Assembly (NCBI GenBank): GCA_018714185.1
Contig: DVNT01000064.1
Location: forward strand, 1 to 64,000
DNA length: 64,000 nucleotides
Direction: 5' to 3'
DNA from: Candidatus Aphodousia gallistercoris
GTDB lineage: Bacteria > Pseudomonadota > Gammaproteobacteria > Burkholderiales > Burkholderiaceae_F
Positions within the stretch are counted from its first letter, which is position 1. The number at the start of each line of letters is the position of its first letter. The notes under the pieces are model-generated. The model was not told the origin of the DNA, ran no database searches, and was given only the letters and a program-made list of their open reading frames with translations. A program made the translations under genes and the position numbers. Of this stretch, positions 1-64,000 are shown piece by piece.

Positions 1-2
1 GT

Positions 3-530
3 TCAGGCTGCAACGGCATTCCGGTTTTCAACGGCATGTGCGTTTTTCATTCTGTCGCTCAGGACCAGTACGTTAGAGGGGCCATGTCGGTCGTGCTCAG
101 AAACCACCCGATCTATCACAAGTTGCTGAATACGGCTCGACTCTGCATGGTCTACGACCCGCCGAAAAACTCCGAGGAGTGGAAGGTCGTTTTCTACTGC
201 GCAAAATTGCTCGATCGAGTCAAGCTGCTTCCCGAGGGCTTGGACTTGTCTGACAAAAAGCTTTTTCAAGCCTGCGTTGATGGTGCAACTCGTGCCCGTA
301 TCAACGGCAAGAGATTTGACGCGACCATGATCGGTATGACGCTCGAGAACTTCTTGGTTGAGCATGTGTTGGCCGAGGCGCACCGAGTCCTTGAATCAAC
401 CAAAAACATTGACAGCCTCTTGAGCTCATTTGATCGAGCAGAAGAGCAGAAGCACGCGCAGTTCCGAAAGGAAGACTTTGCCGAATTCAGTAGGTTGCCC
501 ATGTTTAACCCTAAGCCGGAGGCAGCATGA
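3..530 (+). CDS. Phage protein of unknown function, 5' end outside window
   Basis: The frame is open to the left edge and ends at 530. In-frame ATG codons at 36 and 84 are possible starts; 84 has a purine-rich AGAGGGG just upstream, but so close that it is a poor ribosome site. I do not recognise the family. The visible part is soluble and mixed-charge, with a helical C-terminus rich in Glu, Lys and Ala. The last codons overlap the next small gene (ATGA), so it is translated together with the membrane-protein genes that follow. Confidence 0.5.
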   Translation, partial: SGCNGIPVFNGMCVFHSVAQDQYVRGAMSVVLRNHPIYHKLLNTARLCMVYDPPKNSEEWKVVFYCAKLLDRVKLLPEGLDLSDKKLFQACVDGATRARINGKRFDATMIGMTLENFLVEHVLAEAHRVLESTKNIDSLLSSFDRAEEQKHAQFRKEDFAEFSRLPMFNPKPEAA

Positions 531-607
531 GCGAGTTTTTAATCGAAATTGTTTGCATTGTTGCCGGTCTAGTAATGCTCGGTTTCGCCTGTGTGAGGTG
601 GTTATGA
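527..607 (+). CDS. Tiny single-span membrane protein (26 aa)
   Basis: The start overlaps the previous stop (ATGA at 527-530), and the end overlaps the next start (ATG at 604). The product is almost entirely one hydrophobic helix, from residue 4 to about 22, ending Cys-Val-Arg-Trp-Leu. The tight overlaps on both sides are the main evidence that it is real. Function is unknown; small membrane peptides are common in phage accessory operons. Confidence 0.45.
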   Translation: MSEFLIEIVCIVAGLVMLGFACVRWL

Positions 608-798
608 GACCAACAAACTTTAATGAAGTGACAGACTTGATCGCTTCAATTTGCGCCAGGCTCGCCCTGGTGATGTTCATCCTGATGATGGCCTGTGTAT
701 TGCCGGTTCTAGCTGTCGCGGCTGCCGCCGGTTGGGTATATGACAAATTTTCAAAAAGGTATTTTCGTGAAACAAAATTACAGAAAACGACTGACTGA
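604..798 (+). CDS. Small membrane protein (64 aa)
   Basis: It starts at ATG 604, overlapping the stop of the 26-aa gene. It has a charged N-terminus, a long hydrophobic segment at about residues 16-45 rich in Ala, Val, Leu and Met, then a basic tail. The length of the segment would allow one or two spans. Function unknown. It overlaps the following gene, and the gene chain 3-1744 looks like one polycistronic unit. Confidence 0.5.
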   Translation: MRPTNFNEVTDLIASICARLALVMFILMMACVLPVLAVAAAAGWVYDKFSKRYFRETKLQKTTD

Positions 799-991
799 GA
801 AAGAGTCCGAATTCATCTCACACATGGCCCATCACGGAGACGCTACACGGGCCGCCCATGCTATTTGCGAAGGCCTATCCGATGAAGCCGCTCGGGTTTT
901 GGCTAACAACCTTATGAAGCGTCCGGAGATTCAAAAACAAATCGATTTTTTGAGAAAGTGTTACTCAAGTATCAAAGCCTATGTCAGATAA
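767..991 (+). CDS. Small helix-turn-helix protein resembling the N-terminus of terminase small subunits
   Basis: I chose GTG 767, which has AAAAGG seven bases upstream; an ATG at 740 would extend it by nine residues. The core reads like a TerS N-terminal HTH: a Leu-Thr-Glu-Lys start, then Gly-Asp-Ala-Thr-Arg-Ala-Ala, then Ala-Ala-Arg-Val-Leu-Ala-Asn and a Pro-Glu-Ile-Gln-Lys end. At 74 aa it lacks the rest of a terminase subunit, and a separate TerS sits at 3958. It is probably a small DNA-binding protein; target unknown. Confidence 0.55.
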   Translation: MKQNYRKRLTEKESEFISHMAHHGDATRAAHAICEGLSDEAARVLANNLMKRPEIQKQIDFLRKCYSSIKAYVR

Positions 992-1421
992 ATTCAGCTC
1001 CTCATTGGAAGCCTTCTCCAATACCAAGATCGAAAAAATCGTCAGGAAGGCAGAAAAACGCTTCGTCAAGCGAGTAGAAACTTCTCCTTGGGCAAAGACC
1101 CATCTCGTTGTGAAAAATTCCATTGATGCCCTTTTAAAAGGGTTTGAGGAAACTCGCAATAAAAACCTCGATATCAGAAGCATCAAGGTTGAACTCGTCT
1201 GCGAAACGTACGACACGCTGATGGATCTCGGCCAGTTTTTCCCGAAGGCTCACGAGATCAAGAACCAGCTCAACCGAAGGGGATACACAAACGTATTTTT
1301 CCACATCACTCACGTAAAAAGCTCCTCTCCGGCCCTTGTCTTCAACGTTAGCTACCTTGAGACCGAGAAGGGCGATCCGTTTACCGGAAGCCCGTTTTAC
1401 GAGTTTTACAAAACGGAGTAA
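981..1421 (+). CDS. Phage protein of unknown function (146 aa)
   Basis: It starts inside the end of the previous gene and ends in a TAATG overlap with the nuclease gene at 1421. The N-terminal third is strongly basic and helical (several Lys-Arg clusters around residues 15-35). The middle looks like an alpha/beta fold. I do not recognise the family. Its place just upstream of a PDDEXK nuclease makes a DNA-metabolism role possible but unproven. Confidence 0.55.
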   Translation: MSDKFSSSLEAFSNTKIEKIVRKAEKRFVKRVETSPWAKTHLVVKNSIDALLKGFEETRNKNLDIRSIKVELVCETYDTLMDLGQFFPKAHEIKNQLNRRGYTNVFFHITHVKSSSPALVFNVSYLETEKGDPFTGSPFYEFYKTE

Positions 1422-1744
1422 TGCGCATGGGGAAATCACAACGCACAAAAGGGGCCGTTGGAGAACGTGAAGTTTGCCACTTGATTCAGGATGTCCTCGG
1501 TGTCAACGCGAAGCGTAATCTTTCGCAAACACGCGAGGGAGGTTGCGATATCGCCGTGGGTCCGTATCACGTCGAAGTGAAGCGACGCGCACGAATCGGA
1601 AACATATACGACTGGATTGAACAGGCAGAGGCATCCTGCCAAAACGGAGAACGTCCTGTCGTTTTTTGCAGAGCAGACAAAAAGAAGTGGCTTGTCGTCA
1701 TGAGCGCAGAGGAAGCATTAAGGTTGCTTGGCAATGAGTTGTAG
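1421..1744 (+). CDS. PDDEXK-fold nuclease, Holliday-junction-resolvase-like (107 aa)
   Basis: Residues 4-60 show the compact nuclease pattern: Gly-Glu-Arg-Glu near residue 13, an acidic Cys-Asp-Ile after a Gly-Gly turn near residue 43, then Val-Glu-Val-Lys-Arg about ten residues later (the E-x-K of the active site). The C-terminal half has a hydrophobic strand followed by a Lys-rich turn, as in small phage HJ-resolvase-like proteins. It probably trims or resolves branched replication intermediates before packaging (inference). ACGGAG lies upstream of the ATG. Confidence 0.65.
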   Translation: MRMGKSQRTKGAVGEREVCHLIQDVLGVNAKRNLSQTREGGCDIAVGPYHVEVKRRARIGNIYDWIEQAEASCQNGERPVVFCRADKKKWLVVMSAEEALRLLGNEL

Positions 1745-1761
1745 TTTAGGAGTATTTGCCT

Positions 1762-2241
1762 ATGGAGTTTTTTGGCGATCCGCAGGAAGAGAAGCTGCGC
1801 GCTATGCAAGAGTTCTTGAGGCTTTGGGCATGGTCGCAGAAAGAACGAAAGCGAACGGGGATCAATCCTCTTTATTCGCTCATGGTCTCAGTCAGGAATG
1901 CCGAGGAAGAGATCAAACGCATCGAACAGAAGGCTCTCGATAATAATCCGAACGCCGCCAGGCGAGGGCTTACGCTCGGCAAGCCGATTCCGATGACGCG
2001 AAACGAAAAGCAACTCATCGCTCACAAGGTCGACAGCATCATGAACGATCCGGAGCTGTGGCGCGGGCACTATCGAGACAAAGAAGTGTTGGCGAAGTTT
2101 TACCTCGACTCCAGCGCGAACCCAAAAGGGTGCAATGAAAGCGTCAAGCTTTTCTCAAGGTCTATGCACGTTCCAAGATGGCAAGTGAAAAATATGATTA
2201 GATCGGCGCTTTTATACTTTTCAATGCTTTACGGAGAATGA
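1762..2241 (+). CDS. Putative late-gene regulator or antiterminator-like protein (159 aa)
   Basis: ATG 1762 is chosen because TTAGGAG (1746-1752) precedes it at a good distance. The protein is basic and helical. The C-terminal half has a Met-His-Val-Pro-Arg-Trp-Gln-Val-Lys stretch that looks like a recognition helix, and a central Pro-Met-Thr-Arg-Asn-Glu-Lys segment. Its position as the last gene before the packaging operon is where phage Q-type or ArpU-type late regulators normally sit. That context, more than sequence identity, supports the call. Confidence 0.4.
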   Translation: MEFFGDPQEEKLRAMQEFLRLWAWSQKERKRTGINPLYSLMVSVRNAEEEIKRIEQKALDNNPNAARRGLTLGKPIPMTRNEKQLIAHKVDSIMNDPELWRGHYRDKEVLAKFYLDSSANPKGCNESVKLFSRSMHVPRWQVKNMIRSALLYFSMLYGE

Positions 2242-2242
2242 A

Positions 2243-2386
2243 ATGAATACAGATTTTTTTCAATGGTTGGCGATTTTGTTTTTAGCGTTGGCATGCATTT
2301 TTAATACCATGCATTGCAACTATCTAAGAAAAATAATTAATCGTTTTTTGGGAAATCGGGGAATCCATCCGAAACAGGATATATGA
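2243..2386 (+). CDS. Small membrane protein (47 aa)
   Basis: The ATG at 2243 follows ACGGAGAATGAA, one base after the previous stop. Residues 7-23 are hydrophobic and the tail is basic. The gene end overlaps the convergent minus-strand gene 2337-2861 by about 50 bases, so one of the two may have been truncated when the moron inserted. Function unknown. Confidence 0.4.
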   Translation: MNTDFFQWLAILFLALACIFNTMHCNYLRKIINRFLGNRGIHPKQDI

Positions 2387-2861
2387 GTTCCTCTTCATCT
2401 AATGCGAAAACCACTCGAATCTCAAAGGAATCGGTTGGTATCGGACTAATGCTAATCCAATATTCTTCTTTTTCGATGTTGACGGGTAAAGATAAAAGGA
2501 AATTCAGACTTTCCTGGAATTCAAGACTTAGTGGAGTTCGCTTATTCCCTGATGTCATGAATTCGACAAATGAAACCTTGTAGCCTGGGACGTAGATTTT
2601 TTTGATCTGTGTGAAATGATTCCCGGGATAAAACACAAGTTTCGCAAAAACCTGAGTTGGACCACGAGTCCAATGAGATTGTCCAATTTTTGGCCGACCT
2701 CTCGAGTGAGCAATTTCAGTTAGTTCTACTGCCCTCTCGTTTAGTTTGTTTCCCTTTTTTGTAATCCAAAAGGATAGAAAGGCGAACAAACATGCCAAAA
2801 AACCAAATAGTAGGCTAAGTGCTACTACCACATCTGAATTCATGATCTCATGGAAAGTCAT
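2337..2861 (-). CDS. Membrane-anchored protein of unknown function, probable moron (174 aa)
   Basis: It is encoded against the direction of the late operon. There is one transmembrane segment at about residues 10-33, a short linker with a helical Leu-Asn-Glu-Arg motif, then a mainly beta, soluble domain of about 110 residues. A second Met at residue 7 is an alternative start. Low GC and opposite orientation suggest a lysogenically expressed moron. I do not recognise the family; effects on the host envelope or superinfection are possible (inference). Confidence 0.55.
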   Translation of the reverse strand: MTFHEIMNSDVVVALSLLFGFLACLFAFLSFWITKKGNKLNERAVELTEIAHSRGRPKIGQSHWTRGPTQVFAKLVFYPGNHFTQIKKIYVPGYKVSFVEFMTSGNKRTPLSLEFQESLNFLLSLPVNIEKEEYWISISPIPTDSFEIRVVFALDEEELIYPVSDGFPDFPKND

Positions 2862-2931
2862 ACTTCATTCTATTTTTCTCTTAGCGATAGAGTAATGCTA
2901 TCAGAATACAACGCCCGTAAATACTGGGGGT

Positions 2932-2959
2932 TTGACATTCGTTTTTAGAGCATTAAAAT
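2932..2959 (+). promoter_or_regulatory. Sigma-70-type promoter for a candidate small RNA
   Basis: TTGACA at 2932-2937 and TAAAAT at 2954-2959 are separated by 16 bases. The region is AT-rich and has no gene immediately downstream on the plus strand. Confidence 0.6.
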
Positions 2960-2965
2960 TGGCCA

Positions 2966-3098
2966 CGACAATTTGGATGGTTCCGGTTTAAAAGCACTGT
3001 GTATTGATAGCGCCCCGTGAGGCGCTCTTGCCGTACCCGGAAGAAACGTAAAAGAAGGCAAAAAAACCGTAGTCTAAGAGCGACCTACGGTTTTTTTT
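2966..3098 (+). ncRNA. Candidate phage small RNA (about 133 nt)
   Basis: A promoter at 2932-2959 leads into about 130 bases with no open frame longer than a few codons. These contain a GCGCC/GGCGC hairpin near 3010-3025 and end in a strong intrinsic terminator (3061-3098). Promoter, structure and terminator together suggest an independent transcript. It lies between two minus-strand morons. No known RNA family is recognised. Alternatively this may only be a shared terminator with a fortuitous promoter. Confidence 0.4.
3061..3098. terminator. Bidirectional intrinsic terminator
   Basis: AACCGTAG (3065-3072) pairs with CTACGGTT (3085-3092). The stem has an A-run before it and eight T after it, so it can act on both strands. 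It would end the minus-strand gene 3140-3907 and the candidate small RNA. Confidence 0.75.
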
Positions 3099-3139
3099 CG
3101 TATTCAGGTTTCTCCGAAGAACATTAAGCGTTTAAAACA

Positions 3140-3907
3140 CTACGTGTTATTTGCCAGTGAAATTACTTCTTGCAAAAAATCAATTTGATAGGACTCTCCT
3201 TCAAATGAGATGGGGCTTGAACGCGTCCCGTCCAGCATTAACGTTAATCTCTCTGAAGATTCGCGGACAACAGAAATTACTCTCTCAAATTTGACAAATT
3301 TAGCTTTATCGTGGATTCTTATTCTTGCGCCAGCATTGGTGATAACAACCTCGCCCATCCCCAAATAAACCTTTTCCTCTCTGGAAATAAATTTTCCTCG
3401 TGAGTTACCAACTCGGAATGAAACGCCTTTTGCTACACGGAAGGAAACACCGCGGGATCCGGCCTTGAATTCTCTTGTTTTCTTAGTTGAAAAAATTTTC
3501 AAACTACAAAAGCAAAAGAAAACCAACTCTTTCTTGGGAACCAATATTGTTGAATTCGAAAGTGTTAAAAACCTTTCTGGTGGAACATTATTTTTGAAGT
3601 ACGCTCTGGTTAATGCAATTCTTAGCTTTTCCTTTTGATCAGAAGTTAACTGACTGATAGTGTAACCATTGTTCTGTAAAGACATATCAAGATAATTTCT
3701 CAAGTCTTCATCGCTCGAAGTTACGTCAGCGTTTTCGTAACAGATCTCGACAGCCGAAAATGAGCCTTTAGGAACAGTAAGGGACTGATCATCGTTTTCT
3801 GTTACATATTTTTGATCATGGTTCTTTATTCCAGAACCTTTATTGATCAACTTGTAACCGCCGTACGTAACGCAAAAAAGAATTGCAATAGCTACGAATG
3901 TTTCCAT
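3140..3907 (-). CDS. Membrane-anchored protein with C-terminal beta domain, probable moron (255 aa)
   Basis: An N-terminal hydrophobic anchor (about residues 4-22) is followed by a Lys/Asp-rich linker, a helical region (residues 60-115) and a mostly beta C-terminal domain (about 150-250). That domain has alternating hydrophobic strands ending in a helix, reminiscent of bacterial PH-like domains. It lies opposite to the late operon, is AT-rich, and sits just before terS: a typical moron position. No function is assigned. Confidence 0.55.
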   Translation of the reverse strand: METFVAIAILFCVTYGGYKLINKGSGIKNHDQKYVTENDDQSLTVPKGSFSAVEICYENADVTSSDEDLRNYLDMSLQNNGYTISQLTSDQKEKLRIALTRAYFKNNVPPERFLTLSNSTILVPKKELVFFCFCSLKIFSTKKTREFKAGSRGVSFRVAKGVSFRVGNSRGKFISREEKVYLGMGEVVITNAGARIRIHDKAKFVKFERVISVVRESSERLTLMLDGTRSSPISFEGESYQIDFLQEVISLANNT

Positions 3908-3957
3908 GATTAATCCTAAAGAAATCTAAAACAAAACCATTCTAGCCAATAGATACC

Positions 3958-4440
3958 ATGGTAATGCGAGTAACAAAACAAAGGGGGGCCCCTTCTCTGT
4001 ATTCGAAAGGGTTGGCGGACAAGATTATTGACTTAATCTCGCAAGGCTATTCCGAAAGAGAAATCGTAAAGATGCAAGGAATGCCTTCATTGAGAACACT
4101 ACAAAATTGGAAAGACAAGTATCCGGATTTTCTGCAACAGTCCGCGCGGGCACGTGAGGAAAGCGCCAATCTGTACGATGACAAACGCCGTCAAACTAAT
4201 GAGTGGTTGAGAGAGCTCATGCTAGAGCACGCCAAGTCAGGAGAACCTATTCCAAAAGGAGTCGTAGAAGCGGCTCGAGCTGTCATGCAAGAGGACGCTC
4301 GTTCGGCAGCCATTCGAAATGACGCGCTGTTCGGCGACCGCAAGACGGTTGCCATCGATGCAGCCAAGGACAGCGGAGAAGGACTTGCTGCCGTTTACGC
4401 AAAAATTAAAGAGGGATTAAAGCAGGGTTCTAATGAGTAA
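3958..4440 (+). CDS. Terminase small subunit
   Basis: The N-terminal half has a helix-turn-helix (residues 15-50: a Ser-Glu-Arg-Glu-Ile-Val turn, then Ser-Leu-Arg-Thr-Leu-Gln-Asn-Trp recognition helix). The rest is helical and charged. It overlaps the large terminase start by eight bases, as TerS genes usually do. TerS recognises the packaging site on phage DNA and presents it to the motor. ATG 3958 or 3964 may be the start. Size (160 aa) is normal for the family. Confidence 0.85.
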   Translation: MVMRVTKQRGAPSLYSKGLADKIIDLISQGYSEREIVKMQGMPSLRTLQNWKDKYPDFLQQSARAREESANLYDDKRRQTNEWLRELMLEHAKSGEPIPKGVVEAARAVMQEDARSAAIRNDALFGDRKTVAIDAAKDSGEGLAAVYAKIKEGLKQGSNE

Positions 4441-5635
4441 TCCGTTTATTGAGCTATGGAGACCGCACCGGTACAAAGTGTTCTACGGAGGTCGTGGCTC
4501 CGGAAAGTCATGGGCCATCGCAGAGGCGCTCATCGTCATGAGTGATATGTGCAAGCTCCGCATCTTATGCTGCCGTGAAATCCAAAAGTCGATCAAAGAT
4601 TCGAGCTACCAACTACTGAAAGATACGGCGCTTCGCCTTGGCATCGCAGGCCGATTCGTTTTCTTGGAAACGGAGATCCGACATAAGAAAACAGGATCGA
4701 AGATCATCTTCTCCGGTTTACTGCGTAACGAGCAGTCGATCAAGTCGAAAGAAGGCGTCGATATATGCTGGGTGGAAGAAGCTCAGACAGTCTCCGAGTC
4801 TTCCTGGGAAACGCTCATTCCGACCATCCGTAAAGACGGATCGGAAATTTGGCTCAGTTTCAACCCACTCAACGCCGACGATCCGACAACACAGCGCTTT
4901 GTTGAAAACCCGCCGCCGGAGGCTTACGTCAGGAAGGTCAACTACGACGAGAATCCCTACTTCAACGATGCCCTGCGCCGGGAAATGGAGTGGGACAAAA
5001 AGAATGATTTTGAGAAATACCTTCATATCTGGGAAGGATTCCCGAGGACATTTTCGGACGCCCAAATCTTTAGGGGGAAATTTACGGTCGAACCGTTTGA
5101 TGAAACGTTGGCCGAAAAGGCTGATCGTTTGTTTTTCGGTGCAGACTTCGGGTTTGCGCAGGATCCGTCAACGCTTATTCGCTGCTTTATCTATGACAAA
5201 AAGCTTTACATCGAGTATGAGGCCTATGGTGTAGGAGTCGAAATTGATGAGCTGCCGCAACTTTATCGGTCTGTTCCGGGCTCAGACAAATGGCCGATCA
5301 AAGCTGACTGCGCCCGTCCGGAAACGATAAGCTACCTTCGCAACCGCTGCGGATTCAATATTGCAGGTGCAGAGAAATGGGATGGTTGCATCGAGGACGG
5401 TATCGCGTATCTTCGTGCATTCGAAAAGATTGTCATACATCCCAGATGTAAGCATGCGGCAGACGAATTCAGGCTCTACTCTTACAAGACGGATAAAACA
5501 ACGAACGAAGTTCTGCCAATCATTTTGGACAAGAATAACCACGTTATCGACGCAATACGCTATAGCCTAGATGGCTACATCACCCAGTCCTCGCTGGAGC
5601 TTTTTACGGCCATGGGACGCCAGGCAACACTATGA
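4433..5635 (+). CDS. Terminase large subunit (PBSX/XtmB-like ATPase-nuclease)
   Basis: It is the DNA-packaging motor. Walker A is GGRGSGKS at residues 19-26. Walker B with catalytic Glu is VDICWVEEAQ at about 108-117. The C-terminal RNase H-like nuclease domain begins near Phe-Gly-Ala-Asp-Phe-Gly-Phe (about residue 238). Length of 400 aa fits the Terminase_3 family. It overlaps terS upstream and the portal gene downstream by four bases. Confidence 0.95.
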   Translation: MSNPFIELWRPHRYKVFYGGRGSGKSWAIAEALIVMSDMCKLRILCCREIQKSIKDSSYQLLKDTALRLGIAGRFVFLETEIRHKKTGSKIIFSGLLRNEQSIKSKEGVDICWVEEAQTVSESSWETLIPTIRKDGSEIWLSFNPLNADDPTTQRFVENPPPEAYVRKVNYDENPYFNDALRREMEWDKKNDFEKYLHIWEGFPRTFSDAQIFRGKFTVEPFDETLAEKADRLFFGADFGFAQDPSTLIRCFIYDKKLYIEYEAYGVGVEIDELPQLYRSVPGSDKWPIKADCARPETISYLRNRCGFNIAGAEKWDGCIEDGIAYLRAFEKIVIHPRCKHAADEFRLYSYKTDKTTNEVLPIILDKNNHVIDAIRYSLDGYITQSSLELFTAMGRQATL

Positions 5636-7143
5636 GAAAAAGTAAGAAACAACAAACGCCCAGAAGACAGTTCTCTGACGGTTTTATGAACCCGTTGCTT
5701 CGTGTTGGGGACTATACCCCGAACACGTTCAATGCGAGCCGTTATGTCCCGAGGTTCAAATCATTCAACCGACAACAGCTTGAATGGGCGTACCAAGGTT
5801 CTTGGCTCTGCTCTCTGGCAATCGATTTGATTGCTCAGGACATGACTCGGGAAGGCATCGAAATCATCGATGAGAAGCCGGAAGTCACGGAGCTCTTGAA
5901 TTCTTTGCTGGATGACTATCTGGTTTGGGATTCGCTGTGCGATGTCTTGAAGTGGGCCAGGCTCTTTGGCGGAGCTATCGCCGTTATGATGATTGACGGT
6001 CAAGACATGTCTACGCCTCTGGCAACAATTCGAAAAGGGTCGTTCCGAGGCCTCTACGTACTGGATCGATGGCAAGTCAACCCAAGCAATGAGGTCATTA
6101 GTGATCTCGGGCCTAACTTTGGGAAGCCTGTTTTCTATAACGTCATCGATAGCGAAAGCGGAATCAAACTCAACAATGAGAGAATCCACCATTCGCGTGT
6201 GTTGAGGTTTGAAGGGCGGCGGCTGCCGTACTATTTGCGCCAGGCTTACCAAGGCTGGGGTGCGTCAGTTTTAGAAGTTATTTACCCTCAAATCTTGGCA
6301 TACGATCTGGCTTCAAGCGGTGCCGCTCAGCTTGTCTCCAAGGCGTACCTTCGCTACTACAAAGTGAAAGGCCTTCGCCAGATCTTGACGAATGCTGTTG
6401 CCAGGAAGGGCTTTTTAGCCCAAATGGACCATGTCCGGATGTTTCAAAGCATCGAGGGGTTGACGCTTGGAGATGCGGATGATGAATTCCAAACGTTTTC
6501 GTATTCGTTTGCCGGATTATCCGAAGTTCTAACACAGTTCGGACAACAGGTTTCCGGCGGGCTCGGGATTCCGTTGGTTCGCCTTTTCGGGCAGTCGCCC
6601 GCAGGGATGAATGCAACGGGTGAGAGCGACATTCGTAACTATTACGACAACATCAAGTCTCAGCAGGATTCTCAGCTTAGGCCGTGCTTGAAGCGGCTTC
6701 TGAGAGTCATGTACATGAGTGCGACGGGACAAACGCCGCCATCAGATTTTTCATTTGAATTTAAGCCGCTATGGCAGATGTCGACCGAACAACGAGCCCA
6801 GTCAGCACAAGGGCTTGTGGGGTCGATTCTTCAAGCCTATGACAGTCAGGCCATCAGTTTAGAGGTGGCGCTAAAAGAGTTACGGAAGCTGGCTGATTCT
6901 GTCGGACTATTTGCCGCCATTACCGATGAAGATATCGAGAGTGCCAAAGAGCTTGAGTTCGGGATGTCAGCACCGTCTCCGGAGGGACTTTTAACGCATG
7001 AACAAGGACAAAACCAAGACCTCGGACAAGGCCAAGCCGGGGAGGTTCAGAGAGGCCAACCAAACGGCTCGAATCGAGGCGTGGTACAGGAAGCGCCTGG
7101 TCCAAGTGGCCCAAATGGTGGGCAAAATAGCCCAAGAGTATAA
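5632..7143 (+). CDS. Portal protein (DUF1073-type)
   Basis: The portal is the dodecameric ring at the capsid vertex through which DNA enters and leaves. The sequence has the DUF1073-style N-terminus (Ser-Leu-Ala-Ile-Asp-Leu-Ile-Ala-Gln-Asp-Met near residue 63) and a central Gly-Glu-Ser-Asp-Ile-Arg-Asn-Tyr-Tyr-Asp motif, common in this family. The last 60 residues are Gln/Gly/Pro-rich and disordered, and they overlap the next gene by about 145 bases in another frame. Position right after TerL supports the call. Confidence 0.92.
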   Translation: MRKSKKQQTPRRQFSDGFMNPLLRVGDYTPNTFNASRYVPRFKSFNRQQLEWAYQGSWLCSLAIDLIAQDMTREGIEIIDEKPEVTELLNSLLDDYLVWDSLCDVLKWARLFGGAIAVMMIDGQDMSTPLATIRKGSFRGLYVLDRWQVNPSNEVISDLGPNFGKPVFYNVIDSESGIKLNNERIHHSRVLRFEGRRLPYYLRQAYQGWGASVLEVIYPQILAYDLASSGAAQLVSKAYLRYYKVKGLRQILTNAVARKGFLAQMDHVRMFQSIEGLTLGDADDEFQTFSYSFAGLSEVLTQFGQQVSGGLGIPLVRLFGQSPAGMNATGESDIRNYYDNIKSQQDSQLRPCLKRLLRVMYMSATGQTPPSDFSFEFKPLWQMSTEQRAQSAQGLVGSILQAYDSQAISLEVALKELRKLADSVGLFAAITDEDIESAKELEFGMSAPSPEGLLTHEQGQNQDLGQGQAGEVQRGQPNGSNRGVVQEAPGPSGPNGGQNSPRV

Positions 7144-7777
7144 AGAAGACAGCGATTTGTTTGAGCAAGAAAAGGCCGTGCAAAAGCGGCTTTTTTCGTA
7201 TGCAGACACTTTGGATGCTTGGGCCAATGAGGTTTCTGATGTCATGCTCAAGCGCGTAGCCCGTGCAGATTACTCAGTATGGTTGAGGGTAGGGGAGAAG
7301 ATAGGCTCTGAGACTCGCCGAAAGCTCAATGAGGTTACCGTCTCTCCCATTTTTTACCTGCTGCAGCATGAGCAAGTCGAACTGATTAAATCACTGCCTC
7401 TTGAGGCGGCGCAAAAGGTTCACGAGTGGACTCAAATTGGTCTGGCTAACGGGCAGCGGTACCCAGCCATTGCTAAAAGGATTCAGACCGAGCTGGGCAA
7501 CGTCACAAAGAGCCGAGCGATCACTATCGCTAGGACGGAAACCGCAAGGACGAGAAGCAATTTCACTGAGGCCCGCGCTAAGGCTATCGGATCAACACAT
7601 TACCGGTGGCATACGGTAGGTGACGGTTCGGTGAGACGATCCCACTCCGAGTTAGATGGGAAGGTTTTTTCCTGGAATGACCCTCCGATTACTGATTATG
7701 GAAAAGGCGGAACGCCTATTCGGTCGCATCCAGGCTGTGTTTTCAATTGCCGCTGTTGGGCGGAACCTATTTTTTAA
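6998..7777 (+). CDS. Minor head protein, SPP1 gp7 / Mu gpF family
   Basis: It begins inside the portal gene. The C-terminal half contains the family hallmark: Ala-Arg-Thr-Glu-Thr-Ala-Arg, then His-Tyr-Arg-Trp-His-Thr, a Ser-His-Ser-Glu-Leu-Asp-Gly stretch and a final Pro-Gly-Cys-x-Phe-Asn-Cys-Arg-Cys cysteine cluster. These proteins sit inside or at the base of the head and affect DNA ejection. The N-terminal third is Lys-rich. Size (259 aa) is on the small side for the family. Confidence 0.9.
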   Translation: MNKDKTKTSDKAKPGRFREANQTARIEAWYRKRLVQVAQMVGKIAQEYKEDSDLFEQEKAVQKRLFSYADTLDAWANEVSDVMLKRVARADYSVWLRVGEKIGSETRRKLNEVTVSPIFYLLQHEQVELIKSLPLEAAQKVHEWTQIGLANGQRYPAIAKRIQTELGNVTKSRAITIARTETARTRSNFTEARAKAIGSTHYRWHTVGDGSVRRSHSELDGKVFSWNDPPITDYGKGGTPIRSHPGCVFNCRCWAEPIF

Positions 7778-7789
7778 GAGAAACAAGCG

Positions 7790-8968
7790 ATGTTATTTAG
7801 GGACGGAGAAATTAGAACCGTCGGTGAGTTTAGCCCTCATATCAAGACAACGGATGAGGGCTATTTGCTGTGTAAGGATGTGCCGATTTCTAGGGTAGGT
7901 CGGTTTGAATACTCCGGGTTGGAAGCGGGTCTGCCTTCCAAAAACGGGAAGGTCCTAATGTCCCGAACTCCTGAAGAACTTTTTAGCGAAGACACGATCA
8001 AGTCTTTCGAGCTCAAGCCGGTCGTCATCGGGCATTCTCGATTTGCCGATCCGGATAACTGGAAGCAGATCGCTGTTGGCGTTGTCAAGAATGTACGCCG
8101 AGGGCAAGGAGATCAGAACGATCAGCTCTTGGCGGACTTGCTCATTACTGACCGAAACGGCATTCGGCTCGTGAAAAGCGGGGATTTGCGAGAAGTCTCT
8201 TGTGGATACGACGCAGATACCATCAGCGATGGTGAGGGGTATGGGCATCAGGTGGGCATCGTGGGGAACCACGTTGCTTTGGTAAAAAAGGCTCGCTGTG
8301 GCGAGAAATGCAAAATAAGGGATAGTCAAATGACTACAAACCTCAAGACGATGCTTCGTCGCTTATTCCGCGATGGCGACGAAGACAAATTCAATGAAGC
8401 GTTAGAAAAGGTCGACGTACAAGAGATCAAAGATCAAGACCCGGCCGATCCTACTCCGGCTCCGGCCGATCTGCCTAAGGTCAAAACGACCGAGGAGCGT
8501 TTGGCAGAGATCGAGGTGGCTATTGCCAACATCCAGAAGTTGTTGGCGGAGTCAAAGCCGAGTCCAGCGCCCGCTGCTGATTCCGATCCCGCAGCAACTC
8601 CACCGGATCCTGCCCCGGCTCCGGTGGAAGAAATCGTTCCCGATGACGAAGCCAAGCAAACGCTGGCTGATGCAGAAACGCTGTGCCCTGGAATGAAGCG
8701 TCCGACCGGCGATGCCAAGGACGGGAAGTTCTCCCGTGAAGTCATTGAACGTACGATGCGCAGTGCCTTAAAGGGTGCAGGCGTAACGATGTTTGGAGAC
8801 TCTGCCGAGATGGATGGGCCGGTTCTTAAGACTGCGTTTAAGGCTGCTGTTGAAATGGCCCGCCGCGAGAACAACCCGAAGGCAAAGCCCTTTGGTGATT
8901 CCGCTCGAGATAAGGACGACCACAAGAAGTCTGCTCAAGAGCTTATGAACGATTTTTGGAATAAATAA
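7790..8968 (+). CDS. DUF2213 head protein (likely capsid maturation protease fused to scaffold)
   Basis: Residues 1-180 match the style of DUF2213: Pro-Val-Val-Ile-Gly-His, Asp-Leu-Leu-Ile-Thr-Asp and Leu-Arg-Glu-Val-Ser-Cys-Gly-Tyr, the last resembling a catalytic Ser strand in phage prohead proteases. After a Pro/Ala-rich linker (about 215-285) the C-terminus is charged and helical, as expected of a scaffold. Position between minor head and decoration/capsid genes agrees. Protease activity is inferred, not proven. Confidence 0.8.
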   Translation: MLFRDGEIRTVGEFSPHIKTTDEGYLLCKDVPISRVGRFEYSGLEAGLPSKNGKVLMSRTPEELFSEDTIKSFELKPVVIGHSRFADPDNWKQIAVGVVKNVRRGQGDQNDQLLADLLITDRNGIRLVKSGDLREVSCGYDADTISDGEGYGHQVGIVGNHVALVKKARCGEKCKIRDSQMTTNLKTMLRRLFRDGDEDKFNEALEKVDVQEIKDQDPADPTPAPADLPKVKTTEERLAEIEVAIANIQKLLAESKPSPAPAADSDPAATPPDPAPAPVEEIVPDDEAKQTLADAETLCPGMKRPTGDAKDGKFSREVIERTMRSALKGAGVTMFGDSAEMDGPVLKTAFKAAVEMARRENNPKAKPFGDSARDKDDHKKSAQELMNDFWNK

Positions 8969-8980
8969 TTGGAGACGATG

Positions 8981-9430
8981 ATGAGTCAATTTATTGGAAC
9001 CACGATGCCTCTCGGTTATGCCGGCACGATTTCCCGTGCTTTCTTCGATAACACGATTGAGGCCAAGGTCAATGGTGGTGTGAAGGGTTACGGTGTTCCC
9101 GTCAAGCTAAATACCTCCACCGGAAAGGCCGAGCCCTGCTCGGCAACGTCTGATGTTGTTTACGGTTTTGCCGTTCGCGAATTCGTCCAGGGCAGCGTCA
9201 CGGACGCCATTCTTTCTCAAACGGTATCCGTTATGCGCCGCGGCTATTTGATCGTCAAAGTCAGCGGCACTCCGGCCATCGGCGGGAAGGTTTACTTGGA
9301 TGCCAATGGCGGATTATCCGCAGATGCCAATGATGGTGAAGACGAACCGACGAGTTACACCGCCATTCCCAATGCTGTCTTTGTCGGTACTGCCACGGAC
9401 GGCTTGGCTGAAATCGCATACAACATTTAA
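8981..9430 (+). CDS. Head decoration / structural cement protein
   Basis: ATG 8981 is preferred because GGAG (8971-8974) then lies six bases upstream. The protein is a small Gly/Val-rich beta protein of about 149 aa, with repeated phrases on properties passing through a central Ala-Ile-Gly-Gly-Lys-Val-Tyr-Leu motif. Proteins of this type sit directly upstream of DUF2184 capsid genes and stabilise the shell from outside. No membrane segment or signal is seen. Confidence 0.7.
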   Translation: MSQFIGTTMPLGYAGTISRAFFDNTIEAKVNGGVKGYGVPVKLNTSTGKAEPCSATSDVVYGFAVREFVQGSVTDAILSQTVSVMRRGYLIVKVSGTPAIGGKVYLDANGGLSADANDGEDEPTSYTAIPNAVFVGTATDGLAEIAYNI

Positions 9431-9435
9431 GGAAG

Positions 9436-10413
9436 ATGAAAATGACTAAACGATTTTTCGATGCTAAAACGATTGAAAGCACCGGTGCCTTTTTGCAAGG
9501 CGAGTTGGAGCGGCTCGATCAGAAAATCTATGAGCCGATTGCAGAGTTCACGTATGGTCGAGACATTGACTTGCGTCAGGACGTAACGATTGCTGACGAA
9601 ACTTCTTCGTTCATGCTTTCGAATTATGCCGGTGGCGTGAGCGGTACCGGTCACGGTACGAAGGCTTGGGCTTCGCAAAAGGATGGCACGATCCCGCGTG
9701 TTGACATCCAAATGAGCAAGACCCTGCACCCGTTGACGCCTTGGGCTATGGAAGTCGGATTCGACGTTTTTGAATTGGCTAAAGCTCAGCAAGTGGGGCG
9801 CCCGATTGACTCGCAAAAGCACGATGCTATGCGCATGCGCCACCATCGTGACATTGACGAGCAGGTCTACATTGGTGACGCTGAAACCGGTGCTACCGGC
9901 CTTTTGAATGACGCTTCCGTTGCAAAGAGCAATGTCGGCGCATTCAACCCGGCGACGGCTTCTGCCGATGACTTTTTGGAATTGATCAATACGGTGCTGG
10001 AAGCTTCGTATAAGAACACCCAGTTCATCATGGTTCCGGATCGCATTTTGTTGCCGCCCGAATTCATGGCATTCATGTCCAAGCCGATGGTTATCGGTTC
10101 TACGCCGTTGTCCATCACGGTCGCAGAATATGTGCGTCAAAAGAGCTTGACCTACACGATTAGCGGCAAGGAATTGCAAATGTATCCCTGCCGTTGGTTG
10201 TCCAAGACGATGCAGGGCGCCAGCTTTGCTTCCGGCCGTATCGTGGCCTACACGAAGCGTAAAGATCTGGTGCGCTTCCCGCTCGTTGAGTTGCAAAGCA
10301 CTCCGGTGCAGTACGACGGCTTGCGTCAAAACACCATTTACTACGGTGCGCTTGGCCAAGTCGAAGTGGTACGTCCGGAAACCATGTTCTATGGCGACTG
10401 CGTAGCCGCTTAG
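9436..10413 (+). CDS. Major capsid protein (DUF2184 family)
   Basis: At 325 aa it has the DUF2184 style: an N-terminal arm, a Pro-Arg-Val-Asp-Ile-Gln segment, Pro-Leu-Thr-Pro-Trp-Ala-Met-Glu and a central Asp-Glu-Gln-Val-Tyr-Ile-Gly-Asp with Gly-Leu-Leu-Asn-Asp. It is in the conserved place after the protease/scaffold and decoration genes. The HK97-like fold is inferred from the family. The ATG at 9442 (Met-3) is a possible alternative start. The gene has even codon use, as expected of a highly expressed gene. Confidence 0.9.
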   Translation: MKMTKRFFDAKTIESTGAFLQGELERLDQKIYEPIAEFTYGRDIDLRQDVTIADETSSFMLSNYAGGVSGTGHGTKAWASQKDGTIPRVDIQMSKTLHPLTPWAMEVGFDVFELAKAQQVGRPIDSQKHDAMRMRHHRDIDEQVYIGDAETGATGLLNDASVAKSNVGAFNPATASADDFLELINTVLEASYKNTQFIMVPDRILLPPEFMAFMSKPMVIGSTPLSITVAEYVRQKSLTYTISGKELQMYPCRWLSKTMQGASFASGRIVAYTKRKDLVRFPLVELQSTPVQYDGLRQNTIYYGALGQVEVVRPETMFYGDCVAA

Positions 10414-10429
10414 TTAAGGAGAATCAGAG

Positions 10430-10636
10430 ATGGCGAGAATCAAAGTTCGAGAACAGTTCACTCTTCGAAAAGGAGAGAAGTCCATCAAGTTTGAGGTTGG
10501 CGAACACGAAGTTTCCGATGACATTGCTCGCCATCCCTATGTCCTAATGTGGTCAGATCTGTTGGGATCGGCGACGGCAGAGGGAAAAGAGAAGCCGACA
10601 GCAAAACGGGCACCGAGAAAAAGGAGGGCTTCATGA
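10430..10636 (+). CDS. Small basic head-associated protein (68 aa)
   Basis: It is a short gene between capsid and head-tail connector genes. The N-terminus is beta-like and the last 15 residues are very basic (Lys-Arg-Ala-Pro-Arg-Lys-Arg-Arg). The stop overlaps the next start (ATGA). It could bind DNA at the vertex or be a minor capsid component. No family is recognised with confidence. Confidence 0.6.
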   Translation: MARIKVREQFTLRKGEKSIKFEVGEHEVSDDIARHPYVLMWSDLLGSATAEGKEKPTAKRAPRKRRAS

Positions 10637-11028
10637 AGGATCTAATCCTTTCTGAGTTCCTTGAAAACTATCCTGAATTTTCAAATGCCGCTGCTTATCC
10701 GAAATCACGGATTGAGCATCGACTGAAAATGGCAGTGAAGTTTTTTGCCGATGTTCCGTTTTACGATGAGGAAACCAAAAAGCACGTGCAGGGACTGTAC
10801 GTAGCCCATTTTGTTTCCGTAGCCGGTCCTTTGACCCCCGGTGCTTCCAAAATGGCGGGAACGGTCGGGCTTGGCTTGGTCAGTTCGAAATCTGTCGATG
10901 GGGCATCGATTGCTTATGACAATTCCATTGCCCAGGAAGAAGGGGCGGGATTTTGGAACGCAACCGCTTACGGTCGGGAACTGTGGCAGTTGATGCAGCT
11001 ATTCGGTGCAGGAGGCTACCAAGTATGA
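10633..11028 (+). CDS. Head-tail adaptor protein, DUF4054-like
   Basis: The start is ATG 10633, eight bases after the strong AAGGAGG at 10621-10627. The N-terminus Phe-Leu-Glu-Asn-Tyr-Pro-Glu-Phe, then a helix, then Tyr-Val-Ala-His-Phe and a Gly-rich Ser-Lys-Ser-Val-Asp-Gly stretch, is typical of DUF4054 and related adaptors that dock on the portal. Overlap with genes on both sides places it in the neck operon. Confidence 0.75.
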   Translation: MKDLILSEFLENYPEFSNAAAYPKSRIEHRLKMAVKFFADVPFYDEETKKHVQGLYVAHFVSVAGPLTPGASKMAGTVGLGLVSSKSVDGASIAYDNSIAQEEGAGFWNATAYGRELWQLMQLFGAGGYQV

Positions 11029-11603
11029 AAGCTTCTCCGTTGCTATCCATCGAGTCCAAGATCAACACTAAGCTACTTAATGAGACCTTGAGAGATCTTC
11101 AAAAGCGGGCTTTATATGTTGGCATTGCGGCCGACAGCACTCACGATATTCGGGACGATGATGGGCCGAACAATTCGGAATTGGGCTTTATTCACGAATA
11201 CGGAAGCCCTCTATCGAACATCCCTCCCCGTCCTTTTTTGATTCCCGGAGTCCAATCTCAGAAGGCAAAAATCTCTGAGAAGCTCGGTCTGGCCATGAGA
11301 GAAGCGTTGGATAACAACAAACGGGAATGCGACAAGATCCTGGAGCAACTTGGGATCAGCACGGCAGAAGCCGTGAAGGAATATTTGCGGACAGCTTCTT
11401 TTGAGCCTCTAAAAGCCTCCACGATTGCTAACCGCTACCGATCCAGGCAGACAAAAAGCAAGCGTGACAATGAGGTGAGATACATTGTCGGCAAGGATGG
11501 GAAAAAAGCAGCCAATCCCAACTTCGGGAAGGGTATTCAGCCGCTTATCAACTCCGGAGCGCTTTTGAACTCCATTGATTCCTATCTAATTAAGGAGAGC
11601 TAA
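11025..11603 (+). CDS. Neck / tail-completion protein, gp10- or gpG-like (192 aa)
   Basis: ATG 11025 follows GGAGG (11011-11015) and overlaps the previous stop. The diagnostic region is a His-Glu-Tyr-Gly near residue 60 followed by Ile-Pro-Pro-Arg-Pro-Phe-Leu, found in HK97 gp10-like and virion-morphogenesis proteins. The C-terminus has a conserved-looking Pro-Leu-Ile-Asn-Ser-Gly-Ala-Leu-Leu-Asn-Ser-Ile. It acts where the tail joins the head. Confidence 0.75.
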   Translation: MKASPLLSIESKINTKLLNETLRDLQKRALYVGIAADSTHDIRDDDGPNNSELGFIHEYGSPLSNIPPRPFLIPGVQSQKAKISEKLGLAMREALDNNKRECDKILEQLGISTAEAVKEYLRTASFEPLKASTIANRYRSRQTKSKRDNEVRYIVGKDGKKAANPNFGKGIQPLINSGALLNSIDSYLIKES

Positions 11604-11605
11604 CG

Positions 11606-11986
11606 ATGGCAGAACTGGATGTTTCCGAAGTTATTACGGATCCACTGTTTACTTCTCCAGTGACGTTGATTCACCGAGTCGAGTCTTTCGACGGCAACGG
11701 GAACCCCGTTTGGGATGACAGTGCTAATGCCACAGTTCAAGCGGTTGTGACTTCCGATTTAAAGAGCTTGGAACGTCTTCCCGATGCTTTGAGAAGGGAA
11801 GGAACAATTCTTGTGCGCTTCATGAAGGAAGACGCTCCGGATGGATTCCAAGGTGGCGGATACGATGCCGTGCTTTGGCGAGGCAAGCGCTTTGTCGTTA
11901 AAGACACAGCTGACTATTCGCAGTTCGGCCGAGGGTTCCTTCGAATGACATGCTGGCCGGAGGAGGTTAGCGATGGCAGTTATTGA
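11606..11986 (+). CDS. Head-tail joining (stopper-like) protein (126 aa)
   Basis: It is a small beta-rich protein with Asp-Gly-Asn-Gly-Asn near residue 30 and a Phe-Val-Val-Lys-Asp strand, then Asp-Tyr-Ser-Gln-Phe-Gly-Arg-Gly-Phe. Length and position after the gp10-like gene fit the head-closure or stopper class. It ends inside the start of the next gene. The exact family is not certain. Confidence 0.65.
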   Translation: MAELDVSEVITDPLFTSPVTLIHRVESFDGNGNPVWDDSANATVQAVVTSDLKSLERLPDALRREGTILVRFMKEDAPDGFQGGGYDAVLWRGKRFVVKDTADYSQFGRGFLRMTCWPEEVSDGSY

Positions 11987-12551
11987 CAGCAGAACAGCGG
12001 GTGTTTTAAGACCCGGCGACTCAGAGAATACGGGCGAAGTTGAAACAAGGCTTCGCCTTTTTGTTTCCGATGTTACCGGTCTTGAGGCAAAGCTTGTCAG
12101 GCAACGCTGGCTGCCAAAGCCGGGAACTCAGCCAAGCTTAGAGGTTAGCTGGTGCGCTGTTGGCATTGTCGGCATCAAGACTTGGGGCTTGCCTTACATC
12201 AGGGGGCGAAAGGGGACAATTTCCGATCCTGCATCGGGAGACGTAAAGAGCGAAGCCCATCAAACGATGCAATGCATGGCGAGTTTTTATGGCCCCCAGG
12301 CTCAAGAGCTTGCAGACATTTTCCGTTCCGGAGCACGTCTTCCGCAAAACAATGACTATTTGCAGTCGATGGGGCTTTCTATCCAAGGCGTTGACGATGA
12401 CATACGTCATCAGCCTGATTTCCAACTCCAACAGTGGGTTGACCGTTACGACGTGAGTTTCAGAGTCGGACGGAAAGTTTCGAGAACATACGGTGTGCGC
12501 ACAATCGCCAGTGCGGATGTCGAAATCATTACTGAAAGAGGAAAACTATGA
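11973..12551 (+). CDS. Neck/tail terminator protein, LIC_12616-like (192 aa)
   Basis: It lies directly before the sheath gene, where the tail terminator is normally found, and overlaps both neighbours. Recognisable features are Leu-Val-Arg-Gln-Arg-Trp-Leu-Pro-Lys-Pro-Gly, Trp-Cys-Ala-Val-Gly, and the final Tyr-Asp-Val-Ser-Phe strand. The protein should cap the tube and sheath and bind the neck. The family call is from style and place. Confidence 0.7.
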   Translation: MAVIDSRTAGVLRPGDSENTGEVETRLRLFVSDVTGLEAKLVRQRWLPKPGTQPSLEVSWCAVGIVGIKTWGLPYIRGRKGTISDPASGDVKSEAHQTMQCMASFYGPQAQELADIFRSGARLPQNNDYLQSMGLSIQGVDDDIRHQPDFQLQQWVDRYDVSFRVGRKVSRTYGVRTIASADVEIITERGKL

Positions 12552-14002
12552 CTTTACCTACCTTGCCCGTGAACCGAGTGGTTAACGTGCAAATTCAGAT
12601 GTCGCCGATGGCCGCCCAATTGCGTAATTTCGGAGCGATGCTGATCATCGGTTCATCCGATGTTATCGATGCACAGGAGCGTATTCGCACGTACGCCAGT
12701 GCCACCGAAGTTGCGGCGGATTTTGGTACGGCTGCGCCGGAATACCAAGCCGCTGTCGCGTTCTTTAGCCAATCTCCGCAACCGACCAACGTCCAGATCG
12801 GTCGTTGGATTAAAGAAGCGAGCAATGGTCTTTATCGTGGAAAGATTTTGTCCACTTCGAACCAAGAAATGGACAACTTCACCGGTATTGCATCAGGAGC
12901 ATTCGACCTGAAGATTGACGGAGAAACCGTTAATGTCACAGGCGTTAATCTCTCCGCACAGTCTAACCTAAACGGAGTGGCCAGCCAGATCACGACGGCT
13001 TTAAATAGCAAAGGTACGTGCCTCTGGAATGGGCAGCAGTTCGTCATCAAATCCGTCACAACCGGAACGAGCTCCACTGTTTCCGAAGTATCGGATACCG
13101 AACTTTCTCAAGCGATGGGCTTGATCGGCGGAACCATGGTTTCGGGCGCCCAGGCTGAAAGTATGCTGGATGCTACCAATGCCTTGTTGGATATCAATAC
13201 TTGGTACGGGGCGTTCTATAGCGGAGAGTTTGAGCAAGATGATGCCATTGAGTGTGCACAAGCCATCAGTGCATCGACTCCTTCTCACATCTGTGCTTTT
13301 ACGAGCATGGACACGAATGAGCTTGATTCGACCCAGACCTCTTCCTTGGGGTATGAGCTTTCCCAATTGGGTAACAACCGGGCGTTTGTCCAGTACTCAA
13401 GCACGGCCCCCAATGCCGCCATGAGCGTATTGGGACGTATGAGCACCGTCAATTTCGAAGGTTCAAACACGACAATTACTTTGAAGTTCAAGCAATGCCC
13501 GGGCGTTGAACCTGAGTATCTTCGGACGCAGCAGGCAAACGCTCTGCAAGGAAACAACGTCAATGTTTTTGCTGCCTACCAAAACGACACCTCCATCCTT
13601 CAGGAAGGAACGATGGCCGGCGGTTGGTTCATTGATGAAACCCACGGTCTGGACTGGTTGCAAAATCGTGTTGAAACCGACCTGTGGAATCTCCTGTATA
13701 CGTCCAATACCAAAATCGGTCAAGACGAAAGCGGTGTCACCGCTATTCTCTCAACCATTAACGGTTCCTTAGATGCGGCGGTACGTAACGGGCTCGTGGC
13801 CCCCGGCGTTTGGAACGGGGATGAGTTCGGCACGCTAAAGAAAGGCGATACGTTGAGTACCGGCTATTACGTGTACATCCAGCCGCTTGATGAGCAATCT
13901 CAGTCCGATCGAGAGGCACGCAAGGCACCTCCGATTCAGGTGGCGGTAAAGCTCAAGGGCGCTATTCATTCGATCGATGTCACGGTTACTGTTAACCGCT
14001 AA
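12548..14002 (+). CDS. Tail sheath protein (DUF3383 family)
   Basis: It forms the contractile outer sheath. The sequence has the DUF3383 layout: an N-terminal beta domain with Gly-Ser-Ser-Asp-Val-Ile-Asp, Asp-Phe-Gly-Thr-Ala-Ala-Pro-Glu-Tyr-Gln-Ala-Ala, a variable inserted domain (about 95-215), and a conserved C-terminal domain with Gly-Trp-Phe-Ile-Asp-Glu-Thr-His-Gly-Leu-Asp-Trp. Length 484 aa is usual. It defines the phage as a myovirus. Confidence 0.9.
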   Translation: MTLPTLPVNRVVNVQIQMSPMAAQLRNFGAMLIIGSSDVIDAQERIRTYASATEVAADFGTAAPEYQAAVAFFSQSPQPTNVQIGRWIKEASNGLYRGKILSTSNQEMDNFTGIASGAFDLKIDGETVNVTGVNLSAQSNLNGVASQITTALNSKGTCLWNGQQFVIKSVTTGTSSTVSEVSDTELSQAMGLIGGTMVSGAQAESMLDATNALLDINTWYGAFYSGEFEQDDAIECAQAISASTPSHICAFTSMDTNELDSTQTSSLGYELSQLGNNRAFVQYSSTAPNAAMSVLGRMSTVNFEGSNTTITLKFKQCPGVEPEYLRTQQANALQGNNVNVFAAYQNDTSILQEGTMAGGWFIDETHGLDWLQNRVETDLWNLLYTSNTKIGQDESGVTAILSTINGSLDAAVRNGLVAPGVWNGDEFGTLKKGDTLSTGYYVYIQPLDEQSQSDREARKAPPIQVAVKLKGAIHSIDVTVTVNR

Positions 14003-14014
14003 GGGGTTTATTAA

Positions 14015-14455
14015 ATGTCGAATACCTATTCTTTCCAAAATGTCTCCGCGACTTTGACGGGCACCGGCGTGATTAACTTTGGATACGGTGCCGGCAATGC
14101 GAAAGAGGGCATTAGCGTTAGCTACAACGAAGACATCAATACGATGTACGTTGGGGCCGATGGCGAAGTGATGCACTCTTTAAAAGCTAACAAATCCGGT
14201 ACGGTGACTATTCGCTTGATGCGGACTTCGCCCATCAATGCCCAACTCCAGTTGATGTACAACGCACAGACCCTGTCCTCGTCGCTTCACGGAAACAACG
14301 TGATCACGATTCGAGACAAGGGGAACAACGAAATTTGCGTTTGCCGCTCCTGTGCATTCAAGAAAGCTGCCGATCGCAACTACAGTGAAGACGGGCAGAT
14401 TCAAGAATGGACGTTTGATGCCGGCAAGATCGACTACACAACGGGTGAATACTGA
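14015..14455 (+). CDS. Tail tube protein (DUF3277 family)
   Basis: This 146-aa beta-rich protein follows the sheath, as in other DUF3383/DUF3277 phages. Hallmarks are the N-terminal Tyr-Ser-Phe-Gln-Asn-Val, a Gly-Ala-Asp-Gly-Glu turn near residue 48, Ser-Gly-Thr-Val-Thr-Ile-Arg-Leu and the late Gln-Glu-Trp-Thr-Phe strand. It builds the inner tube through which DNA passes. The stop shares bases with the chaperone start (TGATG). Confidence 0.9.
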   Translation: MSNTYSFQNVSATLTGTGVINFGYGAGNAKEGISVSYNEDINTMYVGADGEVMHSLKANKSGTVTIRLMRTSPINAQLQLMYNAQTLSSSLHGNNVITIRDKGNNEICVCRSCAFKKAADRNYSEDGQIQEWTFDAGKIDYTTGEY

Positions 14456-14925
14456 TGCGCCTGAACCCCATGAAGATCACCTTGGATGGTGAGGAATACG
14501 TGATTGGTTCACTTACGATTTTCGATTCGTTGAACCTTTCTCGCCTCACCGCTCCCGTGCTCCCTATTCTCTTTAACAAGGTATTTGCGAATGCCATCAA
14601 AGCGCTTTTTGCTTCGAAGAAGTTAAAGGAAGCGAGCCTAGAAGATGTGATCACTGAAATTAATGCCGTAGTAGGCCTTAGCGAGCCGTTGTTTGTCCGA
14701 ATTGCCCAGTTGCCCGAAGAAGACTACAAGCGAGTTATCAATATTTGCTTGAGTTGTGTCGAGCGTAAGCAAGGAGAGCACTGGTTCAAAGTATGGGAAA
14801 ACGGCGTTCCTCGTTTTGATGACATGGATACTGCCACGATTTTCAATCTTGTCATACGAGTGATCGTTCGCGAACTCCACCCTTTTATCGCCGCCTTGTT
14901 GAAATCGGCCCAAGAGGTGGCGTAG
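14455..14925 (+). CDS. Tail assembly chaperone, short form (gpG-like)
   Basis: It is a 156-aa helical protein between tube and tape-measure genes, the fixed position of phage tail chaperones, which coat the tape measure during assembly. It contains a canonical -1 slippery heptamer near its end (14880-14886), so a longer product is expected (see the next entry). No domain beyond the chaperone-like helices is visible. Confidence 0.85.
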   Translation: MRLNPMKITLDGEEYVIGSLTIFDSLNLSRLTAPVLPILFNKVFANAIKALFASKKLKEASLEDVITEINAVVGLSEPLFVRIAQLPEEDYKRVINICLSCVERKQGEHWFKVWENGVPRFDDMDTATIFNLVIRVIVRELHPFIAALLKSAQEVA

Positions 14926-15128
14926 AAGCCGAAGAGGGCGGGGGCTTTAGATGCCTTCCCTGTGGGATGGATTTTCTTTTGCGCCCCGTATCCCGAGGCT
15001 TTTGCCGATATGAGAGCTTGCTGGACGGGACATTAAGCCTGGAAGACATACTGATCATGAATCAGTACATAAATAACGAAGAGTACAACCGAAACCTCGT
15101 GATCGAGCGGAGTATGAATCATGGATAG
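14455..15128 (+). CDS. Tail assembly chaperone, long form by -1 frameshift (gpGT-like)
   Basis: Zero-frame codons CAC-CCT-TTT at 14878-14886 contain C-CCT-TTT. Slipping back one base re-enters a frame that stays open for 80 codons to the TAG at 15126, where the zero frame would stop at 14925. The extension has a Cys-Leu-Pro-Cys pair and ends within the tape-measure start. The fusion would be about 224 aa. Mature form: join of 14455-14886 and 14886-15128. No independent start with a good RBS is seen for the extension, which supports frameshifting. Confidence 0.75.
14880..14886 (+). promoter_or_regulatory. Programmed -1 frameshift slippery site CCCTTTT
   Basis: The heptamer fits X-XXY-YYZ in the zero frame (C CCT TTT). 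It lies 39 bases before the zero-frame stop. GC-rich sequence just downstream (14890-14945) could form a stimulatory structure, but I could not fold it. Confidence 0.7.
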
Positions 15129-16698
15129 TGTGATTGCCGGTTTTTTGGTGAAGCTCGGGTTCACGTTCGACAAAGAACAGCTCACCAAGTTTCAGGGAAC
15201 AGTCTCTGGCGTAAGCAAGGGAATGATGAATCTGGCCAAAGTCGGCGTCGGGGCCGGAGTGGCCATTACCGCCGCTATTGCCAAGGCAAACTCAGAAGTC
15301 AATAAGCTCTACACGCTCTCAAACAACACGGGAGCAAGCGTGCGAAGCATTCGCGTTCTCGGAAATGCTTTCAGTGCCGTTGGCGGGAGTGCCCAAGATG
15401 TCCAGACAGCGATTGGAAACTTGGCGCATAACATCAAGTACCTCAATTTTGAGCCGTATCTTGAGGGTCTTGGCGTTAGCCTGAGAGAGGCAAACGGGGA
15501 GGTGAGAGACACATCCCAAGTTCTGCTCGACCTGCGAGATGTCCTAATGGACATGCCTCAAGAGCAAGGTAGGGCACTGGCTGAAACATTAGGGCTGGGC
15601 GGGATTTACGAACCGATGATGAAGGCCGATTTCGGCGCCGAATTGGAACGATCCAAAGAGCTATTTGGCGAAATGAACCAGATCATAGGAGAAGGTTCTG
15701 AAGCGAGCCACCGTTTTACCAACGAATTTTCCCGACTGGGCGATGTTGTAAAAACGGGATCTATGGCTATCGGTTCCAGCTTGACAGACTTGCTTGGCCT
15801 TGATGACAAAATGGCGAACCTCACAACAAGCGTAGCCAAGGCCTCAACGGATTTCATCAAGTGGCAGCGAGAAATTATCCAGAACTCTGACGGTATTTTA
15901 GATTGGGCAAACCAGTCTTTCTTGGAACCGCTCGGCAATTTGTATCGTGACCTGATGAATACCAAAATCGGCAAGGAAGAATTCATGTCCGGTTTAAGAA
16001 GCTTTGTGGAATTCATCATTCCGGAAGCGCAAAAGCCTCAGCGCGTTTCAGAAGAGAATGCCACCGCTGAGCAAGAACCTGCCGCAATGACCGTTGAGAG
16101 AGCCAGAACGATCCATGATCGGAGGTTATTAGCCACTCGTGGCATGCGAAATAACAATCCGGGCAATCTTAGAGCCGGGCAAGGCCAGATTGGTACAGAC
16201 AGCTCTGGATATGCCGTATTTCCTACGAGGGAAGCCGGTTATAACGCCGCGGCTAGACAGCTCAAAGGATATGAGAATGCCGGGCTCGATAACATCGCCT
16301 CGATCATCTCGAAATGGGCACCATCGTCAGAGAACGACACAAGGTCTTACATCAACTCTGTAGTTCAAAATATGAACGCCAAAGGGTTTGATGTCGGAGC
16401 TTATTCGAAATTGGACTTGTCTGATTCGGCAATGTTCAAAGCCTTGCTTGATTCGATGATCAATCACGAAGTCGGAGCCGGTGCCGAGAACTATTTCAAC
16501 ACATCGACCTATGAGCGAATTATTCAAAAGCAGTCACAAAACCAATGGCGTTCAAGCGTTGTGAAAGAGTCGGATAAGCGTCCCAGCGTGACGGTTAATC
16601 AGACGATCACAATCAGCGGTGTTCAGGATCCGCAGCGAATCAAGCGCGAGATTGATCCTGCGAACACGGTTCAGAACGCTGTTAACAACACCTTCTGA
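15121..16698 (+). CDS. Tail tape measure protein with C-terminal lysozyme-like domain
   Basis: Residues 1-300 are helical and Ala/Gly/Leu-rich with a hydrophobic stretch near 30-55 (Val-Gly-Val-Gly-Ala-Gly-Val-Ala-Ile-Thr-Ala-Ala), as in tape measures. From about residue 340 the Arg-Gly-Met-Arg-Asn-Asn-Asn-Pro-Gly-Asn-Leu motif and following Tyr-Ala-Val-Phe-Pro-Thr-Arg-Glu-Ala-Gly-Tyr match virion-associated muramidase-like domains. At 525 aa it is short, implying a short tail. It starts inside the frameshift extension of the chaperone gene. Confidence 0.85.
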   Translation: MDSVIAGFLVKLGFTFDKEQLTKFQGTVSGVSKGMMNLAKVGVGAGVAITAAIAKANSEVNKLYTLSNNTGASVRSIRVLGNAFSAVGGSAQDVQTAIGNLAHNIKYLNFEPYLEGLGVSLREANGEVRDTSQVLLDLRDVLMDMPQEQGRALAETLGLGGIYEPMMKADFGAELERSKELFGEMNQIIGEGSEASHRFTNEFSRLGDVVKTGSMAIGSSLTDLLGLDDKMANLTTSVAKASTDFIKWQREIIQNSDGILDWANQSFLEPLGNLYRDLMNTKIGKEEFMSGLRSFVEFIIPEAQKPQRVSEENATAEQEPAAMTVERARTIHDRRLLATRGMRNNNPGNLRAGQGQIGTDSSGYAVFPTREAGYNAAARQLKGYENAGLDNIASIISKWAPSSENDTRSYINSVVQNMNAKGFDVGAYSKLDLSDSAMFKALLDSMINHEVGAGAENYFNTSTYERIIQKQSQNQWRSSVVKESDKRPSVTVNQTITISGVQDPQRIKREIDPANTVQNAVNNTF

Positions 16699-16705
16699 GA
16701 ACGAA

Positions 16706-17257
16706 ATGGCACTAAATTACAGTTTAGAAGCGCTGATCTTTGAGCGGAAACGGTCGATTGCCGGCATTGTGCCTGATGTGACGATTATCGAAGAGCACAC
16801 GGATAGCGTGACGGTGACTAAGCACCCGGTGGATACCGGGGCCAACATTGCCGATCACGCCTATAAAAACCCCGCTGTGGTCAGGTGCCAGTTCGGCTGG
16901 TCTGATAGCTCTCGCTTGATCAATAGTCTGTTGGACTTTTCGATTTTCAAAGGTATGCAGACGACGGCGGACATCTATGAGTTTTTGCAAGACTTACAGA
17001 AAAAGCGACAGCCGTTTGCCTTGAGAACAGGAAAGCGGTACTACCCGCAGGTCATTCTTACTGAACTTCGGGTGAGCACTACCGCAGAAAGCGAGTCCTG
17101 CCTTCTGGTTGATTGCACGTTCGAGGAGCTTTTGGTTGCAAGAATGCAGATCGTATCACTGGCTCCGGAGTATCAAAAGGATGCTTCGAAAACAGCCTCT
17201 ATGAAAAATGGAGGGCAGAGAAATCCGATACCGGTTCAGGGAGCATTTAGATCATGA
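16706..17257 (+). CDS. Dit-like distal tail / baseplate protein (183 aa)
   Basis: ATG 16706 is chosen over upstream in-frame codons because it follows the tape-measure stop. The sequence opens with Leu-Glu-Ala-Leu-Ile-Phe-Glu-Arg-Lys-Arg and His-Pro-Val-Asp-Thr-Gly-Ala-Asn-Ile-Ala-Asp-His, then Arg-Thr-Gly-Lys-Arg-Tyr-Tyr. That pattern is seen in Dit-like N-terminal domains of small myoviruses. It should sit at the tube tip under the hub. It overlaps the plug gene by four bases. Confidence 0.7.
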   Translation: MALNYSLEALIFERKRSIAGIVPDVTIIEEHTDSVTVTKHPVDTGANIADHAYKNPAVVRCQFGWSDSSRLINSLLDFSIFKGMQTTADIYEFLQDLQKKRQPFALRTGKRYYPQVILTELRVSTTAESESCLLVDCTFEELLVARMQIVSLAPEYQKDASKTASMKNGGQRNPIPVQGAFRS

Positions 17258-17571
17258 CGGCCTATCAGATCCCATTAACAACAGGGGCGCAGTCTTTCAC
17301 AATCAATCTCGGAGAATTCCAATACAAGATGGTATTAGTGTATAGGAGCGCCGAAGGCGGAGGCTGGTTCTTGGACATGATCCGCTCTGACGGCTCGGAT
17401 GCCATCTATGGGGTTCCTTTGATTTTAGATGCAGACCTGCTTGCACAACATGCCCACAAGCGATTTGGGCATCTTTACGCAAGCATGGATGGGCAAAAGC
17501 GAACGCATCCGACTTATGAAGACATGGGAAACACTGTGATCTTAACGTGGACAGATGAAGATGCCGGCTAA
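17254..17571 (+). CDS. Baseplate plug protein (Pam3 gp18-like, 105 aa)
   Basis: It is a small beta protein with Phe-Thr-Ile-Asn-Leu, Gly-Gly-Gly-Trp-Phe-Leu-Asp-Met and a Tyr-Gly-Val-Pro-Leu turn, matching the plug family of simple myovirus baseplates. The gene sits between Dit-like and hub genes, as in related phages. It ends within the hub start. The family call rests on pattern and neighbourhood. Confidence 0.7.
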   Translation: MTAYQIPLTTGAQSFTINLGEFQYKMVLVYRSAEGGGWFLDMIRSDGSDAIYGVPLILDADLLAQHAHKRFGHLYASMDGQKRTHPTYEDMGNTVILTWTDEDAG

Positions 17572-18601
17572 CATCACAAGCAAGAACACTGAAATTTCCG
17601 ATGATTTTTCAAATGCACAGTGGCTTCGGTACTGTCGTTTGACCGTCTCAACCGAGAGCGTTGAGGGGAAAAATGAAGAGATGATCGAGGCTATCGATTT
17701 GAGTGAATTTCGGATTCGCTTCATAGTCGACCAAGCTTGCGTGGGAAAGCCTACAACGGCTGAAATCACCGTCTACAATCTGGCACAACAAACGATTGAT
17801 TTAATCCCCGGGCCGACCAATCAAGAAATTCGAAATAAGAATATCTTGGTAACACTGGAGGCCGGCTACGAATCCAATCATGCCATTGTCTTCCAGGGCG
17901 AGCTATGGTGGAAAACGGTCGGCCAAGAAAATGAAACGGACACCTACCTCACGTTAGTTTGCGCTTCGGGAAGCCGAAACCAAAACTACGCCGTCGTGTC
18001 CGCTTCGATAAAGAAAGGTGCCACGCAGCAAGACATCCTGAATGTGGTCGCTAAGACGATGTCTGAAAAAGGCGTGGCGATGACCGGTCAGCCAACCCTA
18101 ATGGCTACGAAATTGCCAAGAGGCAAGGTGATCTACAAAATGGCAAAAGATGCCATGCAAGGGATTGCTGACACAAACAACTTTGACTGGTACATCGGTA
18201 CGAACGGCCTTGTGCCTGTTCCAAGGGATCCGTCTTATGATCCGAATACCCAAGCCATTGTGCTGAATGTTCAGACCGGAATGCTTGGCAGGCCGAAGAT
18301 GACCACGCTTGGAGTCAATGTTGAATGCCTCTTAAATCCATTAATTGATGTTGGTTCGATTATCCAGATTGATAATTCCAGAATCAATCGAGAAAGCTAT
18401 GACACATCATACGGAGCGGTACAAGAAAACTTTCATCGTACCGAAACCTATGACGGTGCCGACGGCTTTTATCGAGTTATTGCCAGACAACACGTTGGAG
18501 ACACCTACTGCCAAGATTGGCTAACGTCCATGATTTGCGTTGCCGTTGTCGGCACGACCCCAATCACCCCCGGGGTTAATTCTTTCTTTCCGAACACATG
18601 A
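17555..18601 (+). CDS. Baseplate hub protein (gp27/gpD-like, 348 aa)
   Basis: It has an Ile-Asp-Leu-Ser-Glu-Phe-Arg-Ile-Arg-Phe motif, then a Ala-Glu-Ile-Thr-Val-Tyr-Asn-Leu strand typical of hub proteins, and a C-terminal Gly-Ala-Val-Gln-Glu-Asn-Phe-His segment. The product forms the ring that carries the spike. ATG 17561 is an alternative start. The stop overlaps the spike gene start by four bases. Confidence 0.75.
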   Translation: MKMPANITSKNTEISDDFSNAQWLRYCRLTVSTESVEGKNEEMIEAIDLSEFRIRFIVDQACVGKPTTAEITVYNLAQQTIDLIPGPTNQEIRNKNILVTLEAGYESNHAIVFQGELWWKTVGQENETDTYLTLVCASGSRNQNYAVVSASIKKGATQQDILNVVAKTMSEKGVAMTGQPTLMATKLPRGKVIYKMAKDAMQGIADTNNFDWYIGTNGLVPVPRDPSYDPNTQAIVLNVQTGMLGRPKMTTLGVNVECLLNPLIDVGSIIQIDNSRINRESYDTSYGAVQENFHRTETYDGADGFYRVIARQHVGDTYCQDWLTSMICVAVVGTTPITPGVNSFFPNT

Positions 18602-19407
18602 TCAACCCGAACGCACAAATCAATGACACTAACCTGTTGTTAGAGCAGACATTCAACGGCAAGCAAGCAGCAATATGGACTGCGCTGCCGGGCATTATCA
18701 AGAGCTTTGATCCACAGGCGATGACCTGTGAAGTCCAGCCAGCTGTCACGGGGAGAATTCGAGATGCAGACGGAACGATTAAACAGGTCAATCTGCCGTT
18801 ACTTCTTGATTGTCCGGTTGTCTTTCCGCATGCCGGAGCGTGCTCATTGACATTCCCGATCAAGGAGGGCGATGAGTGCCTTGTGGTTTTTTCAAGTCGC
18901 GGGATCGACTTTTGGTGGCAAAACGGCGGTATTCAACCGCCGCCTGAGCCGAGGATGCATGATTTGTCGGATGGCTTTGTTATTCCGGGGCCGTACTCTC
19001 AACCGAAAAAGATTGCGAATGTCAGTACAGAGTCGGTTCAGCTGCGAAGCAATGACCATGAAGCGTTTTTGGAGATTAATCCGACAACCCATAACATCAA
19101 AGTTCAAACGACTGCCAATCTTAACGCCACGGTAGGCGGAGATAGCACGGTGCAGGTGACGGGTAATGTCACCATTAAGGCGGCAAGCGTCACAATCGAC
19201 AGTCCCAATACGCACATAACCGGAACACTTCAAGTCGACAAGCTTATCACCGCGCAGCAGGGCGTAACTTCGACAGGTGGTTCCGGCGTTCAGGTTACTG
19301 GCCCGATCACGTCAACGGGAGACATCAAAGCAGGCTCAATCAGCTTACAGCAGCATACGCATAGCGGAGTACAGCCCGGTGGTGGTGATACTGGACAACC
19401 AAAGTAA
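18598..19407 (+). CDS. Membrane-puncturing spike, Gp138 family
   Basis: The N-terminal OB-fold part contains Phe-Pro-His-Ala-Gly-Ala-Cys-Ser-Leu-Thr-Phe-Pro and Ser-Arg-Gly-Ile-Asp-Phe-Trp-Trp, as in Gp138 proteins. Residues about 160-245 are Thr/Val/Gly-rich, consistent with a triple beta-helix. The C-terminus has His-Thr-His-Ser-Gly-Val, the typical metal-binding apex of phage spikes. It pierces the outer membrane during contraction. Confidence 0.88.
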   Translation: MINPNAQINDTNLLLEQTFNGKQAAIWTALPGIIKSFDPQAMTCEVQPAVTGRIRDADGTIKQVNLPLLLDCPVVFPHAGACSLTFPIKEGDECLVVFSSRGIDFWWQNGGIQPPPEPRMHDLSDGFVIPGPYSQPKKIANVSTESVQLRSNDHEAFLEINPTTHNIKVQTTANLNATVGGDSTVQVTGNVTIKAASVTIDSPNTHITGTLQVDKLITAQQGVTSTGGSGVQVTGPITSTGDIKAGSISLQQHTHSGVQPGGGDTGQPK

Positions 19408-19465
19408 TGAAATAGACACAATGAATATTTGACCAAAAATCGAATTTCTCAGAACGGGCAAGGTT

Positions 19466-19567
19466 ATGCAAAACAAGAATTTACCGCTTCATGGTAAGGC
19501 GATTCTTTACGCCATCGCATTCTTCATTGTTTGTGCAGGCATTTCCCTTGTTTTGGCTAACATTTGA
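19466..19567 (+). CDS. Tiny membrane protein (33 aa)
   Basis: An ATG at 19466 with AAGG just upstream opens a frame of 33 codons. Residues 10-32 form one hydrophobic span with Cys and Ala-Gly. It ends 14 bases before the RNase-like gene. It may be a partner of that gene (for example an inhibitor or anchor) or unrelated. Confidence 0.35.
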   Translation: MQNKNLPLHGKAILYAIAFFIVCAGISLVLANI

Positions 19568-19581
19568 CGATCAGGAAAACC

Positions 19582-20148
19582 ATGAGAGTTAGATTCGTAG
19601 ACCATTTCATTTTTGCAGACGATGCAGAGTTTGAATCGAAACATAAGAGAGATAAAGACGGGAAATTTTCAGAAGCAGAAGGTCTAAAAAATATCAACAA
19701 GCATCCTTCTAAAAATGAATTAAAACGAGAACACAAAGCTAAGTCTATTGAGGAGTTCTACGGAGAAGAAATCAAAGGGCGTGGGCTTACGGGAAGATCA
19801 GCCATGAAAAAATTGCTTGAACTCCAGCGAGGACATATTAAGTCTGCGTTCCATAGAGATGATATAGGCGATATTGATCTTGTGTGGGGAGATACAAGAG
19901 CTGGTCTTTGTCACTCTATATATGAAAGATTAAATAAAAATCAGGACGTTCAACCAGTTTTAAATGGTATTGCCAACACAATTGCAAATGGGGTAAGAGA
20001 TAAAAGTTTGGAAGATAGCCAAAATTATGTTTTGGTGTACGGGACAATGCGTGTAGTGATATCGAAGAGTTTTAAAAACGACAATAAAGTAAGACTTATG
20101 ATTTCAGCATACGAACCGAACGAAAACTATAAAAAGAAAAGCCCCTAA
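19582..20148 (+). CDS. PBECR-type (barnase/EndoU/colicin-like) predicted RNase, moron
   Basis: ATG 19582 follows AGGAAA. Near the N-terminus is the Arg-Asp-Lys-Asp-Gly-Lys-Phe-Ser phrase seen in phage polyvalent proteins. The diagnostic core is Gly-His-Ile-Lys-Ser-Ala-Phe-His-Arg-Asp, Gly-Asp-Ile-Asp-Leu-Val-Trp-Gly-Asp and Gly-Leu-Cys-His-Ser-Ile, the pattern of PBECR/DUF3519 nuclease domains. The C-terminal strands fit that fold. The gene is clearly more AT-rich than its neighbours and splits spike from W, so it is probably an acquired moron. Toxic RNase activity is inferred. Confidence 0.65.
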   Translation: MRVRFVDHFIFADDAEFESKHKRDKDGKFSEAEGLKNINKHPSKNELKREHKAKSIEEFYGEEIKGRGLTGRSAMKKLLELQRGHIKSAFHRDDIGDIDLVWGDTRAGLCHSIYERLNKNQDVQPVLNGIANTIANGVRDKSLEDSQNYVLVYGTMRVVISKSFKNDNKVRLMISAYEPNENYKKKSP

Positions 20149-20163
20149 ATAAAACAGGGGCTT
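20139..20163. terminator. Hairpin at the end of the RNase moron
   Basis: AAGCCCCT (20139-20146) pairs with AGGGGCTT (20156-20163), overlapping the stop codon. On the plus strand no T-run follows; on the minus strand it is followed by TTTTCTTTTT. It may reduce read-through around the moron. Confidence 0.5.
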
Positions 20164-20279
20164 CCTACTGCAAGTTATTCGGTGCGGTGCGGCTAGACCT
20201 GAATTTCACCTATCGGCAGACTTCCTCGATAGAACTTTTCAGTACAAGATCATTTTATAACCTTTCGTACAAAAAATAA

Positions 20280-20630
20280 ATGAAAGTACGCAAACTTACT
20301 TCAACGGGCGACTATCGACTTGGCCATGCCGACAATGATTTCTTTGTTGACACAGCAGAAGGAGTCGCCCAAAACGTTTTGACTCGTCTAGCCCTTTGGC
20401 AGGGTCAATGGTTTATCGACAGTTCTGAAGGGACACCGTGGCTACAGCAGGTGCTCGGCAAGCATAACGCCGTTGATACTGTCATTAAAAACAGAATCCT
20501 TGAAACGCCGGGCGTTTTGTCGATAAGCGAGTACGAATCTATTTTGAATCCTGACACACGCTCATTGACCGTTACCGCAACGATTCAAACTCAGTATGGA
20601 CAAACAACTATTGAGAGTGAAATGCAATGA
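20280..20630 (+). CDS. Baseplate wedge protein W (T4 gp25-like)
   Basis: It is a 116-aa protein immediately before baseplate J. It has the gp25-like features Val-Ala-Gln-Asn-Val, Gly-Thr-Pro-Trp-Leu-Gln and the Ile-Leu-Glu-Thr-Pro-Gly-Val strand. It links tube and wedges and starts sheath polymerisation. The 130-base gap upstream after the moron hairpin contains no gene and may hold a promoter, though none is convincing. It overlaps J by four bases. Confidence 0.82.
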   Translation: MKVRKLTSTGDYRLGHADNDFFVDTAEGVAQNVLTRLALWQGQWFIDSSEGTPWLQQVLGKHNAVDTVIKNRILETPGVLSISEYESILNPDTRSLTVTATIQTQYGQTTIESEMQ

Positions 20631-21808
20631 TTGAAAATCCTGTTTTTACAGTCAATGAATACGGCATTTCTGCGCCGACGTACTCAGAAATTCTCGACTA
20701 TTTCCAAGGGAAAGCGAGAGAGATTTTTGGGCAAGACATCAATGTAGACGCCGATACTCAAGACGGGCAACTGATAGCCATCTTCGCGGCCGCTATCAAC
20801 GATGTGAATGCGCAAGCGATTGCCACGTACAACCAATTTAACCCAAATACGGCTATAGGCGTTGGCTTGGATTCCGCGGTAAAGACAAACGGAATCGAGC
20901 GGCAGGCTGCAAGCAATTCAACGGTTGACCTTGTTTTGGTCGGTCAAGCCGGTACGGTGATTGAAAGCGGAGTAGCAGAGGATAGCAATGGAAATAAATG
21001 GCTTTTACCGGATCAGGTTGTCATTCCGGTTTCTGGGCAAATAACCGTAACGGCAGTTGCGCAGGAAGAAGGTGCAATTGAAGCCTCTCCAAATACAATC
21101 ACGCAAATCAGCACGCCAACAATGGGATGGCAAACGGTTAACAACCCATCCTATGCCACAGTAGGCTCGGCGATCGAAACCGACATTGAATTGCGAGCTA
21201 GGCAAGCTCGTAGCACAGAGCTGGCCAGCGTCTCGTTGTGGGAAGGAATCATCGCCTCTCTTTTGAATTTTGACGGCGTAACACGTGTATCAGGTATCAA
21301 AAACGACGAGGATGAGCCAACAGAAGAAGGAATTCCCGGGCACACAATTGCAATGATTGTCGATGGCGGGGAAGTGGATGACATCGGAAAGACGATCTTC
21401 TTAAAGAAGGGCGAAGGTGTAGGGACGTACGGCACCACTGAATCGACTTATGTTGATGTGTACGGATTCCCTAACAAGATTTCTTTCTCAAGACCGACCG
21501 TAGTCAACATCTTTGTCACGTTGACAATTAAGCCTGGGGCGTCTTACTTAAGCACGGCAGCCGATGAAGTTAAAGAACGGATTTCTAACTACATCAATAG
21601 CCTAGCGATCGGAGAAGATGTCAACATTGCTCGAGTTCTTGCCTCGGCTGTCAAAGACTGCGATACGGGTGTCGATAACAGATTCGAAGTTCAGGAGATC
21701 AAGATGGGAGAATCCTCCGGATCCCAGACAGTGGCCAGCATCCCGATCGAGTGGAATGAGGCCGCATCTTGTAATGTTGCCAACGTCACGGTGACAGTAA
21801 ATGAGTAA
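20627..21808 (+). CDS. Baseplate protein J
   Basis: At 393 aa it begins with the classic Gly-x-x-Ala-Pro-Thr-Tyr-Ser-Glu-Ile and has Asp-Thr-Gln-Asp-Gly-Gln-Leu-Ile-Ala-Ile-Phe-Ala, then Thr-Asp-Ile-Glu-Leu-Arg-Ala-Arg-Gln, all hallmarks of gpJ. It is a wedge component needed for baseplate assembly. The last part (Val-Asn-Ile-Ala-Arg-Val-Leu) is typical too. It overlaps the DUF2612 gene. Confidence 0.93.
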   Translation: MIENPVFTVNEYGISAPTYSEILDYFQGKAREIFGQDINVDADTQDGQLIAIFAAAINDVNAQAIATYNQFNPNTAIGVGLDSAVKTNGIERQAASNSTVDLVLVGQAGTVIESGVAEDSNGNKWLLPDQVVIPVSGQITVTAVAQEEGAIEASPNTITQISTPTMGWQTVNNPSYATVGSAIETDIELRARQARSTELASVSLWEGIIASLLNFDGVTRVSGIKNDEDEPTEEGIPGHTIAMIVDGGEVDDIGKTIFLKKGEGVGTYGTTESTYVDVYGFPNKISFSRPTVVNIFVTLTIKPGASYLSTAADEVKERISNYINSLAIGEDVNIARVLASAVKDCDTGVDNRFEVQEIKMGESSGSQTVASIPIEWNEAASCNVANVTVTVNE

Positions 21809-22505
21809 TACCAACGAATACACTGATTTCATTGCCGGGTATCACGTAGGCCACGAAAATTTCACAGAGTGGGTATACACACTCACCGAGCCTTTGTTGA
21901 TGGCAAGGGAAAGACTGGCAGAACTTCGACAGGCCTTCGATGTTGATACCGCTGTAGGAGTTCAGCTTGATGCCGTCGGAGCTCGGGTAGGCATTTCCAG
22001 AACGCTTCCCATGAGGATAACGGATGTTTACTTCGAGCTCGACAACGCAGATCTCGGCTTCGATTGCGGAATTTGGAAAGGACGATTTGATCCAAGCGAC
22101 GGCACTACGACACTGGATGACGACATGTATCGTGCTGTTATCAAGTCGAAGATTCTGGCCAACAAATGGAACGGACAGAACGGAACATTGCCTGAATTTT
22201 TGACGCGTGTCCTTAGCTATTTCGGTATGGACTCGAAGGTTCTGGATATGCAGGACATGCAGACGATGCACATTGCCCTGCATCTGACAGAATCAGAAAC
22301 GCCCCCGATTGTTTGGGAACTGATTACGCGGCGCATCATCGACATTACCGCAGCAGGCGTGAGCATCAAGATCGTCGACAATGACCCATGGTTTGGCTTT
22401 GATTATGAGACAAACAGCGTCAAAGGATTCGATGACGGATATTGGTTCCCTTTTGATCAGCCAACAGCTGTACAAAATGTGGAGGCAGAAAATGGCGAAG
22501 TATGA
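21801..22505 (+). CDS. DUF2612 tail protein (gpI-like position)
   Basis: Features are an N-terminal helix, Phe-Asp-Val-Asp-Thr-Ala-Val-Gly-Val-Gln-Leu-Asp-Ala-Val-Gly, Arg-Val-Gly-Ile-Ser-Arg and a Tyr-Arg-Ala-Val-Ile-Lys stretch, as in DUF2612. The C-terminus repeats aromatic-Gly-Phe-Asp units (Trp-Phe-Gly-Phe-Asp and Gly-Phe-Asp-Asp-Gly). It stands where P2 I lies, between J and fibre genes, and probably attaches fibres to the baseplate. Confidence 0.85.
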   Translation: MSNTNEYTDFIAGYHVGHENFTEWVYTLTEPLLMARERLAELRQAFDVDTAVGVQLDAVGARVGISRTLPMRITDVYFELDNADLGFDCGIWKGRFDPSDGTTTLDDDMYRAVIKSKILANKWNGQNGTLPEFLTRVLSYFGMDSKVLDMQDMQTMHIALHLTESETPPIVWELITRRIIDITAAGVSIKIVDNDPWFGFDYETNSVKGFDDGYWFPFDQPTAVQNVEAENGEV

Positions 22506-22840
22506 TTTCAAACTAAACCAAGGAGCTGATTTAAATCTCCCGTTGCAACTCGAAGACGCTCTGGGGGGGGGCGATTTCCTTGAAGGGATTTTCGGCGGCT
22601 ATGCAAATAAGGAGCAACGTTTATTCTCTCGAGGCGATAGATACGCTTACTTCAGAAAACAGCAGATTGGTTATTGACGAAGATCTCGGATTAATTTGCG
22701 TGAAGTTCCCTCACGAGATTACCGAAACCTACCCGGCACAAACATTGGTTTATGACATAGAAATCACTTCCGCCGACAACGAAAGAACCCGAATTCTTGA
22801 GGGGAAAATTTTAGTTAGTGCGGAGGTGACTCGTGTCTGA
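22492..22840 (+). pseudogene. Fibre-region tail protein split by a 9-G tract frameshift
   Basis: ATG 22492 follows GGAGG (22481-22485). The frame reads Met-Ala-Lys-Tyr-Asp-Phe-Lys and passes into nine G (22563-22571), after which it stops at 22677. In the next frame from the same tract a good continuation runs to 22840 (Gly-Gly-Ala-Ile-Ser-Leu-Lys-Gly-Phe ... Val-Ser-Ala-Glu-Val-Thr-Arg-Val). Removing one G gives one 115-aa beta-sandwich-like protein, similar to small proteins found between J/I and fibre genes. It may be an error, a mutation, or phase variation. Confidence 0.7.
22563..22571 (+). repeat. Homopolymer of nine G inside a coding region
   Basis: It sits at codons 24-27 of the gene at 22492. 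Eight G would keep a single open frame; nine break it. Such tracts are slippage-prone in replication and also error-prone in some sequencing methods. Confidence 0.9.
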
Positions 22841-23042
22841 TTGCAAATGCAATGTAACTGTTGTTGTTAGCCCGCCTAAGAAAGTCATTGTCGAAACGAA
22901 AAATGAGATATCGCTTCCGATAGTGAAAGTCCTTGTCCCCGGCATTCAGGGGCCCAAAGGGGATCAGGGCCCAGCAGGCGAAACGCAACCACTAGAAATT
23001 GACCCACTTCAAACGTATCTGAAAGCGAGAGGAACTTTGTAA
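22833..23042 (+). CDS. Short collagen-like fibre-associated protein (69 aa)
   Basis: GTG 22833 has GGAGG (22823-22827 region) upstream. After a Cys-x-Cys N-terminus it has a Gly-x-y run, Gly-Ile-Gln-Gly-Pro-Lys-Gly-Asp-Gln-Gly-Pro-Ala-Gly, like collagen-like linkers of phage fibres. It may attach or extend fibres. Overlap with the preceding and the following gene keeps it in the operon. Confidence 0.65.
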   Translation: MSDCKCNVTVVVSPPKKVIVETKNEISLPIVKVLVPGIQGPKGDQGPAGETQPLEIDPLQTYLKARGTL

Positions 23043-23743
23043 TGCCTACTACACTTAATCAACAAATTCAAAATTTGGCACAGCAAATTGGTCTTGATAT
23101 TAAGACGATTAATAGCGCACAAGGTGATTTGTCGTCATTAACAACCACGCAGAAAGCAAGCTTGGTCCTTGCTATCAACGAGCTCAAATCGGCACTTTCA
23201 CAAGTAGCGGAAAGCGTCATCGATGATTCTCAAACGCTTTCTACAAAGACATGGTCCAGTAACAAAATCGTCAGCGAAATCACATCAAAGTGCGCAGAGG
23301 TTAAAAGTGCGTTGCTTGGTGGAGCGGGGGACGCGTACGACACACTCAAAGAGCTAGCTGATCTGATCACAGAGAACAAAGAGCTCATTGATAGCTTGCA
23401 GGAACTAGCTGGCGCACACGTCCGATACGATGCAGCACAGGAACTATCGCCGGAGCAGCAGGGACAAGCTCGAGCAAATATCGATGCCGCTTCGGACACA
23501 GAGTATCAACAGACTAAAAGCGCCGTTGGTACCCTGGCCAACTTAACAACAACCGAGAAAACGAACCTTGTCGGTGCAATTAACGAGGTCAAGGGCCTCG
23601 CAACAACAGCTAAAAACACTGCCGATCAAGCCAGTACAAAAGCGACTTCTGTTGAAACCGCTTTAAACACGTTTAAAGGTGATGTCGGCGCCACGGACAC
23701 CAACTTTGTCGCTGTGTACACGGCTGCGCGCGACGGCGAATAA
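23042..23743 (+). CDS. Tail fibre / appendage shaft protein, coiled-coil rich (233 aa)
   Basis: It contains two copies of a unit like Leu-Thr-Thr-x-x-Lys-x-x-Leu-Val-x-Ala-Ile-Asn-Glu (residues about 34-50 and 165-180), a motif frequent in phage fibre shafts, and long heptad-like helices. A Glu-Leu-Ser-Pro-Glu-Gln-Gln-Gly-Gln-Ala-Arg-Ala-Asn-Ile segment is also common in fibre proteins. It is probably trimeric and extracellular on the virion. Confidence 0.7.
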   Translation: MPTTLNQQIQNLAQQIGLDIKTINSAQGDLSSLTTTQKASLVLAINELKSALSQVAESVIDDSQTLSTKTWSSNKIVSEITSKCAEVKSALLGGAGDAYDTLKELADLITENKELIDSLQELAGAHVRYDAAQELSPEQQGQARANIDAASDTEYQQTKSAVGTLANLTTTEKTNLVGAINEVKGLATTAKNTADQASTKATSVETALNTFKGDVGATDTNFVAVYTAARDGE

Positions 23744-23757
23744 AAGCGAGGTGCGCT

Positions 23758-24081
23758 ATGGCGACCTTGCAGAAAAGAATTGAAGACCTTGCCAGACAGA
23801 TAGCTCTTGATCAGATTACCCAAGATATTGAGGCAGAGAACAAGTTTGTTAAGAAAGACGAAATCGGTATTGATGACACAGTCAGCCGACTTCTTTCGCT
23901 TGAAGAAAAAGTTTCTCGTCTTATATCTGTTGCTTGGGTGCAGGAAAAAGTTGAACCTCTTTCACTCAAGACTGTAGATCAATCCAATCCGAATCTTGAT
24001 GCATATGCTGTCAGATTGAACGATCTAGAAGCAAAAGTTTCAGAACTTATAGAAAAGACTTGGAAGCAAGAAACTTTCTGA
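23758..24081 (+). CDS. Small coiled-coil phage protein (107 aa)
   Basis: It starts Met-Ala-Thr-Leu-Gln-Lys-Arg-Ile-Glu-Asp-Leu-Ala-Arg-Gln-Ile, paralleling the start of the previous gene, so the two may be diverged relatives. Two heptad regions (about 45-60 and 85-100) share Leu-Glu-x-Lys-Val-Ser-x-Leu-Ile. It ends before an intrinsic terminator. Role in fibre attachment is inferred from place. Confidence 0.55.
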   Translation: MATLQKRIEDLARQIALDQITQDIEAENKFVKKDEIGIDDTVSRLLSLEEKVSRLISVAWVQEKVEPLSLKTVDQSNPNLDAYAVRLNDLEAKVSELIEKTWKQETF

Positions 24082-24102
24082 AAATTTAATCATTTCAAAC
24101 CT

Positions 24103-24134
24103 AGAGCTGGGTAGCCCCCGGCTCTTTTTTTTTT
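24103..24134 (+). terminator. Intrinsic terminator before the tail fibre gene
   Basis: AGAGC (24103-24107) and adjoining GGG pair with CCC and GCTCT (24121-24125), followed by a run of T to 24134. It stands only 16 bases before the fibre ATG, so fibre transcription either reads through it or starts separately. Confidence 0.75.
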
Positions 24135-24149
24135 ACGGGGTTAAAAAAC

Positions 24150-25004
24150 ATGGCGACTAATGAATTATTGCGATTTGCCAATGGTACCGATCCTAACGTC
24201 ATCGCATTCGCTGAATGGAAAAATCTTCCTGAAGTTACCAAAGGGTTTGTGGCCGGTATCGCAAGAAGCGCGAACATGAATCGTGTTATTGCACAAGGGG
24301 CGTTAGCCGGATACGTGATGGGCCAAGCGATTGTGTCTATTTTGCAAAAAGATGCCAAGCTAGATAGCTCAACATTTTATGAAGACTTCCTTTCGGCTTT
24401 GGCAACTTACATCCCTGCGAATGTTGCCAATGGTTCAATCCCGACCACAAAGCTTCAACAGCTAGCCTCTTATCAAGACATCGAGGCGGGAACTGCGTCT
24501 AAAGTTGTATGCTCAGATGTGCTTTTGCAATATCTCAAGACATTAGTGCCGACCGGTACTTGCCAGTGCATGATGCTTAAGACGGCGCCAGCGGGTTGGA
24601 TGGTCATGGACAACAGTCAAGTTGACTACGAGGATGCTCCTGAGCTTGTTGAACTCTTATGGCAATTTGATTTGACAAAAGGTGACAGCTCGACATACGC
24701 GGTTTTACCGAATATGAACGGTCGCGTCTTCCAGGGAACGACTACAGTAGCCGACGTCTGTAAATACCTCGAAGCCCAGTTACCAAACATTCAAGGTACC
24801 ATGGGTGACAACTACGGTGGAGTTTCCTTCTCTTGCTCTGGTGCGTTATCGTCAGACGGTTCAGAACTAAACTACAGCGGAGCAGGAACGAACCGCATGA
24901 CATATAACGCTGTGCAATTTAAAGCAAGTAATTCAAACGCCATCTATTCTGCATCGACCGTGCAACAAAATGCATTACAAGTCCTTGCTTGTGTTCGATA
25001 CTGA
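24150..25004 (+). CDS. Tail fibre with switchable C-terminus (constant part plus cassette A)
   Basis: The constant part is 24150-24782 (211 codons). It contains a phage tail-collar-like region: Ala-Pro-Ala-Gly-Trp-Met-Val-Met-Asp near residue 150, Tyr-Ala-Val-Leu-Pro-Asn-Met-Asn-Gly-Arg-Val-Phe, then Glu-Ala-Gln-Leu-Pro-Asn-Ile. Pro-Asn-Ile falls exactly on the CCAAACATT site at 24783. The present C-terminus (cassette A, 24783-25004) ends Val-Leu-Ala-Cys-Val-Arg-Tyr and can be replaced by any of 18 silent cassettes. The tip should bind the host receptor. Confidence 0.9.
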   Translation: MATNELLRFANGTDPNVIAFAEWKNLPEVTKGFVAGIARSANMNRVIAQGALAGYVMGQAIVSILQKDAKLDSSTFYEDFLSALATYIPANVANGSIPTTKLQQLASYQDIEAGTASKVVCSDVLLQYLKTLVPTGTCQCMMLKTAPAGWMVMDNSQVDYEDAPELVELLWQFDLTKGDSSTYAVLPNMNGRVFQGTTTVADVCKYLEAQLPNIQGTMGDNYGGVSFSCSGALSSDGSELNYSGAGTNRMTYNAVQFKASNSNAIYSASTVQQNALQVLACVRY

Positions 25005-25223
25005 CCAAACATAATGGGCGAATTTACGCGCATCTCTTATAGGCCCAATGCTGGCGCGACTTATGTTTTTAGATCAAAAACCGCTGGGACATATATTCCT
25101 GTCTTTGAACCCGGGGATTCGTATGAAGTGGTAGAGTTCAATGCTTCACGAGCTTCTGACCTATACAGCGGATCAAGCCTTCAAAATAAATCGCTTCAGA
25201 TTCTCCCTTGCATACGTTGTTAG
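25005..25223 (+). other. Silent fibre cassette B
   Basis: 73 codons including stop, starting Pro-Asn-Ile-Met-Gly and ending Gln-Ile-Leu-Pro-Cys-Ile-Arg-Cys. It follows cassette A directly in the same direction, so sites A and B are direct repeats. It has no start codon or RBS suited to independent expression. Confidence 0.85.
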
Positions 25224-25453
25224 CATCGTATGCAAGGCAGGAACTGAAGTGCAGATTGTTGTACGCTAGATCCGGAAAACATAGACGATGCTTTGGAGGC
25301 ATTTAAACTTATTCTCGTATTTGTTGAGGAACTGCTCATGCTTTGCATGTTCAACAACGGCTGATTATCCCAACCAGAAAAAACTCCATCGGGAGTCTCA
25401 ACACCAAGTCTTACTCCACTTGCTACGATTCCAAAGTTGCCTGTAATGTTTGG
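25220..25453 (-). other. Silent fibre cassette C
   Basis: 78 codons, starting Pro-Asn-Ile-Thr-Gly-Asn-Phe and ending Phe-Leu-Pro-Cys-Ile-Arg-Cys. Its stop overlaps that of cassette B by four bases. Confidence 0.88.
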
Positions 25454-25460
25454 GCCGTTG

Positions 25461-25685
25461 CCAAACATTACGGGATCTGCAACTTGGTATCGAGGCACTT
25501 CAGGCTCCGGCATAACCCAAAGCGGAGCATTGAGTATCAAAAATCAGGGAACCAGCTCATCAACCCATGAATCGGGCAAAGGTGATTTAACACTTACATT
25601 TAATGCTGCTGGGAGTTCCGCAATCTATTCGGGAACTAAGGTACAGGTCAATGCATTGCAGGCACTCCCATGCATTCGGTTCTAA
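25461..25685 (+). other. Silent fibre cassette D
   Basis: 75 codons, starting Pro-Asn-Ile-Thr-Gly-Ser-Ala and ending Ala-Leu-Pro-Cys-Ile-Arg-Phe. Head-to-head with C across a 7-base spacer (25454-25460). Confidence 0.88.
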
Positions 25686-25903
25686 CAGCGGATACATGGC
25701 AGAGATTGAAGCGCAGAAACCTGGAGCTTTGAGCCATTGTAAATGCTAGATGACTTCGTTGCAGAGAATACCAAAGAACGTTGTGCCGTTTCTCCGCTAA
25801 CACTTGCGACAACGGAATCTTCGGCACCTGCAGCTGATATGAAGCCATATGGATCTTGCCACGCAACACCACCTTTTGCTCCTACCCCACCACTGATGTT
25901 TGG
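25682..25903 (-). other. Silent fibre cassette E
   Basis: 74 codons, starting Pro-Asn-Ile-Ser-Gly-Gly-Val and ending Ser-Leu-Pro-Cys-Ile-Arg-Cys. Stop overlaps cassette D by four bases. Confidence 0.88.
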
Positions 25904-25904
25904 C

Positions 25905-26150
25905 CCAAACATTATAGGGAGTGCCAACTTTAATTCTGGAACAGAGTTGACCATGGCATCATCGTTGCGGGGCGGTTCAACAGGTGCTTTCTCGTCTTCC
26001 AATGCGGTTGCTAACGGTTACAGTCCAGGTAGCTCGCAATCAGGCACTTATCGAACTCTTGGGCTGAATTTGCAAAACGGGAACTCGATTTACTCTGGAA
26101 CTAAAATGCAAGTCCAGGCGATACAACTGTTACCATGTATCAAGTGTTAA
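25905..26150 (+). other. Silent fibre cassette F
   Basis: 82 codons, starting Pro-Asn-Ile-Ile-Gly-Ser and ending Leu-Leu-Pro-Cys-Ile-Lys-Cys. Spacer to E is one base. Confidence 0.88.
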
Positions 26151-26392
26151 CACCTGATGCAAGGTAATAATTGCAACGAAGGCGATTGCAGCTTTGTGCC
26201 AGAGTAGCTTGAGTCACTATCTGAAGCTTTAAAGTCTAGATATTGGCAACCAAAATTTGGACCCGCCTCGGTTGCAATTCCATATTTTGTGCCAACATTG
26301 CGAACCTTAAACGCACCTGATGGAGACACAACGTCACATAGAAACTGACCTTGAGGATCTGAACCTCCGTTTAAGCTGCCGCTGATGTTTGG
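26147..26392 (-). other. Silent fibre cassette G
   Basis: 82 codons, starting Pro-Asn-Ile-Ser-Gly-Ser-Leu and ending Leu-Leu-Pro-Cys-Ile-Arg-Cys. Stop overlaps cassette F by four bases. Confidence 0.88.
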
Positions 26393-26394
26393 GC

Positions 26395-26622
26395 CCAAAC
26401 ATTAGCGGTGTAATTTACGGGTTTCGACCGGTTGTCGGCGCATCTAATGACACATCCGGCTTGATTCAAGGTGAGAACAAGCAATATACCGGTTGCTTGA
26501 CTGGCTCTGACTGGACAGACTATGGAGGCTTTTCAATAGACTTTTCACGAGGCAACTCAATCTATACCGGATTAAAAGTGCAAACCAATGCGCTAGAACT
26601 GCTTCCTTGTATTCGTGTTTAG
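26395..26622 (+). other. Silent fibre cassette H
   Basis: 76 codons, starting Pro-Asn-Ile-Ser-Gly-Val-Ile and ending Leu-Leu-Pro-Cys-Ile-Arg-Val. Spacer to G is two bases. Confidence 0.88.
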
Positions 26623-26837
26623 CAACGTATGCAAGGTAGTAGCTGCAACGCTGGATGCTGCATCTTAGAACCTGAGTAGATGCTAGAACTGTTGCTTGCA
26701 TTAAACTTTGTTGAACCATTTAAACTCCCTGTTACCGCTGCTGCCGCTGATGAAGCGCTATCAAAACTAAATGCTCCTGAAGAGCCGTCGCCGCCAGTAG
26801 ATATCCTGACAGCTCGATGGCCACCCGTAATGTTTGG
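26619..26837 (-). other. Silent fibre cassette I
   Basis: 73 codons with no internal Met start, so it is easily missed: Pro-Asn-Ile-Thr-Gly-Gly-His at the site, then a Ser/Ala-rich middle, Ser-Ile-Tyr-Ser-Gly-Ser-Lys-Met-Gln and Leu-Leu-Pro-Cys-Ile-Arg-Cys at the end. Confidence 0.88.
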
Positions 26838-26843
26838 TACTGT

Positions 26844-27077
26844 CCAAACATCTCGGGGTATTTCTCAATTCGTAATACTCAAGGTGCTGTTACTACGACC
26901 GCTCCGTTCAGTTCTGATACCTCGGGGCAAAGCGGTAGCAGCCAAGCTTTGGCACTTACCCAAGCCGCACACGGAATACAAAGCATTTATTTCAATGCTT
27001 CGGATTCCAACGCTTCATATGCCGGCACAAAGCTTCAAATGCAATCGTTGCAAGCTTTACCCTGTATCAGATTCTGA
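26844..27077 (+). other. Silent fibre cassette J
   Basis: 78 codons, starting Pro-Asn-Ile-Ser-Gly-Tyr and ending Ala-Leu-Pro-Cys-Ile-Arg-Phe. Spacer to I is six bases. Confidence 0.88.
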
Positions 27078-27291
27078 TGCACGGAAGGCATTGCAGCGCC
27101 GGAGACTGCATTTTGTTGCCTGAATAAATTGAGCTGCTGTCAGATGCATCTAAATACAAATTCACACACGGGTTACCAGCTGACTCACAACCGATATTGA
27201 CGCTGTTATTACCGTAGCTTAAAGCTCCGAAAGCTGAGGCCGTTTGTGATGATGTTAAACCTGGCGCCGAGAAACTACCTGAGATGTTTGG
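27067..27291 (-). other. Silent fibre cassette K
   Basis: 75 codons, starting Pro-Asn-Ile-Ser-Gly-Ser-Phe and ending Cys-Leu-Pro-Cys-Ile-Arg-Ile. It overlaps the end of J by 11 bases. Confidence 0.88.
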
Positions 27292-27298
27292 GGTCTGT

Positions 27299-27523
27299 CC
27301 AAACATTACGGGACAAATTAAAGATTTGTCCTCAACAGCTGCTGGAAACGCCTTGGCCAATGGTGCTTTTTTGTGGTTATCATCAAGTTCGCAGATTCAA
27401 ACGATAGCAGTTGAAAATGGTTCATGCGATCCATCGTTTGACGCTTCACGTGTTTCAAGCTTGTACTCTGGTTCCAAACTTCAGCAAGCAGCTTTGCAAA
27501 TGTTGCCCTGTATTAGAACTTAA
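27299..27523 (+). other. Silent fibre cassette L
   Basis: 75 codons, starting Pro-Asn-Ile-Thr-Gly-Gln-Ile and ending Met-Leu-Pro-Cys-Ile-Arg-Thr. Spacer to K is seven bases. Confidence 0.88.
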
Positions 27524-27731
27524 TGCAGGGGAGACACTGCAACGCTGCTGCTTGGAGTTTATTGCCAACATACATAGCATTTGACTTCGTTGCAGAAAAG
27601 TACGCAATCCACGATCCCTGCGAGGCGCGAGCTTCGCCTTGACCAGCAGTCTGAATTCCGCCAATTGAGACGAACCCAGAAGGATTGGTTAAGTCAGAGT
27701 TGTGGCTTCCCAGTTGCCCGCTAATGTTTGG
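27513..27731 (-). other. Silent fibre cassette M
   Basis: 73 codons, starting Pro-Asn-Ile-Ser-Gly-Gln-Leu and ending Cys-Leu-Pro-Cys-Ile-Lys-Phe. It overlaps the end of L by 11 bases. Confidence 0.88.
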
Positions 27732-27732
27732 G

Positions 27733-27954
27733 CCAAACATTACGGGTTGGCTGTATGACGTCCATGCTGGTGCAGGGGCTACAGCAACACAAGTTGCTAC
27801 TTGGTCAAAGTCTGGTAATCGTCAAGGCGCAGCTCTTTCAGGCGACTGGCAATACGGAGGATTCGGGTTTGATGCCTCCCGTTGTTCATCAACTTACACC
27901 GGTTCAAAGCTGCAAGCCCCAGCCCTGCAAGCTCTTCCATGCATCCGGTACTAA
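27733..27954 (+). other. Silent fibre cassette N
   Basis: 74 codons, starting Pro-Asn-Ile-Thr-Gly-Trp-Leu and ending Ala-Leu-Pro-Cys-Ile-Arg-Tyr. Spacer to M is one base, giving a near-perfect palindrome. Confidence 0.88.
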
Positions 27955-28181
27955 CACCGAATACATGGAAAAAGCTGAAGTGCTGGAGATTGCATCTTAG
28001 TCCCCGAGTAGATTGATGAGCATCTTGATGCATCAACACAAACAACTTCTATGTTTGTAAGAGGTTCAGCATAATGCGACATTGCTTCCCCCTCTGTAAC
28101 CACTCTTGAGTAAAAAGCACCGGTGGGAAAGAAGGTGGTATTTGATTCACCTCCATTATCGGAATCTCCCGTAATGTTTGG
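27951..28181 (-). other. Silent fibre cassette O
   Basis: 77 codons, starting Pro-Asn-Ile-Thr-Gly-Asp and ending Leu-Phe-Pro-Cys-Ile-Arg-Cys. Stop overlaps cassette N by four bases. Confidence 0.88.
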
Positions 28182-28188
28182 ACAGCCC

Positions 28189-28407
28189 CCAAACACAACT
28201 GGACGTTTTTATGCCAGCTCTGCAGTTTTTGTTAATGGGGTATTTGCAAAATCAACCGGTTCTGATAACCAAAGGATATTAAATTCAAATCAATCTGACG
28301 TTTCAAATACAACTTTTGACTTCTCCTTAAGCAAGTCGAATGACATATATTCAGGGACAAAATTGCAGGTCAGTTCCTTGCAACTCTTAGCATGTGTCAA
28401 ATGTTAG
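28189..28407 (+). other. Silent fibre cassette P
   Basis: 73 codons, starting Pro-Asn-Thr-Thr-Gly-Arg and ending Leu-Leu-Ala-Cys-Val-Lys-Cys. Its site reads CCAAACACA, one of three variants outside the first seven bases. Confidence 0.86.
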
Positions 28408-28628
28408 AAGCGAATACAAGGTAGTGCTTGCAAAGCAGATGGCTGAACGGTTGAACCGTTGTACACAGAGTTGCTGCTGGACGCATTCAGGTAAATAAAA
28501 ACGTCTCCTTTCCCAGAGCCTCCAAACTCTGCCAATGACGTACCTGAAGTCGAAAAACTTAGGGCACCATGACCTTGCCCTCCGCTTGTGGTACCACTGG
28601 CCCAATTGGCATCACCCTGGATGTTTGG
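28404..28628 (-). other. Silent fibre cassette Q
   Basis: 75 codons, starting Pro-Asn-Ile-Gln-Gly-Asp-Ala and ending Ala-Leu-Pro-Cys-Ile-Arg-Phe. Its middle (Asn-Trp, Gly-Thr, Gly-Ala-Leu-Ser) resembles cassette D. Confidence 0.88.
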
Positions 28629-28636
28629 ACAGACTA

Positions 28637-28873
28637 CCAAACAGCACCGGCTTAATTGGTCAAAATGTCGGAGACCAAGGGCAAGTTGAATTTAATGCTT
28701 CGGGTTCATTTCAAGCTATAGCGAACGGCTCACGAAAGTTCCCTAAAGCATCTGACTATGATTCTCCTATGCCGAATCAGGTGAAATTCGATCTATCGCG
28801 ATCATCAAGCATTTTCAGTGGCGCAAAACTTCAAGTCGCATCTTTACAGTGCCTACCATGTATTCGATGCTAA
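28637..28873 (+). other. Silent fibre cassette R
   Basis: 79 codons, starting Pro-Asn-Ser-Thr-Gly-Leu and ending Cys-Leu-Pro-Cys-Ile-Arg-Cys. Its site reads CCAAACAGC. Spacer to Q is eight bases. Confidence 0.86.
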
Positions 28874-29091
28874 ATTCGTATGCACGGCAAGAACTGGAGG
28901 CTTGATGGCTGTAGCTTGGCGCCAGTGTACAAACTTGAGTTAAGAGATGCATCGAAAGTTAATACTCTCGTTGTCTCGGAAGGGCCGCCCGCAAAAGTTC
29001 CTGTTGTGCCACTTCCTTCTGACCACTTAAAAGGATCGCTGGAACCATAGTCGACATACCGTCTAAAGGTAACTGTTCCACTAATGTTTGG
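28870..29091 (-). other. Silent fibre cassette S (outermost)
   Basis: 74 codons, starting Pro-Asn-Ile-Ser-Gly-Thr-Val and ending Phe-Leu-Pro-Cys-Ile-Arg-Ile. Its site marks the distal border of the array; no further CCAAACA copy follows before the recombinase gene. Confidence 0.88.
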
Positions 29092-29187
29092 TCCCATTAT
29101 TAGGCTTCTGGAGTAGGGGAGTTATCAGTGTGAGTAAAGTGCCGAGCACGGTTTTTCGGCTGTGCTCAGCGATTGTTAACAGATTGA

Positions 29188-30333
29188 TTATTTAGCTAAT
29201 TCGTCTAAAAGGCCGGCACTTCGAGCACATTCTTTTACGAATGCGCTCCAGCGCTCCATGACGGCCCGTCTGGCGTCAAGAAAATCTGACCTTTGGTAAG
29301 CCCTTGAAACTTTGTCACCGACTGCATGAGAAAGACAAGCTTCGGCAACTTCGAATTGGATTCCGTTATCTGCGAGCCAGGATCGGGCAATTGAACGCAA
29401 GCCGTGAGCAACAAGTTCATTTTTTAATTTGGACTGATGTAACCACTTTGCGAGAGCTTGTTTTGATAAGTGCCCGTCGGATTTTCGACCTGAGAAGACA
29501 AATTTGTTCCTAGGATGTGGGGAAAAAGATTTCTCGCGCTCAAGAAGTTCCTTCATAAAAGGAGTGATAGGAACGCGATGCTCACGACGTTTTTTCATTT
29601 TTGTAGCTGGAATAACGATTGTGTCAGCATCAATCCATGATTTTTCGAGAGATGCAACTTCGCCTGGGCGCAACATCGAGCATAGCGAAAACAAAAAATA
29701 GTTTTGCATTCGGGGTGATGCAGTTTTAAAAGTGCTCATGACGTGATCAAGTTCTCGCCAGTTAACAGATGGCATCGGTTTAGTGACAGGGGGAGCAAAA
29801 ACTTTTGAGACCCGATCGATGGGGTTGTGTTCAATGTAACCTGCGCAGACGGCTAAATCGAGGATTTCACGAAGGCGCATCAAGATTCTTTTGAGTGTTG
29901 ATCGTTTACCCGCATTTTCAATAGGTTGAACAACTTTAATCGCAAGAGGCGCTGTGATCTCATCAAGTTGCCGGGTACCGATATGACGAATAAGGTAGCG
30001 TTCAATGCGCCGTTTTTCATCAGCATAGCTGACGATGCGCCCGCGCTTCAGGTTACACCAAAGCACAAAAGCATCTCTTAGTGTGTAGCCGGCAACTGGT
30101 GACAAATTGAAGGATTTAAGTTTTTTACGGGCTATTTGTCGGGCCTGAGCTAACGACAGTTCTGGGAATTTTCCGAGTGTGATATCAATTGTTCTTCCAT
30201 TTTGCGGAACGCGTAATAGAAAACTTTTGACACCGGTCGGTTGCACTCTCAATGTCAACCCTTTTTCGAGTGCTAGAGAATAGCGCTTATCTCGCGGCTT
30301 CAATGCCGCTATTTTTTTACTAGTGAGGTTCAT
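29188..30333 (-). CDS. Tyrosine recombinase, probable shufflon invertase
   Basis: Residues 1-75 form a DUF4102-like arm-binding domain (Leu-Thr-Leu-Arg-Val, Ile-Thr-Leu-Gly-Lys-Phe-Pro-Glu-Leu-Ser). A SAM-like core-binding region follows, then a catalytic domain with Arg222 (Met-Leu-Arg-Pro-Gly-Glu), Lys245, His310-x-x-Arg313, His336 and Tyr346, all present. It is 381 aa. The gene lies 96 bases after the last cassette and points toward the array. A separate integrase serves the att site, so this enzyme most likely catalyses cassette inversion. It could still be a second integrase. Confidence 0.8.
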   Translation of the reverse strand: MNLTSKKIAALKPRDKRYSLALEKGLTLRVQPTGVKSFLLRVPQNGRTIDITLGKFPELSLAQARQIARKKLKSFNLSPVAGYTLRDAFVLWCNLKRGRIVSYADEKRRIERYLIRHIGTRQLDEITAPLAIKVVQPIENAGKRSTLKRILMRLREILDLAVCAGYIEHNPIDRVSKVFAPPVTKPMPSVNWRELDHVMSTFKTASPRMQNYFLFSLCSMLRPGEVASLEKSWIDADTIVIPATKMKKRREHRVPITPFMKELLEREKSFSPHPRNKFVFSGRKSDGHLSKQALAKWLHQSKLKNELVAHGLRSIARSWLADNGIQFEVAEACLSHAVGDKVSRAYQRSDFLDARRAVMERWSAFVKECARSAGLLDELAK

Positions 30334-30335
30334 AA

Positions 30336-30953
30336 ATGACTACTCCTGAAAAAAACAACGCGATCGAAGCTCCGATTGCTTACATCTACGATGAAGATGG
30401 CTACTACTTTTTGTGCAAGCCCAAACAAGAGAGCCCGCGCGTTAAGGGAAAGTTTCTCACGCCGTTGAACTCGACCGAAGTAGAACCTGAAATTCCCGAT
30501 GGCTACTTTGCGCATTGGAGCGGCGCCAAATGGGAATACGAGAAGATCCCGTCAACGGCTGAAGAGTTCGTCGGCGCGAAGATCTCGCACAAGAGTCAGA
30601 CAGCTCGCAATCAACTGCTTCGACAGCTTTTGCAGAAGCTTGTTGAAGAAGACTCTGACCACTATCGAGTTATTCGTGGGTCTGAAGAAGAGGGACTGTG
30701 GTGGTCCGTTGAAAGGATTCCTGAAAAAACGCAAGACGAAAAGGATCTCGAGGCCGCGAAGCTCGAAGAGCAAAAAGCGATGGCTTACTTAAACTCCACG
30801 GATTACGTTGCTGTGAAAATCGCCGAAGGTGTTGCTACTAAAGATGAGTATGCAGACGTTCTGCAAAAACGTGCCGAGACACGAGAGCTGATAAACGGAC
30901 TTCGCGCGACGCAAGAAACCTTAACTGCAAAAATCGGAGCAGCAAGTGATTGA
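30336..30953 (+). CDS. Tail fibre assembly chaperone, Tfa-like (205 aa)
   Basis: The N-terminal region (Ala-Tyr-Ile-Tyr-Asp-Glu-Asp-Gly-Tyr-Tyr) and Ile-Pro-Asp-Gly-Tyr-Phe-Ala-His-Trp-Ser-Gly-Ala-Lys-Trp-Glu-Tyr are typical of Tfa-like proteins, which fold and trimerise fibre tips. The rest is helical. Its start is only two bases from the divergent recombinase start. The array and recombinase thus sit between a fibre gene and its chaperone, which would have to serve all 19 tips. Confidence 0.75.
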   Translation: MTTPEKNNAIEAPIAYIYDEDGYYFLCKPKQESPRVKGKFLTPLNSTEVEPEIPDGYFAHWSGAKWEYEKIPSTAEEFVGAKISHKSQTARNQLLRQLLQKLVEEDSDHYRVIRGSEEEGLWWSVERIPEKTQDEKDLEAAKLEEQKAMAYLNSTDYVAVKIAEGVATKDEYADVLQKRAETRELINGLRATQETLTAKIGAASD

Positions 30954-31485
30954 GGCGGTCATCATTTTTGTGGCATTTTTGCCTGTGTCTATAGCTTTTG
31001 CTGTCATTGGGCGTCTGCTTGCACCAGTCCTTGCGCTTTTTTGTGACGAGCAGGGCTGGTTGCCTGAGTGGTTAAGCTGGTTCCAAACCCCCGATACCTC
31101 CTGCGATGGTGATGCAGGTCACCACGAAAGGTGGCCGAAAGAAGGAGCGTTTTGGACATACGCCCGTCGAGTTGCCTGGCTCCTACGGAATGTTTCGTAT
31201 GGCTTTGATATTCAGGTTCTCGGTGCGGATATTTTTCCCGGAGACACAATCAAAGTTTCCGGAAACCCTGACATCGGTGAGAGTAGCGGGATTTCAGGCT
31301 TATGCATCCGTGAACTGGTAAGAGATGGCAAAACAAAGGCATTTCAATTCTTCTTTGTAAGACATTACCAACTTTTCGGAGTTGATAAATGTGTGCGCAT
31401 AGGCGCCGGCTGGAAGCTTTGGAATGGAGTCAAAGAAGTTGGTTATAAGGCCCAATATTGGGCATTTTTTAACCCAATCAAATAA
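30946..31485 (+). CDS. DUF7338-like phage protein with N-terminal membrane segment (179 aa)
   Basis: GTG 30946 is the start. Residues 2-30 are strongly hydrophobic. A Trp-rich middle (Trp-Leu-Pro-Glu-Trp-Leu-Ser-Trp-Phe) and a basic C-terminal beta part follow (Gly-Trp-Lys-Leu-Trp-Asn-Gly). Proteins of this style occur next to lysis genes in many phages; function is not known. It lies between the fibre chaperone and holin. Confidence 0.55.
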   Translation: MIEAVIIFVAFLPVSIAFAVIGRLLAPVLALFCDEQGWLPEWLSWFQTPDTSCDGDAGHHERWPKEGAFWTYARRVAWLLRNVSYGFDIQVLGADIFPGDTIKVSGNPDIGESSGISGLCIRELVRDGKTKAFQFFFVRHYQLFGVDKCVRIGAGWKLWNGVKEVGYKAQYWAFFNPIK

Positions 31486-31496
31486 GAGAGATTTTC

Positions 31497-31814
31497 ATGT
31501 GTGACGATTCGAAAACGCCCATTCAGAGAGTAGTTGCAGGCCTGACCGCATCCGGGGCCGGTGGCGTTGCAAAAGCTTCACCCGGCATAGCTGTGACAAG
31601 CGCTGGAGTGATGGGCTTTCCTATCGAGACTTGGGTCTCGATTTTGACTTGTTGTTATTTGCTCTTCATGCTTGTCGGTGCGATGCCGAAGGTCATTGAG
31701 GCTCTTCGCTATTTGTACAGACTGGCCAAGCCAAAGAGAGAAAGTTCGATCAGCGTGACGGAAGTCCCTGATCAATCTGTCACGGAAAAGCTTGAAAAGG
31801 TGAAACATGAATAA
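31497..31814 (+). CDS. Holin (105 aa)
   Basis: A hydrophobic Gly/Ala-rich segment (about residues 14-40) and a second one (about 47-65, Val-Ser-Ile-Leu-Thr-Cys-Cys-Tyr-Leu-Leu-Phe-Met-Leu-Val) are followed by a charged tail with many Lys and Glu. It overlaps the endolysin by eight bases. With a SAR endolysin downstream it may act as a pinholin. Family assignment is by topology and position. Confidence 0.75.
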   Translation: MCDDSKTPIQRVVAGLTASGAGGVAKASPGIAVTSAGVMGFPIETWVSILTCCYLLFMLVGAMPKVIEALRYLYRLAKPKRESSISVTEVPDQSVTEKLEKVKHE

Positions 31815-32265
31815 ACGCATGGCAATCGGCGTGCTCTCTTTGAGTGCAGCGGGGCTGGTCGCTATTCTGAATTTTGAAGGCTTTTCAGAGACTGCATACG
31901 TTCCAGTTCCTGGAGACGTGCCGACGATAGGGTTCGGGACGACTGAAGGCGTAAAGATTGGAGACCGGATCACGCCTGAGGAAGCAATTGACCGGGCTTA
32001 CGAAGACATAAAAGAAACCGAGGCGGCCATCAAGCGATGTGTCAAAGTGCCACTGTCTCAAGGTGAATTCGATGCTTTCGTGAGCCTGGCTTACAACATC
32101 GGCGGCCGTGCATTTTGCAGATCCACGCTTGTCAAAAAGTTAAACGCCGGCGACTATGAGGGCGCGTGCAATGAGATCAAGCGCTGGGTTTACGCAGGAG
32201 AAAAGAAGGTTGATGGTCTCGTGAACCGTCGCAATGTTGAATTCTCATTCTGCATAAAGGAGTGA
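31807..32265 (+). CDS. Endolysin, GH24 lysozyme with N-terminal signal-anchor (SAR)
   Basis: Residues 5-22 are a weakly hydrophobic Ala/Gly/Ser-rich segment, as in signal-anchor-release endolysins. Catalytic Glu24 lies in Phe-Glu-Gly-Phe-Ser-Glu-Thr-Ala-Tyr and Thr40 in Pro-Thr-Ile-Gly-Phe-Gly. The usual Asp between them is not in its standard spot; Asp37 is nearby. The C-terminal part has Phe-Val-Ser-Leu-Ala-Tyr-Asn-Ile-Gly and Gly-Leu-Val-Asn-Arg-Arg. It cuts peptidoglycan at lysis. Size 152 aa is typical. Confidence 0.9.
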   Translation: MNKRMAIGVLSLSAAGLVAILNFEGFSETAYVPVPGDVPTIGFGTTEGVKIGDRITPEEAIDRAYEDIKETEAAIKRCVKVPLSQGEFDAFVSLAYNIGGRAFCRSTLVKKLNAGDYEGACNEIKRWVYAGEKKVDGLVNRRNVEFSFCIKE

Positions 32266-32268
32266 GTG

Positions 32269-32634
32269 ATGCAGAAACTGAAGTATGCCGTGGTAGCGAT
32301 TGCAATCGTTGCTTCGTATCTGTTCGGATATACACGTGCTCAGGTGGCCGGCGATCTTGAACTTGAGAAACTCAAACAAGAAAACTCACTGGCTGTTATC
32401 AGCGCACAAGAAAATGCAAAGGTAAAATATGAAAAGCAGATGCAAGATCTCATTGTCGCTCACGCTGCTGAGCGCGATCATTATGCTGAGCGGCTGCGCG
32501 AACTCGAATCCTTCAGTCGTGCCGGTCAAGACTTGGAGTCCTGCGGTCGTGACCGAAGCAGACTTGCAAGACTGGCGGTACGCGGTGAAGAATTACTCAA
32601 GCGAGCTGACAATTATCTTGAAGCGCTCAAATGA
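32269..32634 (+). CDS. Rz-like i-spanin
   Basis: ATG 32269 follows AAGGAG (32257-32262). One N-terminal transmembrane helix (residues 5-22) is followed by a long periplasmic coiled coil rich in Glu, Lys and Gln, the i-spanin layout. It pairs with the embedded Rz1 lipoprotein to fuse inner and outer membranes in the last step of lysis. Size 121 aa. Confidence 0.85.
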   Translation: MQKLKYAVVAIAIVASYLFGYTRAQVAGDLELEKLKQENSLAVISAQENAKVKYEKQMQDLIVAHAAERDHYAERLRELESFSRAGQDLESCGRDRSRLARLAVRGEELLKRADNYLEALK

Positions 32635-32641
32635 GAAATAG
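32429..32641 (+). CDS. Rz1-like o-spanin lipoprotein, embedded in Rz
   Basis: It is read in a different frame inside Rz. The signal peptide (Met-Lys-Ser-Arg-Cys-Lys, then a hydrophobic stretch) ends in the lipobox Leu-Ser-Gly-Cys at residues 20-23. The mature protein is short and has Asp-Leu-Gln-Asp-Trp-Arg-Tyr-Ala-Val, a pattern common in Rz1-like proteins. The 70-aa frame extends seven bases past Rz. The nested arrangement is classical for lambdoid-type spanins. Confidence 0.85.
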   Translation: MKSRCKISLSLTLLSAIIMLSGCANSNPSVVPVKTWSPAVVTEADLQDWRYAVKNYSSELTIILKRSNEK

Positions 32642-32645
32642 TCAA

Positions 32646-32669
32646 AAGCCGGGGAGATTTCCCCGGCTT
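32646..32669. terminator. Terminator between lysis cassette and integrase
   Basis: AAGCCGGGG (32646-32654) pairs with CCCCGGCTT (32661-32669). On the minus strand a TTTTG follows, so it best serves the convergent integrase gene; it can also stop late transcription. Confidence 0.65.
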
Positions 32670-32686
32670 CATAAAAGTTATGACTC

Positions 32687-34069
32687 CTATTTTATCTTAG
32701 AGAAGCAAAATTCTCCCCAGTCCTCTAAAATTTCTCGCATTTCACCGATTACAGAACGCCTCAGGTAGGCGTTGTTGTACTTCTCCGTAACATGGTCCAA
32801 ACAGTGTTCAATTGCTTTTTCTGAATACTGCTTGTGGCCATATCTCACTGAGTCATAAGCCCACGTTTCAAAGCTCGCACGGGCAGTCCCATGTAAGCTG
32901 ATGTTTGGGGCTTTGCCTCCTCTTGTTAAATTGTTATCAACAAAAGGCTCAAGACCTCTTTTTATTCTTGCAGCGTTCATCTTTTTGATAAACAGATAAG
33001 CCGCACTTGTGCTCAGAGGTGTCAACCCTCCTTTTCCGTCCGATTTTGAAAAAACAAAGTTACGGTCCTCACTAATATTTATATAGCGAGGTACTGTTGC
33101 TAAAAGCTCAACGGCTTGTTGAGAGAGAGGGGTCTCTTTGTCAAACTTGATGACACGCTTTACTTTCATCTCGTCACGCTTTGTGACCTGGATCGGTGCA
33201 TCTTTGTGATCTTTGGGGTCTAAGAATATCTCGGACCAAAGGACCAAACGTGCATTAGAAGCTCGATTGCAAGTCAAAATTGTAAATTGAATGTACTTGG
33301 CAACAATTCCTGTGTGGGTTTGTAGCTCTGCAAAGAGATCTGGGATTAAGTCTGGCGATAGCGCAGGTTGATGCCCTTTTTGTGGTCTCTCAGAATCTGG
33401 CGCCAATAGGTCCCTCAGTTTACCTTTTAAGTCAGCAGGATTATTCATAGCTGGAATTTTTCCGCTTCTAATCCCGAAATCGAAAGCCCGCTTCATTTCG
33501 CCTAAAACCCTTTCTGGTGTGTCTACAAGGGACCTCCACGAATTTTCAAAAACATCTGCAAGGATTTCGGGAGTTAAGTCTTTCGCAGGCATCTTCCGAA
33601 CTTCTTCAGGAATGTGAACACGAATCCATCCGGATACGGTTTCAGTGTGTGTTTTTGAAAGTTTTTGCCCCTTTACATTAGACGACTGCCACAAACGATT
33701 CTCGCCAAAATCACAATAGTCGAACATCATTTTCTGCACTGAGTAAACTTTCTCGACCTTTTTGGCTTCGTTTTTCGCTTTTCGGGCTTCGATGGCTTCC
33801 TGCCTCGGATTCTCTCCCTTTTTTACTTTATTGCGCCAGTCAAGGGCTATCTTTCTTGCTTCTTCAAGAGAGGTTTCCGGATACGGCCCGATAGATAGGT
33901 ACTTCAAATTTCCGTCAACAGACATTCTGAGTTGGAAGGTTCTGCTGAAATTACCGTCGCTAATAGGCCTTACTTTTAAAATTAATCCCTTGACCCCTCC
34001 GACTGCGATAGTCTTCTTTGCCACTCTAGCTTGTCGGTCTGTCAGAATAGGAACAGATCTATTTGCCAT
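32687..34069 (-). CDS. int: Phage integrase, tyrosine recombinase (P4-like, ssrA-targeting)
   Basis: An N-terminal DUF4102-like domain (residues 1-95, Leu-Ser-Ile-Gly-Pro-Tyr-Pro-Glu-Thr-Ser-Leu-Glu-Glu-Ala-Arg) precedes a core-binding region. The catalytic domain shows Arg in Thr-Cys-Asn-Arg-Ala-Ser-Asn-Ala-Arg, a His-Gly-Thr-Ala-Arg box near residue 400, His in His-Cys-Leu-Asp-His and the nucleophile in Asn-Ala-Tyr-Leu-Arg-Arg. Length 460 aa. GGGAG precedes the ATG. The gene lies 250 bases from the 3' end of ssrA, the likely attB. Confidence 0.9.
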   Translation of the reverse strand: MANRSVPILTDRQARVAKKTIAVGGVKGLILKVRPISDGNFSRTFQLRMSVDGNLKYLSIGPYPETSLEEARKIALDWRNKVKKGENPRQEAIEARKAKNEAKKVEKVYSVQKMMFDYCDFGENRLWQSSNVKGQKLSKTHTETVSGWIRVHIPEEVRKMPAKDLTPEILADVFENSWRSLVDTPERVLGEMKRAFDFGIRSGKIPAMNNPADLKGKLRDLLAPDSERPQKGHQPALSPDLIPDLFAELQTHTGIVAKYIQFTILTCNRASNARLVLWSEIFLDPKDHKDAPIQVTKRDEMKVKRVIKFDKETPLSQQAVELLATVPRYINISEDRNFVFSKSDGKGGLTPLSTSAAYLFIKKMNAARIKRGLEPFVDNNLTRGGKAPNISLHGTARASFETWAYDSVRYGHKQYSEKAIEHCLDHVTEKYNNAYLRRSVIGEMREILEDWGEFCFSKIK

Positions 34070-34086
34070 AACATTCTCCCAAGATC

Positions 34087-34172
34087 TAATGTGCCCTCTA
34101 ATGTGCCCGCTGAAATGGGCACATTAAATATTGAGCAGTTTTCTATAAAACGGGCACATTACGGGCACATTA
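34087..34172. repeat. Five copies of a 10-bp element TAATGTGCCC / GGGCACATTA
   Basis: Copies are at 34087-34096 and 34099-34108 (TAATGTGCCC) and, inverted, at 34117-34126, 34152-34161 and 34163-34172 (GGGCACATTA). The first lies 18 bases from the integrase start codon. Such clustered direct and inverted decamers between int and the att core are typical of arm-type integrase binding sites; they could also be operators controlling int. Confidence 0.8.
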
Positions 34173-34318
34173 TTGCACGCCCTTAAGTGAAATTGCACGA
34201 ATAAGAATGAAATAGATTGAAATGCTATGAAATGGCGTTAGTGCTAGTAATTTCAGGTGTTTTGCGCCATTGATAGAACTAGATTGAACGTGTTTGAAAC
34301 AGAAAGGAAAGTGATTGA

Positions 34319-34345
34319 TGGTGGAGACGGCGGGAATCGAACCCG
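34319..34345. other. Inferred attachment site region (attR side) in the ssrA 3' end
   Basis: The prophage abuts the T-arm and acceptor end of tmRNA. Integrating phages that use ssrA keep the gene intact by carrying a copy of its 3' end. The exact core cannot be fixed without the other junction. Confidence 0.5.
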
Positions 34346-34688
34346 CGTCCAGAAATCGTCCATAACCGGATCTACATGCTTATTCAAAGAATTTAAAAAA
34401 TCTCACTCTGCTTCCCACCCCTTGACTGGTTCTGGCAGAGCCAGGTACTTTTTAGTCTCGATTGCCGAGCAGTGCCCTCAAGGCAATCCAGCCTGTATCA
34501 ATATGAAACCGCTGCTAGCGAACTAGCCTGGCCTAGAGGCAAACCAGTGCGGTCCTCGCCTAAATTAAGCGGCGAGAGCGAAACGCTTGTTATTGGCGTT
34601 TATTTATTTTCCAGCGGATTTACAAGGTGACTGGACCTTGACATGCACCGTGCCACTTCGTGATCCCTGTCGAAACCAGGTCGTCCCC
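34319..34688 (-). ncRNA. ssrA: tmRNA (transfer-messenger RNA)
   Basis: The 5' end GGGGACG (34688 down) pairs with CGTCTCC near the 3' end, which finishes ACCA at 34319. A tRNA-like T-arm GGTTCGATTCCC is visible, and the 5' part has TGGTTTCGAC. The tag frame (34597-34565) reads Ala-Asn-Asn-Lys-Arg-Phe-Ala-Leu-Ala-Ala followed by TAA, with the usual Ala-Leu-Ala-Ala degradation signal. tmRNA rescues stalled ribosomes and marks the product for proteolysis. Length about 370 nt. Confidence 0.95.
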
Positions 34689-34909
34689 ACGAAACACACA
34701 AGGGATACTATTATGGACGAATTTGACGGAATTTGCTTAGGAAAAAGAAGAATTTTTTGTTAAATTTTTCGCCTTTCTTATTGTTTTTGTTCTAAAATGC
34801 GCTTCAACTTTGCACGTGCCGGCAGCGCCCCCGATGACGTGCTCCTTTTTTTCGGGCGTTTTGAAAAATTTAACTTAAGTGGTGCCGTCTGCCGGCATCA
34901 TGGAGAATT

Positions 34910-35173
34910 ATGGCTAAAGAAGACCTTATTGAAATGAGCGGCGTCGTTTTGGAAGTTTTGCCCGATGCCCGTTACCGTGTCAAGTTAGACAACGGTCATG
35001 AATTGATTGCTTATACCAACGGCAAGATGCGCAAGCACCACATCCGTATCTTGGCAGGCGATAAAGTGTCTTTAGAGCTTTCTCCGTACGATTTAACGAA
35101 GGGCCGCATCACCTTCCGCCATATCGAAGGTCGTCCCACGACGCCGGCTGCCAACCAGTCGCGCCGCCACTAA
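34910..35173 (+). CDS. infA: Translation initiation factor IF-1
   Basis: [11 protein letters not shown] and [11 protein letters not shown] are near-universal IF-1 sequence (S1-like OB fold). It binds the ribosomal A site during initiation. At 87 aa it is longer than the usual 72, with a C-terminal Pro-Thr-Thr-Pro tail ending in basic residues. GGAGAA precedes the ATG. Confidence 0.97.
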
Positions 35174-35198
35174 GTCGCTGAAGCGCCCCTAACAAGTC

Positions 35199-35229
35199 AG
35201 CCGTCGATAGTCTTTGTCGGCGGCTTTTC
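35199..35229 (+). terminator. Terminator after infA
   Basis: AGCCGTCGA (35199-35207) pairs with TCGGCGGCT (35217-35225) with one G-U, followed by TTTTC. Confidence 0.7.
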
Positions 35230-35323
35230 TGTGTCTGCGCGGTTGGCTAAATTTCCCGTGGCGCCAGTGTTTTCGGGAACTTTTGCTAAAATCTATTCGA
35301 TTAACCTTTCGTAAGGGAACAAC

Positions 35324-36475
35324 ATGGAATTCGAGCTTTGGTATTTGATAGCCGTGCCGGTTTTGTTTATCGCCGGCTGGTGGTTCCGCGGTTTAGATCA
35401 ACGCCAACGTGAAGAAGAACAGCGCCCTGAGACCTACTACAAGGGCATCAACTTGTTGCTCAATGACCAACCCGATAAGGCCATTGATGCCTTCATTCAA
35501 GTGGTTAAGCTCGATCCCGAAACGATTGTATTGCATCATGCCTTAGGTAATCTCTTTTGCCGTCGCGGGGAATTTGACCGCGCCGTGCGCATCCATAACC
35601 ATTTGCTCAACCGGGAAGATATTCCGGCCAAGGAACGTTCTTTGGCACTTTTCGAGCTGGGGCATGACTACCTCAAGGCCGGTATTTACGACCGCGCTGA
35701 AGACAGTTTCCAGCGTTTACTCAAAGTGCCCGAATACCGCTTGGAGGCGCTTCGCGCCCTTTTGAAAATCTTTTGCACCGAAAAAGAATGGAATAAGGCG
35801 ATTTCCATTGCCAATACGCTAGAAAAAGAAGCCGGAGAAAACCATCAGGTGGAAATCGCTCATTTTCATTGCGAGCTCTCCGACCAAGCCATTCGCCAAA
35901 AAGATTTTGCTGAGGCGAAAAAGCAGCTCGATGAAGCCCTGTCCGTGGATCGCCGTAGTGTCAGGGCCTTAATTGCTCTCGGCAATTTAGCGATGAAGCA
36001 AAATAATCCGGAGGAGGCGATTGCTTGCTGGTCGAGAGTGGAGACGGTCTCGCCCGAACACATGACGCTTATCATGGCCCCCATGGCGCAGGCCTACGAG
36101 GCAGTCGGCAAGCACGAGCAAGCCATGAATCTCATTCATCGTGCCCTCAACGATCAGCCCAGTGCAGAAACATTGACCATTGCCTTGGATATTGTTTCGA
36201 AAACCGAAGGAGAAGCTTCTGCACAAAAAATGCTGCGTGAGGAGCTCAAGCAGCATCCGACGCTGCTGGCTTATGAAAAGCTCGCTGAGTTAAGACTCAA
36301 AGATGATCCCGACAATGAAGAGCTCAAGCTGTTGACGGCTCTTTTGAAGCCGCACGTCTCCCGTTTGGGGCGCTACCAGTGCTCGCATTGCGGCTTTAGG
36401 GCAAAGGGTTTCCAGTGGCTTTGCCCTGGGTGCTCCTCTTGGGGCAGCTACCCTCCGCGGCGCTTGGAGGAATAG
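35324..36475 (+). CDS. lapB: LapB (YciM), LPS assembly regulator
   Basis: An N-terminal membrane anchor (residues 4-20) is followed by about six TPR units (Phe-Asp-Arg-Ala-Val-Arg-Ile-His and similar) and a C-terminal rubredoxin-like zinc site (Cys-Ser-His-Cys-Gly-Phe, then Cys-Pro-Gly-Cys). LapB works with FtsH to control LpxC and so LPS synthesis. Length 383 aa matches the E. coli protein. AAGGGAA precedes the start. Confidence 0.93.
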   Translation: MEFELWYLIAVPVLFIAGWWFRGLDQRQREEEQRPETYYKGINLLLNDQPDKAIDAFIQVVKLDPETIVLHHALGNLFCRRGEFDRAVRIHNHLLNREDIPAKERSLALFELGHDYLKAGIYDRAEDSFQRLLKVPEYRLEALRALLKIFCTEKEWNKAISIANTLEKEAGENHQVEIAHFHCELSDQAIRQKDFAEAKKQLDEALSVDRRSVRALIALGNLAMKQNNPEEAIACWSRVETVSPEHMTLIMAPMAQAYEAVGKHEQAMNLIHRALNDQPSAETLTIALDIVSKTEGEASAQKMLREELKQHPTLLAYEKLAELRLKDDPDNEELKLLTALLKPHVSRLGRYQCSHCGFRAKGFQWLCPGCSSWGSYPPRRLEE

Positions 36476-36489
36476 TTTGAGGACGACAG

Positions 36490-36515
36490 GCTCGGCATAA
36501 TGCCGAGCTTGTTTG
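36490..36515 (+). terminator. Terminator after lapB
   Basis: GCTCGGCA / TGCCGAGC hairpin (36490-36508) followed by TTGTTTG. Confidence 0.75.
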
Positions 36516-36607
36516 TATTTGTTACATTTTTGACGGATTTTCTTGCGAATATTACGCTCAGTTTGCGTACACTTTTATCCATATCATCTTTACTTAAAAG
36601 GTTTTGA

Positions 36608-37504
36608 ATGTTTAAGAGAATCGGTTTGTTTGTACTGACCAACTTGGCCATTTTGGTCATGCTCTCCATTATTTTGAATTTGGTGAGTTGGTTCTTTGGT
36701 GTGAACTTCGGGCAAATCGCCGGTAGCAATCAAAATTACGCAACTCTGTTGATTTTTGCGGCTGTGATCGGTTTTACCGGTTCTTTGATCAGCTTGTTTA
36801 TGAGTAAGACCATGGCGAAAACATCCATGGGCTTGCAGATGATCGATGTGGATAATCCGCGCAACGGCGTGGAACGCTGGCTCGTGGAAACCGTAGCGAA
36901 ATTAGCCAAGATCAAAGGGGTGGCGATGCCGGAGGTCGGCATCTATCACGGCGAGCCGAACGCTTTTGCGACCGGGCCGTCCCGCAACAATTCGCTCGTG
37001 GCGGTTTCCGACGGCCTGCTTGCGAGCATGAACCGCGAAGAAGTGGAAGCGGTGTTGGGCCACGAAATGAGCCACGTTGCCAATGGCGACATGGTGACAA
37101 TGACGCTCATGCAGGGGGTAATCAACACCTTTGTGGTGTTCCTGTCGCGCGTGATCGGTAACATCGTCGATCGCGGAATTTTGCGCAACGAAAGCGATGC
37201 ACCGGGGGCCGGCTACTACATCACGAGTTTCGTGCTGGATATGGTGCTGGGCTTATTGGGGTCCATGTTGGTGATGGCTTTCTCGCGTTACCGCGAATAT
37301 CGTGCCGATGCCGGTGCCGCAGAGGCTTTGGGTTCGCCCGTGCCGATGATTAACGCCTTGGCCCGATTGGGCGGACAGCCCACTTCGGAGTTGCCGGGTG
37401 CCGTTAAGGGCTTCGGCATCAACGGCGGTATCGGTTCCTTGTTTGCCTCGCATCCTTCTATTGAGCAGCGCATTAAGGCGTTGCGCGAACTGCAACAACG
37501 CTAA
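36608..37504 (+). CDS. htpX: HtpX membrane metalloprotease
   Basis: Two N-terminal membrane segments precede the zinc motif His-Glu-Met-Ser-His at about residue 145; further membrane segments follow (about 160-180 and 205-225). Ala-Phe-Ser-Arg-Tyr-Arg-Glu-Tyr-Arg-Ala-Asp supplies the third zinc ligand. It degrades damaged membrane proteins with FtsH. Length 298 aa is typical. Confidence 0.95.
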   Translation: MFKRIGLFVLTNLAILVMLSIILNLVSWFFGVNFGQIAGSNQNYATLLIFAAVIGFTGSLISLFMSKTMAKTSMGLQMIDVDNPRNGVERWLVETVAKLAKIKGVAMPEVGIYHGEPNAFATGPSRNNSLVAVSDGLLASMNREEVEAVLGHEMSHVANGDMVTMTLMQGVINTFVVFLSRVIGNIVDRGILRNESDAPGAGYYITSFVLDMVLGLLGSMLVMAFSRYREYRADAGAAEALGSPVPMINALARLGGQPTSELPGAVKGFGINGGIGSLFASHPSIEQRIKALRELQQR

Positions 37505-37520
37505 TCTCTTTGAATAGCGC

Positions 37521-37548
37521 CGGGCCGGCTCATTAGATGCCGGCCCGT
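37521..37548. terminator. Terminator-like hairpin after htpX
   Basis: CGGGCCGGC (37521-37529) pairs with GCCGGCCCG (37539-37547). The T-rich tract that follows is interrupted. Confidence 0.6.
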
Positions 37549-37614
37549 ACCTTGTTTCTTCTTATTTTCTTATTGCTTTTCTTCTCGATTGGCGCAACCT
37601 AAAAGCTTTTCATT

Positions 37615-37912
37615 GAGGTCACGGTCCGAGAGGAACGCTACAAATCCAAAGCCAGTTCAATGGTTATGGATGTCATTTCTGACTTCGATCCCAAGCAGAC
37701 AAAACCGAAGCCCCCTGTTTTCCGGGAAGCGAATCAAGCGAGTACTCTACCGATCGAAAAAAGGGCTGCTGATCAATGCCGATATCAATGGCGCAGCCAA
37801 TATCGCTCGAAAAGAGCTTGGGGATGAGTGGCTCAAAAACCGGCTCGAACCCGATAGGGGCGTCTTAGTGGACGCGCCCGCCGTTGTACGGAATCTGCAT
37901 GCACGTGCCGAT
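37615..37912 (+). pseudogene. Remnant of IS200/IS605-family TnpB (OrfB), frameshifted
   Basis: One frame gives Glu-Arg-Tyr-Lys-Ser-Lys-Ala-Ser-Ser, like the TnpB 'Tyr-x-Ser-Lys' region. After a frameshift near 37720 the next frame gives Phe-Ser-Gly-Lys-Arg-Ile-Lys-Arg, Tyr-Arg-Ser-Lys and Ile-Asn-Ala-Asp-Ile-Asn-Gly-Ala-Ala-Asn-Ile, the C-terminal RuvC Asp motif of TnpB. Everything upstream of this fragment is missing and no TnpA is present. It is a dead leftover; no terminal repeats are visible. Confidence 0.8.
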
Positions 37913-38007
37913 GTCCGGCAGCGGCTAGAAATGGGAGGCCCTCGCATGAAACTGCGTTCGACAGAGCCCGGGAGTTCATGTTTTTTTACGAGCGGTATTG
38001 ATCGTGA

Positions 38008-38046
38008 CAAAAAAAACGGCCCCGGAAAAATCCAAGGCCGTTTGTT
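38008..38046 (-). terminator. Terminator after the dcu gene
   Basis: On the minus strand AAACGGCC (38043-38036) pairs with GGCCGTTT (38021-38014), followed by a long T-run. Confidence 0.8.
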
Positions 38047-38073
38047 TTCATCTAATGACTCGGTGCGTCTTGA

Positions 38074-39375
38074 TTAGAAAACGATCGAAGCCAAGAAGAA
38101 GCCGAACGGAATAGCGGCAACAAGACCCAAGCAACCCGGAAGGAAGAAGGGGTGGTTCACCACAAACGAACCGCTCCACTTACCCATGTAGGAGCCCGTA
38201 TCATCGCAAGAGACCGCGAAGGCCGAGGTCGGATACACGTTCGTGACGAAGATACCGGAAACGGCGACGAAGCAAGCTAAAATCATCGGGGCGTCGCAGC
38301 CTAAGCTGGCAGCCACCGGCACCAACAGGGCCGAGGTAGCGCCTTGCGAGAAAAGCAATGCGGACACGCAGAAGAAAGCCAATGCCAACAGACCCGGGTA
38401 TTGAGAGAGCAATACCGTGGCTTGTTCTTTAATCGTCGGGACGTAGATTTCGATCACTGTCGAAGCGAACCAGCAGATACCGAGGATCACGATCAGGGAT
38501 TCGTAGCCGCCGTGGAAGATCGAGGAGTCTTTAATCTTCGTGAGCTTGACGTCGCAGAACCAGTACATCAGCATGGAGATAAAGAGCATCGTGATCACGA
38601 TGATGTCACGAGAGCCGAGGGTGTGGCCGATTTCTTGCTTAAAGAGCAGCATCAACACAATGAAAAGCACGCCGGCTAAGAATAAGCCGACGGACAGCTT
38701 GGCGCCTTTCGGAAGCGGCTTTTCCAATTCTTCCTTGCTCGCCATGCTGACCAAGCCCGCCTTCATGCGTTCTTGGAAAATGGGATCTTTGGCCAGATCA
38801 ACGCCTTGGAAGGAGGAGATCAGGGAGGCAACCGCCGCGCCGAACAAACCGGCCGGCAGGATCACCATCAACGCATCGCCGAAGGAAACACCCATCTTTT
38901 CCACCACGACATACATGGCAGCGGTGGCTGCGGAAATCGGGGAGGCCGAAATGGCAATCTGGGAGGCAACGACAGCAGAGGTCAAGGGCTGAGACGGACG
39001 CACGCCGTTTTGCTTAGCCACTTCTTGAACCACGTTCAAAATAGCCATCGTCGTAAAGCCCGTACCCGAGAAAATCGTGAGCGTAAAGGCAATGGCCGGA
39101 GCCAAAATGTTAATGTACTTCGGGTTGTTGCGCAGGATGTGCGAAGCAACGCGAATCATATAATCCATGCCGCCGGCTACGTGCATGACCGAGCAGGCAA
39201 AAAGCACGCTCATGATGATCAAGATCACGTCCAAGGGCATGGGGCCGGGCGGAATGCCGAGCACGAAAACAGCAATAGCCATACCGAGACCGCCGGCCAT
39301 GCCGACGCCGATACCGCCTAATTTTGCTGCATAGATAATAATGGCAAATAGGAGGATAAAATGGACCCAAACCAT
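38074..39375 (-). CDS. Anaerobic C4-dicarboxylate transporter, Dcu family
   Basis: It is a 433-aa protein with about ten hydrophobic segments. Diagnostic phrases are the N-terminal Leu-Gly-Gly-Ile-Gly-Val-Gly, Pro-Leu-Asp-Val-Ile-Leu-Ile-Ile-Met, Ser-Gly-Thr-Gly-Phe-Thr-Thr-Met-Ala and Ala-Ser-Pro-Ile-Ser-Ala-Ala-Thr-Ala-Ala-Met, as in DcuA/DcuB. It exchanges fumarate, malate, aspartate and succinate in fumarate respiration, which suits an anaerobic gut organism. I cannot decide between DcuA and DcuB. Confidence 0.9.
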   Translation of the reverse strand: MVWVHFILLFAIIIYAAKLGGIGVGMAGGLGMAIAVFVLGIPPGPMPLDVILIIMSVLFACSVMHVAGGMDYMIRVASHILRNNPKYINILAPAIAFTLTIFSGTGFTTMAILNVVQEVAKQNGVRPSQPLTSAVVASQIAISASPISAATAAMYVVVEKMGVSFGDALMVILPAGLFGAAVASLISSFQGVDLAKDPIFQERMKAGLVSMASKEELEKPLPKGAKLSVGLFLAGVLFIVLMLLFKQEIGHTLGSRDIIVITMLFISMLMYWFCDVKLTKIKDSSIFHGGYESLIVILGICWFASTVIEIYVPTIKEQATVLLSQYPGLLALAFFCVSALLFSQGATSALLVPVAASLGCDAPMILACFVAVSGIFVTNVYPTSAFAVSCDDTGSYMGKWSGSFVVNHPFFLPGCLGLVAAIPFGFFLASIVF

Positions 39376-39820
39376 AAGGAGTTTCCTTTCTTAAGGGAGG
39401 AGAGTTAATCGGGGCGGTTGGAGATACACAACCGCCGAGCGAGAGCTTCTTTCAATGAGGCTTCTGATGCTTACTTTCATTGTATTGGTCCGGGCTTTCT
39501 TATTCGTTCGGTTTTGATAACCGACTGATATCCCTCAATGAATAACGAGTTGTTAACAAAATGCAGGGGTATACGATAGCTAGGGATTACCATGACTAAA
39601 CTTAAAGTAAGCTAATGTTTTTTATAAAAATAAACAAGCTCTGGCGGGGAGAAGATTTTTTGAAGACACAGATGAAAGTCATCGGAAATTTTCTGGGAAA
39701 TAAGACTTTCGCAGCCGAATATGGGGTACGGGGTATATTTTGGAGGCTAAAAGCCGACACGACTGAAAAGCAGTAAAGACGACAGGAAAGGAAATCAAAA
39801 AGAAAGGGAAGATTTAGTGA
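39376..39820. other. Non-coding upstream region of the dcu gene
   Basis: It holds a CGGTTG/CAACCG hairpin (about 39415-39438) in the dcu leader and an AT-rich stretch. I see no convincing FNR box, and the only open frame here is a shadow of the tRNA-His region. No gene is called. Confidence 0.5.
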
Positions 39821-39897
39821 TGGGGTGGGAGATGGGACTCGAACCCACGACAACCGGAATCACAATCCGGGACTCTACCAACTGAGCTACTCCCACC
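39821..39897 (-). tRNA. tRNA-His (GTG)
   Basis: The cloverleaf has a 5' GTGGGAG / CTCCCAC acceptor stem, anticodon GTG in a GGATTGTGATTCC arm, and T-loop GTTCGAG. An additional G at -1 faces C73, the His-specific feature. The 3' CCA is encoded. Confidence 0.95.
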
Positions 39898-39906
39898 ACT
39901 AAATTT

Positions 39907-39983
39907 TGGCCCGCCCGACAGGATTCGAACCTGTGACCCTCGGCTTAGAAGGCCGATGCTCTATCCAACTGAGCTACGGGCGG
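39907..39983 (-). tRNA. tRNA-Arg (TCT)
   Basis: The acceptor stem is CCGCCCG / CGGGCGG, anticodon TCT sits in CGGCCTTCTAAGCCG, and the T-loop is GTTCGAA. CCA is encoded. It lies nine bases from tRNA-His in the same orientation. Confidence 0.95.
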
Positions 39984-40002
39984 TTCGGTTTCTGCCGAAA
40001 CG

Positions 40003-40079
40003 TGGTCGGGGCGAAGGGATTCGAACCCCCGACATCCTGCTCCCAAAGCAGGCGCGCTACCGGACTGCGCTACGCCCCG
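40003..40079 (-). tRNA. tRNA-Pro (TGG)
   Basis: The acceptor stem is CGGGGCG / CGCCCCG, anticodon TGG lies in CCTGCTTTGGGAGCAGG, and the T-loop is GTTCGAA. CCA is encoded. It is the promoter-proximal member of the three-tRNA cluster. Confidence 0.95.
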
Positions 40080-40176
40080 CCTCAAGTGCGAATCAGCATT
40101 ATGCAGAAAAAATTCGAGAAACGCAATAGTAAGCCGAAATTTTTTTGGCCGTGGCTTGGGCCCCGGCTCGAAACGG

Positions 40177-40833
40177 TTATTTGAATTCCGTTAAAAGATC
40201 TGTCAATTCCAAACGAGACTTCGGCCGCGAAGCGTTACTGTCATCGGGCGCACGATAGCCGAGGCTGACAGCCACAACGCTTCTTAAACCTTGGGATTTC
40301 AGGTCAAGCAACTCATCGAGCTTGTCGAAGTCGATCCCTTCCAAAGCCGTCGAATCAATTCCCATGCCGGCTGCCGCAAACAAAAGAAAGCCCAACGCAA
40401 TGTAGGCTTGGGCGGTTTCCCAAGCAAGGGTATCGGCAACCGAGTGGGTGTGTAGGCCGACAAAGTGGCGGCGGCCTGCATCGAGTGCGCCGCTGATTTT
40501 CATGTCTTTGTAGCGCCCGTCGGCAATTTCTTTGGCAAGGACTTTCTGCAGGTGCTCTTCGGAGATTTTTTCCGGCACGGCAAAAACGATGACGTCGCTT
40601 GCTTTCGTGATGCGCTCCTTATTGAAGTCGGCCACCACCTGCGCCATTTTCTCTCGGGCTTGTTGATCGGAAATCAGGATGAATTTCCACGTTTGCGAAT
40701 TCACCGAAGACGGGGAAAGACGGAGAATTTCCAATAAGTCTTGCAGCTTTTCCCGGGGAATCTTTTTCCCGCTGTAATGTTTGGTGGTATAGCGCTCGCG
40801 GGCAATGCGCAGCATTTCGTTGCAATCGGTCAT
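40177..40833 (-). CDS. NAD(P)H-dependent nitroreductase, NfsB-like (218 aa)
   Basis: ATG 40833 follows AGGAGG on the minus strand, so the longer frame upstream is not used. Features are Arg-Tyr-Thr-Thr-Lys-His-Tyr (FMN phosphate site), Leu-Arg-Leu-Ser-Pro-Ser-Ser-Val-Asn-Ser-Gln-Thr-Trp and a C-terminal Val-Ala-Val-Ser-Leu-Gly-Tyr-Arg. It reduces nitroaromatics or quinones with FMN. Substrate is unknown. Confidence 0.88.
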   Translation of the reverse strand: MTDCNEMLRIARERYTTKHYSGKKIPREKLQDLLEILRLSPSSVNSQTWKFILISDQQAREKMAQVVADFNKERITKASDVIVFAVPEKISEEHLQKVLAKEIADGRYKDMKISGALDAGRRHFVGLHTHSVADTLAWETAQAYIALGFLLFAAAGMGIDSTALEGIDFDKLDELLDLKSQGLRSVVAVSLGYRAPDDSNASRPKSRLELTDLLTEFK

Positions 40834-40938
40834 AATTGATCCTCCTAAGAATCGATTGTAGGCGCAATCGACTTTCGAGCCCAAGATGCTTTTGTCGTTC
40901 AGGCAGGTACAATGCCCTATCTTTGAAGGAGAAAATCC

Positions 40939-41784
40939 ATGCAGTGGCACTGCGGCTCTAAAATTTTGGATCTTACCCGCCCCTTGGTCATGGGGATCGT
41001 GAACGTAACGCCTGACTCATTTTCGGATGGGGGCGAGCATGCGAGCGCAGCGCAGGCAATTGAACATGCAAGGCGCTTGCTGCAGGAAGGAGCCGATTTG
41101 GTCGATATCGGCGGAGAATCAACTCGTCCGGGTGCAGCCCCGGTCTCCTGGCAAGAAGAGCTGGAACGCGTTTTGCCTGTGGTCAAAGCGCTGGTTCGTG
41201 ACGGTGCTTGCGTTTCCGTGGATACGAGTAGCCCGCAAGTCATGCGGGCTGTGATTGATGCCGGGGTGCACATGATCAATGATGTCCGAGCCTTGAGCGC
41301 GGCCGGCGCCATGGAAGCGGTGGCTCGAAGTTCGGTCGGGGTGTGCCTGATGCACATGCAGGGAACGCCTAAAGACATGCAGCAAGAGCCCCATTATGAC
41401 AATCTGCTCGAACAGGTGAAGGCGTTCTTACTATCTAGAGCCCGGGCTTGCGAAGCCGCGGGCATCGATGCCGAGCGAATCGGCCTTGACTACGGCTTCG
41501 GTTTCGGCAAAACCGTGGATCAGAATTTTGAGCTTTTAGCACATACGGCCGACTTTGCCGGGCTCGCTTATCCTCTGCTGGTCGGCCTATCGAGAAAGTC
41601 CAGCTTGGGCGCGGTCACGGGACGCCCCGTCCATGAGCGCGTGTCCGCTTCGGTCGCCGGCGCCTTAATTGCCGCCCAAAAAGGGGCGGCCGTTGTCCGG
41701 GTGCATGACGTTGCAGCCACGGTGGATGCGTTTAAAATTTGGTTCAAGACAGAATCGATATTGAGAGGCAAGTATGAGCCGTAA
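40939..41784 (+). CDS. folP: Dihydropteroate synthase
   Basis: The signature [15 protein letters not shown] is at residues 18-32, followed by [10 protein letters not shown] near 54 and Gly-Leu-Ser-Arg-Lys-Ser near 217. It joins pABA to the pterin in folate synthesis and is the sulfonamide target. It overlaps glmM by 11 bases, the common folP-glmM arrangement. Confidence 0.96.
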
Positions 41785-43108
41785 ATATTTCGGAACGGAT
41801 GGAGTCAGAGGACGCGTCGGAGAATTCCCGATTACGCCTGATTTTGTATTAAAACTAGGCCAGGCGGCCGGCCGGGTACTGCGCCGCCGCATCCAGGGAC
41901 ACCGCCATGTGCGTGTTCTCATCGGCAAGGATACGCGCGTATCGGGCTACATGTTGGAAGCGGCCCTTCAGGCGGGCTTTTCCAGCTCCGGCGTTGACGT
42001 GGTTCTTTGCGGACCGATCCCGACTCCGGCGGTGGCATATCTCACGCGGGCTCAGCGAGCCGATGCCGGCGTCGTGATCAGTGCCAGCCACAATCCCTAT
42101 CACGATAACGGCATTAAGTTCTTTTCCGAATCGGGTACGAAGCTGCCCGATGAGGTGGAGCTCGAGATCGAGCAGGAGCTCGATAAGGGGTACTCCTGCG
42201 TTGAAAGCAATGATTTGGGCAAAGCCTGGCGCTTAGAAGATGCTGCCGGGCGCTACATTGAATTTTGCAAGTCCACCATCGACAGCTCAATTAATTTGAA
42301 GGGGCTTCGCATTTTGGTCGACTGTGCCAACGGGGCGGCCTATCACGTAGCTCCGAGCGTGTATCACGAGTTGGGAGCGGACGTTTTTACGATCGGCGAC
42401 AAGCCCGACGGCTTTAATATCAATGACGGCGTCGGGGCGACGCACACGGAAAATTTGTCGCGCCGCGTTTTCGAGCACGGGTGCGATGTGGGTATTGCCT
42501 TAGACGGAGACGCGGACCGTTTGATTATGGCCGACGGCATGGGCCACGTCTATAACGGCGATGAGCTCCTTTACGTGATGATCCGTGACCGGATGCTCAC
42601 CGAGCCCGTGAAGGGAGCCGTCGGAACGCTCATGACCAACTACGCGTTGGAAAAGCGCTTGGGCGAGCTCGGCGTGGAGTTTGTGAGGGCTAAGGTGGGT
42701 GACCGCTATGTGATGGAGCAGCTTCAAGCCCGCAAGGGTTGGATTTTCGGCGGTGAAACCTCCGGGCACCTGCTCGTGCTCGACTGCCAAACAACCGGCG
42801 ACGGCATTGTGAGCAGCCTTCAGGTGCTCTCGGCCATGCGCCGCTCCAGCAAGAGCTTGGCCGAACTCACTGCCGACCTGAAGCTTTTGCCGCAAGTGCT
42901 GATTAACAAGCGCATCGAAAAGGGCTTTGATTGGAAGGCGCATCAGCCGATGACCGATGCCGTCAAGCACGTGCAAGAGGAATTAAATGGCCGCGGGCGC
43001 GTTCTGATTCGTCCCTCGGGAACGGAGCCGCTTTTGCGCATCATGGTGGAAGCCGACGAAAAGGCTTTGGCGCAAAAGTGGGCCCAGCAAATTGCCGATA
43101 CGCTTTAG
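41774..43108 (+). CDS. glmM: Phosphoglucosamine mutase
   Basis: The phosphoserine loop is Ile-Ser-Ala-Ser-His-Asn-Pro with Ser105, the Mg site is Asp-Gly-Asp-Ala-Asp-Arg near residue 240, the sugar loop Gly-Gly-Glu-Thr-Ser-Gly-His near 330 and the phosphate loop Arg-Pro-Ser-Gly-Thr-Glu-Pro near 412. It makes glucosamine-1-phosphate for peptidoglycan and LPS. Length 444 aa is standard. Confidence 0.96.
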
Positions 43109-43136
43109 GTCCGTATCGCATGAGCGAAGCTTAGAG

Positions 43137-43166
43137 AAGGGGAGGTTGAAGTCTCCCCTTTTTTAT
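43137..43166 (+). terminator. Terminator after glmM
   Basis: AAGGGGAG (43137-43144) pairs with CTCCCCTT (43153-43160), followed by TTTTTT. It lies between the convergent glmM and lrgB genes. Confidence 0.85.
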
Positions 43167-43172
43167 AGGCCG

Positions 43173-43904
43173 CTATTGTGTGAGCCACGCTAATAGGCGC
43201 GGCGCAATGGCTGGGGCCAAGAAGGCCGTCACCAGGCCGGCAAGTCCCATGGCAAGGCCGGAAAAAGCGCCGGCTTTGCCATTAATCTGAAAGGCTCGCG
43301 AAGTTCCCATGCCGTGCGCGGCCACCCCTAAGGCAAAACCTTGGATGTAGCTCTTTTTGATCCGGAAAAGTTTAAATAGCGGCATGGCAATTAAGGCGCC
43401 GACAATGCCGGTGAGTACGACGATGCCGGCCGTAAAATCGGCAATGCCGCCCATTTTTTCGGAAATTCCCATGGCAATCGGCGTCGTGACGCTTTTGGGC
43501 GCCATGGACATGATGCTCTCAAAGGAGGCGCCGAAGACAACGCCGAGCAGGATCGTTGAGGCGATGCCCACCGTGCAGCCGATGAATACGCCGATGAAAA
43601 TCGGCGCCCAGAGTTTCGCCAGCCGCAGACGTTGGTCAAACAACGGCACCGCAAGCGCAACCGTGGCCGGCCCGAGCAGAAAGTGGACAAATTGCGCACC
43701 GCTGAAATAGGTTTCATAAGGGGTGTGCGAGACCAGCAATAAAGGCATCAGGATGGCTACGGCAATCACAAAGGGTGAGAAGATCGTCAAATAGCCGCTT
43801 TTGCGGTATACCACGATGCCGGCTTGGTAAGCTAAGAGCGTTACGCATAACCAGAAAGCTTGGTTGGCTTGCAGATGCTGCCACAGTTCAGTCATTGTCG
43901 TCAT
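43173..43904 (-). CDS. LrgB/CidB family membrane protein
   Basis: It is a 243-aa protein with about six to seven membrane segments. Family phrases include Leu-Leu-Gly-Pro-Ala-Thr-Val-Ala-Leu-Ala-Val-Pro-Leu, Ala-Pro-Lys-Ser-Val-Thr-Thr-Pro-Ile-Ala-Met and Ala-His-Gly-Met-Gly-Thr-Ser-Arg-Ala. It partners LrgA (upstream, overlapping). Members are linked to murein hydrolase control or to export of small organic acids; the role here is open. Confidence 0.88.
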   Translation of the reverse strand: MTTMTELWQHLQANQAFWLCVTLLAYQAGIVVYRKSGYLTIFSPFVIAVAILMPLLLVSHTPYETYFSGAQFVHFLLGPATVALAVPLFDQRLRLAKLWAPIFIGVFIGCTVGIASTILLGVVFGASFESIMSMAPKSVTTPIAMGISEKMGGIADFTAGIVVLTGIVGALIAMPLFKLFRIKKSYIQGFALGVAAHGMGTSRAFQINGKAGAFSGLAMGLAGLVTAFLAPAIAPRLLAWLTQ

Positions 43905-44250
43905 CGTCTACTCCCAGCCATTTGGCAGACCACTGTACGGCAAGCGCCGTGACCACCATGGTGATGGCTGTACCGATAATCAAAATGGCGCCGATGGCAA
44001 GCCACTCTTGGCTGATGCGATCGACGTGGCGCAAAATGCCGACGCCGGCCGGCACGAATAAAAGGGCCAAGTGAGCGAGCAAAACCGAGGCGGTCAAGCG
44101 CACCCGTTCAATCAAGTCGTCTTTAATGAGAAAGCCGATCAGCAGGAAAATCATTCCGAGTACCGGCCCCGGAATGGGCAGCCCGAACGCAAAGGAGAGG
44201 GCTTCCCCGACGAGTTGAAGCAATAAAAATAAAGCAATGGAAACCAGCAT
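43888..44250 (-). CDS. LrgA/CidA family membrane protein (120 aa)
   Basis: ATG 44250 is chosen over an in-frame TTG at 44271, giving the usual size. There are four hydrophobic segments, with Leu-Pro-Ile-Pro-Gly-Pro-Val-Leu-Gly-Met (the LrgA signature, near residue 25). It is holin-like in topology. It overlaps lrgB by 17 bases and the two form an operon. Confidence 0.85.
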   Translation of the reverse strand: MLVSIALFLLLQLVGEALSFAFGLPIPGPVLGMIFLLIGFLIKDDLIERVRLTASVLLAHLALLFVPAGVGILRHVDRISQEWLAIGAILIIGTAITMVVTALAVQWSAKWLGVDDDDND

Positions 44251-44452
44251 GTCGCGGTCCAAAAAGGTCAAAGGGCTGAAATTGTCTCACCGCGGCCATA
44301 AAAAAGCTATGGATAACCCTTATGTTTAATCAAAATCCGGTGGATTTTATACGGGTTTTATCTTAGTACTTCTACGAATATTCAGATTTTCCACTCTGTC
44401 TCAAAATGAATAATGGTTCAACCCTAAATTACTAATGCATATGGGAGGTTGT

Positions 44453-46150
44453 ATGCAAAAAACACGTTGCGCATTGGCCGTTGGCTTGGCAATGATGACC
44501 GGCGTGGCTTGGGCCGTGGTTCCCCAAGTAAGCCCCGAAGTGCAAAAAGCGACGGAAACGATTTACAAAGATCCGGTTATGCAGAAGATGTTGACGGAAT
44601 TAATGAGCGATGAAAATGCTCAATTCCGTTTTAATACGCATATGGAAATTGCCCGTATTGCTTCGCCTTCGCGCTCTGAAATGCGCCGGGCCGAGGAAAT
44701 TACCCGTCGTATGGTCGAGGAGTGGGGATTTGATAAGAAAGACATCATGACCACACCCGAAGGCATTATTGAAGGCGCCGGCATTCAAATCGTTGACGGC
44801 TTGCCAGTCTATAACGTTTGCGTGCGCATCCCCGGCACCTACTCTCAAGAAAAGGGCGCTAAGAGCTACAAGGGTCAATTCCCGAAGGTACTCTTGGAAG
44901 GCCATATCGACACGGTGAATCCGGCTGAATTGCCGCCGGCGAGCAACCCGTACATGCCCGTGAAGTTGCAAAAAGCCACCGAAGCGATTGTTTCAACTCC
45001 CGAGCAGCTTGCAGCCATCAAGGATGAATTGCACTTTGATAAGAACGGCAAGATCATTCAGGACGAAAACTATAAGAAAGCCTACAAGCGCTATGCGAGC
45101 TTAGAAGACGCTCAAAAGAAAGGCGGCTACCGTATCTATGTGCCGGGCTTTGCCGATGCCATGGGTAACACCACCGGCGTGATGACCGCCGCCATCATGA
45201 TGAAGAAGTACAACATCAAGCCCGTGTACGATATTTGGGTGTGCGGTACGGCCGGTGAAGAAGGCAAGGGCAACCTGGACGGTATGAAGCAGCTCTACGG
45301 CTACAACCAAGATACCGGCAAGGGCAACAACGCCTTGAATTTTGTTGCGAACTTCGCTGCCGACTCGACTCGTCCGGGTTCCGGCACGCTCAACTACTTG
45401 GGCAGCTACCGCTTCGAAATCAAGTACACGGAACCGGCCGGCTATAAGATGGGGGCGGCCGATGCGCCGAGCGCTTTGATGGCGATGAGCCGCTCCATTG
45501 CGAAGATCGCCGACTTGAAGACAGCTTGGGATACGGACAAGAAGGCCGAGCGCACGACCTACACGGTGGGTGTAGCCCGTTGCGATGACGCGGCTGCCGA
45601 CGGCCGTTCGCGCTCTTGCACGTTGATGGTCGATATGCGTTCTCCGACGCAAGGACCGTTAAGCGAAATTCGCTCCCGCATTGAGCCCACGTTCAAGGCT
45701 GCGGTTGACGAAGAAAACGCCAAGTACGGTTTGAAGACCGGCGACAAGAATGCCGTGAAGATGGACTTGGTATGGTTCGGCGACCGTCCGGCTCACCAAC
45801 GCAAGAACTTCAACGACATTGTGACGCAGATTTATTGGCAAACGGCTCAAACCGTGGGTATTGACCAGATCAAAGAATTGCGTACCAACGCTTCGAGTTT
45901 GAACGATAACGTGCCGGCAGCTGTCGGCGTGCCGACGGTGAACTTTAACGTTCATACAGTCGCTCAAAGCGGCGGCGGTCATACCTTTAACGAATGGGGT
46001 ATCCCGGGCAATGGCCAAGACGAAGGCAAGCGCATCTTCCGTATGGTGTTAATGGGCTTGACGGCGGCCGGCTACAACACGAGTACCGGCGAAGTCGTAC
46101 AGCCGACGGCTGATCCGATCGGTGCCCGCACGACCGAAGACATGTACTAA
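44453..46150 (+). CDS. Exported M20-family metallopeptidase (565 aa)
   Basis: ATG 44453 follows GGGAGG (44443-44448). A Sec signal peptide (hydrophobic residues 8-22, Ala-Trp-Ala end) leads into a M20-like catalytic fold: Leu-Leu-Glu-Gly-His-Ile-Asp-Thr-Val (first metal His and catalytic Asp), Gly-Thr-Ala-Gly-Glu-Glu-Gly (catalytic Glu) and a late Gly-Gly-His-Thr-Phe-Asn-Glu-Trp (metal His). It probably works in the periplasm on peptides or amides. It is followed 27 bases later by a small exported lid-like protein. Confidence 0.85.
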   Translation: MQKTRCALAVGLAMMTGVAWAVVPQVSPEVQKATETIYKDPVMQKMLTELMSDENAQFRFNTHMEIARIASPSRSEMRRAEEITRRMVEEWGFDKKDIMTTPEGIIEGAGIQIVDGLPVYNVCVRIPGTYSQEKGAKSYKGQFPKVLLEGHIDTVNPAELPPASNPYMPVKLQKATEAIVSTPEQLAAIKDELHFDKNGKIIQDENYKKAYKRYASLEDAQKKGGYRIYVPGFADAMGNTTGVMTAAIMMKKYNIKPVYDIWVCGTAGEEGKGNLDGMKQLYGYNQDTGKGNNALNFVANFAADSTRPGSGTLNYLGSYRFEIKYTEPAGYKMGAADAPSALMAMSRSIAKIADLKTAWDTDKKAERTTYTVGVARCDDAAADGRSRSCTLMVDMRSPTQGPLSEIRSRIEPTFKAAVDEENAKYGLKTGDKNAVKMDLVWFGDRPAHQRKNFNDIVTQIYWQTAQTVGIDQIKELRTNASSLNDNVPAAVGVPTVNFNVHTVAQSGGGHTFNEWGIPGNGQDEGKRIFRMVLMGLTAAGYNTSTGEVVQPTADPIGARTTEDMY

Positions 46151-46177
46151 TCATTGCAGGGAACTTAGGAGATTATT

Positions 46178-46606
46178 ATGAAAGCCAAGTTATTGGTAGC
46201 TTTACTCGGTTCGTTCATCGCCGGCGTTGCCATGGCGGACGTCTCCAGCGTCCTCACAGTGGATTTGCAAGGTCCCGGCGGCCACAGTAACGGTTCGTAC
46301 GGCAACACCAATGCCGTGCATGCCTCGGCTCGAGCCATCATGGAAATTGAAAAAGCGATTCCTTCGCAGAAGCAATGCATGATTACCGACTTCAATGGCG
46401 GCGTCTCCGTGAACGCCATTGCCGCGGACGGTCACTTCAAGGTGACGCTCAATGCCAAGGACGACAAGGAAATGGCCGATTTGAAGGCCAAAGTGGAAAA
46501 GGCAGTCGCTGCCGGCGTTAAAGCTGAAAACGATTTCCGCAATGCCAAGCCCGGCGAATTAACTTCGGGCGGCGTTCCGGCTGCCGTGAGCTACACGATC
46601 AAGTAG
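46178..46606 (+). CDS. Exported protein resembling an isolated M20 dimerisation (lid) domain (142 aa)
   Basis: TTAGGAG precedes the ATG. A signal peptide (cut after Ala-Met-Ala, about residue 20) is followed by a domain reading Val-Asp-Leu-Gln-Gly-Pro-Gly-Gly-His-Ser-Asn-Gly, Thr-Asn-Ala-Val-His-Ala-Ser-Ala-Arg-Ala-Ile and Asn-Gly-Gly-Val-Ser-Val-Asn-Ala-Ile-Ala. That is the order of motifs in the M20 lid domain (Gly-Gly-His-Ser, Asn-Ala-Ile, Gly-Gly, Asn-x-Ile-Pro). No catalytic domain is present. It likely partners the adjacent peptidase. Confidence 0.65.
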   Translation: MKAKLLVALLGSFIAGVAMADVSSVLTVDLQGPGGHSNGSYGNTNAVHASARAIMEIEKAIPSQKQCMITDFNGGVSVNAIAADGHFKVTLNAKDDKEMADLKAKVEKAVAAGVKAENDFRNAKPGELTSGGVPAAVSYTIK

Positions 46607-46620
46607 TCGCACTCACTTCC

Positions 46621-46679
46621 GTTCTGCCTTCGGGCAGAACGGCCGCGCAAAAGAAAACCGGCGCAAATGCGCCGGTTTT
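46621..46679 (+). terminator. Two hairpins ending the M20 operon
   Basis: GTTCTGCC/GGCAGAAC (46621-46640) is followed by AAAACCGGCGC/GCGCCGGTTTT (46654-46679), an intrinsic terminator usable in both directions. Confidence 0.8.
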
Positions 46680-47039
46680 CCTTGGACCAAAGAAGCCTTT
46701 TCAGGACTTATGTGTTTTACCGCTAAGGAGAGAACGTTAAACACATGACAGAGCTGGGAGAAACCCTTTCAAACACCGGATTCCACCCCTTATCGGCCCC
46801 CGATATCTGAAAAGTAGCTCAAACTTCTTATTTGCCGTTTACTTTAGCGCGCAATTCTTGCGTGAAGCTTACGACGCGTAAGAAATTTTGTAATTCCTAT
46901 GATAATGAGAATAGTTATCATTTGCAAGAGCTAAATCGATTTTTCTACCTATATTTTGTGAAAATTTTGTGAAAATATTTTAGAAATTCTTTCTTTTCGG
47001 TAAGATAGCATCTCTTTTATTTTTTTGGCCGGTAAAGCC
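46680..47039. other. AT-rich intergenic region upstream of queA
   Basis: It contains an inverted repeat ATGTGTTTTAC ... GTTAAACACAT (46710-46746, one mismatch), a Fur-box-like site (46901-46919) and a possible -10 TAAGAT near 47002. No coding frame is convincing on either strand. Confidence 0.55.
46901..46919. promoter_or_regulatory. Fur-box-like operator
   Basis: GATAATGAGAATAGTTATC fits the three-hexamer Fur pattern (GATAAT, GAGAAT, spacer A, GTTATC), about 16 of 19 consensus bases. It overlaps a possible -10 (TATGATAAT). The next gene is queA, 120 bases downstream, an unusual Fur target, so the site may be an orphan. Confidence 0.5.
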
Positions 47040-49225
<2,186 letters not shown>

Positions 49226-49351
49226 TTACAAACTGCGAAAAATCGGGAAATTACGGGGCGCGAATTGTTTTCAAAGCCCCGTATAATTACAAAACTTGCA
49301 ACGATCAGTCCGGCTCCCTTGTCCGTGACGATCATCTTTTTGGAGTTATTC

Positions 49352-49696
49352 ATGTTTTTTATCTCGGACGCCTTTGCTCAAACGGCTTCGACCGGCGGTG
49401 ACATGGCCGGTTTCCTCGGCAGCCTTTTGCCGTTGATTTTGATTTTTGCCGTGTTCTGGTTCTTCTTGATTCGCCCGCAACAAAAGCAGCAAAAAGAACG
49501 CGTGAAAATGATGAGCGAGCTCGCCAAGGGCGATGAAATTTTGACGATCGGCGGCATCGTCGGCCGCATCGTTGATTTGGGCGAAGAATATTTGGTCGTG
49601 CAAATTGCTACGGTCAAAGATGAGCGCGTGACGCTCATGATGCCGCGCACGGCCGTTCAAAAGGCCCTGCCCAAGAACACGATCAAGTCGTTCTAA
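49352..49696 (+). CDS. yajC: YajC, Sec translocon accessory protein (114 aa)
   Basis: ATG 49352 follows TGGAGTT. One membrane segment (about 22-42) is followed by Phe-Phe-Leu-Ile-Arg-Pro-Gln-Gln-Lys and a Lys-Gly-Asp-Glu-Ile-Leu-Thr-Ile-Gly-Gly-Ile motif, standard YajC. It joins SecDF. The gene order tgt-yajC-secD-secF is conserved in proteobacteria. Confidence 0.95.
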   Translation: MFFISDAFAQTASTGGDMAGFLGSLLPLILIFAVFWFFLIRPQQKQQKERVKMMSELAKGDEILTIGGIVGRIVDLGEEYLVVQIATVKDERVTLMMPRTAVQKALPKNTIKSF

Positions 49697-49704
49697 TGTA
49701 TTAG

Positions 49705-49735
49705 CAATCGCCTTTGCCTAAAGGCGATTGTTTTT
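49705..49735 (+). terminator. Hairpin between yajC and secD
   Basis: CAATCGCCTTT (49705-49715) pairs with AAGGCGATTG (49721-49730), then TTTTT. It may set yajC expression apart from secDF. Confidence 0.8.
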
Positions 49736-49872
49736 GGGGTGCCCGGGCGTAAAAGCCCGCTCGGGCGCGCTCTTCAAAGCCGGACGGCTTTGATTTGAAC
49801 CCATCATGGACTCGGAGTAAAGGGGAGGGCCTGACCGCCGTTCTCTTTTTCCGTTTTTGCAGAGGACATAAC

Positions 49873-51747
49873 GTGAACCGTTATCCATTGTGGAAATACA
49901 TCGTTATCGTCGTGGTGCTGTTAATCGGTGTCATTTACACGACGCCGAACTTTTTCGGCGAGTCTCCGGCCGTTCAGGTCTCGAGCCAAAAAGCCACGGT
50001 GAAAGTCGATGAGAATGTGTACGAGCGTGTGCAGGCGGCCTTAGCCGAAGCCAATATCACGCCAAACGGCATTTTCTTTGAGCAAGGGGCGCAACAGGCC
50101 ACGCTGCGCGTGCGCTTTGACCCGACGCAAGCCGAGTTGCAGTTGCAAGCCAAGGAAGTCATTGAAAAGTTGCTAAATCCTGATCCGACCGATCCGTCTT
50201 ACGTGGTTGCGCTCAATTTGGTGCCGAATACGCCGGAGTGGCTGCTCAAGTTGCATGCCCTGCCGATGTACTTGGGCTTGGACTTGCGCGGCGGCGTGCA
50301 TTTCCTTTTGGAAGTGGACATGGACGCAGCCATTGAAAAGCGTGCCGATGCCATTGCTTCGGACTTGCGTACGCAGTTTAGAGAAGAGCGCATTCGCCAA
50401 GCCGGCATCACTCGCAACGGGACTTCGCTTGAAATTGCCTTCCGTAGCGAAAACGAACGCGCTAAGGCGCGCGACCTGATTCGCAATACGCACAACGACT
50501 TGACGCTTGAGGATCGCGATGACGGCCAGTTCTATCGTCTCGTGGCCACCATGACGGACCGCTCGCTGACCGAAGTGCGCGATTACGCGTTAAAGCAAAA
50601 CATTTCCACCCTGCATAATCGTATTAACGAACTGGGTGTGGCCGAACCCGTGATTGCCCAGCAAGGAGCCAACCGCATTGTGGTTGAGTTGCCCGGTGTG
50701 CAAGATACGGCCAAAGCCAAAGACATTTTGGGCCGTACCGCAACGTTGGAAATCCGCATGGTCGACGATTCGCCCGAAGCGTATGCGCAGCTTGCCTCCG
50801 GTATCGTTCCCTTTGGCGATGAGCGCTATTACGATCGCTCCGGTACGCCGATTTTGGTGAAGCGCCAAGTGATTTTGACGGGCGACAACCTCAACGATGC
50901 ACAGCCCGGCTTTGACCAGCAAACCCAAGAGCCCACGGTGAATTTAACGCTCGATAGCCGCGGCGCCCGTATTTTCCAAGACGTCACCCGTGACAACGTC
51001 GGCAAGCGCATGGCGATTATCCTTTTTGAAAAGGGTAAGGGCGAAGTGGTGACGGCACCGGTGATTCGGCAAGAAATCGGCGGCGGCCGCGTGCAAATTT
51101 CCGGCAGCATGACGACGGTGGAAGCTACGGATACGGCCTTGCTCTTGCGCGCGGGTTCCCTTGCCGCGCCGATGGAAATTATCGAAGAGCGCTTGATCGG
51201 GCCGAGCTTGGGTGCCGCCAACATTGAAGCGGGCTTTCGCTCGACCGTTTACGGCTTTGCCATCGTGGCTGTGTTCATGGCGATTTACTACCAAGTCTTC
51301 GGCTTAGTGTCCGTGTTTGCCCTGACGTGCAACATCATGATGCTCGTGGCGCTGCTGTCGTTGCTGCAAGCGACGTTGACTTTGCCGGGTATCGCCGCTA
51401 TGGCTTTGACCCTTGGTATGGCCGTGGACTCGAACGTGCTTATTAACGAACGTGTCCGTGAAGAGCTTCGTGAAGGCCGAACCCCGCAACAAGCCATTAG
51501 TGAGGGTTTCGGCATGGCCTTTAATACCATTTTGGACTCCAACGTGACCAGTTTGATTGCCGGTATCGCGTTGCTCATTTTCGGTTCCGGTCCGGTGCGC
51601 GGTTTTGCCGTGGTGCACTGCCTCGGTATTTGCACGTCCATCTTTACCTCGGTGGTTGTGACGCGTGCCTTGATTAATTTGATCTACGGGCGCCAGAAGA
51701 AACTCAAGCGCTTGCATGTGGGTCAAATTTGGAAACCGACTGATTAA
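49873..51747 (+). CDS. secD: Protein translocase subunit SecD
   Basis: GTG 49873 gives the usual N-terminus (Val-Asn-Arg-Tyr-Pro-Leu-Trp-Lys) and has AGAGG eight bases upstream; the longer upstream frame is not used. A first membrane helix, the Tyr-Leu-Gly-Leu-Asp-Leu-Arg-Gly-Gly-Val-His motif, a large periplasmic part and five C-terminal helices with Gly-Met-Ala-Val-Asp-Ser-Asn-Val-Leu-Ile are seen. It uses the proton gradient to pull proteins through SecYEG. 624 aa. Confidence 0.96.
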   Translation: MNRYPLWKYIVIVVVLLIGVIYTTPNFFGESPAVQVSSQKATVKVDENVYERVQAALAEANITPNGIFFEQGAQQATLRVRFDPTQAELQLQAKEVIEKLLNPDPTDPSYVVALNLVPNTPEWLLKLHALPMYLGLDLRGGVHFLLEVDMDAAIEKRADAIASDLRTQFREERIRQAGITRNGTSLEIAFRSENERAKARDLIRNTHNDLTLEDRDDGQFYRLVATMTDRSLTEVRDYALKQNISTLHNRINELGVAEPVIAQQGANRIVVELPGVQDTAKAKDILGRTATLEIRMVDDSPEAYAQLASGIVPFGDERYYDRSGTPILVKRQVILTGDNLNDAQPGFDQQTQEPTVNLTLDSRGARIFQDVTRDNVGKRMAIILFEKGKGEVVTAPVIRQEIGGGRVQISGSMTTVEATDTALLLRAGSLAAPMEIIEERLIGPSLGAANIEAGFRSTVYGFAIVAVFMAIYYQVFGLVSVFALTCNIMMLVALLSLLQATLTLPGIAAMALTLGMAVDSNVLINERVREELREGRTPQQAISEGFGMAFNTILDSNVTSLIAGIALLIFGSGPVRGFAVVHCLGICTSIFTSVVVTRALINLIYGRQKKLKRLHVGQIWKPTD

Positions 51748-51758
51748 AGGAGTGGAGT

Positions 51759-52694
51759 ATGGAGTTTTTTAGAATTCGGCGCACGATTCACTTCATGCGC
51801 TATTCCAAGATTTTGAACGCGGTTTCATTCGTGTCATTCTTGGTTGCTGTCTTCTTCCTTTTCACGCACGGTTTGGCTTTCTCGATTGAGTTTACAGGCG
51901 GCACGGTGATGGAAGTCACCTATCCGCAGGCGGCGCCGACCGAACAGATTCGCCAAAGCATTTCCAAGTCATTGGGACTGGAAGCAGCAGTGCAAAATTT
52001 CGGTACGGCTCGTGACGTAATGATCCGTTTGCCCTTGGTTGAAGGGGAAACCAGCGGCCAGCAAGCCCAAGAGGTGATGGCGGTTTTAAACCAAGATGAG
52101 CCGCAAGCCCGCATGACTCGCGTTGAGTTTGTCGGGCCTCAGGTGGGCGAAGAGCTGGCTACGGATGGCTTGACGGCCTTGCTGCTTGTGGTCTTCGGCA
52201 TTATCGTGTACTTGGCTTTCCGGTTTGAGTGGAAGTTCTCCGTTTCAGCCATCATCGCTAACATGCACGATATTGTGCTGGTGTTGGGTCTATTCTCCAT
52301 TTTCCAATGGGAATTTTCGCTACCGGTGCTGGCGGCTATTTTGGCTGTGTTAGGTTATTCGGTCAACGAGTCTGTGATTATTTTCGACCGTGTCCGCGAG
52401 CACTTTAAGAAGATGCGCCGTGCCGATACCGATGAGATTATCAACTCGGCTATTACCGCTACGATTTCCCGTACGGTGATTACCCACTCGTCGACGTTGG
52501 CAATGACGCTTTGCATGTTCTTCTTCGGCGGACCGGCATTGCACTACTTTGCCTTGGCTCTGACGATCGGTATTTGCTTTAGCGTGTACTCGTCCGTGTT
52601 CGTCGCGGCCGCTATTGCCGACTACCTGGGCGTCAAGCGGGAAGACTTCGTCAAACCGATGAAGCGCGAAAACGCGCAAGATATGGTGCCCTAA
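51759..52694 (+). CDS. secF: Protein translocase subunit SecF
   Basis: An N-terminal helix, Phe-Ser-Ile-Glu-Phe-Thr-Gly-Gly-Thr, a short periplasmic part, and five helices with Leu-Gly-Tyr-Ser-Val-Asn-Glu-Ser-Val-Ile-Ile-Phe-Asp-Arg-Val-Arg-Glu mark SecF. It forms the SecDF complex with the gene 11 bases upstream. Length 311 aa is typical. Confidence 0.96.
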   Translation: MEFFRIRRTIHFMRYSKILNAVSFVSFLVAVFFLFTHGLAFSIEFTGGTVMEVTYPQAAPTEQIRQSISKSLGLEAAVQNFGTARDVMIRLPLVEGETSGQQAQEVMAVLNQDEPQARMTRVEFVGPQVGEELATDGLTALLLVVFGIIVYLAFRFEWKFSVSAIIANMHDIVLVLGLFSIFQWEFSLPVLAAILAVLGYSVNESVIIFDRVREHFKKMRRADTDEIINSAITATISRTVITHSSTLAMTLCMFFFGGPALHYFALALTIGICFSVYSSVFVAAAIADYLGVKREDFVKPMKRENAQDMVP

Positions 52695-52719
52695 TTCGGG
52701 TTGTTCCAGTCTTGAAAAG

Positions 52720-52763
52720 GGGCGCTTGATCTTGTCCGTCCGGGCAAAGCAAGCGCCCTTTTG
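52720..52763 (+). terminator. Terminator after secF
   Basis: GGGCGCTTG (52720-52728) pairs with CAAGCGCCC (52750-52758), followed by TTTTG. Confidence 0.75.
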
Positions 52764-52826
52764 TTACATATGGTTTTTAAAGTGCGCCGGCAAGCTCCCC
52801 GGCTTAGATGCGCCTCTTTGAGGTTG

Positions 52827-52876
52827 AGAAAAGGCATTATTGCCGTGGAATGCCCAAGGGCAATAATGCCTCTTTT
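52827..52876. terminator. Bidirectional terminator between secF and the GTPase gene
   Basis: AGGCATTATTGCC (52832-52844) pairs perfectly with GGCAATAATGCCT (52859-52871); T-runs occur on both strands. It directly abuts the stop of the minus-strand GTPase gene. Confidence 0.85.
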
Positions 52877-54333
52877 TAATGGATGCGGCTTGTCGGATAA
52901 AGGTCGTGCAAAACGGCTCGGATGACCGTATCGGTCGTTTTGCTGCTAAGCGACTCGATGGCATCGGGATCACTCAGTGCCGTCGGATCGTATTCGGTAG
53001 GCTGCTTTTTCATTTGAGCAATTACCACGTCTTTCCAGAAAGCGGGAGCTTCGCTTTCTTCCCAATAGCCGCGTCCGCGGCCGAAATGGGCCACAGCGAG
53101 GTAAAGTAAGACGGCTTCAAGCAGATAGTTTTGCAGGGCCATTTTGCTCCAGGAAACTCGCGTGCTGTGAATGCCCTTGACTTGGTTATAAGCTAAGGCG
53201 GCGCCGGCTCCGCCAATGGCGCCGATGACCGTTCCTAAAAGCGTGCCGAGGCCTGCGCTTAGACCGCCGGTTGCCAAGTCTGTGGCGAGACCGGAAGCTG
53301 CGCCTGCGCCGACCGCGCCAACAATCGCCGCTCCCTTGGGATTGGCCGCGGCGTTGACGGTCCAGTCGGTTTTTAGCCGCCTCAACAGCTCGCGCTTGAC
53401 GCCCGAGCCTTCCAAGCCGTGCGCATCGATAAGCCGCTGCGTGAGCGCACAAAGCGCGTCGGCTGCGCGGGCTGCCAGGGCGTTTTTCGCATCCTCGATC
53501 GGACCGCTTTGCAGTTTGATAACGCCTAAGCGGCGGCCCCAGTCCTTGACTTGCTCAGTTAAGGAGTAGTCGGACAAATCTTCGTGGTCGACGGCCAATT
53601 GCGTCATATAGTCGGCAATGGCTTGCACGGAGCTTGAATAGATGGCCCGGCGCTGCCGTGACCAAGCTTCCCGCAACGACTCAAAGGTGACTTTTTGCTC
53701 ATCGGTTAGCACCTCGCCGATCGCATCAAATAGGGCAAATTCTTGTACCCAGCAACGGGCAAAGGCATCCATGGGCAGGACTTTCTTCACAAGCGGGAAG
53801 TCGGCCATATATTCTTCCCATTGCTTGAGTTCGGCCTCCTCGACTTCTTTTTCCCGAGGCTTGCCCATTTGATTAAGCAGTACGATGACGGGTTTGTTTA
53901 TCCAGGCGAGGATTTTCATTTCCGCCGCGATATAAGCGCACGCTTTAGGCGACTCGCTGGCGTTAACAAGGTAAAGCACGACGCTGCTTGTGTCGCGGAC
54001 GTGTTTGAGCGCCCTTTGGTTAAGCCAAGAGGCCTTATTGGAGACCCGATCCCAGACTTCAGATAAAAACCACCCGATGGGGTTGGATCGCCCCTCAAGT
54101 CGTGCGGCCAATCGCACGCTGTCGCCAAAGCCCGGGGTGTCCCACAACACCAATTCCGAGCAGCCGTCCGTGGCGCGGATCAAGACGTAATCATCCGTGG
54201 TTTCCGTCACGTGGGGACGGTCGGCCACTTCTCCGATGTCGCGGCCAAGCAGGGTTCTGGCCAATGTGGTTTTACCGATATTGGTATGCGAGACCAAACT
54301 AAGGTTAATTCGCATTAATTGCATGTCTGTCAT
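52876..54333 (-). CDS. GTPase with DUF3482 C-terminal domain
   Basis: ATG 54333 is preferred (AGGATC upstream). The G domain has His-Thr-Asn-Ile-Gly-Lys-Thr-Thr (P-loop, about residues 16-23), Asp-Thr-Pro-Gly-Phe-Gly (G3, near 64) and Asn-Gln-Met-Gly (G4-like, in place of Asn-Lys-x-Asp, near 155). The C-terminal half has a Gly/Ala-rich glycine-zipper-like hydrophobic region (about 350-390) that may insert in a membrane. It is paired with the DUF2868 membrane-protein gene just upstream. Confidence 0.8.
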   Translation of the reverse strand: MTDMQLMRINLSLVSHTNIGKTTLARTLLGRDIGEVADRPHVTETTDDYVLIRATDGCSELVLWDTPGFGDSVRLAARLEGRSNPIGWFLSEVWDRVSNKASWLNQRALKHVRDTSSVVLYLVNASESPKACAYIAAEMKILAWINKPVIVLLNQMGKPREKEVEEAELKQWEEYMADFPLVKKVLPMDAFARCWVQEFALFDAIGEVLTDEQKVTFESLREAWSRQRRAIYSSSVQAIADYMTQLAVDHEDLSDYSLTEQVKDWGRRLGVIKLQSGPIEDAKNALAARAADALCALTQRLIDAHGLEGSGVKRELLRRLKTDWTVNAAANPKGAAIVGAVGAGAASGLATDLATGGLSAGLGTLLGTVIGAIGGAGAALAYNQVKGIHSTRVSWSKMALQNYLLEAVLLYLAVAHFGRGRGYWEESEAPAFWKDVVIAQMKKQPTEYDPTALSDPDAIESLSSKTTDTVIRAVLHDLYPTSRIH

Positions 54334-54340
54334 AATGATC

Positions 54341-55792
54341 CTAAGCCACTTGATGGGCGGCAAGCTTTAATTCGTCGCAGGTTTTTTCATCGGGTTGCAG
54401 TCCGGAGTGGAAAAATACCACCGCGAGGCCGACCGATTGGGCAAAATCCCGCCAGAGGTCTTTGCGGTTTTCGATGCGTTCACCGAAGTCGCCGAAGCGA
54501 ACCATGTAGGCGGCCATGTCAACTAACAAAATCACCGGGGTTTTGCCGACCTTTTTCTTTATCTCTTCAATGGCTTGTCCTTGGACTTCGGGCTCAGGCG
54601 TTGTCGTGCCGCTGATGAGCAGCCAAACTTGTTGGCTTTGACCCTTGATTTCCAAGGTCATGGGCACCGTGGCTTCCTCGGTATTCCAAGCATGGGTTCT
54701 GACATCAGAGAGATTAAATCCGAGGGTTTCCGCAAGGCGGTAGGCTCCTTCGATGCTCGGCTGCGACATTTGCGTTTCCGGTACCAGCAAATCCAGATTC
54801 ATTGCCTCCGTGCGCCAAGTTCTCAAAATGGCACTGTAGTAGCGGTCATCCAAGTCCAAGGGGAAATGCTTTTTCAGTTGAGCAATTTGCACGGTGTGCT
54901 TGAGTACGAGCAAGGCGCGCGGGATAACGACAAAAAAGCACAGCATGACAATCATGCGCATCAACCAGAGGCCGGCCGATGCCTCGTAACCGTTGACGGC
55001 AAGCCGGTCAAAGCGCATATTGGCCACGTCCAAAATATTGGGCATCGGACCCAAGAAATTGGTGAAAATGCCGTAAACAAGCGCAATGATTTGGTAAACG
55101 ATCTCAGGGCTTTCAGCAAACCAAGTGCTTTCCCAGCCAACCGTGTAAGCAGTGCCGACACCGCGAAGCAAAACGCTTACGATCATGCCGAGCACGAATG
55201 TGAGGGCCGCCAGATGAAAGGCGCGCGCGGCATAGTGCAATGTCAGTGGTTCGAGGACGGCGCTCATGATCTGCGTTTTACGGATTTGCTTGGCGATGAC
55301 GGTTTTTTCAAGCAGTTCCAGCGCAGCCCTCAGGTGCAGAAAGTCGCGTTTTTCGCCATGCCGCAACCCTGAGATAAAAAGCATGACATACACCACGATG
55401 TTCCAGAGAAGAACACCGAAAAAAGGGAGCGAGAGCAAGTTGATTCGCGCATCGGTCGAGCCCAATTGGTCGAGCAACAAGCCTAGCAGAAAGGCCGCAG
55501 CAGCCAAGACCGCGGTGAGCCACCAAGGCGGCGTCAAACGCAGCGGGTCGGTTCGCACTTGGGGATTTTTCGCGGCTATCATTTTCTCGACTATGCGAGC
55601 TCTCGCCAACAAAAAAGCGGCAATAGTGGCCGACTCTCCCGTGGCAATGGCGGCCTGCCGAGTTGCGCGGTTGGCGTCGCTGAGCTCCCAGCTTAGCGTC
55701 GGCGTTTGCTCGAGCAGCCGGGCCCGAGCAATGTGCTCAACATCCGACAGAGAAAAGCGGCCGGTAGAAAGGGATGAAGAAGACCCAGTCAT
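54341..55792 (-). CDS. DUF2868 membrane protein, partner of the DUF3482 GTPase
   Basis: ATG 55792 is chosen. The N-terminal soluble part is followed by hydrophobic segments at about residues 90-115, 125-145, 205-225 and 275-300, with a C-terminal soluble domain containing a Leu-Leu-Val-Asp-Met-Ala strand. The stop is seven bases before the GTPase start, so they are one operon. The pair is conserved in many proteobacteria; function unknown, perhaps an envelope or dynamin-like machine (inference). Confidence 0.75.
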   Translation of the reverse strand: MTGSSSSLSTGRFSLSDVEHIARARLLEQTPTLSWELSDANRATRQAAIATGESATIAAFLLARARIVEKMIAAKNPQVRTDPLRLTPPWWLTAVLAAAAFLLGLLLDQLGSTDARINLLSLPFFGVLLWNIVVYVMLFISGLRHGEKRDFLHLRAALELLEKTVIAKQIRKTQIMSAVLEPLTLHYAARAFHLAALTFVLGMIVSVLLRGVGTAYTVGWESTWFAESPEIVYQIIALVYGIFTNFLGPMPNILDVANMRFDRLAVNGYEASAGLWLMRMIVMLCFFVVIPRALLVLKHTVQIAQLKKHFPLDLDDRYYSAILRTWRTEAMNLDLLVPETQMSQPSIEGAYRLAETLGFNLSDVRTHAWNTEEATVPMTLEIKGQSQQVWLLISGTTTPEPEVQGQAIEEIKKKVGKTPVILLVDMAAYMVRFGDFGERIENRKDLWRDFAQSVGLAVVFFHSGLQPDEKTCDELKLAAHQVA

Positions 55793-55894
55793 GAGTAAAA
55801 AAACTTTAAAAATCAATAAAACATTAATGCAATAATTGTAACCTGTCCGGGCCGCTTCAACGGTGAGGCTATCCGGGCAAATTGCAAGCGTTTG

Positions 55895-56533
55895 TCAGCG
55901 CGCTTGCCAGGCGCTTAAGAGCGCCTCGGTGGCCAGAGCCGGATCCCGTGTCCCGCAAATGGCCGAGACAACTGCCGCGCCTTTAGCGCCCGTAGCGGCC
56001 ACTTCTCCCATGTGGCAGGCTTTAATGCCGCCGATACCGACAGCCGGAACTTGACTGGCTCGAACAATCGCCTCCAGGCCTTTGAGGCCGATGGGGGAAG
56101 CAGCGTCTTTTTTGGTAGAAGTCCGGAAAACCGGTCCGACTCCGATATAGTCAACCCGGTCGGGATCCATCTGCTTGAGTTCATCGAGGCTGTTAATAGA
56201 AAGGCCCACGATCATGTCAGGGCCTACCAGTTTGCGGACTACATCGACCGGCAGGTCCTTTTGACCGACGTGAATGCCATCGGCTTGCACGGCCATGGCC
56301 ACATCCACATGATCATCAATGATCAAGGGGACATTGAGCGCAGCGAGTTTTTCCTTTAGAGCCAAGGCGCATTCGTACATGGCTTTCTTTTTCCAGCCGG
56401 GCGCACGAAGCTGCACGAGGCCGGCTCCCGCCTGCGCGGCCGCCACGGCCGTTTCCACCATGCCGAAATCGGCACAGAGATCCGGGTCCAGTACCAAGTA
56501 AACACGGTAATCAATCAAAGACTTATCGATCAT
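55895..56533 (-). CDS. thiE: Thiamine-phosphate synthase
   Basis: ATG 56533 fits thiE better than the longer upstream frame. Motifs are Val-Gln-Leu-Arg (near residue 41), Leu-Ile-Ile-Asp-Asp-His-Val-Asp-Val-Ala (near 70), Gly-Ile-His-Val-Gly-Gln-Lys-Asp-Leu-Pro and Val-Gly-Pro-Val-Phe-Arg-Thr-Ser-Thr-Lys. It condenses HMP-PP and HET-P. It overlaps thiM by 11 bases. The usual Asn-Asp-Arg is Asp-Asp-His here. Confidence 0.93.
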   Translation of the reverse strand: MIDKSLIDYRVYLVLDPDLCADFGMVETAVAAAQAGAGLVQLRAPGWKKKAMYECALALKEKLAALNVPLIIDDHVDVAMAVQADGIHVGQKDLPVDVVRKLVGPDMIVGLSINSLDELKQMDPDRVDYIGVGPVFRTSTKKDAASPIGLKGLEAIVRASQVPAVGIGGIKACHMGEVAATGAKGAAVVSAICGTRDPALATEALLSAWQAR

Positions 56534-57323
56534 GACGATGCTCCGTAAACGAAAGCTCATAGAGTGCATCCAGATAGGCTGGATGGAAGCTGCCGGGACC
56601 GCGACTGGCGGCACGGGCTCGCTCTTGGGCTTTTTTCGCTAGCTGCAAGGCAGCGGCGGTGGCAAGCGTTCGGTCGGATAAGACCGCACAAAAAGCCGCC
56701 ACCAGGGCGCTTAACGAACAGCCGGTGCCGACCACTAAGGTTGCCATTTTATGGCCGCCTTCGATGGCATAAAGACGCTTGCCGTCCGTGACAAAGTCCG
56801 TTGGTCCGGTGACGGCGACGGTGCATTCAAATTGTTGTGCGAGCGCGCACGCGGCTTCGATCGCATCGGCGCTGTCGTCGAGGCTGTCAACGCCGTGGCC
56901 GCCTTTTGAGAGACCGGCCAACGCCAAAATTTCACTGGCATTGGCTCGGATCACGCTGGGACGGAACGTTAAAAATTCTTCAATGCGGGCATTGCGCCAG
57001 GGTAGAGGCCCGGCCGCCACCGGGTCCAGGACCCAGGGCTTGTTGCATTGGCCTGCCGTTTGCACGGCTAAAACCATGGCTTGAAAGCGCTCCGGCGTCA
57101 AGGTGCCCACGTTGATGAGCAAGGCATCGGCCAAGCGGCAAAAATCGGCGCTTTCCTCCCGGGTAATGACCATAGCCGGCGAGGCGCCGGCGGCAAGCAA
57201 CACATCGGCGGTGATTTCCTGCACGACATCATTGGTCATGCAATGCACGAGCGGCCGGCCGGCGACCACCGCCTCAACAGCGTTTGGAAAATCCAAAGGA
57301 TCTAAGTGAAGTATGTTTTGCAT
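56523..57323 (-). CDS. thiM: Hydroxyethylthiazole kinase
   Basis: The motif Pro-Leu-Val-His-Cys-Met-Thr-Asn-Asp-Val-Val is at residues 25-35, Gly-Ala-Ser-Pro-Ala-Met near 47, Asp-Pro-Val-Ala-Ala-Gly near 99, and the ribokinase-like Gly-Thr-Gly-Cys-Ser-Leu-Ser-Ala near 204. It phosphorylates the thiazole moiety salvaged from thiamine breakdown. thiM-thiE without thiG or thiC nearby points to salvage. Confidence 0.95.
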   Translation of the reverse strand: MQNILHLDPLDFPNAVEAVVAGRPLVHCMTNDVVQEITADVLLAAGASPAMVITREESADFCRLADALLINVGTLTPERFQAMVLAVQTAGQCNKPWVLDPVAAGPLPWRNARIEEFLTFRPSVIRANASEILALAGLSKGGHGVDSLDDSADAIEAACALAQQFECTVAVTGPTDFVTDGKRLYAIEGGHKMATLVVGTGCSLSALVAAFCAVLSDRTLATAAALQLAKKAQERARAASRGPGSFHPAYLDALYELSFTEHRHDR

Positions 57324-57418
57324 TTTCTTGTCCCAAATAGAAACTACTGCAGAATAGCATGCGGACTTCGCAAAAAGATAGGTTAGAATCGGTCCGAGTG
57401 TACGATTTTGAGTTCAAT

Positions 57419-58210
57419 ATGTTAGTGCATCCGCAGTTTAACCCCATCGCGTTTTCCATCGGTCCGGTTGCCGTGCATTGGTACGGGTTGATGTATTTGC
57501 TAGGCTTTGCTTTGTTTTGGCTTCTCGGACGGTATCGTGCCCGGCACGATCCGTGGCGGGGACTGAACGCCGATCAAATAGAAGATTTGCTTTTTGTCGG
57601 CGTTTTAGGCGTGATTTTGGGCGGGCGTTTGGGCTATTGCTTTTTATATCAGCCAGAGTATTACTTAAATCATCTGAGCGCCGTGATCCGCGTTTGGGAT
57701 GGCGGCATGAGTGCGCACGGCGGCGTTATCGGCGTTATCGTGGCGATGCTTTATTTCGGCAAAACTCGTGGAATTTCCTTTTTCACCATTGCCGACTTCG
57801 TCACGCCGATTGTGCCGCTCGGTCTCTTTTTCGGCCGGATCGGCAATTTCATTAACGGAGAGCTCTGGGGCAGGATTTGCTCGCCCGATTATCCTTTGGC
57901 GATGATTTTCCCTCGAGCGGGCGACGGTTTGCCGCGGCATCCTTCGCAGCTTTATGAGGCCGGTTTAGAGGGGCTTTTATTATTTGCGCTTTTGTGGTGG
58001 TACTCGCAAAAGCCGCGCAAGCCCGGCCAGGTCGCAGGCCTATTTTGCCTGGGCTACGGGATCATGCGTTTTACGGTGGAGTTTTTCCGCGAGCCCGATG
58101 CCTTTTTAGGGTTGCTCGCTTGGGGCTTAAGCCAAGGCCAGTGGCTGTCCTTGCCGATGATTGCCGTCGGCGTGGCGGCCTTGTGCTGGCCGTACGCTTC
58201 AAAAAAATAA
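57419..58210 (+). CDS. lgt: Prolipoprotein diacylglyceryl transferase
   Basis: ATG 57419 gives the common start (Met-Leu-Val-His-Pro). There are about seven membrane segments; the signature [13 protein letters not shown] is near residue 140 and Arg-His-Pro-Ser-Gln-Leu-Tyr-Glu near 182. It adds diacylglycerol to lipobox Cys of prolipoproteins. Length 263 aa is typical. It diverges from thiM. Confidence 0.96.
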
Positions 58211-58227
58211 AGCGGCAGCAATAGCGC

Positions 58228-58821
58228 TTAGATTTCCGCCGGAGTCGGTTGCTTGAGGATGCGTTCGCACTCCTGCGGATCCAGCCGCTTCATGGAGAAT
58301 TCGCAGCCGCAGTACAACTGGTTATAGAAATGGTTTTCTTTTAAGAGCTCGTTGCGGCGCTGCTGCAATCCGCCTTTTCGCCAATTCTTGTCCCAAAATT
58401 TCGTATCCGGATAAAGCGACTCGGCTAAGTGCCCGGCTCGAGCGATTTGTTCAATGTCTTTCCAGCGGCTTGAGGCAAGAGTCGTTGTGAATAAGGCAAT
58501 GTGCTCTTGACTGGCGATGCGGGCGGCTTGGGCGAGCCGGTAGTTAAAGCAAGCTTGGCAGCGCGCGCCTCTTTCGGGCTCAAGCTCAAGCCCTTTGACT
58601 TTGTCGCGCCAAGCGGCATGATCATAGTCGCCGTCAATGACTTTAAGCTCCCATTTTCGGGCGTAGCGCTTGAGTTCGTTTTTACGGATTAAGTACTCCG
58701 AGTCGGGGAAAATATTCGGGTTGAAATAAAACAGCGTCGGCTTGTAACCGTTTTGCAGCATCCACTCGATAATGGCCGAGGAGCAGGGAGCGCAGCAACA
58801 ATGTAAAAGGACGTCTTGCAT
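58228..58821 (-). CDS. queH: Epoxyqueuosine reductase QueH
   Basis: ATG 58821 gives the family start Met-Gln-Asp-Val-Leu-Leu-His-Cys-Cys-Cys-Ala-Pro-Cys. Cys-Cys near the N-terminus and later Cys-x-x-Cys-Phe and Cys-Gly-Cys supply the iron-sulfur and iron ligands of QueH. It makes queuosine from epoxyqueuosine, after QueA (47040) and Tgt (48092). It replaces QueG. 197 aa. Confidence 0.93.
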   Translation of the reverse strand: MQDVLLHCCCAPCSSAIIEWMLQNGYKPTLFYFNPNIFPDSEYLIRKNELKRYARKWELKVIDGDYDHAAWRDKVKGLELEPERGARCQACFNYRLAQAARIASQEHIALFTTTLASSRWKDIEQIARAGHLAESLYPDTKFWDKNWRKGGLQQRRNELLKENHFYNQLYCGCEFSMKRLDPQECERILKQPTPAEI

Positions 58822-58898
58822 GAGGAGTACTATTAAGAAAAAATGTCGGTACGACATTGTATACGCAATGCGTCCGGCGGACTTTGTGGAGAGTAAGA

Positions 58899-59585
58899 AT
58901 GGCAATTGCCGAAAATCTTGAACGCATCCGGCAGGAAATTAATGCGCTCGACGCGCAAAACCGGGTGCAGCTTCTTGCCGTTAGCAAAACGTTTCCGGAG
59001 AGCAGCCTGGAGGAGGCGATTGCGGGCGGGCAGCGCTTGTTCGGTGAGAATTATGCCCAAGAAGGCGTCCGGAAAATACAGTATTTTCGTGAACATTACC
59101 CGAATCTGGGGCTTCAGTGGCACTTTATCGGGCCGGTTCAATCCAATAAAACCAAGCTGATTGCCGAGCACTTTGACTGGGTTCAGAGCGTTGATCGGCT
59201 CAAGATCGCCCAAAGACTTTCCGAGCAGCGCCCTCAAGCTCGCGGCCCGCTCAACGTCTTGTTGGAAGTCAATGTTGATGGCGAAGATACCAAAAGCGGG
59301 GTGGATGTGCCCTCCGTCGGGGAAATGCTCGAGCAGATTGCTCGGATGCCGAATCTTCGCCTGCGGGGACTGATGTGCATTCCAAGACCCGCCGAGAACG
59401 CCGAGCAGCGCAGAAAGCCTTTTAAAATCATGAAAGCCCTTTTTGATCAATACCAAGCCCCGTATGGTTTAGATACGCTTTCAATGGGCATGAGTGCCGA
59501 TTACCGTGAAGCCATCGAAGAAGGGGCGAACATGGTCAGAATCGGCTCGGCCATATTCGGGGCCAGACATTACGCAAGCAAATAA
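58899..59585 (+). CDS. YggS/PLPBP family pyridoxal phosphate homeostasis protein
   Basis: ATG 58899 follows GGAGAG. Ala-Val-Ser-Lys (PLP Lys, near residue 36), Phe-Gly-Glu-Asn-Tyr-Ala-Gln-Glu, His-Phe-Ile-Gly-Pro-Val-Gln-Ser-Asn-Lys, Ser-Met-Gly-Met-Ser-Ala-Asp-Tyr and Val-Arg-Ile-Gly-Ser-Ala-Ile-Phe-Gly mark the family. proC follows 11 bases later, a common yggS-proC pair. Confidence 0.95.
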   Translation: MAIAENLERIRQEINALDAQNRVQLLAVSKTFPESSLEEAIAGGQRLFGENYAQEGVRKIQYFREHYPNLGLQWHFIGPVQSNKTKLIAEHFDWVQSVDRLKIAQRLSEQRPQARGPLNVLLEVNVDGEDTKSGVDVPSVGEMLEQIARMPNLRLRGLMCIPRPAENAEQRRKPFKIMKALFDQYQAPYGLDTLSMGMSADYREAIEEGANMVRIGSAIFGARHYASK

Positions 59586-59596
59586 AGGAGAGACAT

Positions 59597-60415
59597 ATGG
59601 ATAAACGTATTGCCATGATCGGCGGCGGAAACATGGCCGGTGCCATTGTGGCCGGTTTGGTAGCAAACGGCTTTGATCCCAAAAACATTGATGTTTTAGA
59701 CCGCAACGCAGACAAGTGTGAGCGTCTTGCCCGGCTCTACGGCGTAGGCACGCACGAGCAAGGCGGGCCGTGGTTGAGCTCGGCCGATATCGTCGTATGG
59801 GCGGTTAAGCCCCAGGGATTGGCAAAAACCATTGCGTCGCTGTCGGATTTTTTAGGTAAGGATGTCCTTTATATTTCCATTGCTGCCGGCATTCGTGCCG
59901 CTGACATTATCCGTTGGCAGCATTCGCCCCGTTTGGTACGCGTGATGCCTAATACGCCGGCGCTCGTAAAAGCCGGCGTAGCCGGCATGTATGTGCCGGC
60001 AGGCTTATCCGATGAGGATGCCCGCAACGCGCTTGAGGTGGTTCGTGCCATGGGAGAAGTTATCCCCGTGCCGAGCGAAGAGCAGCTGGACTTGCTCTCG
60101 ACCGTGTCGGGCTCGGGACCGGCGTATGTTTTTCGTTTCATGGAGGCGATGGAAGCGGCGGCCGTGAAGCGCGGCTTCGATCCGCAGCTTGCCCGTAAAA
60201 TGGCAATCCTGACGGTTTGGGGAGCCGCCAAGCTCGCGCTTGAAAGCGATGAGGCTCCCGCGCAGCTTCGCGCCAACGTGACCAGCAAGGGCGGTACAAC
60301 GGCAGAAGCCCTCCGCGTCATGCAAGAGCGCCACTTTATGGAAATGATGGATGAGGCCGTTCAAGCCGCTTATGACCGCAATCAGGTCTTAGCTGACGAG
60401 CTCGGCCGAGCCTAA
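59597..60415 (+). CDS. proC: Pyrroline-5-carboxylate reductase
   Basis: The N-terminal Gly-Gly-Gly-Asn-Met-Ala-Gly-Ala-Ile Rossmann motif, Trp-Ala-Val-Lys-Pro-Gln, Arg-Val-Met-Pro-Asn-Thr-Pro-Ala-Leu and Ser-Gly-Ser-Gly-Pro-Ala-Tyr-Val are diagnostic. It makes the last step of proline synthesis. 272 aa is standard. AAAGGAG precedes the ATG. Confidence 0.96.
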   Translation: MDKRIAMIGGGNMAGAIVAGLVANGFDPKNIDVLDRNADKCERLARLYGVGTHEQGGPWLSSADIVVWAVKPQGLAKTIASLSDFLGKDVLYISIAAGIRAADIIRWQHSPRLVRVMPNTPALVKAGVAGMYVPAGLSDEDARNALEVVRAMGEVIPVPSEEQLDLLSTVSGSGPAYVFRFMEAMEAAAVKRGFDPQLARKMAILTVWGAAKLALESDEAPAQLRANVTSKGGTTAEALRVMQERHFMEMMDEAVQAAYDRNQVLADELGRA

Positions 60416-60420
60416 AAGAG

Positions 60421-61377
60421 CTAGTCCTCCGTATTGGCGGAGCTTACCGGTGGAAGGTTGAGCATTCGGCAGCCTTCCATCGGAATCTGCGCGACGGCTT
60501 TGCGGATAATCTCAATGGCGGGGACGCGATTAAAGCTTTTGCGCCACGCAATGATGACCCGCCGGGTGGGCGTCGGCTTGCTAAAGGGAATGGCCTTGAC
60601 TAAATCGTCACCCGTGGTTTCTTTCAGGGACGAACTGGGCAGTACGGTAATACCTAGGCCTTGGGCAACCATGTGATGAATGGTCAAAAGCGACGACCCT
60701 TCGACCGTTTTTTGAATGGTGGAAACGGGGTTATTTTTATGGGTGGTTTCCGGGCAAATTTCCAACACTTGGTCGCGCAGGCAGTGACCTTTGCCCAGTA
60801 AAAGCAGGTTGGCCGAGCGGACCTCTTCGCGGTGAATTTCCGTTCGAGCAGCCCATTCGTGGTTATGCGGGACGGCAACAACCAAGTCTTCGTCGTAAAG
60901 CGGAGCGAGCATCAGTCCGGGTTCATGAATCGGCAGCGCCATGATGGCCACGTCAATTTGTCCTGCGCGCAACTGCTCAAGCAGCTGGCCGGTATAGTTT
61001 TCGGTCAGAATGAGCGGCATTTTCGGCGCCAAATCCAGCATCCGGTGCACCAAGCCCGGCGTCAAATAGGGGCTGATTGTAAAGATGACGCCTAAGCGCA
61101 GCGGCCCGCAAAGCGGATCTTGCCCCTGAACGGCGAGCTCTTCAATGCGATGCACTTCATCGAGAACTTTTTGCGCTTGCTCAACAATGGCTTCGCCGAC
61201 CGGGGTGAGGGAGATTTCCTGCGAGCGTCGCTCAAAAAGATGCACCCCCAGTTCCTCCTCGAGCTTGCGTACGGCAACAGACAAGGAAGGCTGCGAGATA
61301 AAGCAGGACTCGGCTGCACGGCCGAAGTGCCGTTCTCGGGCTACGGCAATAATGTATTTGAGTTCAGTTAAAGTCAT
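60421..61377 (-). CDS. oxyR: OxyR, peroxide-sensing LysR regulator
   Basis: It is a LysR protein with an N-terminal winged HTH (residues 1-60). The redox Cys pair is at residues 199 (Lys-Gly-His-Cys-Leu-Arg-Asp-Gln) and 208 (Ile-Cys-Pro), the same numbers as E. coli OxyR. Peroxide oxidises them to a disulfide and switches on antioxidant genes. No target gene (ahpC, katG) is adjacent. It lies between proC and recG, convergent with proC. Confidence 0.94.
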   Translation of the reverse strand: MTLTELKYIIAVARERHFGRAAESCFISQPSLSVAVRKLEEELGVHLFERRSQEISLTPVGEAIVEQAQKVLDEVHRIEELAVQGQDPLCGPLRLGVIFTISPYLTPGLVHRMLDLAPKMPLILTENYTGQLLEQLRAGQIDVAIMALPIHEPGLMLAPLYDEDLVVAVPHNHEWAARTEIHREEVRSANLLLLGKGHCLRDQVLEICPETTHKNNPVSTIQKTVEGSSLLTIHHMVAQGLGITVLPSSSLKETTGDDLVKAIPFSKPTPTRRVIIAWRKSFNRVPAIEIIRKAVAQIPMEGCRMLNLPPVSSANTED

Positions 61378-61380
61378 AAA

Positions 61381-63438
61381 TTAAGCCCCTAAAAATGCTT
61401 CGCTTGCGCTGAACCAGCGTTTTACGTGTTTTGTGGCAGATTCAGGATCCAGGCGGATCCATTGTGCGGCAAAGTCACGTGCCGTCTCCACTAAAGCGGC
61501 ATCCCTTTGCAGGTCGGCAAAGCGCAGCAGCGGAATACCGGATTGCCGCGCACCGAGGAATTCTCCGGGCCCGCGAATTTCCAAATCGCGTTGCGCAATC
61601 TCAAATCCGTCGTTGCTTTCCCGGATGACCTTGAGCCGCTGTTTGCCGGTTTCGGATAGTTCCCCATAAAGCAGTATGCAAAAGCTTTTAGCAGCACCCC
61701 GTCCGACGCGGCCCCTGAGTTGATGTAGCTGTGCCAAACCAAAGCGCTCGGCATGTTCAATGACCATAAGCGAAGCGTTCGGGACGTCTACGCCGACTTC
61801 AATGACGGTGGTCGCTACCAAAACATCAATGCGGCCGTCTTTAAACGATTGCATCACGGCTTGTTTTTGTTCGGGCGGCAAAGCGCCGTGAACCAAGCCG
61901 ACCGATAAATTAGGCAAATAGCTGCTGATTTCTTTGAATGTTTCCGTGGCAGCCGTCAAGTCCAATTTTTCGCTCTCTTCAATAAGAGGACAAACCCAGT
62001 AGACTTGCCGCCCTTGGGCCACTTGCTGGGCAATGCTATCTAAGAGCTCACGCTTGCGACTCAGGCTCACGAGCTTGGTGGTAACGGGGTGTCTGCCGGG
62101 CGGAAGCTCATCGATCACCGAGACATCCACATCGGCTAAATAGCTCATGGCGAGCGTGCGGGGAATCGGCGTGGCCGAGAGCATCAAAAGGTGCGGCGTT
62201 TGTTCCTGGTTCCCTTCGCGCAGGGCGAGGCGTTGGGCAACACCGAAGCGGTGTTGCTCGTCAATAATAGCGAGACCCAACCGATGAAAATGTACGCTTT
62301 CTTGGATTAACGCATGGGTGCCGATGACCATTTGGGCAGAACCGTCGGCAATGGCGCTGAGGTTTTCCTGGCGTTCCCGAGATTTTTGCTTGCCCGCCAA
62401 CCAGGCAATGCGCACGCCAATCGGTTGCAGCCACTGGGAGAGTTTCTCATAGTGCTGCTCGGCAAGAATTTCCGTGGGCGCCATAAGGGCGGTTTGATAG
62501 CCCGCATCGATGGCCATTGTGGCGGCTAAAGCAGCCACGATGGTTTTACCGCTGCCGACATCGCCCTGAACCAGGCGGTTCATCGGGGTACTTTTCGCCA
62601 GGTTTTGTCCGATCTCATCGAGTACGCGGCGCTGGGCCCGGGTTAACTGAAACGGTAACGACTGCAGAAGCCTTTCAGTGAGCGGCTGCCGCGCTGTGGC
62701 AATAACCGGGGCCACTTTCGTTGCTTTGAGTTCCCGGGAGCGCCGAAGCGCAATTTGTTGCGCAACCAGTTCGTCGAATTTAATCCTTTGCCAGGCGGGA
62801 TCGGTGCGCTCGGACAGCGCCTGCAAATCAGCCCCGACCGGAGGGTGATGTAAGGTGTTGAGAGCTTGGGGCAAGCCCGGTAGCTGCAGCTTCTGCAATA
62901 GAGAAGCCGGCATCAACTCTTTAATTTCCACATCAAAGAGAGCCCGTGCAATGCGCTTTCGCAACCAAGTTTGTGTGATGCCTTCCCCGGCCGGGTAAAC
63001 CGGCGTCAGTGTTGTCGGCAACTTGGCCCCGAGCAACGCTGTTTTAATTTTCGGATGCACCATCTCCAAGCCGAGAAACCCCTCTCGGACCGGACCGTAC
63101 AGGCGCACGGTGCTGCCGGCGGCAAGTTGCTTGACCTGGGATGGATAAAAATGCAAGAGCCTGACAACCAGATTGCCCGTGCCGTCGCTGATGACAGCCT
63201 GAAGCTGCTCGCCCGATGGCCTGCGAATTCTCTCGCAGCGAAGAACTTGTCCCTCGCACTGCTGGCTTTCGCCGGGGATAAGCCGTGCGATCGGGACAAT
63301 CTTCGTCTCATCCTCATAGCGGAGGGGCAAATGCAAGATGAAGTCCCAGTCCCGTACCAAGCCCAAGCGGGCGAGCCGTTGCGGCAGCGGGTCGAGTTTT
63401 TCTCCTTTTTTTCGACCGCGAAAGGGCGTGGTAGCCAT
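61381..63438 (-). CDS. recG: ATP-dependent DNA helicase RecG
   Basis: An OB-fold wedge domain (Val-Leu-Arg-Cys-Glu-Arg and neighbours, residues 60-150) precedes helicase motifs: Gly-Asp-Val-Gly-Ser-Gly-Lys-Thr (I), Ile-Ile-Asp-Glu-Gln-His-Arg-Phe-Gly (II), Ser-Ala-Thr-Pro-Ile-Pro-Arg-Thr (III) and Gln-Leu-His-Gln-Leu-Arg-Gly-Arg-Val-Gly-Arg-Gly (VI). It reverses stalled forks and branch-migrates junctions. 685 aa. It shares little spacing with oxyR (3 bases) and probably runs from ridA through oxyR. Confidence 0.96.
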   Translation of the reverse strand: MATTPFRGRKKGEKLDPLPQRLARLGLVRDWDFILHLPLRYEDETKIVPIARLIPGESQQCEGQVLRCERIRRPSGEQLQAVISDGTGNLVVRLLHFYPSQVKQLAAGSTVRLYGPVREGFLGLEMVHPKIKTALLGAKLPTTLTPVYPAGEGITQTWLRKRIARALFDVEIKELMPASLLQKLQLPGLPQALNTLHHPPVGADLQALSERTDPAWQRIKFDELVAQQIALRRSRELKATKVAPVIATARQPLTERLLQSLPFQLTRAQRRVLDEIGQNLAKSTPMNRLVQGDVGSGKTIVAALAATMAIDAGYQTALMAPTEILAEQHYEKLSQWLQPIGVRIAWLAGKQKSRERQENLSAIADGSAQMVIGTHALIQESVHFHRLGLAIIDEQHRFGVAQRLALREGNQEQTPHLLMLSATPIPRTLAMSYLADVDVSVIDELPPGRHPVTTKLVSLSRKRELLDSIAQQVAQGRQVYWVCPLIEESEKLDLTAATETFKEISSYLPNLSVGLVHGALPPEQKQAVMQSFKDGRIDVLVATTVIEVGVDVPNASLMVIEHAERFGLAQLHQLRGRVGRGAAKSFCILLYGELSETGKQRLKVIRESNDGFEIAQRDLEIRGPGEFLGARQSGIPLLRFADLQRDAALVETARDFAAQWIRLDPESATKHVKRWFSASEAFLGA

Positions 63439-63454
63439 CGGCAGACTCCAAGTA

Positions 63455-63832
63455 TTAAATACTTGCGATTACTTCAACTTCGACTAGCCCGCCTTTGGGT
63501 AAAGCTGCAACGGCAAAGCAGCTGCGAGCCGGGAAGGGAGCTTGGAAGAACTCTTCCATGACTCGGTTGACAACGGGGAAGTTGGCCATGTCGGTCAAAA
63601 AAATCGTGACCTTCATGACATTGCTTAAGTCACCGCCGGCGGCTTGCACAATGGCTTTGACATTAGCAAAGGAAAGGCGAGCCTGGGCCTCAAAGTCTGA
63701 GGGAATCTCTCCCGTGCTCGGATCAATGCCCAATTGTCCGGAGGTAAAAAGGTTAGCGGCACCCTTCGTGGCTTGGGAGTAAGGGCCGATGGCAGCCGGA
63801 GCAAGGGGGGTATGAATAATTTCGTGCGTCAT
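63455..63832 (-). CDS. ridA: RidA family enamine/imine deaminase
   Basis: ATG 63832 follows GGAGG. It has Gly-Pro-Tyr-Ser-Gln-Ala, Phe-Thr-Ser-Gly-Gln-Leu-Gly-Ile-Asp-Pro, and the active-site Pro-Ala-Arg-Ser-Cys-Phe followed by Leu-Pro-Lys-Gly-Gly-Leu-Val-Glu-Val-Glu. It hydrolyses reactive enamines made by PLP enzymes. 125 aa, standard. The conserved ridA-recG order is seen in related betaproteobacteria. Confidence 0.95.
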   Translation of the reverse strand: MTHEIIHTPLAPAAIGPYSQATKGAANLFTSGQLGIDPSTGEIPSDFEAQARLSFANVKAIVQAAGGDLSNVMKVTIFLTDMANFPVVNRVMEEFFQAPFPARSCFAVAALPKGGLVEVEVIASI

Positions 63833-64000
63833 AAATCCTCCAAAATAAAATCGGCGCAAAGCGTCTGCCCCTCGCAAGGGGCAACATGTTTGCTCTTTAT
63901 AAAATAAGGTTGAAACGGCTTCACCCGTGGCCGCCGGCCGGATCGGAATCCGCTGTCACGGCTTTTTCTTTTTAGCCCGGCGCTATTCTGATCTGTGCTC

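What the first reader, a model, noticed from the sequence alone, without database searches (positions are those of the whole stretch)
24783..29091. A 19-cassette shufflon in a phage tail fibre gene
The sequence shows one constant fibre region followed by 19 alternative C-termini, 10 on the plus and 9 on the minus strand. Each begins with CCAAACA, is in frame from the site to its stop (73-82 codons), and ends in a related Tyr-Ser-Gly...Leu-Pro-Cys-Ile-Arg tip. Known shufflons (R64 pilus) have about seven alternative ends; phage invertible fibres (Mu, P1) have two. The system would generate at least 19 receptor-binding tips from one prophage, a form of combinatorial host-range diversification I have not seen described at this size in a tyrosine-recombinase phage system.
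Basis: partly seen in the sequence, partly recalled or inferred. Interest (0 to 1): 0.95.

Follow-up and report, generated by a model that had tools for sequence, protein, structure and literature searches.

The report
Nineteen-tip phage tail-fibre shufflon
A prophage tail-fibre gene has 19 alternative endings lined up behind it, each headed by the same 7-base site, which a neighbouring recombinase is predicted to swap in one at a time, so that one virus would make many versions of the tip that likely grips its host.

Summary
At 24783-29091 lie 19 CCAAACA sites (10 plus, 9 minus), each opening a 72-81-residue frame ending in a related tip. The constant fibre part is 24150-24782. A 381-residue tyrosine recombinase flanks the array (29188-30333, minus), apart from an integrase-like gene by the tmRNA.

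Related sequences show switching. A public protein carries this constant region (209/211) joined at the site to a tip identical to silent cassette 28189+. Of 106 fibre pairs with constant parts at least 97% identical, 103 have tips under 60% identical. In Duodenibacillus massiliensis a cassette silent in one locus is fused in a near-identical second one. A Parasutterella secunda assembly breaks at the site on both sides.

Relatives of the recombinase sit beside similar arrays in Sutterellaceae. The 7-base core is fixed within an array and differs among arrays.

The kind is known: Rin of Bifidobacterium prophages, five tips. New are the 19 tips, the arm-bearing recombinase and the Sutterellaceae family of arrays. 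Activity in this prophage and receptor binding are not shown directly.

The parts
24150..24782 (+). constant N-terminal part of the tail-fibre gene (211 aa); full current ORF 24150-25004
   Evidence: PF07484 Collar at residues 140-193; PHROG tail fiber matches
24783..24789 (+). acceptor crossover site inside the fibre gene, CCAAACA, encodes Pro-Asn
   Evidence: in frame with 24150
24783..25004 (+). cassette 1 (tip in frame at present)
25005..25223 (+). cassette 2
25220..25453 (-). cassette 3
25461..25685 (+). cassette 4
25682..25903 (-). cassette 5
25905..26150 (+). cassette 6
26147..26392 (-). cassette 7
26395..26622 (+). cassette 8
26619..26837 (-). cassette 9
26844..27077 (+). cassette 10
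27067..27291 (-). cassette 11
27299..27523 (+). cassette 12
27513..27731 (-). cassette 13
27733..27954 (+). cassette 14
27951..28181 (-). cassette 15
28189..28407 (+). cassette 16; its tip is found letter for letter behind the same constant region in public protein P0002
28404..28628 (-). cassette 17
28637..28873 (+). cassette 18
28870..29091 (-). cassette 19
29188..30333 (-). likely shufflon recombinase, 381 aa tyrosine recombinase with arm (PF13356), central (PF22022) and catalytic (PF00589) domains
   Evidence: alignment of 9 sequences, window included, with R222, K247, H310, R313, H336, Y346 invariant (that these are the catalytic residues is recalled); relatives beside arrays
30336..30953 (+). 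gene divergent from the recombinase; at the same position in L034 and L035 there is a DUF4376 gene (no Pfam match for this copy)
32687..34069 (-). separate integrase-like gene (460 aa, PF13356, PF22022 just below its cut-off, no PF00589 match), possibly the prophage integrase
   Evidence: next to the tmRNA
34319..34688 (-). tmRNA, possible prophage attachment gene (no duplicate att copy of 14 nt or more found in the window)

Best explanation
This is a tail-fibre shufflon: one constant fibre gene has 19 in-frame alternative tips lined up behind it, and the adjacent 381-residue tyrosine recombinase is predicted to recombine the shared 7-base CCAAACA core so that a different tip would be read on from the constant part. 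Shown: the anatomy; the same constant part joined to different tips at the site in other assemblies; relatives of the recombinase beside comparable arrays. Inferred: that this recombinase is the catalyst, that inversion between oppositely oriented sites is the main reaction, and that the tips bind receptors. Mechanism as I read it. The 7-base core is the strand-exchange overlap, since it is identical within a locus but has four versions among eight loci. The recombinase is positioned by the arm on the cassette side (T.A..GG). The other arm is not conserved, so productive pairing is biased to inversion, the model published for Rci's one-armed sites. Inverting the stretch between the acceptor site (24783+) and any minus-strand site brings a new tip into frame. 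Inversions among inner sites bring plus-strand cassettes within reach. CCAAACA also encodes the Pro-Asn of the fibre's conserved P-N-x-x-G turn, so every junction stays in frame.
For: Anatomy: 19 sites, 19 open frames, a related C-terminal tip in every cassette. Switching, same fibre: P0002 has the constant region at 209/211 and a 72-residue tip identical to silent cassette 28189+. Switching, related fibres: 106 pairs with constant at least 97% identical, 103 with tips under 60% identical; one set of six has identical constant parts and six different tips (58 of 96 proteins could be split at the site motif, 38 were dropped). D. massiliensis: in L052 the constant region is joined exactly at CCGGACAT to a cassette that in the near-identical L048 locus lies in the opposite orientation and is silent. 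P. secunda An562: the constant-side contig and the array-side contig both end in CCAAACATTA. Recombinase: of 13 loci with a whole or nearly whole relative, counting the window, 11 show at least one site-headed cassette downstream; the other 2 end 208 and 265 nt past the gene. Eleven full-length ones (9 of them with a cassette called) form one clade, 100/99, apart from 12 other integrases, the 460-aa protein and R64 Rci (rows were picked by similarity). Site: core invariant in 5 of 5 arrays with at least 5 sites, right arm 1.08-1.59 bits a position, left arm 0.42-1.11 (outside the window the search pattern fixed four of the seven core positions).
Against: No reads were available, so inversion in this prophage is not seen directly. 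The sources of the P0002 contigs are not shown, and its constant part differs at 2 residues; the present form, P0001, is itself on two contigs. The protein collection is clustered at 90%, which hides pairs sharing constant and tip and inflates the 103/106. Five other relatives' contigs stop near or in the recombinase or array but not at a site (L046, L047, L051, L054, L057). L052 has only one cassette called, its enzyme matches from residue 53 only, and repeated insertion-like sequence surrounds it, so it is a degraded locus and may reflect deletion as well as inversion. L050 has five sites all in one orientation, the last cassette truncated to 49 residues. The blind array detector gave up to 3 frames beside a control integrase (L025); with 1500 nt downstream only four relatives exceed that (L048, L049, L050, L058), so loci with 1-2 cassettes rest on site and tip matches alone.
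Confidence: 0.9

Rival explanations
1. A silent-cassette store used by general homologous recombination (gene conversion), with the site merely a conserved coding motif.
For: P-N-x-x-G would be conserved for protein reasons; three tips of related phages match window cassettes at 64-75%, so cassettes are kept by descent.
Against: Seven bases are identical at nucleotide level in 19 of 19, including codon third positions, while the flanking bases vary, and the core differs among loci but not within them. Middle parts of cassettes are only 18% identical at the median, leaving little homology for RecA. A distinct recombinase clade sits beside the arrays.
Confidence: 0.04
2. The array is shuffled, but by another enzyme (the 460-aa integrase-like protein or one encoded elsewhere), and the 381-aa protein is the prophage's integrase.
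For: The 381-aa protein has ordinary integrase domains; the 460-aa protein has no PF00589 match; three further PF00589 matches lie elsewhere in the genome, one with an internal stop.
Against: In four relatives a second integrase-like match lies on the same contig 2.9-6.4 kb away (G002:C15, G060:C35, G056:C127, G010:C17). The clade's 3' end faces the arrays across genera.
Confidence: 0.05
3. A dead relic: the array was once shuffled but is now fixed in this prophage.
For: This contig assembled through the whole array in one order, and the present form is on two contigs (P0001).
Against: All 19 frames are intact and the recombinase is open with the conserved residues kept; P0002 shows the near-identical fibre with another tip.
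Confidence: 0.06
4. A serine-invertase (Gin/Min type) or diversity-generating retroelement system.
For: Both are known to vary phage fibres.
Against: The genome's only PF00239 match lies on contig C41 and the RVT_1 matches on C25 and C68, none on the window's contig C52; cassettes are wholly different, not point-mutated. The genome is 87% complete.
Confidence: 0.01

Closest known systems
Rin shufflon of Bifidobacterium breve/longum prophages (PMC6109161, section 8 read); Rin-like locus in Eggerthella lenta prophages (PMC8778435, part 1 of section 21 read)
   Same: Constant receptor-binding-protein N-terminus, several 3' cassettes, a short asymmetric repeat at each head with inverted copies, two directly oriented sites framing the expressed tip, a dedicated tyrosine recombinase distinct from the integrase.
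   Different: Five tips in Bifidobacterium, 19 here; an 11-bp (or 8-bp) repeat of other sequence; Rin is described as lacking the arm-binding domain, this enzyme has it (PF13356); actinobacterial hosts there, a contractile-tail prophage of the Parasutterella genus here.
R64/IncI2 pilV shufflon with Rci (PMC5430464 abstract and passages; PMC11852207 passages)
   Same: Double-ended segments, 7-bp core with one conserved and one variable arm, tyrosine recombinase beside the array, assembly trouble from mixed forms.
   Different: Pilus adhesin with seven variants; Rci has only PF00589 and no significant blastp match to this enzyme (23%, E 0.09).
Min (p15B), Gin (Mu), Cin (P1) tail-fibre inversion, as described in PMC6109161; gin-driven three-tip shufflon of an Enterobacter phage (PMC13418256, passages read)
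   Same: Phage fibre C-termini exchanged by DNA inversion.
   Different: Serine recombinases (for gin in the Enterobacter phage by name only) and three tips in that phage; no serine recombinase match on this contig.
P4-like prophage integrases (PF13356-PF22022-PF00589; the 'P4-like' label is recalled)
   Same: Same three-domain architecture.
   Different: At most 36% identity in matches over most of the query for other family integrases and 31% for the top-listed phage-collection match; a separate clade beside arrays.

Membership tests
Rin-type phage shufflon | constant RBP 5' part plus several alternative 3' parts headed by one short repeat in both orientations | tested here: met
Rin-type phage shufflon | dedicated tyrosine recombinase at the far end, distinct from an integrase gene | tested here: met
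   (the integrase role of the 460-aa gene is inferred)
Rin-type phage shufflon | expressed tip framed by two directly oriented sites | tested here: met
   24783+ and 25005+
Rin-type phage shufflon | recombinase without arm-type DNA-binding domain | tested here: not met
   PF13356 at residues 3-73, E 5.1e-14
Rin-type phage shufflon | inversions seen among related prophages or in reads | tested here: inconclusive
   Swapped tips and one inverted, fused cassette in relatives; no reads
Rci shufflon | recombinase homologous to Rci beyond the shared catalytic domain | tested here: not met
Rci shufflon | 7-bp invariant core, one conserved and one variable arm | tested here: met
   compared
Rci shufflon | pilV adhesin gene | tested here: not met
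   tail-fibre gene with Collar domain
Min/Gin/Cin | serine recombinase beside the array | tested here: not met
   the only PF00239 match in the genome is on contig C41
Diversity-generating retroelement | reverse transcriptase near the variable gene | tested here: not met
   RVT_1 matches only on C25 and C68; template/variable repeats were not searched
Shufflon (functional sense) | rearrangement in cells, lost without the recombinase | not testable with these tools
   needs reads and a deletion

The most novel reading that the evidence does not exclude
Gut Sutterellaceae phages have turned an integrase of the arm-domain type into a dedicated shuffling enzyme, giving a whole family of tail-fibre shufflons (2 to 19 tips) whose 7-base core is fixed within an array but drifts between lineages. 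The Parasutterella prophage here is its largest member: one phage genome that keeps generating 19 host-recognition tips, while automatic annotation calls the enzyme a plain integrase.
Probability: 0.72. Interest if true: 0.82.

Novelty: new variant of a known kind. Interest (0 to 1): 0.72.

Why it matters
It would make host-range variation in gut phages a question that can be measured from existing long reads: 19 tips, one constant fibre, one enzyme. The arrays come as a natural series (2, 5, 6, 8, 10, 19 cassettes) with diverged enzymes and cores, which lets one ask how an integrase becomes an inversion enzyme and how site choice coevolves with it. The recombinase profile matches 558 public protein clusters at E <= 1e-90 (120 listed; only the best candidates were scored); the three names shown among the 120 are generic integrase or recombinase. 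Whether those clusters sit beside arrays was not looked at, but such arrays are probably common and unrecognised. Where they break assemblies, fibre diversity in gut phages is likely under-counted.

Tried and rejected
Direct viral-contig scans with the recombinase and the constant region, and with fibre alignment A2, found no relative. The alignment-based recombinase scan found four loci.

I did not follow them up and took them as chance.

The lone own-genome palindrome at C60:15863 lies inside a 93-aa ORF and was rejected as chance.

A duplicate att site of the tmRNA 3' end was not found in the window at 14 nt or more.

The fold of the whole fibre was poor (pLDDT 42.7) and that of one cassette weak (66.4), so no fold search was run. 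A sequence profile of the fibre matches a long tail fibre in the PDB over profile positions 93-212 only (8kec_A, E 1.6e-4), with two further weak matches (E 0.15 and 0.71), none reaching the tips.

Promoter and terminator scans of 23900-30500 found fewer sites than the shuffles gave on average and were not used.

L040 turned out to be a near-exact copy (1 mismatch in 3620) of L048, so it gives no rearrangement and was left out of counts. Short partial recombinase matches (G064, G052, G051) were also left out. One L048 hit (12581+) is an internal start of cassette 12560+, so L048 has 10 cassettes, not 11 as my notes say.
Full report
WHAT IS THERE. The left half is a contractile-tail prophage: terminase, portal, tail sheath, tape measure and baseplate proteins match PHROGs. 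A tail-fibre gene at 24150 (Collar domain at residues 140-193) reads through CCAAACA at 24783 into its present tip. From there to 29091 lie 19 copies of CCAAACA, 10 plus and 9 minus, each opening a frame of 72-81 residues. Over all start positions tried in that stretch, true sites included, 226 of 8018 give such a frame. Cassettes 2-19 form nine tail-to-tail pairs whose stop codons overlap by 4 nt (7 of 9) or 11 nt (2 of 9). The tips are related at both ends but differ in the middle, with median identity 18% there.

THE ENZYME. At 29188-30333 (minus), just past the array, is a 381-residue tyrosine recombinase with arm, central and catalytic domains. The six residues I recall as catalytic are invariant in the nine aligned sequences, window included. 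A second integrase-like gene (32687-34069) lies beside the tmRNA and may be the prophage's integrase. It has no PF00589 match, and no second att copy was found in the window, so that role is inferred.

RELATIVES. A search of 67 genomes of the family gave eight genomes with a close recombinase, the window's own included (the other best matches 54-80% identity, E below 1e-130); other integrases in the same list stay at or below 36% when they align over most of the query. Order-wide, 4 of 399 genomes matched at E <= 1e-60, all four in this family. Named hosts are Parasutterella secunda, Duodenibacillus massiliensis, Sutterella wadsworthensis, Sutterella massiliensis (partial) and uncultured Sutterella and Duodenibacillus. 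Eleven full-length enzymes form one clade (100/99) against 12 other family integrases, the 460-aa protein and R64 Rci. The rows were picked by similarity, so the tree shows that they stand apart, not how they were chosen; 9 of the 11 have a cassette called downstream. Arrays by site-headed cassettes: window 19, L048 10, L058 8, L049 6, L050 5 (the last truncated), L053 2, L055 2, L045 2 before the contig end, L046 1 and L051 1 before the contig end, L052 1. In L047 and L057 only 265 and 208 nt follow the gene, with no cassette called. L054 has a truncated enzyme at a contig end, L056 is the same locus as L052 and L040 a copy of L048; these and short partial matches were left out of the count of 13. 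Around 19 control integrases a blind detector never gave more than 3 frames per side; with 1500 nt downstream it gave 4-6 for L048, L049, L050 and L058, but only 0-2 for the other eight relatives.

SITE LOGIC. Within a locus the 7-base core never varies (19/19, 10/10, 6/6, 5/5, 8/8 and three pairs), yet eight loci show four versions: CCAAACA, CCGGACA, CCGAATA, CCGAACA (outside the window sites were found with a pattern that allowed these variants but fixed positions 1, 2, 5 and 7). The cassette-side arm is conserved (T.A..GG), the outer arm less so. This is what an overlap region plus a one-armed site would look like. It parallels Rci sites, described as a 7-bp core with one conserved and one variable arm, an asymmetry proposed to limit Rci to inversion (PMC11852207, passages read). 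The likeness is functional; the two enzymes share only the catalytic domain family.

EVIDENCE OF SWITCHING. (a) P0002, on two public contigs whose source is not shown, has this constant region (209 of 211) and a 72-residue tip identical to silent cassette 28189+. (b) Of 96 fetched fibre relatives, 58 could be split at the site motif and 38 were dropped; 106 pairs have constant parts at least 97% identical, and 103 of these have tips under 60% identical. Six proteins with identical constant parts carry six tips. Clustering of the source at 90% inflates this share. (c) D. massiliensis carries two near-identical loci (96.6-100% over the matching pieces). In L052 the constant region is fused at CCGGACAT to the cassette that in L048 (12560+) lies silent in the other orientation, and no other cassette was called. 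L052 is degraded: its enzyme matches only from residue 53 and repeated insertion-like sequence surrounds it. (d) In the P. secunda An562 assembly the constant-side contig ends in CAGTTACCAAACATTA and the array-side contig ends in the same CCAAACATTA. My inference is that a 10-base repeat alone should not break an assembly, while mixed junctions would; published shufflons are described as hard to assemble even from an isolated clone (PMC5430464, abstract and passages). Five other relatives' contigs end elsewhere.

WHAT IS NOT SHOWN. No reads were available, so rearrangement in this strain, its rate and whether it happens in lysogens or virions are unknown. That the recombinase acts on the sites, that inversion outweighs deletion and that tips bind receptors are inferences.

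KNOWN OR NEW. Ten literature searches turned up two reports of tyrosine-recombinase phage shufflons: Rin with five tips and its Eggerthella relatives. They also turned up a three-tip gin-driven case. In the rows listed (only part of the hits) I saw no Sutterellaceae phage shufflon and none with as many tips; the library lacks most subscription papers and all preprints. This enzyme fails the Rin feature 'no arm domain' and the Rci homology test, so I file it as a new variant of the phage shufflon kind, not as a Rin or Rci member.

Noticed in passing
L052 (D. massiliensis NZ_LT635859) against L048 (NZ_LT635856): Two near-identical prophage fibre loci in one genome, one with 10 cassettes and one reduced to a single fused cassette with a recombinase lacking its first 52 residues and repeated insertion-like sequence around it.
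   Followed up: partly
protein P0033: A fibre constant region runs at the site into a DUF4376-type C-terminus (PF14301 precomputed), as if a deletion had fused it to the gene that lies beyond the recombinase in relatives.
   Followed up: no
L050:5715-6810 (Duodenibacillus MAG): Five cassettes all in one orientation, the last truncated at 49 codons: a decaying or differently used array.
   Followed up: partly
G064 contigs C83 and C1 (L041, L042): Two contigs both begin at nearly the same place inside a recombinase relative (residues 1-119 kept), so two copies diverge at one point.
   Followed up: no
window 32687-34069: The integrase-like gene beside the tmRNA has an arm-domain match and a central-domain match just under its cut-off, but no catalytic-domain match at 1e-3.
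   Followed up: partly
G000:C12:13284-13745: A PF00589 match elsewhere in the genome has an internal TAA stop.
   Followed up: no
G000:C25:10978-11601 and C68:79357-81563: Reverse-transcriptase-like matches elsewhere in the genome.
   Followed up: no
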